Shown piece after piece: positions 1-38,040 of a stretch of 38,040 nucleotides of DNA; position 1 is the stretch's first letter; every line of letters begins with the position of its first letter. The position numbers were made by a program, and so were the translations under genes. The notes under the pieces are model-generated. The model was not told where the DNA came from and ran no database searches. It saw only the letters and a program-made list of their open reading frames with translations. The stretch comes from Candidatus Methanomethylicota archaeon (GTDB lineage Archaea > Thermoproteota > Methanomethylicia > Culexarchaeales > Culexarchaeaceae): NCBI GenBank assembly GCA_020833005.1, contig JAJHRD010000011.1, forward strand, positions 1 through 38,040. Direction: 5' to 3'.

Positions 1-707
1 TATTCATAAGGCCTGGATTGAAAATTGTTACTGTTGAGGATACGCCTGAACTTAACTTGCCACATGAGAATTGGGTTCAATTGACTGTTAGACCGGTATA
101 CGCTGTTGGCGTAACGTTGACTGAAATTAAGCTATATGACCTCGTTAAGTTGGCTTTGAGGTATAGGCCAGACTACCTCATTGTGGGTGAGATTAGGGGG
201 GAGGAGGCATTCGTATTATTCCAAGCTATGGCTACTGGGCATGGTGGATTATCAACAATACATGCTGAATCCCTAGATTACGCCATTAAGAGGATTATAT
301 CGCCACCAATGAACATCGCCCCAACATACGTGAAATTAATGAACATATTCCTACACATAGATAGGGTTGCAATGGAGGGGGTTGGTAGAACTGTTAGGAG
401 GGTTAGGGTTGTTCAGGAGATTGAGGATTACGAGAAGTATAGAACCATATCCACATGGAGTCCTGAAAAGGATGAGCATGTAGTCAATTTGGAGAATTCA
501 TGGTTAATAAGGGATGTTAGTGCAAAGACTGGTAAGAGTGTCGAGGAGCTTATGGAGGAAATTGAGAGGAGGAGTATGATTTTAAGGTGGCTTAGGATGA
601 AGGGGGTATACGACTTCATGGAGGTAAGCAGATACATATTCAGATACCACTACAACCCAAAGGAACTATACAATGAAGCTTTAACGGAAATTGGAAGCTT
701 AAGGTAG
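1..707 (+). CDS. Type II/IV secretion (pilus) ATPase, C-terminal part
   Basis: This is the C-terminal half of a VirB11/PilT/GspE-family hexameric ATPase that powers assembly of archaeal pili or secretion pseudopili at the inner face of the membrane. The frame is open from base 3 with the family block FIRPGLKIVTVEDTPEL, so the TTG at 18 is internal and the gene begins outside the window. Counting from that TTG, the Asp box IVTVEDTPEL comes first, then the Walker B-like RPDYLIVGEIRGEE near residues 50-61 and the His box GHGGLSTIHAES near 74-85. The Walker A region lies upstream, unseen. The remaining ~120 residues are the usual helical C-terminal extension. It converges with the pilin operon at 1914-7159, which encodes the matching membrane platform and pilins. 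Confidence 0.93.
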   Translation, partial: FIRPGLKIVTVEDTPELNLPHENWVQLTVRPVYAVGVTLTEIKLYDLVKLALRYRPDYLIVGEIRGEEAFVLFQAMATGHGGLSTIHAESLDYAIKRIISPPMNIAPTYVKLMNIFLHIDRVAMEGVGRTVRRVRVVQEIEDYEKYRTISTWSPEKDEHVVNLENSWLIRDVSAKTGKSVEELMEEIERRSMILRWLRMKGVYDFMEVSRYIFRYHYNPKELYNEALTEIGSLR

Positions 708-735
708 ACCGTTAAGTTTAAGGGGGGGCAGAATA

Positions 736-775
736 GTTAGTATATAGAATAGTGCTGAGAATTTGGTGAACAATT
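736..775 (+). promoter_or_regulatory. TATA box and RBS for the 776 gene
   Basis: The 68-bp gap after the secretion ATPase contains a TATA-like AGTATATAG at about 738-747, some 30 bp before the TTG at 776. GGTGA lies 6 bases before that TTG. An in-frame TGA at 767-769 leaves TTG 776 as the first usable start. The downstream gene therefore probably has its own promoter. Confidence 0.45.
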
Positions 776-1912
776 TTGAAGGGTAGTGATGGTGGGGAGC
801 TCATAGACCTAGTGAACTTAGCTGAGGAGAAGCTCACAAAAGTTTTTGAGAGGATTGCAAGGGAGAAGGGGGATTGGAGGGTTAAGGGGTTCATAGTGCA
901 CAAGAAGATATCCCACGAGATACAAGTGGACTTCAAGGATGGTGAACCATACCTAGCAGTGGCAAGGGGGGTTGAGGGGGAGGTTAGGGGGAAGAAGGCA
1001 TACGACATAATAATGGAAGCTGCACCAAAAGCCACAGGCATAATAGAGGTGTATAAGGTTGATAGAGAGGCTGTGGAGGGGGATGCTAGGAATATTGCTG
1101 GAGCAAAGATATCTGGAGAGAGGGTGGGGATAGAGGACCTAAACTTATCGAGCAAACTTGAAGAGCATAGTGTTAGAATGAAGCTTATGCCGATTATAAA
1201 GACGCTAATACTGAGGGATGCAAAACAATTGGATGAGAAGAGTGGGGAGGTTAAGACCATAGAGGATGTACATGAAGCTTTGAGGAGGGAGATTGAGGAT
1301 AGTAGGGGTATCGTCAAATACATACTGGTAATCATTACGAAGGCGAAGAATTGGAAGAGCATTGAGGTAATAGCCAAAGATGGTAGGATTATGACTGCAA
1401 ACATTTATGGTGAGAGGGAGGCTTTATCTGGGGCTGAAGCACTGAGGAAGATATTCAACCTAAACAGCGAGGAAGTTGGCGCAGAAGCCAAATACATGAT
1501 ATTCGTATATGAGATTGAAGAGGATAAACTTAAGTTACTAGATATGAGCGAAGACGAATTGGCTGCGCAACCAGTAATTGAAGTTGAAAAGCCGAAGGTG
1601 GAAGCCAAGAGGAAGAGGGCTGTGAGGGTGGAGGTTCCTGAAAAGCCGAAACTAGACCCCAATAAGATTAAGGAGAGAGCTTCAAACTACTTTAAAGATA
1701 CATTGAACAACCTTGGATACACGCTTGAAGGGGTAAACGTAACTTATAGCGATGATAAAATGATTTTTGAAGTTAAGATTGGGAGGAGGGGGTGGGCTTT
1801 CAGGAGGGCGAATATTGATGCTGTCAGGGAGAAGCTTATGGATGATGCTTCATGGGTTGCAAGGGAGTTTGGATGGAGGGATCCTGTGGAAGTTAAAGTG
1901 GAGTTAACCTAA
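776..1912 (+). CDS. DUF2226/PATAN-like archaeal protein (unknown function)
   Basis: A 378-residue soluble protein with a TTG start preceded by GGTGA. Residues ~38-105 (VKGFIV...I.VDFKDGEPYLAVA...GEVRGKKAYDIIMEA...GIIEVYKVD) follow the pattern of the archaeal DUF2226 and bacterial DUF4388/PATAN domains: a small beta-rich module where 'G.I.V.F..G....A' is followed by 'G..A...I' and a G-I-I/E-V strand. The middle is charged and helical. A Lys/Glu/Pro-rich linker (residues ~262-292) leads to a C-terminal ~75-residue alpha/beta domain ending in EVKVELT. No signal peptide or membrane segment is visible. It lies just downstream of the secretion ATPase, and its stop is one base from the stop of the convergent pilin operon. 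A role in regulating the secretion machine is only inference from position. The family assignment is by pattern and could be wrong. Confidence 0.6.
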   Translation: MKGSDGGELIDLVNLAEEKLTKVFERIAREKGDWRVKGFIVHKKISHEIQVDFKDGEPYLAVARGVEGEVRGKKAYDIIMEAAPKATGIIEVYKVDREAVEGDARNIAGAKISGERVGIEDLNLSSKLEEHSVRMKLMPIIKTLILRDAKQLDEKSGEVKTIEDVHEALRREIEDSRGIVKYILVIITKAKNWKSIEVIAKDGRIMTANIYGEREALSGAEALRKIFNLNSEEVGAEAKYMIFVYEIEEDKLKLLDMSEDELAAQPVIEVEKPKVEAKRKRAVRVEVPEKPKLDPNKIKERASNYFKDTLNNLGYTLEGVNVTYSDDKMIFEVKIGRRGWAFRRANIDAVREKLMDDASWVAREFGWRDPVEVKVELT

Positions 1913-1913
1913 C

Positions 1914-2663
1914 TTAAAGCTCTACGAATACCCTGACGATCACACCATTATAGCTGAAGTACCCCTCAACGGTATCCACACTTTTATCCCTCTCACGGGT
2001 TAAAACTGTAAGATAGTTTAATCCTCCACCATAGTAAATGTAGCTTTCAGCATCATAAAACTCTTTACCATCAACAACTATTTTAACCACATCCAATGGA
2101 ACCCCAACACCACGATAAACATCGATAGCCGTAACATTCATGTAAACCCTAAACCTCTTACCATGTAAAGATTCCACAAATATATTTACATGCTCAACCT
2201 TCAAGCCCATGGTAACATTTAAATTGGAAACTCTATGTCCCATTGAAGTTGAATTTATCGTTAAACGACCATTGATCATTGAGTGCCATTCACCTCCAGT
2301 GCCCATCCAATTGAATTGTAGGGTTATGGATGCATTCACATTTAAGTCGAAGCCTGAGTATGCATATGTTACATTTCCAACCCATTGTTGAATGAATTTT
2401 GATGCTTCAAGGGTGGCTGATGAATTCGCCCTACCAAGATCGCCGCTACGCGTGAATTCATCATAAAACTTCTGTGATGCAATTATTAGTGAGGCTTCTA
2501 AAGCCCTCCCAAAATCTCCAGCCACAATCCTAGTGGGGCTGACCCCTAAATCCCTAAACCCCCCACCACTCCAAATGTGCATGTAGTATGCTGAGTATAT
2601 TGATAGCATTGATAGTAGGAGGGTCATTGTTGCGAGGATTAGGAAGAAGCCTCTACCCCTCAA
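1914..2663 (-). CDS. Pilin-like protein 5 of the pilus operon
   Basis: Last gene of the minus-strand pilin operon, 249 residues. It begins MRGRGFFLILATMTLLLSML: a short Arg/Gly-rich head followed directly by one hydrophobic helix (residues ~6-27), then an extracytoplasmic region rich in beta-type alternation and in N-x-S/T sites. This is the layout of TadE/TadG-like or minor archaeal pilins, and RG before the hydrophobic stretch is the likely prepilin-peptidase region. The Glu at position 5 of mature canonical pilins is absent. The TTG start at 2663 overlaps the TGA of the upstream gene (TTGA), with GGTGG immediately before. The protein itself is not recognisable by family. Confidence 0.72.
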   Translation of the reverse strand: MRGRGFFLILATMTLLLSMLSIYSAYYMHIWSGGGFRDLGVSPTRIVAGDFGRALEASLIIASQKFYDEFTRSGDLGRANSSATLEASKFIQQWVGNVTYAYSGFDLNVNASITLQFNWMGTGGEWHSMINGRLTINSTSMGHRVSNLNVTMGLKVEHVNIFVESLHGKRFRVYMNVTAIDVYRGVGVPLDVVKIVVDGKEFYDAESYIYYGGGLNYLTVLTRERDKSVDTVEGYFSYNGVIVRVFVEL

Positions 2664-3058
2664 CTTCCACCACCATATGAGACGCTTAGAGTCAATATGA
2701 ATGTCCTCCTCAAATCTACACTGGTGTAAATGTAGTTTAATGTAACTTCGGGTGTGAAGACAGCATGATTATATACTGTAGCCCTAAACCTAGAACTGCA
2801 AACGGTTAGATTGTAGTATACGTGTGGTGGTAGGGTGCTGGATAATATGAGCCTCACCTGGGAATCATCTCCATTGAATAGGGATTCAATAGCCTTAGAT
2901 GAAGCTATGGAGTCTAGGGCTGAGAGGCAACTCTTATCCAATGGAGCCTTAACCATGCTTGGGGATTGTGGTGTAAATACATCAACGATCATTGGAGCAA
3001 ACATCATTACAAGTATGAGAGAGAGTATTGCAGCCAATATGAATCCCTGACCCCTCAA
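2660..3058 (-). CDS. Pilin-like protein 4 of the pilus operon
   Basis: About 132 residues. I place the start at TTG 3058, not the first in-frame TTG at 3073: the ribosome-binding sequence GGTGGTGGGGG lies between them, and TTG 3058 overlaps the previous stop as TTGA exactly as at the two sibling junctions. The product then begins MRGQGFILAAILSLILVMMF, matching protein 5 (MRGRGFFLIL), with one transmembrane helix at ~5-25. A small exported domain follows, with Cys residues in DKSCLSAL and LTVCSSRF. The C-terminus YGGGS is encoded by the ribosome-binding site of the next gene. Likely a minor pilin or pseudopilin; no named family recognised. Confidence 0.7.
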   Translation of the reverse strand: MRGQGFILAAILSLILVMMFAPMIVDVFTPQSPSMVKAPLDKSCLSALDSIASSKAIESLFNGDDSQVRLILSSTLPPHVYYNLTVCSSRFRATVYNHAVFTPEVTLNYIYTSVDLRRTFILTLSVSYGGGS

Positions 3059-4116
3059 CCCCCACCACCCCAAACATAAAGCTTAACAATGTAGTTTAGG
3101 AAACCCATGGATACTACTCTGGAAGATGATGCAGCCCCAGCAGGCACTGCGCCGCCGAAACTTAGATTCGGTGTTGATAGAAGTCCAGCTTGAGTGTATA
3201 TTGGAGCTGGATATGTTGTGAAGACAGCCCTCAAACCACTCGAATCCACAGCTGCAAATAAGACTGCATCTGGATCGAGATTGTAATCCACCCCACTCCA
3301 ACCATCATTGTAGACCCTATAAATGTATAAGCCTCCAACAGTGGACGTATAATTGAATTTAACGTCGGTCATGAAATATCTTCCAATATATTTCTGGAAT
3401 ATCATTTTCAAACTTGAACCGCTTAAACTTAATGGGGATATTATGTAGTAGCCCACTGTAAAGCCGAAGTATGTTTCACCATCAACCCAATAGCTCAACG
3501 AGTATAAGCCATTATAGTTGGCTATGGCAACAATAGCCTTAACTGGATGACTAAACTGTAATGGTGACTTCTTATCATAGGAAAACTTCACGCCAACTGG
3601 GGATACATATGCTGATATTATGGTTAGATCAGAATCGCTAGTTACATCGGAGCCATCGAGCGTGTAAACCTTAACCTCAATATTGTAGGAGCCCCCAACA
3701 GCCTTACAAGTGATTGTAGTGTTGAGTATGGGTGTGAAGTTTATTGAGAAGCCTCTATCAACACCATCAACCCAACCATTTAAACCATATGGCGATGGCC
3801 TAAATGGAACTGAATTTAGGTTTGATGGTTTACCTATGAGATTGTAGGTTAAGAGGTTAACTTTATCCCTATCCACACCACCATAACCTCCAATGCCGAA
3901 ATCCATGATGGCGCCGCCCCTAAGGACCCCGACATCCCAATCCCTTGGGAGCCCTTCAAAATTCACCAATTTATCCATGAGCACTGAAACTTCACTATCA
4001 AGTGGTATGTAGGTTATGGATGGAGGTTTGGGTGCTGAACTTATTAAAGTTGTAATTGAACTCAATATCAATATGAATATTGATACGCTAACCACAGCTT
4101 CAATAGGCTCCTTCAA
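3055..4116 (-). CDS. Pilin-like protein 3 of the pilus operon
   Basis: Largest exported pilin-like subunit of the operon, 353 residues. It starts MKEPIEAVVSVSIFILILSS: a hydrophobic helix at ~7-27 with Glu residues just before it, resembling archaeal pilin N-termini. A long Gly-, Ser-, Tyr- and Asn-rich beta-type exported domain follows, including Gly-rich stretches near residues 68-80. The TTG start at 4116 overlaps the upstream TGA (TTGA), and GGTGGTGGAGG precedes it. The C-terminus ends WGGGG, again the translation of the next gene's ribosome-binding site. The size suggests a tip or adhesive minor pilin, but that is inference. Confidence 0.72.
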   Translation of the reverse strand: MKEPIEAVVSVSIFILILSSITTLISSAPKPPSITYIPLDSEVSVLMDKLVNFEGLPRDWDVGVLRGGAIMDFGIGGYGGVDRDKVNLLTYNLIGKPSNLNSVPFRPSPYGLNGWVDGVDRGFSINFTPILNTTITCKAVGGSYNIEVKVYTLDGSDVTSDSDLTIISAYVSPVGVKFSYDKKSPLQFSHPVKAIVAIANYNGLYSLSYWVDGETYFGFTVGYYIISPLSLSGSSLKMIFQKYIGRYFMTDVKFNYTSTVGGLYIYRVYNDGWSGVDYNLDPDAVLFAAVDSSGLRAVFTTYPAPIYTQAGLLSTPNLSFGGAVPAGAASSSRVVSMGFLNYIVKLYVWGGGG

Positions 4117-4586
4117 CCTCCACCACCCACATATACGAGTTCCAGGGTGAAGCTTGAAGAGCTAACTCTAACTATTCTAACGTAATTCCACCTAACACCA
4201 CTATAAACGGTGGATTCAACGATGCTGAAGACGTATGGGGATATGGGTAGCTTTAGGGTTACTGTGGTTGTGGGTTGAAATGTGGGCTTAATGGTTAATG
4301 TGACAATACCATTATTGGAGGATATTGTTATTGAGTATGGGCCTAGGGGACAGTTGTCTGGAATATTCAATCTAAACATGACAATGCCACCCACATTCAA
4401 TCCATAAGCGTGATCCACAGCTTCAAGTAGCTGCGATGAAATTAGGCTTGCAACCCCCCTCAAATCAGCCGCCGACACATCAGCCTTATAACTCGCTGCA
4501 AGTATGCCTGAATAGTATGATGTTAGTAGGAATATGGAGAGTAGGGAGACCATGATTATCGTAGTTGATATTGGCGATGTTGGAAT
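4113..4586 (-). CDS. Pilin-like protein 2, probable ATT start
   Basis: A conventional call would start at ATG 4553 (146 residues, MVSLLSIFLLTSYYSG...). That ATG has no ribosome-binding sequence and cuts into the hydrophobic segment. Reading upstream in the same frame to the previous stop adds W-L-I-P-T-S-P-I-S-T-T-I-I before that Met. The result, PTSPISTTIIMVSLLSIFLL, looks like the archaeal pilin signature SPI(I)STxII. A strong GGGGGTGA (4600-4593) sits 6 bases before the in-frame ATT at 4586, so ATT is the best-placed start although no ATG, GTG or TTG exists there. The rest is a small exported beta-type domain ending YVGGGG. The first eleven residues need experimental support; the gene itself is secure by operon context. 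Confidence 0.65.
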   Translation of the reverse strand: MPTSPISTTIIMVSLLSIFLLTSYYSGILAASYKADVSAADLRGVASLISSQLLEAVDHAYGLNVGGIVMFRLNIPDNCPLGPYSITISSNNGIVTLTIKPTFQPTTTVTLKLPISPYVFSIVESTVYSGVRWNYVRIVRVSSSSFTLELVYVGGGG

Positions 4587-4592
4587 AAGCCA

Positions 4593-5372
4593 TCACCCCC
4601 AAACATAATTGACCCTATGAATTACAAGTCTAATTGTGAGGTCTGAAAGTTTTGGGACAAAGATGGATTTACCCCCAAGAAGTCTATTGCCAAGATAAAG
4701 CTTAATGCTCACTTGCGCATCAGATGAGCCAATATTCTTCTTATATATGTCATTTCTAACAGTTCCAGCGTAATTCACTGCCAGCATGTTTGATGCTGAG
4801 CCTCCTGCCGTAGTCCATGAAACATCTATGTATGTTAATTCAATTATGAAGTTGCTGCCGAAACTATATGTTTTGACTAGGATCTTTGTGAAGTTTAGGG
4901 ATATGCATGGTCCACCAACATCTGAATCCCAGTATGATGTTAGCATGGGTATATCGTATATGTTGTCCACAAATGGGCTGCTAACCCCCATTATAACACC
5001 ATAACTTGTGGATGCAAATCTACTCCCAATACACTTAACCGTTAATGTGGAATTGTCAATGACTTGTGATGGTGGAGGATTGGGGATTCCGCTTACCTCA
5101 AGCCTCAGAATAGCGTTATCCACGTAGAATCCCAATCCAATGTATCTTGATGGGAAGCTGAATTCATATTTTAAACCACTTGTAATTGAGTTTATGGTGG
5201 CATATGCTAAGTCCATCATCATCCCCCTAGAAGCTTCAAAGCTACTTGACTCCACAGATGACTCCAGTATGTAGAATGCATATCCAAAGGCTGCAACAGT
5301 CAATATTATGACCACTGAGGTTATTATTACACTGGATACTGCACTCTCACCGGAACTATTCACGGTTTTCAC
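4593..5372 (-). CDS. Pilin-like protein 1 of the pilus operon
   Basis: A 259-residue protein beginning MKTVNSSGESAVSSVIITSV, then VIILTVAAFGYAFYILES. The S-G-E-S-A-V-S-S-V-I-I-T run fits archaeal type IV pilin N-termini (polar head, Gly before the cleavage point, then a ~22-residue hydrophobic helix). The remaining ~220 residues form an exported beta-rich domain with N-x-S/T sites and a conserved-looking Cys pair (VKCIGS, GGPCISL). The GTG start overlaps the stop of the T2SF gene as GTGA, with GGGAGG just upstream, implying translational coupling to the assembly platform. It is the operon's most canonical pilin, so possibly the major one. Confidence 0.75.
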   Translation of the reverse strand: MKTVNSSGESAVSSVIITSVVIILTVAAFGYAFYILESSVESSSFEASRGMMMDLAYATINSITSGLKYEFSFPSRYIGLGFYVDNAILRLEVSGIPNPPPSQVIDNSTLTVKCIGSRFASTSYGVIMGVSSPFVDNIYDIPMLTSYWDSDVGGPCISLNFTKILVKTYSFGSNFIIELTYIDVSWTTAGGSASNMLAVNYAGTVRNDIYKKNIGSSDAQVSIKLYLGNRLLGGKSIFVPKLSDLTIRLVIHRVNYVWG

Positions 5373-7159
5373 CTCCCAAAAGCTCCGAATAGCATAGCCA
5401 TCCTAGGTGAAGTTAGGATTACAGCCATTGATAAGAGCGATAATAGTAGGGCATGCTTAAACCCTGAAGCCAGAACTCCAGTGGAAACCTTTCCAGCCAT
5501 TAAACCCATGAATAGTACGTTTAGAACTGTTGCTGGAACTATTATTCTCACAGCCACATGATACTCAACTATTCCAACTGCAAATGTGGACATGTATACG
5601 GCCATGAACATTATTGAGCTTATCAATATGACTGCTCCAAGGTATGGTATGACGAGCAGGATCCTTATGGATGCAGCCCTCTCCCTCTCCACAGCTTCAC
5701 TCATCTCAGCGAAGTATGCGAGATTCTCAATGGTTTCAGGGGTTCCACCACCAACCTCGATGGCATCTATCAATGTGAATAGGAATACGTTTGCCCTCCA
5801 AACCTTAACCCTAGCCATCAAATCCTCATAAACCCTCCTAAGTGGGAAACCTAAGGCTATTTTACTTGCAGCTTCCCTAAGATACTTTGTGAAGTATCCG
5901 TAATCCCTCTCAGCTAGTGATGTTATGCACCTCTCAGGGGATAAACCAGTCTTCCTAACCTCCACCATATCCCTAAGAAACTTGACAACACCACTGGATA
6001 TCTTGCTATACTTCCTAAAGACAAATATTTCGTATAGTGTTGATGGGAGTAGGGATATGAATAGCACAATTGAGAGAGCAAATGCAGGTGCATAGACGAG
6101 CTCAACGCCGAGGTATGTTAATATAGAGTTTATTGCCCAAACAGCCCTTGCTGATAGCCATGCGAAGGGTTGTAGTGAGACTGGATAGAAGTATGGGATG
6201 AAGGCTATGTATGATAGGAATATGAATATTGGGAGACTTATGGATAGGAATACTATGTATGGATCCCATATTAGTCCAGGTTCACGATACTGAACTAAGT
6301 CCGATAGGTATATGACCATTATGGATAGGAATGGCATTAAGAGGTATGAGAAGAAGAATAGTGAGTATACGTTTATGCCTGGAATGGATATTCTGGCTAT
6401 GGATATTGTTATCATGTACATCACGTTGAGTGTCATGATGAGTAGGAAGGATGCAGCCAGATATGATTCCAATAGGGTTGACATCTTCTCACCAGCAGAC
6501 TTGATCTTAACCACCAATCCGCTGAATACATCCCTAGACCTCTTGATAAGGTAGTCGACAACGTCTCCACCAGCACCAACAGTGGCAACGTAACCGAATA
6601 TCACATCCTTAATCAGCATACTCTTAACCCTGGAAGCTAAATCATCAAATGCGGATAGGGGATCCCAACCCATAGCTCTAACCATAAGCTTAAACCTCTT
6701 AGCAGCTTTGGAAAACCTTTTGAATAGGATTTCAGCTGAATCCAAACGCTCGAAGGCTGTGTATGGCGATATCCCACCAGTAACCATAACACTCATATAT
6801 GCAAAAACGTATGGAGCCTCCTGATCGTATCCAGCAGCATTATTAATGCTTAAAGCTTTTGGCAGTATGAAACCAGCAATAATGAAGACCAATACTGGGA
6901 GGAATATTGAGAATGCCAATATGAAGGGTATGTAGGCTATCAGAAGGCTTATGATCGATACATAGGATATGATTATGCTTGCGAATATTGAAACCACAAA
7001 GGAGAAGCCACCAATAGATGCATAAATCTCAGGATGCAAACCAATACCTGAAGACTTAATGTCAACATATATGTTTGGGTAAAATCTCAATAGAAGCCTC
7101 CCAGCCCAATTGAAATATCTATGAACAACATCAATGAACGTCAAGGCATAATACCACAA
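5369..7159 (-). CDS. Type II secretion F / TadC / FlaJ-like membrane platform protein
   Basis: Polytopic membrane platform on which the secretion ATPase acts to polymerise pilins. It carries two GspF-type domains: the first around GGISPYTAFERL...WDPLSAFDDLA...KDVIFGYVATVGAGGDVVDYL, the second around KTGLSPERCITSLAERD...GFPLRRVYEDLMARV...FTLIDAIEVGGGTPETIENL. Hydrophobic helices precede, separate and follow them, as in archaeal FlaJ/TadC double-domain proteins. The longest open frame begins at 7342 but would overlap the divergent gene and translates to low-complexity sequence. A TATA box (7181-7190) lies about 25 bp before TTG 7159, so I use that start (596 residues; TTG 7144 is the alternative). 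First gene of the six-gene pilin operon. Confidence 0.9.
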   Translation of the reverse strand: MWYYALTFIDVVHRYFNWAGRLLLRFYPNIYVDIKSSGIGLHPEIYASIGGFSFVVSIFASIIISYVSIISLLIAYIPFILAFSIFLPVLVFIIAGFILPKALSINNAAGYDQEAPYVFAYMSVMVTGGISPYTAFERLDSAEILFKRFSKAAKRFKLMVRAMGWDPLSAFDDLASRVKSMLIKDVIFGYVATVGAGGDVVDYLIKRSRDVFSGLVVKIKSAGEKMSTLLESYLAASFLLIMTLNVMYMITISIARISIPGINVYSLFFFSYLLMPFLSIMVIYLSDLVQYREPGLIWDPYIVFLSISLPIFIFLSYIAFIPYFYPVSLQPFAWLSARAVWAINSILTYLGVELVYAPAFALSIVLFISLLPSTLYEIFVFRKYSKISSGVVKFLRDMVEVRKTGLSPERCITSLAERDYGYFTKYLREAASKIALGFPLRRVYEDLMARVKVWRANVFLFTLIDAIEVGGGTPETIENLAYFAEMSEAVERERAASIRILLVIPYLGAVILISSIMFMAVYMSTFAVGIVEYHVAVRIIVPATVLNVLFMGLMAGKVSTGVLASGFKHALLLSLLSMAVILTSPRMAMLFGAFGR

Positions 7160-7175
7160 AACTATTCTGAAAAAT

Positions 7176-7194
7176 AGTATAATATATAAATTTA
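7176..7194. promoter_or_regulatory. Divergent TATA element between T2SF and the 7244 gene
   Basis: AATATATAAA at 7181-7190 reads as a TATA box on both strands. On the minus strand it is ~25 bp from TTG 7159, giving a leaderless transcript for the pilus operon. On the plus strand transcription would begin near 7212 and leave ~30 nt of leader carrying GTGGAG before ATG 7244. Confidence 0.5.
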
Positions 7195-7243
7195 GGTTTT
7201 TAGAATTAAATGTGAATTTTGGTGTAAGGGATGAAGTGGAGAA

Positions 7244-7648
7244 ATGGTAACAGAGATAGTTGAATTCAAATCTGTAAGGGAGCTTATGGAGTATGTTAAT
7301 AGGGAATTTGAGAATGTTAGGAAGCTTATGGAGAAGTATCATGGAGAATTGGAGGATGCTGAAGCAAGGGCTTCAGCATATGAGAAGATAATGAAGGCTG
7401 TTGGGAGGGAGACAGCCACTGGGCCACATCAAGAAATAAACTTCTTTGGACTTAAAGTCATAATAGGGCCAACACCAATGGATGAAGTGGAGGCATTAAA
7501 GCAGATCATATTGAAGTTGAATGAGAAGATGGCTGGATTGCAGAGGGTTAGGAGGGCTGTGGAGCTATTGGTTCAGGAAACGCCAGTAATGAATATTAAG
7601 GTTTTGATAATAGATGAAGTTCCGCAAAAATTGATTATTAAGATTTGA
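7244..7648 (+). CDS. Small coiled-coil protein of unknown function
   Basis: A 134-residue soluble protein, ATG start with GTGGAG a few bases before it. Residues ~8-58 are highly charged and helical (ELMEYVNREFENVRKLMEKY and on), a probable coiled coil. A short beta segment NFFGLKVIIGPTPMDEVEAL follows, then a second helix (ILKLNEKMAGLQRVRRAVEL) and a C-terminal beta strand pair ending PQKLIIKI. No Cys and no membrane segment. It is divergent from the pilin operon and probably shares its TATA region. I do not recognise the family. Confidence 0.6.
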   Translation: MVTEIVEFKSVRELMEYVNREFENVRKLMEKYHGELEDAEARASAYEKIMKAVGRETATGPHQEINFFGLKVIIGPTPMDEVEALKQIILKLNEKMAGLQRVRRAVELLVQETPVMNIKVLIIDEVPQKLIIKI

Positions 7649-7665
7649 TTGTATGCTTTCTCCCA

Positions 7666-8604
7666 TCAACCGCTTGGCTCAGATTTACTTGAACTTTCAA
7701 CTTCAGCTAGGAATCTCCTTATGGGTGCAATTAACTCTGAGAACTCCATTGGGAATATGAATTTCGTCGCTGGGCTTTGACCTAAACTCTTAAGGGTTTC
7801 AAGATATTGTAAGGCCATAGTCCTATAATCTAGTTTGCTGGCAGCTTTGAATATTGTTTCAAGGGCTTGAGCATACCCCTCAGCCCTCAATATGCTTGCT
7901 TGCCTATCACCCTCAGCTCTAAGTATAGCGGATTGCCTTTCACCTTCAGCAACTTTTATTGCAGATTCCCTCTTACCCTCAGCTTCAAGTATCATAGCCC
8001 TCTTAGTACGCTCAGCAGCCATCTGCTTTATCATAGCCTCCTGAACATCCTTTGGTGGGAGGATTTCACGTATCTCAACACTACTAACCTTTATCCCCCA
8101 ACGCTCAGTAACTTCATCAAGCTTTAAACGTAGAATGCTGTTTATCTCCTCCCTCCTTGCTAGGACATCATCCAACATTATATCTCCAACAACGGCTCTA
8201 AGTATTGTGGTAGCCATACCCACAGCTGCACCCTCAAAATTCCTAACCTGCAATACTGACATCAATGGATCGACAACTTTATAGTATATTAGGAAGTCTA
8301 TATCCACTGGAGCGTTATCCTTAGTTATGCATGTCTGCCTCGCAACTTCAAGGTATCTCTCCCTTAAATCCACTATTACAGGTCTATCCACGAAGGGGAT
8401 TAGGAAAACTATCCCTGGACCCTTAGCCCCAATACATCTACCAAGCCTAAATATCACTGCACGCTCATACTCCCTTACAATTCTAATGGCGCTTGCAATT
8501 ATGAAGACCAAAACCAGTAGCAGTACAAGTATTATTATTAGGGTTGTCAATGTTATGGGAACTATTTGATTTAGAAGCATTGCATTCAACATAATCATTC
8601 TCAA
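7666..8604 (-). CDS. SPFH/stomatin-prohibitin family membrane protein
   Basis: Membrane scaffold protein of the stomatin/prohibitin/flotillin group. One N-terminal hydrophobic helix (~15-42, very rich in L, I and V) anchors the protein. It is followed by the SPFH domain: REYERAVIFRLGR, GPGIVFLIPFVDRPVIVDLRE, TKDNAPVDIDFLIYYKVVDP, ILRAVVGDIMLDDVLARREEIN, and GIKVSSVEIREILPPKDVQEAM. A Glu/Ala/Arg-rich coiled coil follows with the repeated unit AEGERQSAILRAEGDRQASI (~206-245), typical of oligomerising stomatins. These usually pair with an NfeD membrane protease, but no nfeD gene is adjacent. Start candidates are TTG 8604, ATG 8598 and ATG 8592; a TATA box near 8636 favours the first two. Confidence 0.92.
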   Translation of the reverse strand: MRMIMLNAMLLNQIVPITLTTLIIILVLLLVLVFIIASAIRIVREYERAVIFRLGRCIGAKGPGIVFLIPFVDRPVIVDLRERYLEVARQTCITKDNAPVDIDFLIYYKVVDPLMSVLQVRNFEGAAVGMATTILRAVVGDIMLDDVLARREEINSILRLKLDEVTERWGIKVSSVEIREILPPKDVQEAMIKQMAAERTKRAMILEAEGKRESAIKVAEGERQSAILRAEGDRQASILRAEGYAQALETIFKAASKLDYRTMALQYLETLKSLGQSPATKFIFPMEFSELIAPIRRFLAEVESSSKSEPSG

Positions 8605-8627
8605 ATAGTAGATTCGAAATTCTAACT

Positions 8628-8645
8628 TAATAATTTATATGTTTA
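8628..8645. promoter_or_regulatory. Shared TATA element between stomatin and ABC permease genes
   Basis: TAATTTATATG near 8630-8641 lies ~25 bp before ATG 8662 on the plus strand. Its complement (CATATAAATTA) lies ~32 bp before TTG 8604 on the minus strand. One AT-rich element in a 57-bp gap probably directs both divergent transcripts, with leaderless or nearly leaderless starts. Confidence 0.5.
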
Positions 8646-8661
8646 TCAATAGAATTGTTTT

Positions 8662-9495
8662 ATGATGCCATTGAATTTGAAGATTTTAACTGTGGCTAAG
8701 AGATATTTGAAGCTGGATTTGAAGTATAAGTTTCAATTGGCAATGGATGCATTGGTGATTGCTGGAAACTTCATTGGATTTGGAATAATAGGATTATTCC
8801 TTGAAGCTAGGGGGAAAGTTATGCCTGAAGGGTATACATTCGAGAAATTCATGCTGACAGGGACTTATATGTGGACTATGATGGCGAGGACATATGATGA
8901 CTGTATAAGGCTGCTGGGGGAGGAGGCAAGTAGGGGGACTATAATGCTATTAATTGAAAGCAATGTAACAATAACGCAAGCCCTTATGGGTAGAGCCATA
9001 GCCTCAACAATCAAATACACCTTGATAACATCAGCATTCGGATTACCAGTCCTAAGATATATTGGAGCATTAAACTTCAGTATTGAGCAAACACCAATGC
9101 TTTTGCTGGGATATGTATGCTCATGGATGTTCACATTGGGATTATCCATGATAATGGTTGCAATGACACTAATATTCAAGAAGATAGGTATGGTGACGAC
9201 TAGTGTAATGGAGATAGTTATGATGGCAATAGGATTCTACTTCCCAGTGGAGCTACTACCAAAACAGCTTTGGCCAATAACTGGAGTAATACCATTCACA
9301 ATTGGAATGCAAATATTCAGAGATATAATGATACTTGGATATCCAAGGGATAGTGTAAATGCAGTATACAGCAGTATAGGGATGGGGATTATGAAAATGA
9401 TTACTTCAACGATGGTATTCAGCATAATAGCAGCAATGATATTGAGATATGCAATAATTAAAGCTGAGAAGTGGGGGACTGTGGAGCAGTATTAG
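8662..9495 (+). CDS. ABC-2 type transporter permease
   Basis: A 277-residue integral membrane protein, about six hydrophobic helices, with the ABC-2/DrrB-like layout. An amphipathic cytoplasmic start (LKILTVAKRYLKLDLKYKFQ) leads into helix 1. The conserved-looking linker (DDCIRLLGEEASRGTIMLLI) resembles the EREsGTlelLl coupling segment. Four more helices follow, and a last helix ends before the basic tail. The next gene follows directly after the TAG and encodes the partner ATPase. The exported substrate cannot be inferred. ATG 8662 is ~25 bp from a TATA box, so probably leaderless; ATG 8665 is an equal alternative. Confidence 0.88.
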   Translation: MMPLNLKILTVAKRYLKLDLKYKFQLAMDALVIAGNFIGFGIIGLFLEARGKVMPEGYTFEKFMLTGTYMWTMMARTYDDCIRLLGEEASRGTIMLLIESNVTITQALMGRAIASTIKYTLITSAFGLPVLRYIGALNFSIEQTPMLLLGYVCSWMFTLGLSMIMVAMTLIFKKIGMVTTSVMEIVMMAIGFYFPVELLPKQLWPITGVIPFTIGMQIFRDIMILGYPRDSVNAVYSSIGMGIMKMITSTMVFSIIAAMILRYAIIKAEKWGTVEQY

Positions 9496-9510
9496 TTGAG
9501 GGCGATAAAT

Positions 9511-10449
9511 ATGAAGGCTCTAGAGTTTAGGGGGGTTACAAAAACCTTCAAGAGTGGAGCTTTCGGTAAGAGGGTTACAGCATTAAAGGATATATCATTC
9601 CAATTGGGGGAGGGGGAGGATCTAGCCGTAATTGGGCCAAGCCCATCGGGGAAGACAACACTACTAAAACTCATTGCAGGCATATATAGACCTGATGAGG
9701 GGGACATAATAATGTTCGGTAAAAGTATTGTGAAGGACTTAGGTTGGGCTAGGAAGAACACATACTACATTTCACAGCAAATGCAATTGAATAAGAAGCT
9801 AACTGTGAAAGAGGAAATATCATACTTCCAAGAACTATTCAAAAACCCAATTAGCAGGGAATGCATGGAAATGCTTGAAATTGTGGGTTTGAGTGAGAAG
9901 GATTATGGTAAGAGGATAGAGACATTATCAGAAACCCAGATTACAATACTCAAAGTGGTTTTAGGGTTAATTAAGAAGCCAAAGATAATGCTAATGGATA
10001 ATGCCCTAGGAGAAATAGATCAAAAGGTAATTGAAGAATTCACAGACATATTAAACTCAATAGAGGGGTTAACGATAATAATGGTGGATAGAAATATAAA
10101 CCTACTGAATAGGATATGTGAAAAGGCAATGATACTAGTTGATGGGAAGCTAATGGATATTGGGAGGGTGAAAGATATACTTTCAGACTACCCATACAAG
10201 TATGATGTGGAAGTAGCTTGGAAGCATGGCGTAGACGAAGATGAAATAGCTAGACTAGGATACCCATACCAGAAGGTTGGAGGAATAGTGAGATACTACT
10301 TGAAGGATAAAATGGAATTGAGGGAGATAATGGAGAAAATCGTTGAGGAGATGGATAAAATAATGCAGGCACAGGTATCAGGAATAGATTTGGAAGACAT
10401 ATATTATTGGAAGATATACCCAAAACAATTGAACGAAAAAAATAAGTAA
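9511..10449 (+). CDS. ABC transporter ATPase with degenerate catalytic motifs
   Basis: Nucleotide-binding subunit partnered with the preceding permease. ATG 9511 gives the usual family start (MKALEFRGVTKTF) and has GAGG nine bases before; TTG 9496 is the alternative. Numbering from ATG 9511: Walker A is GPSPSGKTT (42-50, Pro where the second Gly is normal); a Q-loop region is near 86-92. The signature is LSETQ (139-143) instead of LSGGQ. Walker B is KIMLMD (158-163), followed by Asn164 where the catalytic Glu belongs. The H-loop has Arg194 (MVDRN) instead of His. A C-terminal domain of ~100 residues (from ~214) follows. ATP binding seems possible but hydrolysis should be weak or absent in a homodimer. 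It may pair with another ATPase or work as a regulatory protein. Confidence 0.88.
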   Translation: MKALEFRGVTKTFKSGAFGKRVTALKDISFQLGEGEDLAVIGPSPSGKTTLLKLIAGIYRPDEGDIIMFGKSIVKDLGWARKNTYYISQQMQLNKKLTVKEEISYFQELFKNPISRECMEMLEIVGLSEKDYGKRIETLSETQITILKVVLGLIKKPKIMLMDNALGEIDQKVIEEFTDILNSIEGLTIIMVDRNINLLNRICEKAMILVDGKLMDIGRVKDILSDYPYKYDVEVAWKHGVDEDEIARLGYPYQKVGGIVRYYLKDKMELREIMEKIVEEMDKIMQAQVSGIDLEDIYYWKIYPKQLNEKNK

Positions 10450-10460
10450 ATGTAAATTAA

Positions 10461-10802
10461 ATGGAGAATTGTAAGTTGTTAGGTTGTGGAGGACCCTTCT
10501 TGCCAAAAAAATGTACACCCACATGCCCACATTTTAGATGTGCAAAAAAAGCATTAGTAAGAACACAGCAAAAACGTGGGGGAAGCCAACAAGCCATATG
10601 CACATGGGCAAACGACCTCTGTAGCGGAGCAAACTGCACCTTCGCATACTGCGAAGAAAGAGCACTACTACCAGATGGAACATGCGAACTTGAATTGAGG
10701 AAGAAGCCTATAAAGGTGAGGGAGATAGAAGAGGAAGCAAAGAAGGAAGATATAAAAATGAATGAAAGGGTCATGAAAAAGGTTAAGAAATGGGAATTTT
10801 AG
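10461..10802 (+). CDS. Small Cys-rich protein, probable metal binding
   Basis: A 113-residue protein with ten Cys in the first 75 residues (4, 9, 18, 22, 27, 47, 54, 59, 64 and 75) in patterns such as CKLLGC, CTPTCPHFRC and CSGANCTFAYC. The spacing suggests two zinc or Fe-S sites. The remaining ~38 residues are a highly charged Lys/Glu helix. It starts 11 bases after the ABC ATPase stop on the same strand, so probably cotranscribed. It overlaps the DUF1847-like gene tail-to-tail by 4 bp (10799-10802). I do not recognise the family; a metal-binding or redox role is inference from the Cys pattern. Confidence 0.62.
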   Translation: MENCKLLGCGGPFLPKKCTPTCPHFRCAKKALVRTQQKRGGSQQAICTWANDLCSGANCTFAYCEERALLPDGTCELELRKKPIKVREIEEEAKKEDIKMNERVMKKVKKWEF

Positions 10803-11455
10803 TGCGCTTTAATGCCGAAAACCCTATGATAATAGCCACTATAGATAACTGCAGCTGGATTATGCCCAGTAACCCTATCCTTAGCTATAAATGTCACTAC
10901 AGGAGCTTTAGAATACCTATAGAATAATGAGTCATGACCTACACAGAGGCCTAAAGCAATATTCAAATCCGTATCTATTGAATTCAATATGTATGCTTGT
11001 CCAATAGGATTGCATATCGCCTCCACAGGACCCCTCCCAAGCCTATACTCCACTGGGACACCTACAATAGATTTATCAATACCCCCAACCTTACAGCATA
11101 CAGAGTAAACCTTTAAACCAGCATTCTCAAGGGCTTGAGAAGTATAGTTGGCTTCCCTCCTCAACCCAATGCAGAAGGCTAAACCAACCTTTGAAACATT
11201 TAAACGCTTACAATATTCAATTATCTCTCTAAGTCTAGGCCATTTCATATACCCTGAACCTTCAATGATAGAGGCTTCCACAGCAAGCTTCCTAGAGTAA
11301 TCGTTTGTTAGAAGCTCATCCTTAGCCTTCTCAACAACTTCACTTAAAACTTTCATTGGGCAATTTGCTGGAAGCTTATTGTAGTCTGCAGAGTAACATG
11401 CAAATACTCCACAGTATGCACATCTAGGTGATTCCAATCCATCCATAACCATCAA
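10799..11455 (-). CDS. DUF1847-like metal-binding protein
   Basis: A 218-residue protein matching the DUF1847 pattern. An N-terminal Cys motif CAYCGVFAC (12-20) and a nearby NCPM are followed by an alpha/beta domain. Further Cys/His groups are KVGLAFCIGLRREA, VYSVCCKVGG, EAICNPIGQA, GLCVGHDSLFYRYS and a C-terminal GHNPAAVIY. The Cys-rich head and CxGHD block suggest a metal or Fe-S cofactor; the enzymatic role is unknown. It starts 24 bases after the stop of the Tes-type radical SAM gene on the same strand, so the two probably form one transcript. It may therefore support that enzyme, for example in electron transfer, but this is inference. Confidence 0.75.
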   Translation of the reverse strand: MMVMDGLESPRCAYCGVFACYSADYNKLPANCPMKVLSEVVEKAKDELLTNDYSRKLAVEASIIEGSGYMKWPRLREIIEYCKRLNVSKVGLAFCIGLRREANYTSQALENAGLKVYSVCCKVGGIDKSIVGVPVEYRLGRGPVEAICNPIGQAYILNSIDTDLNIALGLCVGHDSLFYRYSKAPVVTFIAKDRVTGHNPAAVIYSGYYHRVFGIKAH

Positions 11456-11479
11456 GATGCACTATTCTAGTCATATGAT

Positions 11480-12955
11480 TTAAGCCTTGTTAGGCCTCCA
11501 TTCACTTAATGGTACTCCATACTTCTCTTCAACAACACTCCTATGAATGCTATTGTATGTGCAGAATGGCCTTACAGTTCCATCTGGGAGGGCGTAATGT
11601 ATTACGCATCTATTAACCCTTTGTAGATCGAAGTTCCATACATCCATGAAGTGCATGCATCCAATCATAACAACCCTCCTCATGAATTTTCCAAGAGCTT
11701 CATAACTCCCCTCCCTCAATACTGGTACGAGTAGATCTTTTAGCAATCCAAACTTCACATACCTCAAACTTGCAGCAGCCCTCAAGTATGCTTTACCTTT
11801 ACTACCCTTAGATGCATCTTCATACACCTTATCCATGGCATTAAAGAATTTATCCACATCTGCAAGTCTAGTTATGGGCTTCCAACCCTCATCGGTTTTA
11901 ACCATGAATGTAGCTACACCACAGAATGGGCTTGTCGTAAACTCCACATACCTCTTCCCCTTAAGTGCACCCACAGCTCTAGATATTGGAACCACACATG
12001 GAACTGGCCTGAAATCGTATACTGAAATTAAGCCATTGGTCTGCTTCTCCACAAGCTTCATGAAATCTGAAGTGTTAATCCTCATGGATTCACGTTCAAG
12101 CTTACTAGCCCTACCACTAAAGGATATTGGCTGAAAATTAACACACCTGATAACATCACTATTATCCAATGCAAATCGTATTATATCTCCAACCTGATCA
12201 TCATTAACCCCCCTAGCCAATGTAACCACCAAAACTATGCTTTCATGACCAATCTTCCTAGCATTCTCAATAACCTTGAGCTTAATATCCTTCATTGGAA
12301 TACCCCTCAACTTAACATATAAATCATCATTAAAACCATCAAACTGAAGATATATTGTGCTGACACCAGCATCCAATAGGCGCTTATAATAATCGACATC
12401 ATTAGCCAAGACAATACCATTGGTGTTAACCTCAACATGCCTAAACCCCATATCCTTAGCCATCTTAACAATCTCGAATAGGTCATCCCTAACAGTGGGT
12501 TCACCACCACTAAGCTGGAGTGCTGGTGGTGGAGCTGGACCTATGGATCTAAGAGTTTCAAGCATCCTCCTAATTTGCTCCAAGGAAGGTCCATATACAT
12601 AGCCAGCTGAAGCCGCATTGGCAAAGCATATTGGGCAACGCATATTACACCTATTCGTAACATCAATTATCGCTAGAACAGTAGCCGAACTATGCTTCTC
12701 ACATAAACCACAATCAAATGGGCACCCCCTAACACTCTTAGTGTGTGGGGTGGTGACGCCACTGGGCTCATGGGCATACCTCTCAGCCCACTCATAAAGT
12801 GTAGGGTCTGAGAATGTGTAAACTTCATCAAACTCCCCATGTTCAGGGCAAACCCTCCTAATCCTAACAACATTATCATCAGACACATAAACCTCAGCAT
12901 CCAAAACCTTCAAGCACTCCGGACATAAACTTTGAGTCTTCCTCAAAACCTTCAT
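11480..12955 (-). CDS. tes: Radical SAM tetraether lipid synthase-type enzyme
   Basis: Membrane-lipid radical SAM enzyme of the Tes/GDGT-MAS group, which joins the phytanyl tails of archaeal lipids to make membrane-spanning tetraethers. I start at ATG 12955, which gives MKVLRKTQSLCPEC; the longer frame to 13027 adds only hydrophobic sequence read from the promoter. Cys11, Cys14 and Cys36 form the N-terminal metal site. Cys78, Cys82 and Cys85 (RGCPFDCGLCEKH) form the family's auxiliary cluster. Cys103, Cys107 and Cys110 (CNMRCPIC) are the radical SAM motif, then QLSGGEPTVRDDL for SAM binding. The C-terminus has CVIHYALPDGTVRPFCTYN, another conserved Cys block. At 491 residues it has the usual length. 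Archaea often carry several paralogues, so another C-C bond-forming lipid reaction is possible. Confidence 0.87.
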   Translation of the reverse strand: MKVLRKTQSLCPECLKVLDAEVYVSDDNVVRIRRVCPEHGEFDEVYTFSDPTLYEWAERYAHEPSGVTTPHTKSVRGCPFDCGLCEKHSSATVLAIIDVTNRCNMRCPICFANAASAGYVYGPSLEQIRRMLETLRSIGPAPPPALQLSGGEPTVRDDLFEIVKMAKDMGFRHVEVNTNGIVLANDVDYYKRLLDAGVSTIYLQFDGFNDDLYVKLRGIPMKDIKLKVIENARKIGHESIVLVVTLARGVNDDQVGDIIRFALDNSDVIRCVNFQPISFSGRASKLERESMRINTSDFMKLVEKQTNGLISVYDFRPVPCVVPISRAVGALKGKRYVEFTTSPFCGVATFMVKTDEGWKPITRLADVDKFFNAMDKVYEDASKGSKGKAYLRAAASLRYVKFGLLKDLLVPVLREGSYEALGKFMRRVVMIGCMHFMDVWNFDLQRVNRCVIHYALPDGTVRPFCTYNSIHRSVVEEKYGVPLSEWRPNKA

Positions 12956-13047
12956 GGCCAACACCAAACAAAATACAATAATAAATTCAAACATCAAACA
13001 ATATATTAATATAATCCAACAATTCAAATGTTGATTGGTAGGTTGAA
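12956..13047. promoter_or_regulatory. Divergent promoter region, tes and TrmB-like regulator
   Basis: A 92-bp AT-rich gap between divergently read genes. On the minus strand TTTATTATTG near 12980 lies ~25 bp before ATG 12955, with GGTG in the short leader. Another AT-rich run, TTATATTAATATA, sits near 13000-13012 and can read as TATA toward either gene. GGTAGG precedes TTG 13048 by five bases. The regulator gene thus shares its control region with the lipid gene, the common layout for a local regulator and its target. Confidence 0.5.
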
Positions 13048-13794
13048 TTGGAGGATAGACTGAAACTACTTAAAAAGTTTGGATTAACAAGCTACCAAGC
13101 TAAAGCATACCTAGCACTAATGATGATGGGTGAGGGGGATGCTAAGAGCATTAGCAGAAACTCAGGAATACCATACGCAAAAATACACAGCACACTACTA
13201 AGCCTAATAAAGGATGGATGGATAATCACAGTGGAGGGGAGGCCTAAGAGGTATAGGGCAAAACCCCCAATTGAAGTTGTAAATGATAAGATTAGTAGAG
13301 GAATAGAGGAGATGAAGATTCAAGGGGAGAGAATAGTTAGAGAGCTACAACCACTATACGAGAAAGCTGGATTTGAAGAGAAATCTGAAGTAATGATACT
13401 TAGAGGTGTGGGAATAATACTTGAGAGAACCTTAAACTCAATTAGGAGGGTAAATAAAACTTTGAGGATTGCATTGACCAGCAAAGTTTTCAAAGCCCAC
13501 AAAGAATTCATAGATATACTATTATCAAATTTGAAGAGGGGGGTTGATGTGAAGATACTATTGGATGAAGAACTCAAGGACTATCTGAAAATACTAAGCA
13601 ACTATGGATTTAAAGGGGAAGTTGGAGGGGAGATGTTTGGAGGGGGGATAATAGTTGATGAAAATGAAGCAATAATCCTACTTGGAGAAATCCTTGGAAC
13701 CCCAATGGCAATATGGTCCAACAATAAAGTCTTAACGAATATAGCAAAAATATATTTCGAGCATTTATGGGAATTGCGGAAACCTAAGTTTTAG
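13048..13794 (+). CDS. TrmB-family transcriptional regulator
   Basis: A 248-residue DNA-binding regulator. Residues ~5-75 are a winged helix typical of TrmB (LKKFGLTSYQAKAYLALM, then AKSISRNSGIPYAKIHSTLLSL, then the wing GRPKRYRAKPP). A helical linker (~80-110) follows, then a C-terminal PLD-like effector domain (EVMILRGVGIILERTLNSI, VDVKILLDEELKDYL, GGGIIVDENEAIILLGE). TrmB proteins usually sense sugars, though many archaeal paralogues sense unknown ligands. An in-frame stop at 13039 leaves TTG 13048 as the first start, with GGTAGG before it. It is divergent from the tes gene, its most likely target. It ends convergent with and overlapping the RecA-like gene by 11 bp. Confidence 0.9.
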   Translation: MEDRLKLLKKFGLTSYQAKAYLALMMMGEGDAKSISRNSGIPYAKIHSTLLSLIKDGWIITVEGRPKRYRAKPPIEVVNDKISRGIEEMKIQGERIVRELQPLYEKAGFEEKSEVMILRGVGIILERTLNSIRRVNKTLRIALTSKVFKAHKEFIDILLSNLKRGVDVKILLDEELKDYLKILSNYGFKGEVGGEMFGGGIIVDENEAIILLGEILGTPMAIWSNNKVLTNIAKIYFEHLWELRKPKF

Positions 13795-14554
13795 TTGAAA
13801 TCTTAAATATACCAGTGGAATCAACATTGAAGCTAACCCAACCAGTATGATGGGGAGCCCCCTTCATCTTCCTAACCCTAAACTGTTTAACTAGGAAGCC
13901 TTGCTGCATATACTGTGGATCATACCTTAAATCTATAATTCCATCAACCACATACTCAAGTATCTGCTCCAAATCATCATAAGGTTTAACTCCAAAATGG
14001 AATGTGCCGAAGACTGGAACCCCCCTCTCCTTAGCGCATTCAGCCCTAATGATCTTAACAACCTCAAGGGCCACTGCAGATTCACTTAAACTCATAAGTT
14101 CAGTTAGGGAATCTATGAATACAGCCCCCCTCCCCTTCATCCCAAGCCTATCCATTAAACCAGTCAAAATGCCAATTAAATCATAAAGCTCCCTTGGATT
14201 CTCAACGTAAACCACATATTCAGGTATTGAAGCTTTATCTGGACTCATCCTAAACGAGTAGCAGTCTATAAACCTTAAAAGACCCTTACCAGCATAATCA
14301 AGCAAATTCCAATTGAAGCCATTGGCGGATTGAAGTATGCTCAATGGGGTATCATCGAAACACATGAATATACATGGTTCACCAGCCAAGAGCCTAGAAT
14401 ACATCAATTGAAGCATGAAAACAGATTTACCAGTTCCACCCTCACCCAAAATCATTATCATATTATTCCTAGGTATACCGCTGGGTAAAACTTCATCCAA
14501 AATAGCCAACCCAGTCTTAAACCTCTCAAACGTAATGGACAAATGATGCACCAA
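13784..14554 (-). CDS. RecA/KaiC-like (RadA-superfamily) ATPase
   Basis: A 256-residue single-domain ATPase of the archaeal KaiC-like/Rad55 group. Residues ~11-30 (FKTGLAILDEVLPSGIPRNN) are the KaiC-type entry G-x-x-x-L-D-x-x-L, here with SGIP. Walker A is GEGGTGKS (37-44). Walker B is AVFIDSLTEL (D148, with hydrophobic residues before it). A C-terminal strand set (FRVRKMKGAPHHTGWVSFNV) matches the RKMRGT.H motif of KaiC-like proteins. Many such archaeal proteins have unknown signalling or archaellum-type regulatory roles, and archaella use the homologue ArlH/FlaH. The gene is not in the pilin operon. TTG 14554 is ~30 bp from a shared TATA box; GTG 14551 is possible. Confidence 0.87.
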   Translation of the reverse strand: MVHHLSITFERFKTGLAILDEVLPSGIPRNNMIMILGEGGTGKSVFMLQLMYSRLLAGEPCIFMCFDDTPLSILQSANGFNWNLLDYAGKGLLRFIDCYSFRMSPDKASIPEYVVYVENPRELYDLIGILTGLMDRLGMKGRGAVFIDSLTELMSLSESAVALEVVKIIRAECAKERGVPVFGTFHFGVKPYDDLEQILEYVVDGIIDLRYDPQYMQQGFLVKQFRVRKMKGAPHHTGWVSFNVDSTGIFKISTKT

Positions 14555-14574
14555 AAAGACTTATGGGTTTAAAC

Positions 14575-14590
14575 AGTTAATATAGTTTTT
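14575..14590. promoter_or_regulatory. Shared TATA element between KaiC-like and RHH genes
   Basis: TTAATATAGTTT at ~14577-14588 lies ~25 bp before ATG 14609 on the plus strand. Read on the minus strand as AAACTATATTAA, it is ~30 bp before TTG 14554. The gap is only 54 bp, so the two divergent genes most likely share this element. Confidence 0.45.
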
Positions 14591-14608
14591 GCAAGAATCT
14601 ATATCTAA

Positions 14609-14812
14609 ATGAATTTAACAATAAATATTGTGGTTGAAATGAAGGTTCTAAGCATAAGGTTACCGGAGGAATATGTTAAAGCTATGGATGAAATTGTAAG
14701 GATGGGGATATATCCAAGTAGAAGTGAATTCATTAGAGCAGCCATAAGAGAACACTTAAAGAGGGAGATAGATTCAAGTAGCAATATAAGGAGAATTGTG
14801 AGGGAGATATAG
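14609..14812 (+). CDS. Ribbon-helix-helix (CopG-like) DNA-binding protein
   Basis: A 67-residue protein. From residue 11, MKVLSIRLPEEYVKAMDEIV gives the RHH strand (VLSIRLPEEYV) and helix A, then YPSRSEFIRAAIREHLKREI is the turn and helix B. This is the MetJ/Arc/CopG fold, which binds DNA as a dimer. ATG 14609 would be leaderless from the shared TATA box. ATG 14639, which gives the classical RHH start, is preceded by GGTTGAA and may be the true start. It ends six bases before the Lhr gene, so the helicase may be in its operon or under its control. Confidence 0.85.
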   Translation: MNLTINIVVEMKVLSIRLPEEYVKAMDEIVRMGIYPSRSEFIRAAIREHLKREIDSSSNIRRIVREI

Positions 14813-14818
14813 AAGCCC

Positions 14819-17614
14819 ATGAAATCCTTCCAAAAACTAAATGAAAAGCTCAGGAAAGTGATTGTGGAATATGGATACATAGAGCCCACAGAACCCCAAG
14901 AGGAGGCAATACCAAAAATACTTGATGGAAGGAATGTGCTAATCATAGCACCCACAGGTTCAGGTAAAACTGAAGCAGCACTATTCCCAGTAATGAGTAA
15001 GATACTGGATGAAGAAGCTAGGGGGATTAGGGCAATATACATAACACCCCTAAGAGCATTGAATAGGGACATATTGAGGAGGATGCAGGAAATAGCTTTG
15101 AAAGCTGGGTTAACCATGGAAGTTAGGCATGGAGATACACCTGAAACTGCTAGGAGGAGGCAATCCATAAAGCCACCACAAATACTGATAACAACACCGG
15201 AAACATTACAAGCAATACTGCCGGGGAAGAGGATGCGCAAACACCTATCAAAAGTTAAACATGTGATAATAGATGAGATACATGAATTCATATCAGATAA
15301 GAGGGGGGCTCAACTATCCCTAGCACTGGAAAGACTTAGGGAGATATGTGGAAGAGAATATCAGAGGATAGGGTTATCTGCAACCATTGGAAACCCATGG
15401 GAAGCAGCTAAATTCCTATCAGGTGAGGGGAGAGATGTGGAGATAGTGGATTCAACCATTGGTAAAAAGATTGAAGTGAAAGTTGAAGCCGTAACCGATG
15501 ATATGAAGATTGAGGGGAGGGTGGATGCAGATATACCGGAGACCATAATACCTAGAATTAAGAGGATAGTGGAGTTGGTATTGGAAAATGGATCAACACT
15601 ACTCTTCACAAACACTAGGGAAACAGCTGAATACCTTGCAACAATCATTAGGAAAATGAATCCACCATTCAATATAGGCGTACATCACGGTTCACTATCA
15701 AGGGAAGAGAGGATAAGAGTTGAAGAGGAATTCAAGAATGGGAAGATAAAACTCTTGATATGCACATCATCCCTAGAACTTGGATTGGACATTGGACTCG
15801 TAAACTACGTAATACAATACACATCACCAAGACAAACAGTAAACCTAATACAGAGAATTGGGAGAGCAAAACACAAATTAACGGAGACTTCAAAGGGAAC
15901 AATAATATCATCAACCCTAGATGACATACTGGAATCAGCAGTTCTAGCCAGGAGAGGGGTTAATGGAATCCTAGAACCGGCAAAGATCCATGAGAAAGCC
16001 TTAGACGTTTTAGCCCACCAAATTGTTGGATTGATAATGGATAATGGACCTATGAATATAAGCGATGTTAAAAGGGTTTTCATAAGAGCATACCCATATA
16101 GGGATATAAGTGAAAATGAAATATCTGAAGTTGCATCATTCTTATCAAGCATAGGAGTTGTAAGATACTTCAAAGAAGATGGAACCATTAAGGCTAGGGG
16201 GATTAGGACATGGAAATACTACTACGAAAACCTATCAGTAATACCAGATGTAAGGAGGTTTAAAGTCATATCTACGGAGAACATGAGAGCCATAGGGGAA
16301 CTAGATGAAGAATTCGTTGCAATACATGGGGAAGAACCATTCATACTTGCTGGGAGAGCTTGGAGAATTATAAACGTAGATGAAGATGAAATGAAAGTCT
16401 ACGTGGAGTATATGGGTGATGAAATTGCAGCAATACCAGCATGGATTGGAGAATTAATACCAGTATCCATGGAAGCAGCCATGGAAACAGCTGATTTGAG
16501 GGAGAAGATAATTGGAAGTGAAGATTTAAGCGAATACCCATTAACAGGGGAAGCAATAGAGTATGCTAAGAAAATTTTGGGAGAACACTTGAAATGTGGA
16601 ATACCAATACCAACATCAAATAGGGTTATAGTGGAAGGGTTGGGGAGGATAATAGTAGTACATGTACCACTTGGAACTAATGGTAATAGAACTCTGGCAG
16701 CAATACTCTCATCCAAGATAACTGAGAAGATGAGGATGAATGTGAGGAGGATTTCAGATTCATATAGAGTGGCATTGATAACAACAAACCCAATAAACCC
16801 AGAATCAATAGTTGAATTGATTAGAGGCTTAAGTATAGATGAAGGGATTGTCAATGCATTGAAGAATACGCATGAATATCAGTGGAAGCTACTACATGTT
16901 GCTAGGAGGATGGGGGTTGTGGAGAAGGATGCAAAGATAAGTAGGATTAAAGGGTTAGCAGCATACTTGGAGGATACAGTTGCAGAAAGAGAGGCGCTTA
17001 GAGAAGCCATACAAGACTACTTCAACATAGAGGCAGTTAAGAGGTTTGTGGAAGAAGTTAGAGCTGGAAGGGTTAGGTTGGAAGCGTATAGGGGTAGAAT
17101 GGATTCTGATATATCGCCATTAACTAGGCAAATACTCATCCAAGCACTTCCACAAGGCTTAATACCGAAGGGTGAAGCCCCACTAAACATAGTGGATATA
17201 GTTAGGGAGAGATTACAGAATAGGGAAGTTATACTTGCATGCATACATTGTAGGAAGTGGATGGGTAGATATAAAGTGAAGTACCTACCTGAAGAGATAG
17301 TTTGCCCAAAATGTGGAGCAAAAGCCATAGGGGCAACACATAGGGAAGACATATTAAAGATATTGGAGAAGTGGCATAGGGGTTTGAAGATGAGTGATGA
17401 TGAGAAGAAGAGTTTCGAAGAATTCCAGAAGAGCATAAGCTTAATAATGAGTTATGGTAAGAGGGCGTTAATAGCCTTGGCAGCTAGAGGAGTTGGGCCG
17501 ACGACAGCTGCAAGGATACTGAAGGGGTACTTTAAGACTGAAGAGGAATTCTACCTACAAATATTGGAAGCTGAGAAGGAGTATCTTAGAACTAGGATGT
17601 TCTGGGAGGAGTAG
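14819..17614 (+). CDS. lhr: Lhr-type superfamily 2 DNA/RNA helicase
   Basis: A 931-residue ATP-dependent helicase of the Lhr group, implicated in archaeal DNA repair and RNA handling. Motifs in order: Q-like motif (EPTEPQEEAIP), motif I APTGSGKT (44-51), Ia YITPLRALNRD, Ib TTPETLQA, motif II DEIH (152-155), motif III LSATIGNP (~184-191). The second RecA domain carries LLFTNTRETAEYL, HHGSLSREER, TSSLELGLDIG and QRIGRAKH. Then come the Lhr winged helix/beta-barrel region and a C-terminal zinc site, C808-x2-C811 and C829-x2-C832. It ends with a short helical tail holding ALAARGVGPTTAARIL, a helix-hairpin-helix-like stretch. The C-terminal zinc site resembles the aLhr2-like branch, but I cannot assign a subfamily. 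The start follows GAAGCCC weakly, and the gene is close behind the RHH gene. Confidence 0.93.
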   Translation: MKSFQKLNEKLRKVIVEYGYIEPTEPQEEAIPKILDGRNVLIIAPTGSGKTEAALFPVMSKILDEEARGIRAIYITPLRALNRDILRRMQEIALKAGLTMEVRHGDTPETARRRQSIKPPQILITTPETLQAILPGKRMRKHLSKVKHVIIDEIHEFISDKRGAQLSLALERLREICGREYQRIGLSATIGNPWEAAKFLSGEGRDVEIVDSTIGKKIEVKVEAVTDDMKIEGRVDADIPETIIPRIKRIVELVLENGSTLLFTNTRETAEYLATIIRKMNPPFNIGVHHGSLSREERIRVEEEFKNGKIKLLICTSSLELGLDIGLVNYVIQYTSPRQTVNLIQRIGRAKHKLTETSKGTIISSTLDDILESAVLARRGVNGILEPAKIHEKALDVLAHQIVGLIMDNGPMNISDVKRVFIRAYPYRDISENEISEVASFLSSIGVVRYFKEDGTIKARGIRTWKYYYENLSVIPDVRRFKVISTENMRAIGELDEEFVAIHGEEPFILAGRAWRIINVDEDEMKVYVEYMGDEIAAIPAWIGELIPVSMEAAMETADLREKIIGSEDLSEYPLTGEAIEYAKKILGEHLKCGIPIPTSNRVIVEGLGRIIVVHVPLGTNGNRTLAAILSSKITEKMRMNVRRISDSYRVALITTNPINPESIVELIRGLSIDEGIVNALKNTHEYQWKLLHVARRMGVVEKDAKISRIKGLAAYLEDTVAEREALREAIQDYFNIEAVKRFVEEVRAGRVRLEAYRGRMDSDISPLTRQILIQALPQGLIPKGEAPLNIVDIVRERLQNREVILACIHCRKWMGRYKVKYLPEEIVCPKCGAKAIGATHREDILKILEKWHRGLKMSDDEKKSFEEFQKSISLIMSYGKRALIALAARGVGPTTAARILKGYFKTEEEFYLQILEAEKEYLRTRMFWEE

Positions 17615-17617
17615 GTT

Positions 17618-18121
17618 ATGATAATAACTGGTATGAAAGCTTATAAGATGGGAATCGTGGAAAACCTCATATCACCAGAATTGCAAATTCAACCAGCAGG
17701 GATAGAGTTAACTTTGAATAGTGTCTGGAGATTTATGGGTTCAGGGACAATAGACTTTACAAATAAGCATAGGATTATCCCAAATGCAGAGCAAATACCA
17801 TTCGATGATGAAGGGAAAGTACACTTGGAAAGGGGTGCATATAAGATAGTGTACAATGAAATTGTAAAGATGCCGAAAAACATGATAGCCATAGGGTTAC
17901 CGAGATCATCACTATTGAGATGTGGAGCCACAATACATACAGCATTATGGGATCCAGGATATATTGGTAGAAGTGAAAGCTTATTGTATGTGTATAATGA
18001 GCATGGAATAACGCTGTATAGGAATGCAAGGATAATTCAATTGATATTCATAGAATTGGAAGGGGAACCGCATAAAACGTATGAGGGTAGATATCAAAAA
18101 GAAAATATTGATTTAAGTTAA
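17618..18121 (+). CDS. dUTPase/dCTP deaminase superfamily protein, probably dUTPase
   Basis: A 167-residue protein of the dCTP deaminase/dUTPase fold, which keeps uracil out of DNA by controlling dUTP or making dUMP. Visible blocks: QPAGIELTLNSVW (28-40), YKIVYNEIVKMPKNMIAIGL, the substrate loop PRSSLLRCGATIHTALWDPG, IGRSESLLYVYN, ARIIQLIFIELEG and a C-terminal GRYQKEN. In dCTP deaminases the residue three before the final Asn of the VLEFYN-type block is the catalytic Glu. Here that block reads LLYVYN with Tyr, so deamination is unlikely and dUTP hydrolysis is more probable. It starts three bases after the Lhr stop, with GGAGTAGG as ribosome-binding site, suggesting an operon with a DNA-maintenance theme. 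It overlaps the fumarase beta gene tail-to-tail by 4 bp. Confidence 0.82.
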   Translation: MIITGMKAYKMGIVENLISPELQIQPAGIELTLNSVWRFMGSGTIDFTNKHRIIPNAEQIPFDDEGKVHLERGAYKIVYNEIVKMPKNMIAIGLPRSSLLRCGATIHTALWDPGYIGRSESLLYVYNEHGITLYRNARIIQLIFIELEGEPHKTYEGRYQKENIDLS

Positions 18122-18729
18122 CCTTGAACTCCAATCTTCGGGTAAATCTCTTCCCTAAGCCTCCTATAAACCTCCTTGTTTATTGAATCGTAGAAATTGT
18201 TTCCATGAGAATCTATGGTTACCATTAGTGGACCGAAATTCTCAACTTCAATAACCCATAATGCTTCAGGTATACCTAAATCTAGCCAATGAACATCCAA
18301 AACCCTCTTCATACCCTTAACAGCCAAAACAGCTGCTCCACCAGTAAATATTGTGTAGACTGCACCAAACTTCCTGCAAGCTTCAACAGTCCTAGCCCCC
18401 ATTCCACCCTTACCAATTATCATCCTAACACCAGTCTTCTCAATAAACTCATACTCCAATGGATCCATCCTAGTACTTGTCGTTGGACCTGCAACCACAA
18501 CAACCCATTTATCATCCTTCTTATCGACCACTGGACCACAATGGTATATTGCAAGCCCCCTCAAATCTATTGGTAGGGAGCCTCCTGAATTCAATATTGA
18601 TAAAGCTCTACTATGAGCTGCATCCCTAGCCGTAACAACGATTCCACTTAAATAGACTATGTCTCCAACCTTAAGCTTCCTAACATCCCCCTCACTTAAT
18701 GGAGTTTTCATATGATATTCCAAGCCCAT
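18118..18729 (-). CDS. Class I fumarate hydratase, beta subunit
   Basis: A 203-residue C-terminal-type subunit of the two-subunit class I (Fe-S) fumarase, which interconverts fumarate and malate in the TCA cycle. The opening KLKVGDIVYLSGIVVTARDAAH and the block VVVAGPTTSTRMDPLEYEFIEKTG are characteristic of the beta (FumA C-terminal) family. IGKGGMGARTVEACRKFGAVY and the late DLGIPEALWVIEVENFGPL also fit. L(+)-tartrate dehydratase subunit TtdB is homologous and cannot be excluded. Its ATG immediately follows the TGA of the alpha gene (TGAATG), so the subunits are translationally coupled. Confidence 0.92.
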   Translation of the reverse strand: MGLEYHMKTPLSEGDVRKLKVGDIVYLSGIVVTARDAAHSRALSILNSGGSLPIDLRGLAIYHCGPVVDKKDDKWVVVVAGPTTSTRMDPLEYEFIEKTGVRMIIGKGGMGARTVEACRKFGAVYTIFTGGAAVLAVKGMKRVLDVHWLDLGIPEALWVIEVENFGPLMVTIDSHGNNFYDSINKEVYRRLREEIYPKIGVQG

Positions 18730-19641
18730 TCACCTCCACAATTCATTCATGAATTTATGTGTTATGAAATCAACGTTCCCCCTGGAATCCATGATCATAG
18801 TTGACCTCCTAACAGCCCAGCAATTGAATACTACAGCTACAGCATATGATGCTGGATGCCTATGGGCGCAATCCACATGGACATCTAGAGCAGTAGTCTT
18901 ACCTCCAACGCCATGTGGACCTATACCTAAACTATTCACAAGTTCAAGTAATTCAACTTCAAGTTTAGCTAGACCTTCAACATCACTCCTAACACCAATA
19001 GGTCTAAGTAGAGCCTTCTTTGCAAGTTTAACTGCATAATCCATTGTTCCACCCAAACCAACACCTATAACTGTGGGTGGGCATGGTTTAGGTCCAGCCT
19101 CTGCAACAGCATCTAAAACTATCTTCTTAGCATACCTTAACCCCTCAGTGGGTAGGATGACTTTAGCTAAGCATGGCCCCTCACTTCCACCACCCTTCGG
19201 GAATGCTGTCACCTTAAGTTCACTACTATTCGGTATGAGTTCCCATTCTATGTGTGGCACATATCTACCAGTATTATCGCCGGGATTCTTCCCACTTAAA
19301 ACATCCACTGAATTCGGTCTGAGGGGTATTTCTCTTGTTGCTCTAATGGTGGCTTTCCTAAGTATATCAGCCAATGCACCCTTAACTGGAAACTCATCCC
19401 CAACGGAAACATAGAATGATATGAGTCCAGTATCCTGGCATATAGGCTTCCCCTCAACTTCAGCAAGTTCACAATTCCTAATAATTGCATCAAGCTGGGC
19501 CTTTGCAAGTGGATTATCCTCCAAATCCCTAGCTTTAATCAATGCATTCTTAACGTCTTGCGGAAGATATATTGATGCAGCTTTAAGAAGCATTACAATG
19601 GCATCCTCAATCCTCTTATCCAAAGACAAATTCAACACCAA
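18730..19641 (-). CDS. Class I fumarate hydratase, alpha subunit
   Basis: A 303-residue alpha subunit carrying the [4Fe-4S] cluster of class I fumarase. The three family Cys motifs are present: KPICQDTGLISFYV, then GPKPCPPTVIGVGLGGT, and DVHVDCAHRHPASYAVAV. Substrate-loop blocks include SGKNPGDNTGRYVPHIEW, FPKGGGSEGPC and GIGPHGVGGKTTALDV. The TTG start at 19641 is followed by GTG and a further TTG. A TATA-like TTTTTAAGTT near 19667 lies ~26 bp upstream, so the transcript is probably leaderless. L(+)-tartrate dehydratase alpha is the alternative reading. Confidence 0.92.
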   Translation of the reverse strand: MVLNLSLDKRIEDAIVMLLKAASIYLPQDVKNALIKARDLEDNPLAKAQLDAIIRNCELAEVEGKPICQDTGLISFYVSVGDEFPVKGALADILRKATIRATREIPLRPNSVDVLSGKNPGDNTGRYVPHIEWELIPNSSELKVTAFPKGGGSEGPCLAKVILPTEGLRYAKKIVLDAVAEAGPKPCPPTVIGVGLGGTMDYAVKLAKKALLRPIGVRSDVEGLAKLEVELLELVNSLGIGPHGVGGKTTALDVHVDCAHRHPASYAVAVVFNCWAVRRSTMIMDSRGNVDFITHKFMNELWR

Positions 19642-19679
19642 TTAATAGAGGGTGGTGGTTAACTTAAAAATGTTAAATG

Positions 19680-20120
19680 TTACGATTTATGGGGGATCCA
19701 TACTTCACCTTTATCGGTAACTTCCTTCTTCCATATGTGAACTTCACTTTTAACCCTTTCAACGATCTCCCTTAAAACCTTAAACCCTTCACTCCTATGT
19801 TTAGATGCAACTCCAACTATGAATGTATGTTCACCTGGAAATGCACGCCCAACTTTATGCATAACAGCCACCGAGTAAACACCATCACACTTCATGGCAT
19901 CCCCCACTATACTCTCCAATTCAGCTTTAGCTAGATCACCATAAGCCTCATAATCGAGCTCCTTCACAACCCCCCCATTAGCACCCTCAGATCTAACAAA
20001 ACCTATGAATAATAGGATGCAACCAACATTTGGTGATGAAGATTTCAAACGATTAATGAGGCTATTGAAATCCACGCCCTCCAAATCCCCCAAAAATACT
20101 AGACTCAAACAATACACCAA
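19680..20120 (-). CDS. moaE: Molybdopterin synthase catalytic subunit MoaE
   Basis: A 146-residue large subunit of molybdopterin synthase, which adds sulfur from MoaD thiocarboxylate to precursor Z during molybdenum/tungsten cofactor synthesis. Family blocks: NVGCILLFIGFVRSEG, VVKELDYEAYGDLAKAEL, VAVMHKVGRAFPGEHTFIVGVASKHR, and the C-terminal EVHIWKKEVTDKGEVWIPHKS with the conserved Lys residues. The start is TTG 20120 or GTG 20117; a TATA element near 20146 puts the transcription start at that point. No moaD or other moa gene is nearby, so it is a single-gene unit here. Its presence predicts a Mo/W-pterin enzyme elsewhere in the genome. Confidence 0.93.
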   Translation of the reverse strand: MVYCLSLVFLGDLEGVDFNSLINRLKSSSPNVGCILLFIGFVRSEGANGGVVKELDYEAYGDLAKAELESIVGDAMKCDGVYSVAVMHKVGRAFPGEHTFIVGVASKHRSEGFKVLREIVERVKSEVHIWKKEVTDKGEVWIPHKS

Positions 20121-20137
20121 ATTAAAATTTGAGGTTG

Positions 20138-20153
20138 AAAATTTATAAAAATA
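20138..20153. promoter_or_regulatory. Bidirectional TATA element, moaE and CxxCxxCC gene
   Basis: ATTTATAAAAAT at ~20141-20152 is close to palindromic at its core (TTTATAAA). Its centre is ~26 bp from TTG 20120 on the minus strand and ~32 bp from GTG 20178 (38 from ATG 20184) on the plus strand. It fits a single shared TATA box serving both genes. Confidence 0.5.
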
Positions 20154-20177
20154 GCTGAAAATCCCATAAATGTGTGA

Positions 20178-20639
20178 GTGATTATGGAGAGGGGGGAGAG
20201 ATACATACCATGGAGGGAAGCTAAATTATGGAGATGCATTAGATGTGGTGAATGTTGCAGAGCATATATAGTACCATTAAAGATGAATGAAGCAGCGTCA
20301 CTTACAAGGAAGTATGGACCCGTAGTGGTATACTATAATGGGAAGTACTATTTGTCTAAGAAGGGTGATGGTTCATGCATATTCCTAACAAAAGTTAATG
20401 GAATAGCGTACTGCACAATCTACCTTGAAAGACCACTAACTTGTAAACTATACCCATTCCACTTATCAGTGAAGCCAATGGAGGGGGTTAGTGAGGAGAA
20501 TGCGAGGATCGAATTTGAGGATATGGAGCTGTACCTATACCTCGACTCACTATGCCCAGGGATAGGGCATGGATATAGGATAGAAGACTTCATACCAAAA
20601 ATCGTTGATCTTTGGAGGATATATTCATCCACACGTTAA
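20178..20639 (+). CDS. YkgJ-type CxxCxxCC metal-binding protein
   Basis: A 153-residue member of the YkgJ/CxxCxxCC family of predicted zinc- or iron-chelating proteins; a family member is flagellin N-methylase FliB. The motif RCIRCGECCRAY (Cys20, 23, 26 and 27 from GTG 20178) opens the domain. Further Cys lie in DGSCIFLTKVNGIAYCTIY and ERPLTCKLYPFHL, as the family requires. The acidic tail ends DSLCPGIGHGYRIEDFI. The start is GTG 20178 or ATG 20184. It overlaps pyrF tail-to-tail by 4 bp. Function unknown beyond metal binding. Confidence 0.85.
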   Translation: MIMERGERYIPWREAKLWRCIRCGECCRAYIVPLKMNEAASLTRKYGPVVVYYNGKYYLSKKGDGSCIFLTKVNGIAYCTIYLERPLTCKLYPFHLSVKPMEGVSEENARIEFEDMELYLYLDSLCPGIGHGYRIEDFIPKIVDLWRIYSSTR

Positions 20640-21415
20640 ATCCAACTCATATCCCTAAACCTTTTAGCCGCAACTTCAGGTTCCTTCGCTTCAAATATAG
20701 ATCTCCCCACAATAAAGTATTCTGAACCTGCATTCAAACAATTCTTAACATCCCCACCTTGAAAGCCAACTCCGGGAGTATATATTGGAATGTTATCTCC
20801 AAGTAGCTTCCTAACTTCCCTTATCCTTTCAGGGTATGTGGCTCCCACAACAACGCCATCAGCCCCCCATTTAAGAGCCCTCTCAGCGAAAACCATGTAT
20901 AGAGGTTTTAAGCCCCCCTCAACGTAAACTGGAAGCTCATAACTTTCAGGGGAAGCCTTATGACTCATATATGTGAGTAGTATAACCCCCCTACCACCAT
21001 AATCCCTAGCAACCTCAAATATTGGCTCAACACCCTCACTCCAACCCACCAATGGATTAACTATGATGGCATCAAATCCAGCTTCAAAATAATGTTTAGC
21101 AGCCCAAATGTTGGTGTGACCAACATCACTAAGCTTACAATCCATTATAGCTGGAATCCCAAGCTTATGGGCTAAATCCACAATATCACTAACCCCACCA
21201 TAAAGTCCAAGGGGCAATAGCAACTGCATATTAACCTTAACAGCACATATATATGGTGAAACTAGGGAGAGAATCTTCAAAGCCCTCTCCTTCAAAGAAT
21301 TGAAACCCGCATCCCTTGGAAGCATGGATAAATCCAAAGCTAGAATAATCCTACTCCCCCTAGACCTAGATACCGAGGCAATATAATCCTTAAACCCCAA
21401 TGAAATACACCCCAT
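20636..21415 (-). CDS. pyrF: Orotidine 5'-phosphate decarboxylase PyrF
   Basis: Final step of de novo UMP synthesis (OMP to UMP and CO2). The longer open frame to 21484 adds a hydrophobic low-value stretch. ATG 21415 lies ~25 bp from a TATA box (CTATATAG, 21436-21443), so I use it (259 residues). Motifs: RIILALDLS near 22-30, AVKVN near 58-62, and the catalytic D92-x-K94-x2-D97 motif (MDCKLSDVGHTN). Later blocks are YTPGVGFQGGD and YFIVGRSIFEA, which bind phosphate. The insert around residues 102-165 (HYFEAGFDAIIVNPLVGWSE and on) gives the longer archaeal form of the enzyme. Leaderless transcription is likely. Confidence 0.93.
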   Translation of the reverse strand: MGCISLGFKDYIASVSRSRGSRIILALDLSMLPRDAGFNSLKERALKILSLVSPYICAVKVNMQLLLPLGLYGGVSDIVDLAHKLGIPAIMDCKLSDVGHTNIWAAKHYFEAGFDAIIVNPLVGWSEGVEPIFEVARDYGGRGVILLTYMSHKASPESYELPVYVEGGLKPLYMVFAERALKWGADGVVVGATYPERIREVRKLLGDNIPIYTPGVGFQGGDVKNCLNAGSEYFIVGRSIFEAKEPEVAAKRFRDMSWI

Positions 21416-21431
21416 AAACAATAGCAGGAGA

Positions 21432-21445
21432 ATAGCTATATAGTT
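21432..21445 (-). promoter_or_regulatory. TATA box for pyrF
   Basis: CTATATAG at 21436-21443 is centred ~25 bp before ATG 21415 on the minus strand. No ribosome-binding sequence is needed if the transcript starts at the ATG. This position is the main reason for rejecting the longer reading frame for pyrF. Confidence 0.5.
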
Positions 21446-21515
21446 TACCATACAATATGCAGACGTATAAGAAAAGTTTAACAAACACCTAAACCCATAT
21501 AATCATGATTAACAT

Positions 21516-21737
21516 ATGAGTGAAGATAAAAGTAAGGATATTGAAAAGATATTGCGGGAGAGACTAATATTCTATAGGTTAATGGGTGAGGGAGGCTCAA
21601 TAGAATCACCACAAGGAATATACTTCCACAACGAAACAGCAAAACTACTAATAAAGATAATTGAAGATTTAAAGAGGATTGAAAGGAAAGTGGATGAAAT
21701 ATTGAGTAGAATGCAGCAAATGCAAAGGGATAATTGA
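21516..21737 (+). CDS. Small helical coiled-coil protein upstream of trmI
   Basis: A 73-residue, highly charged protein. An N-terminal segment (KDIEKILRERLIFYRLMGEG) and a Gly-rich joint (SIESPQGIYFHNET) precede a long C-terminal helix (AKLLIKIIEDLKRIERKVDE) with heptad-like spacing and Met/Gln at the end. No Cys and no membrane segment. It precedes trmI by 21 bases in the same direction. Family not recognised. It could be an oligomerising partner of the operon, but only position supports that. Confidence 0.6.
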   Translation: MSEDKSKDIEKILRERLIFYRLMGEGGSIESPQGIYFHNETAKLLIKIIEDLKRIERKVDEILSRMQQMQRDN

Positions 21738-21758
21738 ATATCCCTGTGGGGTGCTAGA

Positions 21759-22526
21759 ATGATAAGTGAAAACGACTATGTAATACTATACTTCGATCAA
21801 AGGGTAAACTACATGATAAAGTTGAAGAAGGATCAAGTATTCCACAGCCATAAGGGGTATATAAAGACAAACGACATAATAGGGAAGAGGTATGGGGAGA
21901 AGGTGAAAAGCCACATTGGAGTAGAATTCCACATACTAAAACCAACAATAAGGGATTATGTAATGAAAGCTTCAAGGAAAACGCAGATAATATACCCAAA
22001 AGATATTGCAACAATAATACATTACTCTGGAATAGGCCCAGGATCAAGAGTTATAGAAGCTGGAACAGGGTCAGGGGCCCTAACAATGGCATTAGCATAC
22101 TATGTGAAGCCAAATGGTAAAGTATACAGTTACGACAATAGAGAGGAACATATAAAGGTGGCTAAAAGCAACATTGAAAAAGCCGGATTAATGGATTACG
22201 TGGAACTGAAACTTAAAGATGTAAGTGAGGGGTTTGATGAGAGGGATGTGGATGCAGTGATACTAGACCTACCATCACCATGGCTAATAGTGGAAAAAGC
22301 ATATGAGGCATTAGCTGATTGGGGGATAATAGTCAGCTACAGCCCATCAATAGAGCAAGTGATAAAGACTGTTGAAGCATTGGAGAGGGCAAAATTCATT
22401 GGAATAGAATGCATAGAGAATATTCAGAGGAGGTGGAAAGTGAAGCCTAATGAGACGAGACCAGAAACATTAATGATAGGGCATACAGGATACATAGTAT
22501 TGGCCAGAAAATCCTTGGAGGATTGA
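21759..22526 (+). CDS. trmI: tRNA (adenine-N1)-methyltransferase TrmI
   Basis: A 255-residue SAM-dependent enzyme that makes m1A at tRNA positions 57/58 in archaea and stabilises the T-loop. The N-terminal beta domain (DYVILYFDQRVNYMIKLKKD, KGYIKTNDIIGKRYGEKV) precedes a Rossmann methyltransferase. Its motifs are SRVIEAGTGSGALTMALAYY (motif I), KVYSYDNREEHIKVAKSNIE, and DAVILDLPSPWLIVEKA (motif IV). The DLPSPW block is specific to the TrmI/Trm61 group. The tail has RPETLMIGHTGYIVLARK, also typical. The start is ATG 21759 with GTGGGGTGC as ribosome-binding region. It is followed by the membrane peptidase gene with overlapping or abutting ends. Confidence 0.94.
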   Translation: MISENDYVILYFDQRVNYMIKLKKDQVFHSHKGYIKTNDIIGKRYGEKVKSHIGVEFHILKPTIRDYVMKASRKTQIIYPKDIATIIHYSGIGPGSRVIEAGTGSGALTMALAYYVKPNGKVYSYDNREEHIKVAKSNIEKAGLMDYVELKLKDVSEGFDERDVDAVILDLPSPWLIVEKAYEALADWGIIVSYSPSIEQVIKTVEALERAKFIGIECIENIQRRWKVKPNETRPETLMIGHTGYIVLARKSLED

Positions 22527-22528
22527 AT

Positions 22529-24121
22529 ATGAAGAGGATGATGAGAGACAATGCAATACTAGCAATAATGCTAATAGTAATCTCCATATCAACCATTACC
22601 CAGACGACAAAAGCCTACGATAAGTTAAGCATATCGCAATATAATGGATCATACACATATATATGCGATGTGGACTACAATGGAGTGACAAAAGTAATAA
22701 TAACATATGAATCACATATTACAAGTGGAAAATCATGGTTCCTAGTGCCTAGAAATTTCACGAAATACACATTGACAATTATTAGTGGAAGTATAATGCA
22801 TGAGGAGGTTAAGAGGGCATATACAAGGGAGGGGGAGGAATTCACATTCTACGACAACTTCACATTCACATACATTGGAAACCCAAAATTTGAATTGAAA
22901 CTCAACTACACAATGGATAATGGTGCATTGATAGTTGAACCACAATGCTTCTTCTACTCACCACAAATATATTTCAACCCATCAGATACTGGAATAGCAT
23001 ACATATACCTACCCGGGGAAAGCAAAGTTTCAGGGGGGAACATACAGCCACCACCCACAAGCATAACATCAGAAGGTGGAAAGCAGAAGATAACAATAAA
23101 ACTCCAAACGAACAATGCAAGGATAGCCATAGAATACACCACAAACAGACCTGGAAACTTCAAGACTTACAAGGAGGGAATATTTGAAGTCACAACACCC
23201 GAGAGATACATGGGAATAGCGGAAAACCTAATAAAGACTTACAAGAAATTCTACAGTAATCTAACAAAGATATTTGGTATAAACCTCACAAATATAAGGA
23301 TAATCTTCTTCGCACCGAGAATGACAGACCTTGGGACTGGGGGATATATACCATTCAATGGAACACACCTAGGAAACATTTACCTAAACCTACTATACAC
23401 GAGAACTGCACAAGGATTCTGGGAGCAAATAGCACTCCATGAACTCATACATCACTTCGCATGGGCTGCAGGAATATCACCAAACATACTATGGCTACAT
23501 GAAGGGTTAGCAGAATATCTAAGCATAAATTTGACCATGAGCATGGGATGGACTGGAGCCTCATCGAGGATGAAAACCCTAGAGGATATAGCTAAACAAT
23601 TAAATGGAAACTATGGATTTGTTCAATGGTGGAATCCAATGCAAACACCATCAAACATATTAAGCTACTATGCAGCATCATACATGATTGTGAAGACAAT
23701 CGTTGAAGAGAATGGTGGAATAAGCTTCCTACAAAAACTATTCAGGGAAATTAAGGGGGGAACCATAAGCGATACAAACACAATAATACAATACATGAGC
23801 ATGGCTGCTGGAAGGGATCTAACATTGAAATTCATAAGCTTCGGATTTAAACTCACAGGGGAATCGGAAATGTACAAGAGGATATTGGAAGCGAAATATG
23901 CATTGATGAAGAAGAGTTGGGCTCAACCCTTCGCATTCATAGCCAATTGGCTACTGAATACATCAATAAACATGCTATCCTCAGGAAACACCATGCTGGC
24001 AATGGTAATTGGATGGATAGGCATATTTATATCCATGTTAGCAGTAACATTGAGTGTGGCATTATGGGGTGGAATACTAATGTTATTAACTAGGAGGATG
24101 CGTGATGAAGATGAACTATAA
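22529..24121 (+). CDS. Membrane-anchored M1/MA-like zinc metallopeptidase
   Basis: Predicted surface-anchored peptidase. The longest frame starts at TTG 22523; ATG 22529 has GGAGGA six bases before it and is preferred. A signal peptide or anchor lies near residues 8-28 (NAILAIMLIVISISTITQTT), followed by a ~470-residue extracytoplasmic region rich in N-x-S/T. The zinc motif HELIH (residues ~304-308) is followed 16 residues later by E in WLHEGLAEY, as in gluzincins of the peptidase MA type, although M1 enzymes usually have 18. A C-terminal membrane helix (~490-515, MLAMVIGWIGIFISMLAVTL) ends in basic RR and an acidic tail. It sits inside the trmI-cofE operon, and the physiological substrate is unknown. 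Confidence 0.82.
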   Translation: MKRMMRDNAILAIMLIVISISTITQTTKAYDKLSISQYNGSYTYICDVDYNGVTKVIITYESHITSGKSWFLVPRNFTKYTLTIISGSIMHEEVKRAYTREGEEFTFYDNFTFTYIGNPKFELKLNYTMDNGALIVEPQCFFYSPQIYFNPSDTGIAYIYLPGESKVSGGNIQPPPTSITSEGGKQKITIKLQTNNARIAIEYTTNRPGNFKTYKEGIFEVTTPERYMGIAENLIKTYKKFYSNLTKIFGINLTNIRIIFFAPRMTDLGTGGYIPFNGTHLGNIYLNLLYTRTAQGFWEQIALHELIHHFAWAAGISPNILWLHEGLAEYLSINLTMSMGWTGASSRMKTLEDIAKQLNGNYGFVQWWNPMQTPSNILSYYAASYMIVKTIVEENGGISFLQKLFREIKGGTISDTNTIIQYMSMAAGRDLTLKFISFGFKLTGESEMYKRILEAKYALMKKSWAQPFAFIANWLLNTSINMLSSGNTMLAMVIGWIGIFISMLAVTLSVALWGGILMLLTRRMRDEDEL

Positions 24122-24872
24122 GAAGATAGAAATAATTGGTTTGAGGGGTATTCCAGATATAAAGGCTGGGGATGACTTAGCAAAGATAATATGTGAAAAG
24201 GCAGATGAACAGATTGGAGGGTTAATGGATGGGGATATAATAGTTGTAGCCAGCAAGATAGTTGCTAAAGCTGAGGGGAGGATAGTTAAGTTAAGCGATG
24301 TACAACCATCACCCTTCGCAAGGAGAGTTGCAGAATTAACGGGGAAAACACCTGAACTTGTGGAGTTAATACTTAGGGAGAGCAATAAGATAGTGAAGAT
24401 GAAGAATGGACATTTAATAGTTGAAACAAAACATGGATTTGTATGCGCCAATGCGGGAATAGATAGATCAAATGTTGCTGGAGGTGAAGAAATTGTTTCA
24501 CTACTACCAGAAGACCCAGATCAATCAGCCAGAAAGATAAGGGAGGATATAAAGAGGATGAAGAATGTTGATGTTGCAGTCATAATATCCGATACATTTG
24601 GGAGGGCTTGGAGGAGGGGGCATGTGAACTTCGCCATAGGGGTAGCTGGAATATGTGTTATAAAGGATTATAGGGGGAGCCAAGACATGTATGGCTACAC
24701 TTTAAGGGTGACACAAATGGCTGTGGTTGATGAACTTGCAGCTGCAGCTGAATTGGCAATGGGGAAGAGTGATAGAATTCCAGTGGTTGTAATTAGGGGG
24801 TACGATTATCCGAGGGGGGAGGATTCCATAAAGAACTTACTATACCCCGAGGACAAAGACTTATTTAGATAG
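24105..24872 (+). CDS. cofE: F420-0:gamma-glutamyl ligase CofE
   Basis: Enzyme that adds glutamates to coenzyme F420-0 with GTP. Starts could be GTG 24102, ATG 24105 or ATG 24111; GGAGG at 24093-24097 is best spaced for ATG 24105. About 255 residues. Family blocks: IIGLRGIPDIKAGDDLAKII, DGDIIVVASKIVAKAEGRIV, RESNKIVKMKNGHLIVETKHG, FVCANAGIDRSNV, SDTFGRAWRRGHVNFAIGVA (metal and GTP site region), and VVIRGYDYPRGEDS at the end. It indicates that the organism makes F420. The gene overlaps the end of the peptidase gene and is convergent with the phosphomutase gene by 12 bp. Confidence 0.95.
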   Translation: MKMNYKKIEIIGLRGIPDIKAGDDLAKIICEKADEQIGGLMDGDIIVVASKIVAKAEGRIVKLSDVQPSPFARRVAELTGKTPELVELILRESNKIVKMKNGHLIVETKHGFVCANAGIDRSNVAGGEEIVSLLPEDPDQSARKIREDIKRMKNVDVAVIISDTFGRAWRRGHVNFAIGVAGICVIKDYRGSQDMYGYTLRVTQMAVVDELAAAAELAMGKSDRIPVVVIRGYDYPRGEDSIKNLLYPEDKDLFR

Positions 24873-26234
24873 ATTTTTAATGACATCCTTAACCAATCCA
24901 ACACATAAATCAAACATTTTTGAAGCCCAACCCTCATCAAGGCTTTCAACGAAAACTCTAAAGACATCCTCAGTTCCAGAAGGTCTCAGTAAAATCCAAC
25001 CTTCATCGAAAATCACCTTCAAACCATCAACATCAATAATCCCCCTCGGCTGAACCATGGTTAAAAGCTTTTCCCTAACAGATTTTAAAGTCAACCACTT
25101 ATACTCATCTGCACATGGAATTGCAACCTTAAACTGGAAGTATTTTGGGAAATCCCTAATGGCATTGACTATGGAACCATACTTTGAAATCAACTTCAAC
25201 ATATATAATATAGCATAGCCTGGATCTCCGTAAAGTATGTTTTGAGGCCAAATATACTTCCCAGATTCTTCAAAAGCGAAGACTACACCATTAACCCTCC
25301 TAACAGCTTCAACTATTTCAGGTGGACCAACCCTAGTGAAATGCACTCTACCATTAAACTCCCTAGAAACATCGATTATCAAGTTTGAGGTATTTATTGG
25401 GCATACAATTACGCCTCCACCAGTATTCAATAGGATTTCACGGGAAAATAATGCTCCAGTAAGATCACCTGAAACTACACGGCCACTTTCATCGACAAAT
25501 ATGCATCTATCACCATCACCATCAACGCCAAACCCGAAATCCCCAACACCATTAACTATCATACTTGAAACGTCACGTAAACTTGAAGCATTAACATCAG
25601 CACCCCTACCAGGGAAAAATCCATCTGGATGGGAATTTACATCAATGAGTTCAACGCCTAAACGATCAAACAATACTTGGAGGTATGGTGCATATGCACT
25701 ATTACCCATATCCCCAACAACCCTAAACCCCCCAACCCCTCCAATATTACCAAAACCCCCAATAACTGAATCAACGTATAATTCGCATATATCATGCAAA
25801 TACTCTAAACGCCCAATCCCACAACTAAACTGTAAATTTGACTCCAGAAAACCCTCAATTATATTGGATTCTGATGGTGAAAGCTCACCAGTATCACCCT
25901 TAAAGAACATTATCCCACAAAATTTTGGGGGAGTATGACTTGCTGAAACCATTATGGCACCATCAAGCCTAAAAACCTTAACCAAATGTAGGAGTACTGG
26001 TGTTGGAACCAGACCAGCATAATAGACATTTAAACCTGAAAACAATGCACCAGAAAGACAGGCTTCAGCCAAAACCCTAGATGGAAATCTAGAATCAAAA
26101 CCAATGGCAATATCCCCAGACCCACCTAGAAACTTTGAGAATGCCATTGAAAGCTTAACAGCCAATTCAGGAGTTAAAATACGATTAATCTCCCCCCTAA
26201 CACCAGAAGTCCCGAATAAACGCTTAGAAGACAT
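24861..26234 (-). CDS. Phosphohexomutase (phosphoglucosamine/phosphomannomutase family)
   Basis: A 457-residue alpha-D-phosphohexomutase, interconverting 1- and 6-phosphates of hexoses or hexosamines for cell-surface sugars and glycans. The N-terminal RLFGTSGVRGEINRILTPEL is the family opening. The active-site loop is SASHTPPKFCG with Ser99 as phosphoserine (usual form TASHNP). The metal loop is FGVDGDGDRCIFVDE, the sugar loop is FEESGKYIWPQN (usual GGE/D-S-G-H), and the phosphate loop is LRPSGTEDVFRVFVES near the end. GlmM, PMM or PGM activity cannot be separated from sequence alone. ATG 26234 is clear. Confidence 0.93.
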   Translation of the reverse strand: MSSKRLFGTSGVRGEINRILTPELAVKLSMAFSKFLGGSGDIAIGFDSRFPSRVLAEACLSGALFSGLNVYYAGLVPTPVLLHLVKVFRLDGAIMVSASHTPPKFCGIMFFKGDTGELSPSESNIIEGFLESNLQFSCGIGRLEYLHDICELYVDSVIGGFGNIGGVGGFRVVGDMGNSAYAPYLQVLFDRLGVELIDVNSHPDGFFPGRGADVNASSLRDVSSMIVNGVGDFGFGVDGDGDRCIFVDESGRVVSGDLTGALFSREILLNTGGGVIVCPINTSNLIIDVSREFNGRVHFTRVGPPEIVEAVRRVNGVVFAFEESGKYIWPQNILYGDPGYAILYMLKLISKYGSIVNAIRDFPKYFQFKVAIPCADEYKWLTLKSVREKLLTMVQPRGIIDVDGLKVIFDEGWILLRPSGTEDVFRVFVESLDEGWASKMFDLCVGLVKDVIKNLSK

Positions 26235-26527
26235 ACAATTAATGTTATGTTTAGAGGAATATTTGAACTAAACGCTTAAAGATAACATACAAGCTAAACC
26301 ATAACTAGATGAAAAGAAAAGTTTAAACTTAAATTTAGAAGAAATCGGAAAGTAAACTTTTGTTTTGAATTAAAATCAAATTTTTAGGTTTAAATTTGAT
26401 TTAAACGTTGAAATTCTGTTTAAAACTGAATTTTGAAAAAGAGAATCTTAAAAAGCATTATTAAAACCAAATTTTTCCAGAAAAGGATGTAAAAAGCCAT
26501 AGAAAAGTTTAAATTTTACATGTTCTT
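26235..26527. other. 293-bp intergenic region, phosphomutase to speD
   Basis: Very AT-rich gap between divergently read genes. It contains repeated GTTTAAA/ATTTAAA-type words and an 11-bp inverted repeat (listed separately). AGAAAAGTTTAAA occurs near 26315 and again at 26501-26513. I see no credible reading frame or RNA gene. Confidence 0.45.
26373..26402. repeat. 11-bp inverted repeat upstream of speD
   Basis: AAATCAAATTT (26373-26383) and AAATTTGATTT (26392-26402) are exact complements separated by TTAGGTTT. The stem is AT-only except one C-G pair. It could be an operator or a weak hairpin. It lies ~125 bp before the speD start, too far to be a TATA element. Chance is possible in DNA this AT-rich. 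Confidence 0.5.
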
Positions 26528-26545
26528 ATGATAGGAGAAGGGGAA
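26500..26545 (+). promoter_or_regulatory. TATA box and RBS for speD
   Basis: GTTTAAATTTTA (26507-26518) is TATA-like. Transcription ~26 bp downstream would begin near 26538, after ATG 26528 but just before ATG 26546. GGAG at 26534-26537 is eight bases before ATG 26546. Both facts favour the later start for speD. Confidence 0.45.
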
Positions 26546-26905
26546 ATGCAGGCGGGGGAGATTAAGGCTGTCGGAAAGCATGTATATGGAAGCCTCTATG
26601 GATGTAACAAAAATATGTTAGCTGACATTACATTCCTAAAAGATTTAGTTGTCAAAGCAGTGGAAGTTGCAAGGGCAAAATTGGTGAGCGTTGAAGCATA
26701 CAGCATAGGTGAATACAATGCAGTGATAGGAGTTGTCCTAGAATCACATATATCAATACATGCATGGCCAAACCTAGAATACGCCACCATAGACGCATTC
26801 ACATGTGGGAGGACTGATCCTGAAGCAGCCTTCAACTACATTGTAGAAACATTAAAACCAAAGAAGTACACCAAAAATTATGTGGATAGATCAAGCGAAC
26901 TATGA
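26546..26905 (+). CDS. speD: S-adenosylmethionine decarboxylase proenzyme SpeD
   Basis: Makes decarboxylated SAM for polyamine synthesis. About 119 residues from ATG 26546 (the ORF can be read from ATG 26528, but promoter and RBS positions argue against it). The archaeal/bacterial class 1b pattern is present: IKAVGKHVYGSLYGC near 6-20 and VLESHISIHAWPNLEYATID (64-83), where cleavage before Ser67 makes the pyruvoyl group. His68 and Cys87 (FTCG) are the other conserved catalytic residues. In some Thermoproteota close homologues act on arginine instead, so arginine decarboxylase activity cannot be excluded. It is alone on its strand, followed by a 451-bp gene-free stretch. Confidence 0.93.
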   Translation: MQAGEIKAVGKHVYGSLYGCNKNMLADITFLKDLVVKAVEVARAKLVSVEAYSIGEYNAVIGVVLESHISIHAWPNLEYATIDAFTCGRTDPEAAFNYIVETLKPKKYTKNYVDRSSEL

Positions 26906-27356
26906 GTTCATTTCAAAATTATAATCCCCCTACATCATCTATGGTCAAATAGGTAGAGGAGTTTGTGAAGTACCTATATGTTTTCAATCCTTTCTCTTAA
27001 AGCCTTTTAGTTTATTTCACATAACGCTTAAAGAATTTGAATACAAAGATATTCTCAAACAATTAATTTAAAATTAATGCTTAATTTTGAATGAATGAGG
27101 ATGACTCAGCCAAGGGGGACTGTTGACAGTTACATGCAAAATTTTGTGGAAAATGAAAGAATGAGGAATCATGGAGGATGCTTGCAGAACTTGATTATAT
27201 TCATTATTTTTGAAGAGTATAAAAAGAGTTAGTATGGAGTTAAGAAAATGTAAGCTACTCTTGACTAAAGTTAAGAGTTTCATTGAATGATTTTGATGAG
27301 GATTTAAAGTAAAATATATACTTGGGGTAACCCAAGTTTACTTGGGGTAGGGTAAG
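26906..27356. other. 451-bp intergenic region, speD to AAA ATPase gene
   Basis: AT-rich sequence without a convincing gene on either strand. Short frames are broken by stops. A near-symmetrical ATTAATTT-A-AAATTAAT occurs at 27062-27078, unremarkable in such AT-rich DNA. The last 50 bp hold the TATA box and operator-like repeats of the next gene. The change in composition after this point suggests the left border of an acquired segment lies in here. Confidence 0.4.
27309..27350 (+). promoter_or_regulatory. TATA box with operator-like repeats before the ATPase gene
   Basis: AAAATATATA (27311-27320) is a good TATA box. Immediately after it TACTTGGGGTA occurs twice (27319-27329 and 27339-27349), exactly 20 bp apart, which is about two DNA turns. 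The first copy is part of the perfect inverted repeat CTTGGG-GTAA-CCCAAG (27321-27336). The array covers the expected transcription start (~27341) and ends just before TTG 27357, the position expected for an archaeal repressor site. Confidence 0.6.
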
Positions 27357-28466
27357 TTGTTGTTTGATATAAAGCCTAAGGAAAGAAAAAGTGATCTGTA
27401 CGATTTCGAGAAAGAACTTGAAGATCTCAAAAAGGGCTTGGAAAATGCTCCCATTACTCTCTTGACTGGAGTAAGAAGGACTGGTAAGACCTCGCTCCTC
27501 AAAGTTGCATTGAGTGAACTTGGATACCCGTATGTATACCTAGATACAAGGCTTTCTTTGAATCCAACCTATAGGGACTTCGCCAATATTGTAAAGGCCT
27601 CCTTGGAAGACTTCATATCGAGAAACACTCCCCTACGTAGGAAGATCGTGGAGAAACTGCGCAGAGTCAACGGTGTTTCGATCTCTCTATCACCACTATC
27701 GGTAGACATTTCCTGGAGAGGTGACAAGAAATTCGAATTCGTAGAGATGTTCACTGCCCTCAACAAGATCGGCTTCGACATCGGAAAACCTATTATTATC
27801 GCCTTTGACGAAGCGCAGGAGCTCAGGAAAATAACTTGGATAAACTTTCCACGGATTTTCGCCTACATTTACGACAACTTAGAGCATGTTAGATTAGTAT
27901 TAACGGGCTCCGAGGTAGGTCTCCTATTTAAATTCATAGGTATTGATAGTGTGGAATCTCCTCTCTACGGCAGATATATGCACGTAGTATCCACGAGGAG
28001 GTTAAGTTTCGAAGAATCTGTGGATTTTCTTGAAAAGGGATTTAGAGAATTAGGGGTTTCAATTCCCAGTCACATCATTGAGAACGCTGCCAAAGCTTTT
28101 GGGGGTGTTGTAGGTTGGTTGACTCTTTTCGGCTATAACTGCTACATGAACACTGATACTTGTTCTGAGAACATCGATAAAATTATTAAAATTGCAGTCG
28201 AGATCGCAAAGCAGGAAATCGAAAAATTCTTGAAGAGCAGAAGAAGCGAGAGATACCATGTTCTCTTAAAACTACTAACAACGGAGAGAAGCTGGAGTGA
28301 GATAAAAAGTAGACTTGAAGACATTGAGAATAGAACGATAAATGATAAGACGCTTAACGATCTATTAACCACACTACTAGACCTCTCAATTATTGAGAAA
28401 ACAAATAACAAATATGTAATAGCAGACCCCATAACTAGAAATGCCGTAAGGGAACTACTAGGCTAG
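27357..28466 (+). CDS. Archaeal AAA ATPase (Archaeal_ATPase family), probably acquired
   Basis: A 369-residue STAND-like archaeal ATPase, a family common in Thermococcales and many other archaea and often linked to mobile regions. It opens MLFDIKPKERKSDLYDFEKE, the family's usual N-terminus, which supports TTG 27357 as start. Walker A is GVRRTGKT (38-45), then SLLKVALSELG. Walker B is IIIAFDEAQEL (D151, E152). GSEVGLLFKF and RRLSFEESVDFLEKGF follow. A C-terminal winged-helix-like region (~300-365) includes TTERSWSEIKSRL and LSIIEKTNNKYVIADP. Codon choice differs from the neighbours: many ATC, GGC, CTC, GAG and CG-containing codons, for example around 27760-27830. This points to horizontal acquisition. 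Function unknown. Confidence 0.88.
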   Translation: MLFDIKPKERKSDLYDFEKELEDLKKGLENAPITLLTGVRRTGKTSLLKVALSELGYPYVYLDTRLSLNPTYRDFANIVKASLEDFISRNTPLRRKIVEKLRRVNGVSISLSPLSVDISWRGDKKFEFVEMFTALNKIGFDIGKPIIIAFDEAQELRKITWINFPRIFAYIYDNLEHVRLVLTGSEVGLLFKFIGIDSVESPLYGRYMHVVSTRRLSFEESVDFLEKGFRELGVSIPSHIIENAAKAFGGVVGWLTLFGYNCYMNTDTCSENIDKIIKIAVEIAKQEIEKFLKSRRSERYHVLLKLLTTERSWSEIKSRLEDIENRTINDKTLNDLLTTLLDLSIIEKTNNKYVIADPITRNAVRELLG

Positions 28467-29278
28467 AACAGCAACTTCACAAGCACATAGTTTGACCATT
28501 GAAAAACAATGCAAAAAGACATTATTAACAAAGCTTATCACATAAGCAATTGCAAAATCACCACACCAACTCTAAAAGAAATTAGGTGAAATACAAGCAA
28601 TGATAGACACCTTGAAAAAAATGCAAAGCATGATACGAGAAATTCAGCAACTTCAGAGCATCTGTTATATATAGGTTGTATGAGAACTTTTAGTTCTGGT
28701 GTTGAGAGTTAGTAGTTGATTATTGCTTATACTATCGTTTACTGGTATTCTTTTGAAGTGTTTGCGATAAGCGCAAGATATTGTAGGGTTATGTTCGTGT
28801 TTCTCCTCCCAATAATGTCTTGGATGTAAGTTTTTATTTCTGGGGATAATCTCCCCAGTTTCAATAGTTTGTTCGTATAATCAATGTTCATAAAGTATTT
28901 GGTTTCAATGGATTGTGATGGATTACCATTCCTAATTTCTCTAGTATTATTTCTTGGGGCTTTATGTAATCTATCCTAACACCTTAATAATCATTGTAGA
29001 CTATTGTTCTAGCCCTCGTATCCTCATCATTGATCCCCACTACAACTGCAAGAATCTTGTAAAAACCAAACTCTTACACCACCTTAAACTTGTACTCATC
29101 ATCAATAACTCCATATCAATTACTTTTGGGTCTAATTATATTTTGATACAGTCCCCGCCCTCACATATTCAAACGAAAACGTTAAAGGATGGGAGTCTAT
29201 ATATGGAAGATATTATTGAAAATATATTTGTATATGATGTCTAGCTAAATTGATGGTGAAGGCAAGTATAAGGGGCGC
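28467..29278. other. 812-bp region without an intact gene
   Basis: Between the AAA ATPase gene and the zinc-ribbon gene no intact gene is visible. Most of the right part is a decayed minus-strand gene (listed separately). On the plus strand 28582-28674 reads as a short Gln/Met-rich helical piece (QAMIDTLKKMQSMIREIQQL) ending in TAG, which may be the tail of another lost gene or chance. The end has TATA-like runs (AATATATTTGTATATGATG, 29220-29238) that could drive the 29279 gene. Confidence 0.5.
28739..29205 (-). pseudogene. Decayed protein gene, family unknown
   Basis: Protein-like sequence survives in broken frames on the minus strand. From upstream to downstream: DSHPLTFSFEYVRAGTVSKYN, stop or frame change; YGVIDDEYKFKVV, TAA; EFGFYKILAVVVGINDEDTR continuing ARTIVYNDY, TAA; GVRIDYIKPQEIILEKLG. 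A frame change then leads into GNPSQSIETKYFMNIDYTNK, LLKLGRLSPEIKTYIQDII, GRRNTNITLQYLALIANTSK and EYQ with a stop at 28739. The well-formed amphipathic and charged segments are unlike random translation. At least two in-frame stops and two frame changes make it non-functional. The last 50 residues (ATG 28889) could still be translated. I do not recognise the parent family. Confidence 0.6.
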
Positions 29279-29788
29279 ATGAAATTGAGTGAGGGAATAT
29301 GCATATATTGTGGTAGACCAGCTGATGGAAATATATGTGATAAATGCCTTTCGGAGAGGGATGTTGAGAGGTTAAAGAAGGAGGTTTTATTTAAAGTTGA
29401 AGGTAGGGTTAATTTAAATGAATTCAAGAAGTTCATATTGATATCCATAGCTAGACACAACCTATCAAATTTAGAGCAACACTTCAATCAAAGAAACCTA
29501 TACCCAGAAATCTCTGGGAGAATATGGTTGAATGCCAATAGTAAAAGTGTTGTTGGAAGCTTCGAGATACATAGTGGTGAAATTGTGGATATAGTTAAAG
29601 CGGATGTTGTACATCAAATAACGTATAAGAGTAGGAGTAAGCACACAGTTTTGAAGTGGAAAGCAATATACAAAAGTGAGGGAATAATGAGTGGAATTGC
29701 CACGACACATGCACTGAAAAATTTGTATGATGCTGGTATAGATATAGATAAACTGAAAATAGAGTGTGTTAAATTAAATTTGACTTAG
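29279..29788 (+). CDS. Zinc-ribbon protein of unknown function
   Basis: A 169-residue soluble protein. An N-terminal zinc ribbon C8-x2-C11...C20-x2-C23 (ICIYCGRPADGNICDKCLSE) is followed by a charged helix (SERDVERLKKEVLFKVEGRV) and an alpha/beta domain. The latter has KFILISIARHNLSNLEQHFN, then beta strands SGRIWLNANSKSVVGSFEIH, IVKADVVHQITYKSRSKHTV and LKWKAIYKSEGIMSG, ending VKLNLT. Zinc ribbons with such basic strands are common in archaeal RNA-binding or translation-linked proteins, but I cannot place the family. It overlaps nuoM tail-to-tail by 15 bp. Confidence 0.65.
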   Translation: MKLSEGICIYCGRPADGNICDKCLSERDVERLKKEVLFKVEGRVNLNEFKKFILISIARHNLSNLEQHFNQRNLYPEISGRIWLNANSKSVVGSFEIHSGEIVDIVKADVVHQITYKSRSKHTVLKWKAIYKSEGIMSGIATTHALKNLYDAGIDIDKLKIECVKLNLT

Positions 29789-31267
29789 AAATGATGCTAG
29801 GAGATCCATGAGTATCCTTGGATATATTCCGAGGAGGACCGTGAAGAAGGCTAACACCATCATTGGAGCTAAAACGAGGATTGAAGGCTCATGTACATCC
29901 TCCAATTCACTCTTTAGAGGACCGAAGAATACTCTTCTAATAGTCCATAGAGCGTAGCCAGCAGTTAACACGCTACCCACAAGTCCAAGTGCAACCACAA
30001 TAAGCCTCATAGCATCATGGGATTCTATAGCTCCATGGAAAGCTCCAGTGAAGATCATCCACTCACTCTGAAATCCATTTAATGGTGGAGTTCCAGCAAT
30101 ACCCAAAAACCCTATTAAAGCTGTAACTGCTGTTAGAGGCATCTTCTTAGCTAAACCACCAAACTTTGAAATACTCCTCAAACCATGAGTTTCAATAATT
30201 AATGCTCCAGCAACCATGAAGAGGATAGCCTTACAAGTTCCATGACTAACATAATGATACATGGCTCCACCAAGCCCAACGGGGTCAGCACTTGAAAGTC
30301 CCATTAATATGTAGCCCATTTGGGATACGCTGGAGTAAGCCAATAACCTCTTAATATCATCTTGTGCAAGAGCCATCGCCCCACCATAAACCATCGTTAT
30401 AAGGGCCAATACACTTAGAGCCAAGCTAAATGAACCCCAAACATCTGGAAATGCTGAGTAAATTATCCTCACAGTTGCATATCCGCCAAGTCCAATCATT
30501 GCTGGTGATAATAGCGCACTTATGGGTGTTGGAGCCTCCGCATGTGCATCTGGAAGCCATGTGTGTAATGGGACTATAGCCATCTTAACTGCGAATCCGA
30601 AAAACATTACCACAACAGCCCACTTCAAGTATTCACTGGGATGCGTGAAGCGGCTTAGTGAAGCAATTAATGGAAGTTCGAAGGTTCCATATATCGAGTA
30701 CAAAGTTAATATTCCTGCAAGCAATCCAAGTGCACCCACATGCGTATAGATGAAGTACTTCAATGCAATCTTCTCCCTCTCACCATAACCCCAAATGTTT
30801 ATAAGAGCCCATGATGGTAGTAGCATAAGCTCCCAGAAGAAGTAGAATTGGATTAGATTTGTGGATAAGGCTGTTCCAATCATCCCTAGAGCGTAAAGTA
30901 TGTATAGGGTGTAGTAGGCGGCATGTTGAGCTTTATCTTCACCTATATGGTGCTCCATGTAGGGCATTGAATATATTGAGACCACAGCGCAAAGCAATGT
31001 AATCGTGAATATTATGGGTAGACTTAAACCATCAACTAGGAAGCCGAAATTTAAACCTATGGATGGCACTAGGGGTATGAGGAGATGCACTGGACCTATT
31101 GAGGAAAATAATGGTATGAGCATTAGTGAAGCTATGAAGGAGTATAGTAGTGGGATGAAGGCAACCCAACCACACTTACTTCCAATCCATCTACCAGTAA
31201 TGTATGTTATTGGTAGGAATATGGATAAGACCACTATAGTCGAGAATATTAAACCTTCAGCGAGCAT
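29774..31267 (-). CDS. NuoM/MrpD-like proton-pumping membrane subunit
   Basis: Antiporter-like membrane subunit of a complex I-type or related (Fpo, Mrp or membrane hydrogenase) ion pump. About 497 residues and 13-14 helices. Conserved blocks: WELMLLPSWALINIWGYGER (the Glu in the fifth-helix region), FGFAVKMAIVPLHTWLPDAH then AEAPTPISALLSPAMIGLGG (the Lys and His of the antiporter core), AYSSVSQMGYILMGLSSAD, and MYHYVSHGTCKAILFMVAG. The first in-frame codon is GTG 31273, but GGAGGTG is better spaced for ATG 31267. NuoM, FpoM and MrpD cannot be separated from this gene alone. It lies downstream of nuoL-like and fau-1 on the same strand. Confidence 0.9.
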   Translation of the reverse strand: MLAEGLIFSTIVVLSIFLPITYITGRWIGSKCGWVAFIPLLYSFIASLMLIPLFSSIGPVHLLIPLVPSIGLNFGFLVDGLSLPIIFTITLLCAVVSIYSMPYMEHHIGEDKAQHAAYYTLYILYALGMIGTALSTNLIQFYFFWELMLLPSWALINIWGYGEREKIALKYFIYTHVGALGLLAGILTLYSIYGTFELPLIASLSRFTHPSEYLKWAVVVMFFGFAVKMAIVPLHTWLPDAHAEAPTPISALLSPAMIGLGGYATVRIIYSAFPDVWGSFSLALSVLALITMVYGGAMALAQDDIKRLLAYSSVSQMGYILMGLSSADPVGLGGAMYHYVSHGTCKAILFMVAGALIIETHGLRSISKFGGLAKKMPLTAVTALIGFLGIAGTPPLNGFQSEWMIFTGAFHGAIESHDAMRLIVVALGLVGSVLTAGYALWTIRRVFFGPLKSELEDVHEPSILVLAPMMVLAFFTVLLGIYPRILMDLLASFLSQI

Positions 31268-31327
31268 CAGCACACCTCCACATCAAAATTGTAACATAAT
31301 GTTATAGCTATATACAATATAAAACTT

Positions 31328-32767
31328 TTATGATTTAGTTGAAGCTAAATTATTCAGTACTTCACTCAAAACACTGGATTTAACTTCACCAATGACATTA
31401 TGTATGAATTCATAGAGACGTTCAGATACTATGCCAGATTTAAATGCATTATCAAGAAGCTCCAAATCCAACACTTTAAATTCACCGTTAGGTTTAATGC
31501 ATATATCAACTGCCAAATCAATATACCTCAATTTTCCAGGGTAAACTTCCACAGGAGTATTTATGTTCACGTAGGCTCCTATAAATCTGCCATCACTAGA
31601 GTAATATCTTGAAACATAATACCAATCGCCAAACCTTATTGTGGTTAGAATTTTATCCCCAACTTTCTTAGCAACATTCAAACCATCATATGAACCTGAA
31701 GATTTAACTTTCCTAACTATTTCCAATACATTGTCAAGAACTTTAATTGACTCAATATTGCCAAGCAATACGATTTCACCATTAAGCTTAACATGCTCCA
31801 AAAACTTTATACCTCCAATGAACTTACGTCTAGAATGCTCCAATTCAGAAAACATACTCTCCACATTAACTCCAAGTTTCATTGCCTCCTCAATTCTGTC
31901 AACAATATTGGATTGCAATTTACCGAGTGACTTAAAGTAGTGATGTGAATTAATTGTTGGAGTAACCTTCCTCCTAACATCATCTAAAACGTTTTTGGAA
32001 TTATGGGGGAATAGGACATTCATAAGTGAATAACCTTCAATTAATAAGCTCCAAACAGGGGAATTCTTCACAGAATTCTGCAACCCCTCATACTTGCGAA
32101 TTAAATTGGAAATCTCATTTAAAATATCATCCTTGGATGCACTCTTAAATGAAGATCTAAATATTACACCAAACCCCTCTGGGAGGATATCATAGTAAGG
32201 TTTTAGATCATCATCCACAACACCTTTACTACGAAGCCTCCTACTAATCTTCACCCCCTCACCCCTAAATATGACCACATATTCCCCAGCCAATCCTATA
32301 CGTGTAGTCAATATGGGCTTACCAAAATTCACTGAACTCTTATCCACTTGAACAATAACATCATCACCAATCTTTAAAGGTTCATTATGTAGTTTTAAAG
32401 TTCCAATCAATCCATCCCCTATTGATATGTATGCAACACCCCTAACCTTGTCAATGGCTTCAACCCTACCCTTATAGATCCCCCTAACACTATAAGGCTC
32501 AACATTTATAATTGCATCAAAGAGATACTTGTGTAGAAGCCTCCTAACATCGTCTACAAGCCCCCTGGAAGCGAGTATGTGAACCCCATACTTATCTTCA
32601 CGATCAAAGATATCAATATCGTAAGGCATAAACTCAGCTTCATCATCAATATTAAACCTATCCTCAGCTATCTTCGATGGTTGAACAACCCTATAACCCT
32701 CATCAATGAAAATCTTCGAGAGAGCTGTGGAGTAAATCCCCCTAACTCTAACTCTAATGGGATTCAT
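31328..32767 (-). CDS. Ribonuclease FAU-1 (AU-rich RNA-binding, RNase E/G-like)
   Basis: A 479-residue member of the archaeal FAU-1 family, RNA-binding proteins with RNase activity. The N-terminal ~85 residues (MNPIRVRVRGIYSTALSKIF, FDREDKYGVHILASRGLVDD) lead into an S1-like segment (GIYKGRVEAIDKVRGVAYIS, IGDGLIGTLK) as in RNase E/G. The centre has RIGLAGEYVVIFRGEGVKIS and PEGFGVIFRSSFKSA, homologous to RNase E/G catalytic strands. The C-terminal DUF402 domain contains TTIRFGDWYYVSRYYSSDGR, YVNINTPVEVYPGKLRYIDL and KPNGEFKVLDLELLDNAF. It sits between nuoL- and nuoM-like genes, and the ATG 32767 start is clear. Confidence 0.88.
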   Translation of the reverse strand: MNPIRVRVRGIYSTALSKIFIDEGYRVVQPSKIAEDRFNIDDEAEFMPYDIDIFDREDKYGVHILASRGLVDDVRRLLHKYLFDAIINVEPYSVRGIYKGRVEAIDKVRGVAYISIGDGLIGTLKLHNEPLKIGDDVIVQVDKSSVNFGKPILTTRIGLAGEYVVIFRGEGVKISRRLRSKGVVDDDLKPYYDILPEGFGVIFRSSFKSASKDDILNEISNLIRKYEGLQNSVKNSPVWSLLIEGYSLMNVLFPHNSKNVLDDVRRKVTPTINSHHYFKSLGKLQSNIVDRIEEAMKLGVNVESMFSELEHSRRKFIGGIKFLEHVKLNGEIVLLGNIESIKVLDNVLEIVRKVKSSGSYDGLNVAKKVGDKILTTIRFGDWYYVSRYYSSDGRFIGAYVNINTPVEVYPGKLRYIDLAVDICIKPNGEFKVLDLELLDNAFKSGIVSERLYEFIHNVIGEVKSSVLSEVLNNLASTKS

Positions 32768-32897
32768 GAAGCCAAATCACCCACACCATCACCCTAAACA
32801 TCCAAGCAACTTCGATAAACCTTTAACATATCAATATAAACTGTCCAATTCCATTAATTAAAAGTAGAGCTATAAAAAGTTATGGGGTTTAATGAGC

Positions 32898-35063
32898 TCA
32901 CAATACCCTAAGTATTATGAGGATTATCAATAATATTATTCCTAAAGCCATCCCCATAATGTTGAACGATGAAACGCCAGTTTGAATCCTCCTGAAAGCT
33001 TGGGAAAACGATGCGAAAGCATATGCAATTGCATAATTCAATCCATCAAGAATGGGCTTTTCAAAGTACTTGTAGATTACATTGCTAAGCTTTACAATGA
33101 AGTTTGCGAGGATGTAATTGAATGCATCGATAACAGCCTTCTCAAGATTCCTAAACAGAATAGAGCTTCCACTTATCAATGAGTAGACGAAGAGGCGGTA
33201 GTATGTTGGATTGATATACCATCTGTTGTAGAGGAAATTGTACAACCCCTTCAAACCATGCTTCTCCACAAACTCCTCAGGATCCACCTTTCTGGATATG
33301 TAGAGGTAGTAGGCGGGTAAACCTCCAATTAACAGCATACAAGCAGTGATGGTTGACGTAATTAATTGCATTGGAACACCACTATAGGATTCCACTGCAC
33401 CATAAACCATTGCCGACAACCTAACTTCATGATGCAATATGTGCATTGATGGTTCAAGGAATTCATGCATGAAATGCTCAAAGAATGGACCAACAAAACC
33501 AATTACAATAGTGGCAGCAGCCAATACTGTGTATGGAACCCACATAACCTTCGAAACTTCATGTACATGATGACCCTCACGCTCAAGCTCCTCCAAATGC
33601 TCACTCTTATGTCCAAGGAATGTTATTGCAATCATACGTAAACTATAGAAGAATGTTATTGCAGCAGTAACTGCAGCTAAAGCCAGCAAAAAGTATTGCC
33701 CGGAGACTATGCATGCAGTGAAAACAGCCTCCTTACTCCAAAAACCACTCAGTGGAGGTATACCTGAAAGGGATAATGCACCAACAAGCATTGTGGCGAA
33801 GGTTATTGGCATATCCCTCCTAATACCACCCATATCAAACATATTGGTACTTTCACATGCATGTATAACTGCTCCAGCAGCCATGAATAGGAGAGCCTTA
33901 AATATGGCGTGACTGGCTAAATGGAATATGCCAGCCACGAATCCTGTGGATGGATCAGAAGCCAATCCACCAGCACCCAAACCAAGCATCATATAACCGA
34001 TCTGTGAAATAGTTGAGTAGGCTAAAACCTTCTTCAACTCCCTACTAACCATAGCTTGCGTGGCAGCTAGGAAGGCTGTGAATGCACCAATCCAAGCCAC
34101 AGTCAAGAAGAAGTTTTGACGAGCTTGAAGGATTAAGCCTTCAATTGCAAGGCCATGGACATGCTTCACTGCATCTTCAAATCCATAGTATATTGTTGGG
34201 AATAATCGTGCCACAAGGTATACTCCAGCCTTAACCATAGTTGCAGCATGTATTAAGGCTGAAACAGATGTTGGGCCAGCCATAGCCTCAGGAAGCCACT
34301 CATGGAGTGGGAATTGCGCAGACTTGCCGACAGGCCCCCCAAACAATAGTATTGTAACTGGAACTATTAAGCCAAGCTTTGCAAGTTCAATTATCCACTC
34401 ATGATTTGCTTGAAGATCCATGAAGTTGAATGTTCCCGCTACTGAGAATATTATGAATGAAGCTATCATTAAACATATGTCACCAATCTTTGTGGTTATG
34501 AATGCCTTCATACCAGCATGTGATGGTGGGACATCGCCAATCCAACGCTTCCTCTCATCGCTATAGTAGAATCCTATTAACTGATAGCTGCATAATCCAA
34601 CACCCTCCCATCCGAAGAGCATCTGCAAAATGTTGTCGGACATGACCAGTAGGAGCATGTTTCCAATGAAGAAGTTCATGAAAAACCAGTATCTAGTTAA
34701 CCCCTCCTCACCATGCATATAACCCAAACTATAAACCATTATTAGGAATGATATCCAAGCCACAATAACCCCCATAAAAGCACTCAATGGATCTATCAAT
34801 ACCCCAACGTCAAGGTAGAATCCTGGAACAACAAACCACTTAACACGCCAATCCACTGGAGGATGAACGTAGCCCACTCCGGGAACGTAAACTTCACCAG
34901 ACAATACATATGAAAAGTTTAATGTAGCCATCAGAGCAGCTATAAGCGAACATAAAACTGCAAAGTAATCCCTAACCCTCTCACCTAAACGGGCTATTAG
35001 AGGTGTAAGTACTGCGCCCACAATCGGTATTACCCAAACAAGCCAAGGGGAATAATACAACAT
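32898..35063 (-). CDS. NuoL/MrpA-like proton-pumping membrane subunit
   Basis: Large antiporter-like membrane subunit of a complex I-type pump, ~721 residues. The first in-frame codon is TTG 35075, but GGTGAGGGG lies just before ATG 35063. Conserved blocks: FFIGNMLLLVMSDNILQMLF, GWEGVGLCSYQLIGFYYSDE (Glu of the antiporter core), GGPVGKSAQFPLHEWLPEAM then AGPTSVSALIHAATMVKAGV (Lys/His core), and LAYSTISQIGYMMLGLGAGG. The C-terminal ~130 residues after the last core helices (FVEKHGLKGLYNFLYNRWYI and on) match the lateral amphipathic helix and terminal anchor of NuoL/FpoL, with a final helix at the end. No other complex I gene is in view. Confidence 0.92.
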   Translation of the reverse strand: MLYYSPWLVWVIPIVGAVLTPLIARLGERVRDYFAVLCSLIAALMATLNFSYVLSGEVYVPGVGYVHPPVDWRVKWFVVPGFYLDVGVLIDPLSAFMGVIVAWISFLIMVYSLGYMHGEEGLTRYWFFMNFFIGNMLLLVMSDNILQMLFGWEGVGLCSYQLIGFYYSDERKRWIGDVPPSHAGMKAFITTKIGDICLMIASFIIFSVAGTFNFMDLQANHEWIIELAKLGLIVPVTILLFGGPVGKSAQFPLHEWLPEAMAGPTSVSALIHAATMVKAGVYLVARLFPTIYYGFEDAVKHVHGLAIEGLILQARQNFFLTVAWIGAFTAFLAATQAMVSRELKKVLAYSTISQIGYMMLGLGAGGLASDPSTGFVAGIFHLASHAIFKALLFMAAGAVIHACESTNMFDMGGIRRDMPITFATMLVGALSLSGIPPLSGFWSKEAVFTACIVSGQYFLLALAAVTAAITFFYSLRMIAITFLGHKSEHLEELEREGHHVHEVSKVMWVPYTVLAAATIVIGFVGPFFEHFMHEFLEPSMHILHHEVRLSAMVYGAVESYSGVPMQLITSTITACMLLIGGLPAYYLYISRKVDPEEFVEKHGLKGLYNFLYNRWYINPTYYRLFVYSLISGSSILFRNLEKAVIDAFNYILANFIVKLSNVIYKYFEKPILDGLNYAIAYAFASFSQAFRRIQTGVSSFNIMGMALGIILLIILIILRVL

Positions 35064-35111
35064 ACCCCTCACCAAACAAGCATTAATTAAACTAACAAAA
35101 TTAGTTACTTA

Positions 35112-35132
35112 TGAACATTATAAAAAGGTAAC
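35112..35132. promoter_or_regulatory. Shared TATA element, nuoL-like and the 35163 gene
   Basis: ACATTATAAAAAGG at ~35114-35127 reads as a TATA box on the plus strand (transcript from ~35147, ATG 35163). On the minus strand it reads CCTTTTTATAATG (transcript from ~35096, ATG 35063 with a leader holding GGTGAGGGG). An AACTAA-CAAAA-TTAGTT inverted repeat lies between it and nuoL, near 35092-35108. Confidence 0.45.
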
Positions 35133-35162
35133 GGTTAAAAATTGGGGAGCAAAATCATTTAA

Positions 35163-35702
35163 ATGAAGTTTATGATCGAAGAAGACTTATATGTGGAGCC
35201 AACTGAGAAGGTTTTAAATGCCATTAAAACAGCCATGGAAACCATTGGTAGAGAGAGATTTATAATTAGAGTGAAAATTGAAGATGCTAAAATTGATGAA
35301 TGGATGAAACGCATAGAATACATACCAATGAAAGTAGTGTATGAGGCATGCAGAATAAACATGGAAAACAATAAACCATACAATTCACTCCAAAAGGTTG
35401 TGGAGGGAGCGAAAATCATAATTAAAGGTAAAAGAGGCGTGGAGGAAGAGGCAAAAGTTGAGAAGAAGGTAACTGTGGAAGAGGAGAGGAGGACGAGAAT
35501 GGAAAGGTACGTGTTCAGATATATGATGACTAGGAGCATAATACTACTATTAACAATGATACCATTAATAGTTCTGGGCTACCTCCTTGGGAAGATGATA
35601 AGTGAATTCTACGCTGGGATAGGAATGACAATAGGGATTTTCCTATGGCTAATAATAATAACAACATACCTACTGACGAAAAAGGATAAGTATAAGATTT
35701 AG
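35163..35702 (+). CDS. Membrane protein of unknown function before ATP synthase subunit C
   Basis: A 179-residue protein. The N-terminal ~110 residues are soluble, charged and helix-rich (TEKVLNAIKTAMETIGRERF, YIPMKVVYEACRINMENNKP). A Lys/Glu linker (KRGVEEEAKVEKKVTVEEER) follows, then two adjacent membrane helices (~126-146 IILLLTMIPLIVLGYLLGKM and ~150-170). It is read in the same direction as subunit C, 30 bp away. The cytoplasmic charged domain before a helical hairpin could be a structural or signalling element. I do not recognise the family; a link to the ATP synthase rests only on position. Confidence 0.6.
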   Translation: MKFMIEEDLYVEPTEKVLNAIKTAMETIGRERFIIRVKIEDAKIDEWMKRIEYIPMKVVYEACRINMENNKPYNSLQKVVEGAKIIIKGKRGVEEEAKVEKKVTVEEERRTRMERYVFRYMMTRSIILLLTMIPLIVLGYLLGKMISEFYAGIGMTIGIFLWLIIITTYLLTKKDKYKI

Positions 35703-35732
35703 GTAAAAGAGTTCTGCAAAGGTTGATGGGAA

Positions 35733-36782
35733 TTGCTTGGGATATTGAGATACGGATTCATAAACACCAAGATTAGAGGGATGAAGAAAGAATTCATAAC
35801 ATATGAGCAATACCTCAAACTCACAGAATTAAGCTACGATGAATTGATAGATGAATTGAAGAGAACACCATATGGACATGCATTTAGAGGGATGTATAGG
35901 ACTCCAACACCAATAGAATTGGAGAAGATACTCCTAGAGGAATTGACGAAGAGCTACATAAAAGTATTGAAGTGGCTACCAACACAAGCCATGAGAGTCA
36001 TAGCACTACACATGATGAAATATGAAGCTGAAAACATAAAAGCACTACTAAGATTGAAAACACTAAACGCGGAAACCGAGAGGTTAAAGCAACATATAAC
36101 ACCAATACCACTAGGATTAAGCATAGAGGAATACGTAAAAGTCTATGAGGAATCAAAGGATATAGAGGAAGCCATTGGAAAACTTATGGAACTTGGATTA
36201 CCAATACCATTAAATGAAGCCATAGAAGGTGGAGTGAAGGATATAAAGATAATTGAAGCTAGGATAGAGAAGATGACATATAGGGAATTGATGAATGAAG
36301 CTAAGAAGCTCGATGGTAAAAGCTCGAAGAGTATTAGGGAGTTATTGGGGTTAGAAATAGATTTAACAAACGTGAAGAACGTTTTAAGAGCTAAGAAGAT
36401 CGGTATAGATTGGAGTGAACTAGGAGAATACATAATAACACCAACATATAAAGTGGGATTGAAAAAGCTGAAGAACGCATTTGAAAGGGGGGATTACAAT
36501 GAAGCATTAAGGGAAGCATTGAGCAAGGACTACCCAAACTTAATCAACACAGGATTAGAAGCACTAAAGAAGGGTGGACTGGAAGCATTGGAGAAGCTTT
36601 TCAGTAGAGAGATATTCAGAAACTATAAGAGGGTTTGGGTATCTGGATTCAGATACGACATATCACCAGTACTAGCATACCTAACACGGAAGATGATTGA
36701 AATGAAGAATCTAAAAGTCATAGCATATGGGAAGAGCTTTGAACTACCAAAAGAAAGGATAATGGAGGAAATTATAGTTTAA
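35733..36782 (+). CDS. A/V-type ATP synthase subunit C (stalk)
   Basis: A 349-residue central-stalk/funnel subunit C (V-ATPase d-like), which joins the rotor to the proteolipid ring. Three-domain helical repeats are visible: YGFINTKIRGMKKEFITYEQ then YLKLTELSYDELIDELKRTP; the middle repeat LKWLPTQAMRVIALHMMKYE with AENIKALLRLK; LGLEIDLTNVKNVLRAKKIG; and the last repeat ending SPVLAYLTRKMIEMKNLKVI. The closing 'AYL..K..E.KNL..I..GK' is highly characteristic of the C-terminal domain. TTG 35733 is preceded by GATGGG. Other ATP synthase genes except subunit K are not in the window. Confidence 0.9.
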   Translation: MLGILRYGFINTKIRGMKKEFITYEQYLKLTELSYDELIDELKRTPYGHAFRGMYRTPTPIELEKILLEELTKSYIKVLKWLPTQAMRVIALHMMKYEAENIKALLRLKTLNAETERLKQHITPIPLGLSIEEYVKVYEESKDIEEAIGKLMELGLPIPLNEAIEGGVKDIKIIEARIEKMTYRELMNEAKKLDGKSSKSIRELLGLEIDLTNVKNVLRAKKIGIDWSELGEYIITPTYKVGLKKLKNAFERGDYNEALREALSKDYPNLINTGLEALKKGGLEALEKLFSREIFRNYKRVWVSGFRYDISPVLAYLTRKMIEMKNLKVIAYGKSFELPKERIMEEIIV

Positions 36783-36807
36783 AAAGAAAAATTATCATAT
36801 TTAAAGT

Positions 36808-37497
36808 TCAATCGAAGAATCTCCTAATAGCACCCTTACCCCTCTGGATAGAGCTTTCAATTCTCCCCCTAATCATGGCTTTAGAATCATCTATCTTAAC
36901 CTTATAATTACCCAAACTAGACTTCCAACGCATAAAAGCATCCTTAAACCCCTTGGGTCTACGAGTCAATTTCCCATAAACGCCAGTATACCAGAATCTG
37001 AGCTCAACCATTGAAAGAGGGTAGGATTTAGAGTAAAGTATTGGTGGTGTAGAAAACTTGCTTGAAAGGAAAACTTTAAAGCGAAATAGTAAATTTGCAA
37101 TACCACTTAAAGCTCTGGATAAATAGTATTTTGCCATTAGAATTTTTGAAGGTTTAACTTTCAGAATGTAGCTTGGTTTATCAATCATACTATATATCTT
37201 TGTCAAACTCTCCTCAGGCCTGAAGCCAGGCCTATGTATACGCTCAATACTGCCATGAATAGCATCTTCAACCTTGCCATGAAGCCCAACCCTAACATCT
37301 TCAACCCTACCACGAAGCCCAACCTTAACATCTTCAACCTTGCCATGAAGCTCAGCCCTAACATGGGCGAATCGCCTAATACCGATTTTAGCCTTTAAGA
37401 TGGATCGTCTATACCTTCTCTTAGTGGATTTAAATTTCCTCTCCAGCTCTTCAATCTCAGTTTTAAGGCTTTCCACTGAAGACATGGATGCCGCCAT
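36808..37497 (-). CDS. Repeat protein between ATP synthase genes
   Basis: A 229-residue, strongly basic protein. An N-terminal charged helix (SVESLKTEIEELERKFKSTK) precedes a tandem 11-residue repeat at residues ~37-85: HVRAELHGKVEDVKV, then GLRGRVEDVRV, GLHGKVEDAIH, and a shorter GSIERIHR. A central region holds a Pro-rich and basic stretch (YILKVKPSKILMAKYYLSRA), and the C-terminus (KAMIRGRIESSIQRGKGAIR) looks like a degenerate copy of the same unit. The DNA repeats with a 33-bp period (37262-37363). Start is ATG 37497 or ATG 37485. It follows atpK by six bases, so probably cotranscribed. The repeats could form an amphipathic helix on a membrane or a coiled coil. Family not recognised. Confidence 0.7.
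   Translation of the reverse strand: MAASMSSVESLKTEIEELERKFKSTKRRYRRSILKAKIGIRRFAHVRAELHGKVEDVKVGLRGRVEDVRVGLHGKVEDAIHGSIERIHRPGFRPEESLTKIYSMIDKPSYILKVKPSKILMAKYYLSRALSGIANLLFRFKVFLSSKFSTPPILYSKSYPLSMVELRFWYTGVYGKLTRRPKGFKDAFMRWKSSLGNYKVKIDDSKAMIRGRIESSIQRGKGAIRRFFD
37262..37363 (-). repeat. 33-bp tandem repeat inside the 36808 gene
   Basis: On the plus strand CATCTTCAACC(T/C)T(G/A)CCA(T/C)GAAGC(C/T)C recurs three times with exact 33-bp spacing and few changes. It encodes the 11-residue unit L-(H/R)-G-(K/R)-V-E-D-V-(K/R)-V-G. The nucleotide identity is high enough to suggest recent duplication or gene conversion. Confidence 0.75.
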
Positions 37498-37503
37498 ACA
37501 AGC

Positions 37504-37953
37504 TTATATTGTGCCTATTAGCATGATTGATATTAGTAGCCCATAGATCGCTAAAGCCTCAGCTAGAACCACCGCTAGTAGTGTTCTCGTAACAATTTCA
37601 GGTTTCTCAACTCCAGCTCCAGCCATAGCTGAGCCTGTATAGGCTATGGCTATTGAAGCCATCAAACCGCATGCAGCCATAACAATGCCTGCCGTTAAAC
37701 CTTTCATGGAAGCTTCATAGGATGCCAAAATTGTGGAGAGTTTTCCTATAAGCATTATTGATGTTAGTAGCCCATAGATTCCTATAGCCTCAGCCAATAC
37801 CACTGCGAGGAGCAGTCTCGTAACTATTTCAGGGCGTTCAGTTCCAGCTCCAGCCATCGATATACCTGCAGTTATGATTCCATATGCTGCTCCAGCTATA
37901 GGCACACAACTTGATAACAGAACGCCCAGAAGACCTGTGATTACTTGATCCAT
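37504..37953 (-). CDS. A/V-type ATP synthase proteolipid subunit K (duplicated hairpins)
   Basis: Membrane rotor-ring subunit, 149 residues. It is made of two tandem alpha-hairpins of high similarity: first (residues ~8-70) with TERPEIVTRLLLAVVLAEAIG and second (~85-148) with VEKPEIVTRTLLAVVLAEALA. The ion-carrying Glu is present in both halves (E55 and E132), so each 16-kDa subunit carries two ion sites. The polar loop E-(R/K)-P-E-I-V-T-R between helices contacts the stalk. ATG 37953 is followed by MDQVITGLLG. The next gene starts six bases downstream. Confidence 0.95.
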   Translation of the reverse strand: MDQVITGLLGVLLSSCVPIAGAAYGIITAGISMAGAGTERPEIVTRLLLAVVLAEAIGIYGLLTSIMLIGKLSTILASYEASMKGLTAGIVMAACGLMASIAIAYTGSAMAGAGVEKPEIVTRTLLAVVLAEALAIYGLLISIMLIGTI

Positions 37954-37984
37954 ACGCCATATACCCCCATTATTGAAGCTATAC

Positions 37985-38012
37985 TATCATGATATAAACA
38001 ACTTATAAATCT
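37985..38012 (-). promoter_or_regulatory. Promoter region of the atpK unit
   Basis: Two TATA-like runs on the minus strand, GATTTATAAG near 38001-38010 and GTTTATATC near 37991-37999, lie ~40-50 bp before ATG 37953. They allow a short leader carrying GGGGGTATATGGCG. Confidence 0.35.
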
Positions 38013-38040
38013 TATGAAGTTAATGAACGCCTAGGGGTTT

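Follow-up and report, generated by a model that had tools for sequence, protein, structure and literature searches.

The Ups, Aap, and bindosome pili of Sulfolobus share an ATPase and FlaJ homologues with the locus described here, and all of their predicted pilins belong to the PilA family in the parts of the survey by Makarova (PMC4858521) that deal with them. For the Desulfurococcales of subclade 4A, parts of the same survey (Makarova, Koonin and Albers 2016, PMC4858521) list 3 to 4 additional components whose origin has not been traced and interpret them as probable minor pilins. In H. volcanii, pilB1-C1 (clade 4C, hvo_0620/0619) is an adhesion pilus operon in which the pilin gene hvo_0618 overlaps pilC (in part of PMC6491452), as a pilin gene overlaps the platform gene here; its pilins are derived from euryarchaeal clade 2 in a section of Makarova 2016 (PMC4858521). 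Core minor pilins are presented, in portions of one review (PMC10191384), as a tip complex that starts assembly. The bacterial GspHIJK and FimU-PilVWXE sets consist of a few dissimilar minor pilins that seed at the tip (PMC10191384, in part), as proposed below for ours, and the predicted model of one of our proteins is pseudopilin-like, a likeness of structure.

We analyzed a 38,040-nt stretch of a contig (JAJHRD010000011.1) from a hot-spring archaeon, Candidatus Methanomethylicota, hereafter the window. A sequence-only reading had claimed that positions 1914-7159 hold a platform gene followed by five pilin-like proteins of 132 to 353 residues. This was confirmed on the minus strand, where the open reading frames give one FlaJ/TadC gene and then five dissimilar single-helix proteins, P1 to P5 (Table 1). 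All gene ends had been described as overlapping or abutting; four junctions (FlaJ/P1, P2/P3, P3/P4, and P4/P5) indeed overlap by 4 nt, but P1/P2 is the sole non-overlapping junction, with the likely P2 ATT start 6 nt past the P1 stop. The earliest ATG of P2 (4553) sits within the protein's own hydrophobic helix, and the likely start is the ATT at 4586-4584, which stands behind GGTGAT and is conserved in two congeners (G001 and G002). P4 has a second possible start, an in-frame TTG upstream at 3073. Outside the N-terminal helix no pair of the five proteins showed any likeness, the top profile-profile probability being 7% (P3/P5). This bears out the earlier view that the proteins share no sequence past the N-terminus, and it supports five distinct pilin-like roles rather than duplicates; an origin as separate duplications was rejected, since nothing is held in common past the helix. 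Searched against Pfam and NCBIfam, the five proteins of the window itself gave no significant match.

Table 1. Features of the pilus locus in the window
Feature	Position	Strand	Remarks
Secretion ATPase (PilB/ArlI type), C-terminal part	1..707	+	Cut by contig start; Pfam T2SSE 1.1e-20
Cytosolic 378-aa protein	776..1912	+	Downstream of ATPase, between ATPase and P5; relatives in 3/24 loci compared (L035, L036, L037)
P5, 249 aa	1914..2663	-	Leader RGRG; slot profile; DUF7261 counterpart; candidate tip/adhesin
P4, 132 aa, short pilin	2660..3058	-	TTG 3058; leader RGQ; slot profile; DUF7288 counterpart
P3, 353 aa, single N-terminal helix and two beta domains	3055..4116	-	Leaderless; DUF7287 counterpart via profile comparison
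P2, about 157 aa, predicted pilin-shaped	4113..4586	-	Leaderless; start inferred at ATT 4586-4584; DUF7266 counterpart
GGTGAT ribosome-binding-like site, 5-nt spacer, and P2 ATT start	4584..4597	-	ATT identical in G001 and G002
P1, 259 aa, pilin-like	4593..5372	-	N-terminus SSGESAVSSVIIT, cleavage site atypical; slot profile; DUF7289 counterpart
FlaJ/TadC/PilC platform gene, first of the operon	5369..7159	-	TTG start; Pfam T2SSF 1e-15 in two stretches, above cut-off

The components of an archaeal type IV pilus are present: a VirB11/PilB-type ATPase, a FlaJ/TadC platform, a prepilin peptidase, and a PilA-type major pilin. The window's part of the ATPase corresponds to residues 290-523 of the complete 523-aa gene of G001, and the remainder (N-terminal 1-330) was found on contigs C39 and C109. 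As had been claimed, the ATPase here lies on the opposite strand and converges on the operon; this is not general, however, for G001 and G002 additionally hold a collinear ATPase-FlaJ-P1-P5 version (L049/L050). Divergent from the ATPase, both in G001 (L035) and on the genome's own contig C39, lies a PilA-type major pilin gene (GISPVIATVIL), recognized by profile and motif only. The 378-aa protein, which the earlier reading had passed over, matched no Pfam or NCBIfam family above cut-off. The locus had also been called unlike known operons, and here the Ups and bindosome models fell far below their NCBIfam cut-offs (UpsF 63.6 bits against 400; BasF 51 bits against 1300), although the set also occurs in other genomes. 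An Ups or bindosome identity was rejected on these models. The truncated ATPase gene resembles FlaI (177 bits against a cut-off of 550), and among its neighbors, read by eye, we recognized no archaellum genes such as FlaH, FlaF, or FlaG; the five-protein set is not among the archaellum parts described in the portions of PMC4858521 on that system. We describe the locus as encoding a putative, previously undescribed form of the archaeal type IV pilus, with a predicted function.

To place the five proteins among their relatives, we compared FlaJ loci, relatives of FlaJ being present in 51/61 genomes searched. The sample was the best 80 of 220 loci by FlaJ similarity to the window, less two in which no FlaJ frame was called (L094 and L103), which left 78 plus the window; 51 of these 79 had 4.5 kb of room. 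A single-sequence scan of the genome contigs had found no relative, but an alignment-based search did. Under free iteration the slot profiles drifted into one another, and competitive assignment was used instead. The profiles were seeded with 7-13 loci picked partly by gene order, so that order is built in for those. Among the 51 roomy loci, 21 carry P1-P2-P3-P4-P5, and 2 hold full sets that are inverted; a further 8 are shorter and in order, 2 have a lone P1, and 18 lack a recognizable cassette. No violation of the P1-P5 order was seen in these 51. The ordered cassette also occurs in Desulfurococcales, Thermofilaceae, Bathyarchaeota, Brockarchaeota, Nezhaarchaeota, and others. In the Desulfurococcales records examined, P1-P4 are present; the account of subclade 4A, in the main-text parts of PMC4858521, comes without the five-slot homology, the haloarchaeal link given below, or missing leaders. 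In G004 the FlaJ, ATPase, and 378-aa genes are kept and the cassette is absent. The arrangement is more than chance, since many genomes carry homologous cassettes with this order; judged by sequence, P1-P5 is a conserved ordered cassette whose five types recur across many archaea.

The five slots have haloarchaeal counterparts. On Haloferax mediterranei pHME505 the order is ATPase, PilC, DUF7287, DUF7288, DUF7261, DUF7266, and DUF7289, that is, five overlapping or abutting genes right after the platform gene, each matching one cassette slot. These loci came to light via the ATPase, the window FlaJ having no match among the plasmids. The pairing is one-to-one (Table 1) at the profile level, with the window proteins below the Pfam cut-off and their family matches reached via relatives. 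Against 320 haloarchaeal ORFs, the top match of a slot profile was its DUF partner in 5/5 cases, and a 5 × 5 profile-profile comparison, with haloarchaeal profiles built from 2-3 sequences apiece, gave its best value to the matching pair in each row and each column. The P3-DUF7287 link comes from profile comparison (best E 0.015 for the slot profile against the haloarchaeal ORFs), and Pfam scans gave no direct DUF7287 match for P3. The sequence-only reading had set an assignment of all five proteins to one known archaeal pilus operon against its own view, and the DUF families behind haloarchaeal PilC partly provide one. The pHME505 operon differs from the window in its order (P3-P4-P5-P2-P1 as against P1-P5), in its collinear ATPase, in very low sequence identity, and in its leader-like R[GA] ahead of the helix in all five proteins, whereas P2 and P3 of the window are leaderless.

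Prepilin leaders were read with the FlaFind motif and the roles of positions -1 and +5 in prepilins as a guide; members of the bacterial GspHIJK and FimU-PilVWXE sets retain leaders. A [KR][GA] cleavage site was present in 45/57 P1, 1/44 P2, 1/43 P3, 23/39 P4, 26/29 P5, and 85/106 major pilin sequences (identical sequences and proteins without a hydrophobic window omitted; the pool mixes named and unnamed loci, and some genomes count twice with slightly differing frames). The processing signals that the earlier reading had expected are borne or plausibly borne by P1, P4, and P5, the window P1 having no basic residue before its Gly, but neither P2 nor P3 has a prepilin leader. The initiators of these two align with residue -1 in their haloarchaeal counterparts, and their start codons fall on the expected cleavage position. 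In alignments of 31/38 P2 and 30/36 P3 window-plus-named members, which also served for folding, 22/31 P2 rows begin in the -1 column and 26/31 have a small second residue. An acidic residue (E/D) stands at +5 in 27/28 P3 rows.

We consider it probable that P1-P5 are a dedicated, old set of minor pilins serving to seed and cap a pilus, with the gene for its major pilin next to that for the ATPase. The five would be co-translated, with one role apiece; by analogy with bacterial minor-pilin complexes, they may gather at the FlaJ platform, seed filament growth, and finish at the tip. The shaft would be built from a different protein, the PilA-like major pilin, whose gene is divergent from that of the ATPase on a neighboring contig. 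P5, the longest slot and the most variable in length elsewhere, with adhesin-type repeats in some relatives (Flg_new_2 in 4/20 P5), would likely be the outermost subunit. The leaders of P1, P4, and P5 would be removed by the one A24 peptidase detected in the genome. The start codons of P2 and P3 stand at the cleaved Gly/Ala position, so that these two should arrive in mature form and may enter the membrane ready for assembly without the peptidase. It is quite possible, if somewhat short of probable, that the five-member set predates the Thermoproteota/Halobacteria split, or moved whole between the two, and that in Thermoproteota two members lost their leaders precisely where cleavage would occur. 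In that case ordinary methionine aminopeptidase would mature P2 in place of the prepilin peptidase, the peptidase-independent pair would be ready in the membrane to seed the pilus, and a P2-P3-P4 mini-set on contig C19 would be a reduced form.

The absence of leaders could also mean that P2 and P3 are permanent membrane-anchored machine parts (stator or platform partners, like ArlF/ArlG or PilN/PilO) and that only P1, P4, and P5 enter the filament. We regard this as unlikely, though it has several points in its favor: the AlphaFold model of P3 (pLDDT 81) has two immunoglobulin-like beta domains after its N-terminal helix, and the seven-gene pil-2 transcript, in the part of Losensky et al. (PMC4292770) that describes it, holds 3 FlaFind-positive prepilin genes. 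Yet the haloarchaeal counterparts retain R[GA] before the helix (3/3 in each family), P3 has its acidic +5, and P2 is predicted to be pilin-shaped, with a helix of 56 residues (7-62) followed by beta strands (pLDDT 93.1). Compared with 998 chains, the P2 model had pilins or pseudopilins as its best four matches (Z 5.2-4.1 over 70-100 residues; next 3.3). Foldseek searches of the PDB with the P2 and P3 models gave no match with E <= 0.001, and ArlF/ArlG do not appear in the structural match lists of either, an absence that excludes nothing.

That the peptidase removes a very short or non-canonical leader from P2 and P3 (e.g., M-K-x or M-H-A) seems to us quite improbable. Some processed pilins of these genomes do have leaders down to MRA or MKA, and P3 frequently starts with MK or MH, but most P2 have no charged residue ahead of the helix, most P3 have no Gly/Ala at the expected place, and a cut after residue 3 would be expected to upset the +5 acid register.

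There is a slight chance that the haloarchaeal match reflects generic pilin N-terminus grammar and that the five-slot correspondence is coincidental. For P1, P4, and P5 the signal shared with the DUF partners is indeed confined to the N-terminal helix, and once the helix is removed a match survives for P2 (86%) and, weakly, for P3 (25%) only. Nevertheless, P2 does match without its helix, the five slots hit five different families with the correct partner every time, and all five follow the platform gene directly in both groups. A short pseudopilus that expels a substrate in type II secretion style is very improbable: P2 is structurally nearest to one chain of the XcpGHIJK pseudopilus model (Z 5.2), but Z values this high occur commonly and a PilA-like major pilin gene lies beside the ATPase.

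Taken as a minor-pilin set, P1-P5 would give one common identity to DUF7261, DUF7266, DUF7287, DUF7288, and DUF7289 and to the untraced Thermoproteota counterparts. It would question the view, in parts of PMC4858521, of extra components without traceable origin, and the view, in sections of PMC4858521 and PMC6491452, of haloarchaeal pilins behind crenarchaeal-type PilB/PilC as purely euryarchaeal. Searches of an open-access library gave no paper on the five DUF families by name or on Culexarchaeia pili, and among the papers listed for leaderless pilins or five-pilin archaeal sets no title or abstract opening makes such a claim. With pilins that begin at their mature N-terminus, one could test directly if assembly itself, or just its timing, depends on removal of the leader.

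The prepilin peptidase gene, the sole A24 peptidase detected in the genome, lies at C19:16558-16899 (PF01478 above cut-off). Divergent from it on the same contig is the stand-alone P2-P3-P4 mini-set.

The minus strand of the window encodes a FlaJ/TadC platform gene (FlaJ) followed by five pilin-like proteins, named P1 to P5 by translation order, and the coordinates and sizes that the sequence-only reading had assigned to this six-gene operon were correct. Four of the five junctions from FlaJ to P5 are 4-base overlaps, P2 being the exception, and the codons for the C-terminal Gly-Gly-Gly-Gly-like ends of P2, P3, and P4 form the G-rich ribosome-binding stretch for the next gene. Contig C11 of a 2.23-Mb draft genome corresponds to the window, whose plus-strand ATPase gene is interrupted by the contig start. 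ATPase residues 1-330 are found on contigs C39 and C109 of this draft (98% identity to the gene of G001, a genome of the same genus), and C39 also holds the major pilin gene, divergent from the ATPase. Compared with the N-terminal part of the G001 ATPase, C39 is 97.9% and C109 97.6% identical; the draft thus has two near-identical copies of this end. The 378-aa protein next to the ATPase matched no Pfam or NCBIfam family above cut-off.

Features of the pilus operon and related loci
Feature	Contig or locus	Coordinates	Strand	Remark
ATPase (part)	window	1-707	+	
378-aa cytosolic protein	window	776-1912		between ATPase and P5; relatives in 3/24 loci compared
Six-gene operon	window	1914-7159	-	FlaJ and P1-P5
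P5	window	1914-2663	-	
P4	window	2660-3058	-	
P3	window	3055-4116	-	
P2	window	4113-4586	-	
P1	window	4593-5372	-	
FlaJ	window	5369-7159	-	
G-rich stretches	window	2660-4130		ends of P2, P3, P4
ATT of P2	window	4586-4584		within 4584-4597, with GGTGAT
FlaJ and 378-aa gene	G004, L036/L066	2606-5553		33 bases apart
Mini-set	own C19, L160	3347-5195		P2-, P3-, P4-like
Mini-set	G002 C3, L161	3918-5110		P2-, P3-, P4-like
Second pilus locus	own C1, L057	3623-12969		

The sequence-only reading had proposed a neighbourhood search for the same gene order in related archaea, and the P1-P5 order does recur. Profiles for the five slots (seeded with 7-13 loci, partly picked by gene order) and for the PilA-like major pilin were assigned competitively and applied to 79 FlaJ loci: the window and 78 named genome_contigs loci, retained from the best 80 of 220 by FlaJ similarity to the window. 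In the 51 loci with at least 4.5 kb behind FlaJ, we found P1-P2-P3-P4-P5 in 21, the full set inverted in 2, P1-P2-P3-P4 in 4, P1-P1-P2-P3-P4 in 3, P1-P1-P2-P3 in 1, a lone P1 in 2, and no cassette member in 18. The 28 loci with less room held the full set (1), a leading part of it (10), or nothing (17), and no violation of the order was seen among the 79. Record titles name Desulfurococcales, Thermofilaceae, Bathyarchaeota, Brockarchaeota, Nezhaarchaeota, and Nitrososphaeria, and the P2 profile alone matches 53 of 200 evenly drawn Thermoproteota genomes (30 of 93 genera). P1-P5 is a real, ordered, and widespread minor-pilin cassette within a machine of a known kind. The two are separable: G004, a genome of the same family, keeps FlaJ and the 378-aa gene with the whole five-gene cassette absent between them, and the P3 profile did not find the cassette elsewhere in this 45% complete genome. 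The gene at the P5 position of some Desulfurococcales is unrecognised and has a similar N-terminus. Some Desulfurococcales-type loci (L040, L079, L080, L084, and L085) have a doubled P1 and a P2 of 819-886 aa. Makarova, Koonin and Albers reported in 2016 that Desulfurococcales have 3 to 4 additional components of untraceable origin, which they proposed as a set of minor pilins; they also traced haloarchaeal 4C pilins to euryarchaeal pilins (PMC4858521).

The window's own P1-P5 gave nothing significant against Pfam. We scanned alignment members singly and took the family matched most often per slot: DUF7289 for P1 (6/26 members, best 0.0045), DUF7266 for P2 (12/31, 5.9e-6), DUF7288 for P4 (3/21, 0.0012), and DUF7261 for P5 (7/20, 1.7e-5), with only scattered matches for P3. 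Haloferax mediterranei pHME505 encodes DUF7287, DUF7288, DUF7261, DUF7266, and DUF7289, in that order, directly behind PilC; as this is the same set of five families, P3 falls to DUF7287. In Halobaculum halophilum this position likewise carries five genes; the first, which was the one scanned with Pfam, is DUF7287. Salinibaculum has DUF7287, 7288, 7266, and 7289. When slot profiles were compared with DUF profiles of 2-3 sequences each, the diagonal gave the best value of every row and column (92, 94, 78, 43, and 17% for P1 to P5). In the reverse search against 320 haloarchaeal ORFs, each slot ranked its own partner first (E = 7e-9, 5e-11, 0.015, 0.0019, and 0.012). Counting against the haloarchaeal match, however, only P2 (86%) and P3 (25%) kept it once the N-terminal helix was removed; P1 fell to 3%, and P4 and P5 below 1%. 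P3 and DUF7287 also have in common a C-terminal hydrophobic-Trp strand, with [VIL]W within the last 14 residues in 26/36 P3 proteins. Since haloarchaeal FlaJ scores higher with the window-type FlaJ profile (94-68 bits; 15 sequences) than with the other type (56-52 bits; 3 sequences), gain of the whole operon by haloarchaea from Thermoproteota would fit as well as common ancestry. This cross-phylum identity appears to be unreported in the open-access literature searched. H. volcanii pilB1-C1 genes function in adhesion, according to a 2019 Haloferax paper (PMC6491452), and Losensky et al. describe a pil-2 transcript of seven genes, three of which are for predicted prepilins (PMC4292770).

The novelty of the cassette as a variant rests on two leaderless members. 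With each protein extended to its furthest-upstream possible start, 45/57 P1, 1/44 P2, 1/43 P3, 23/39 P4, 26/29 P5, and 85/106 major pilins have a [KR][GA] pair near the helix; the median number of residues preceding the helix is 10, 4, 3, 10, 7, and 8, respectively. Among the haloarchaeal proteins that pair with P2 and with P3, R[GA] is present in 3/3 each. No ATG, GTG, or TTG lies upstream of the P2 helix in the window. The candidate start, an ATT five bases after GGTGAT, is shared by the congeners G001 and G002 and occupies the exact position of the start codon in most relatives. We propose that the leader of P2 and P3 may have been lost exactly to the cleavage point, because the window P3 initiator and the P2 ATT position align to the -1 residue in the profile alignments with the haloarchaeal proteins (register by hand), 22/31 P2 rows start in that same column, and an acidic residue is kept at +5 of P3 (27/28 rows with a letter). 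The second residue of P2 is small in 26/31, and methionine aminopeptidase accepts a small second residue.

The pilus would be made by a PilA-like shaft, the ATPase, and FlaJ, and P1-P5 might seed the filament in the way that core minor pilins do in bacteria, where they form a tip complex that initiates assembly (PMC10191384). One-copy order and coupling suggest that P1-P5 could be made in fixed proportions. P5 is probably the best tip-adhesin candidate among the slots, because its length is variable (from 116 residues, in a member truncated at the end of a contig, to 1461), its median is the longest (767, against 162-383 for other slots), and 4/20 members have Flg_new_2 repeats. The P2 model (pLDDT 93.1) is a single helix (7-62), then a beta domain. 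Foldseek returned no significant match for it; closer alignment placed two pseudopilins, 9a1f_R (Z 5.2, 100 residues, 3.3 Å) and 5bw0_B (Z 4.5, 70 residues, 3.3 Å), and two pilins, 3sok_B (Z 4.2, 96 residues, 4.2 Å) and 4noa (Z 4.1, 75 residues, 3.6 Å), above everything else, at modest Z values. The P3 model (pLDDT 81) has a helix and two beta domains with an unspecific likeness to immunoglobulin-like or macroglobulin domains (best Z 8.0, 86 residues, 3.0 Å).

Mini-sets of P2-, P3-, and P4-like genes, arranged as in the cassette and divergent from the prepilin peptidase gene, occur in the window's own genome and in the congener G002; neither locus has an ATPase or FlaJ. The own-genome mini-set encodes 147 aa (P2-like, 4e-8), 117 aa (P3-like, 0.0056), and 127 aa (P4-like, 3e-8), then a 223-aa protein that has an RGEAFLIF start and is matched by no profile. 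On C1 of the same genome, the FlaJ gene of a second pilus locus is followed immediately by a gene for an exported protein of 1042 aa and then by P3-like (7e-5) and P4-like (3e-26) genes.
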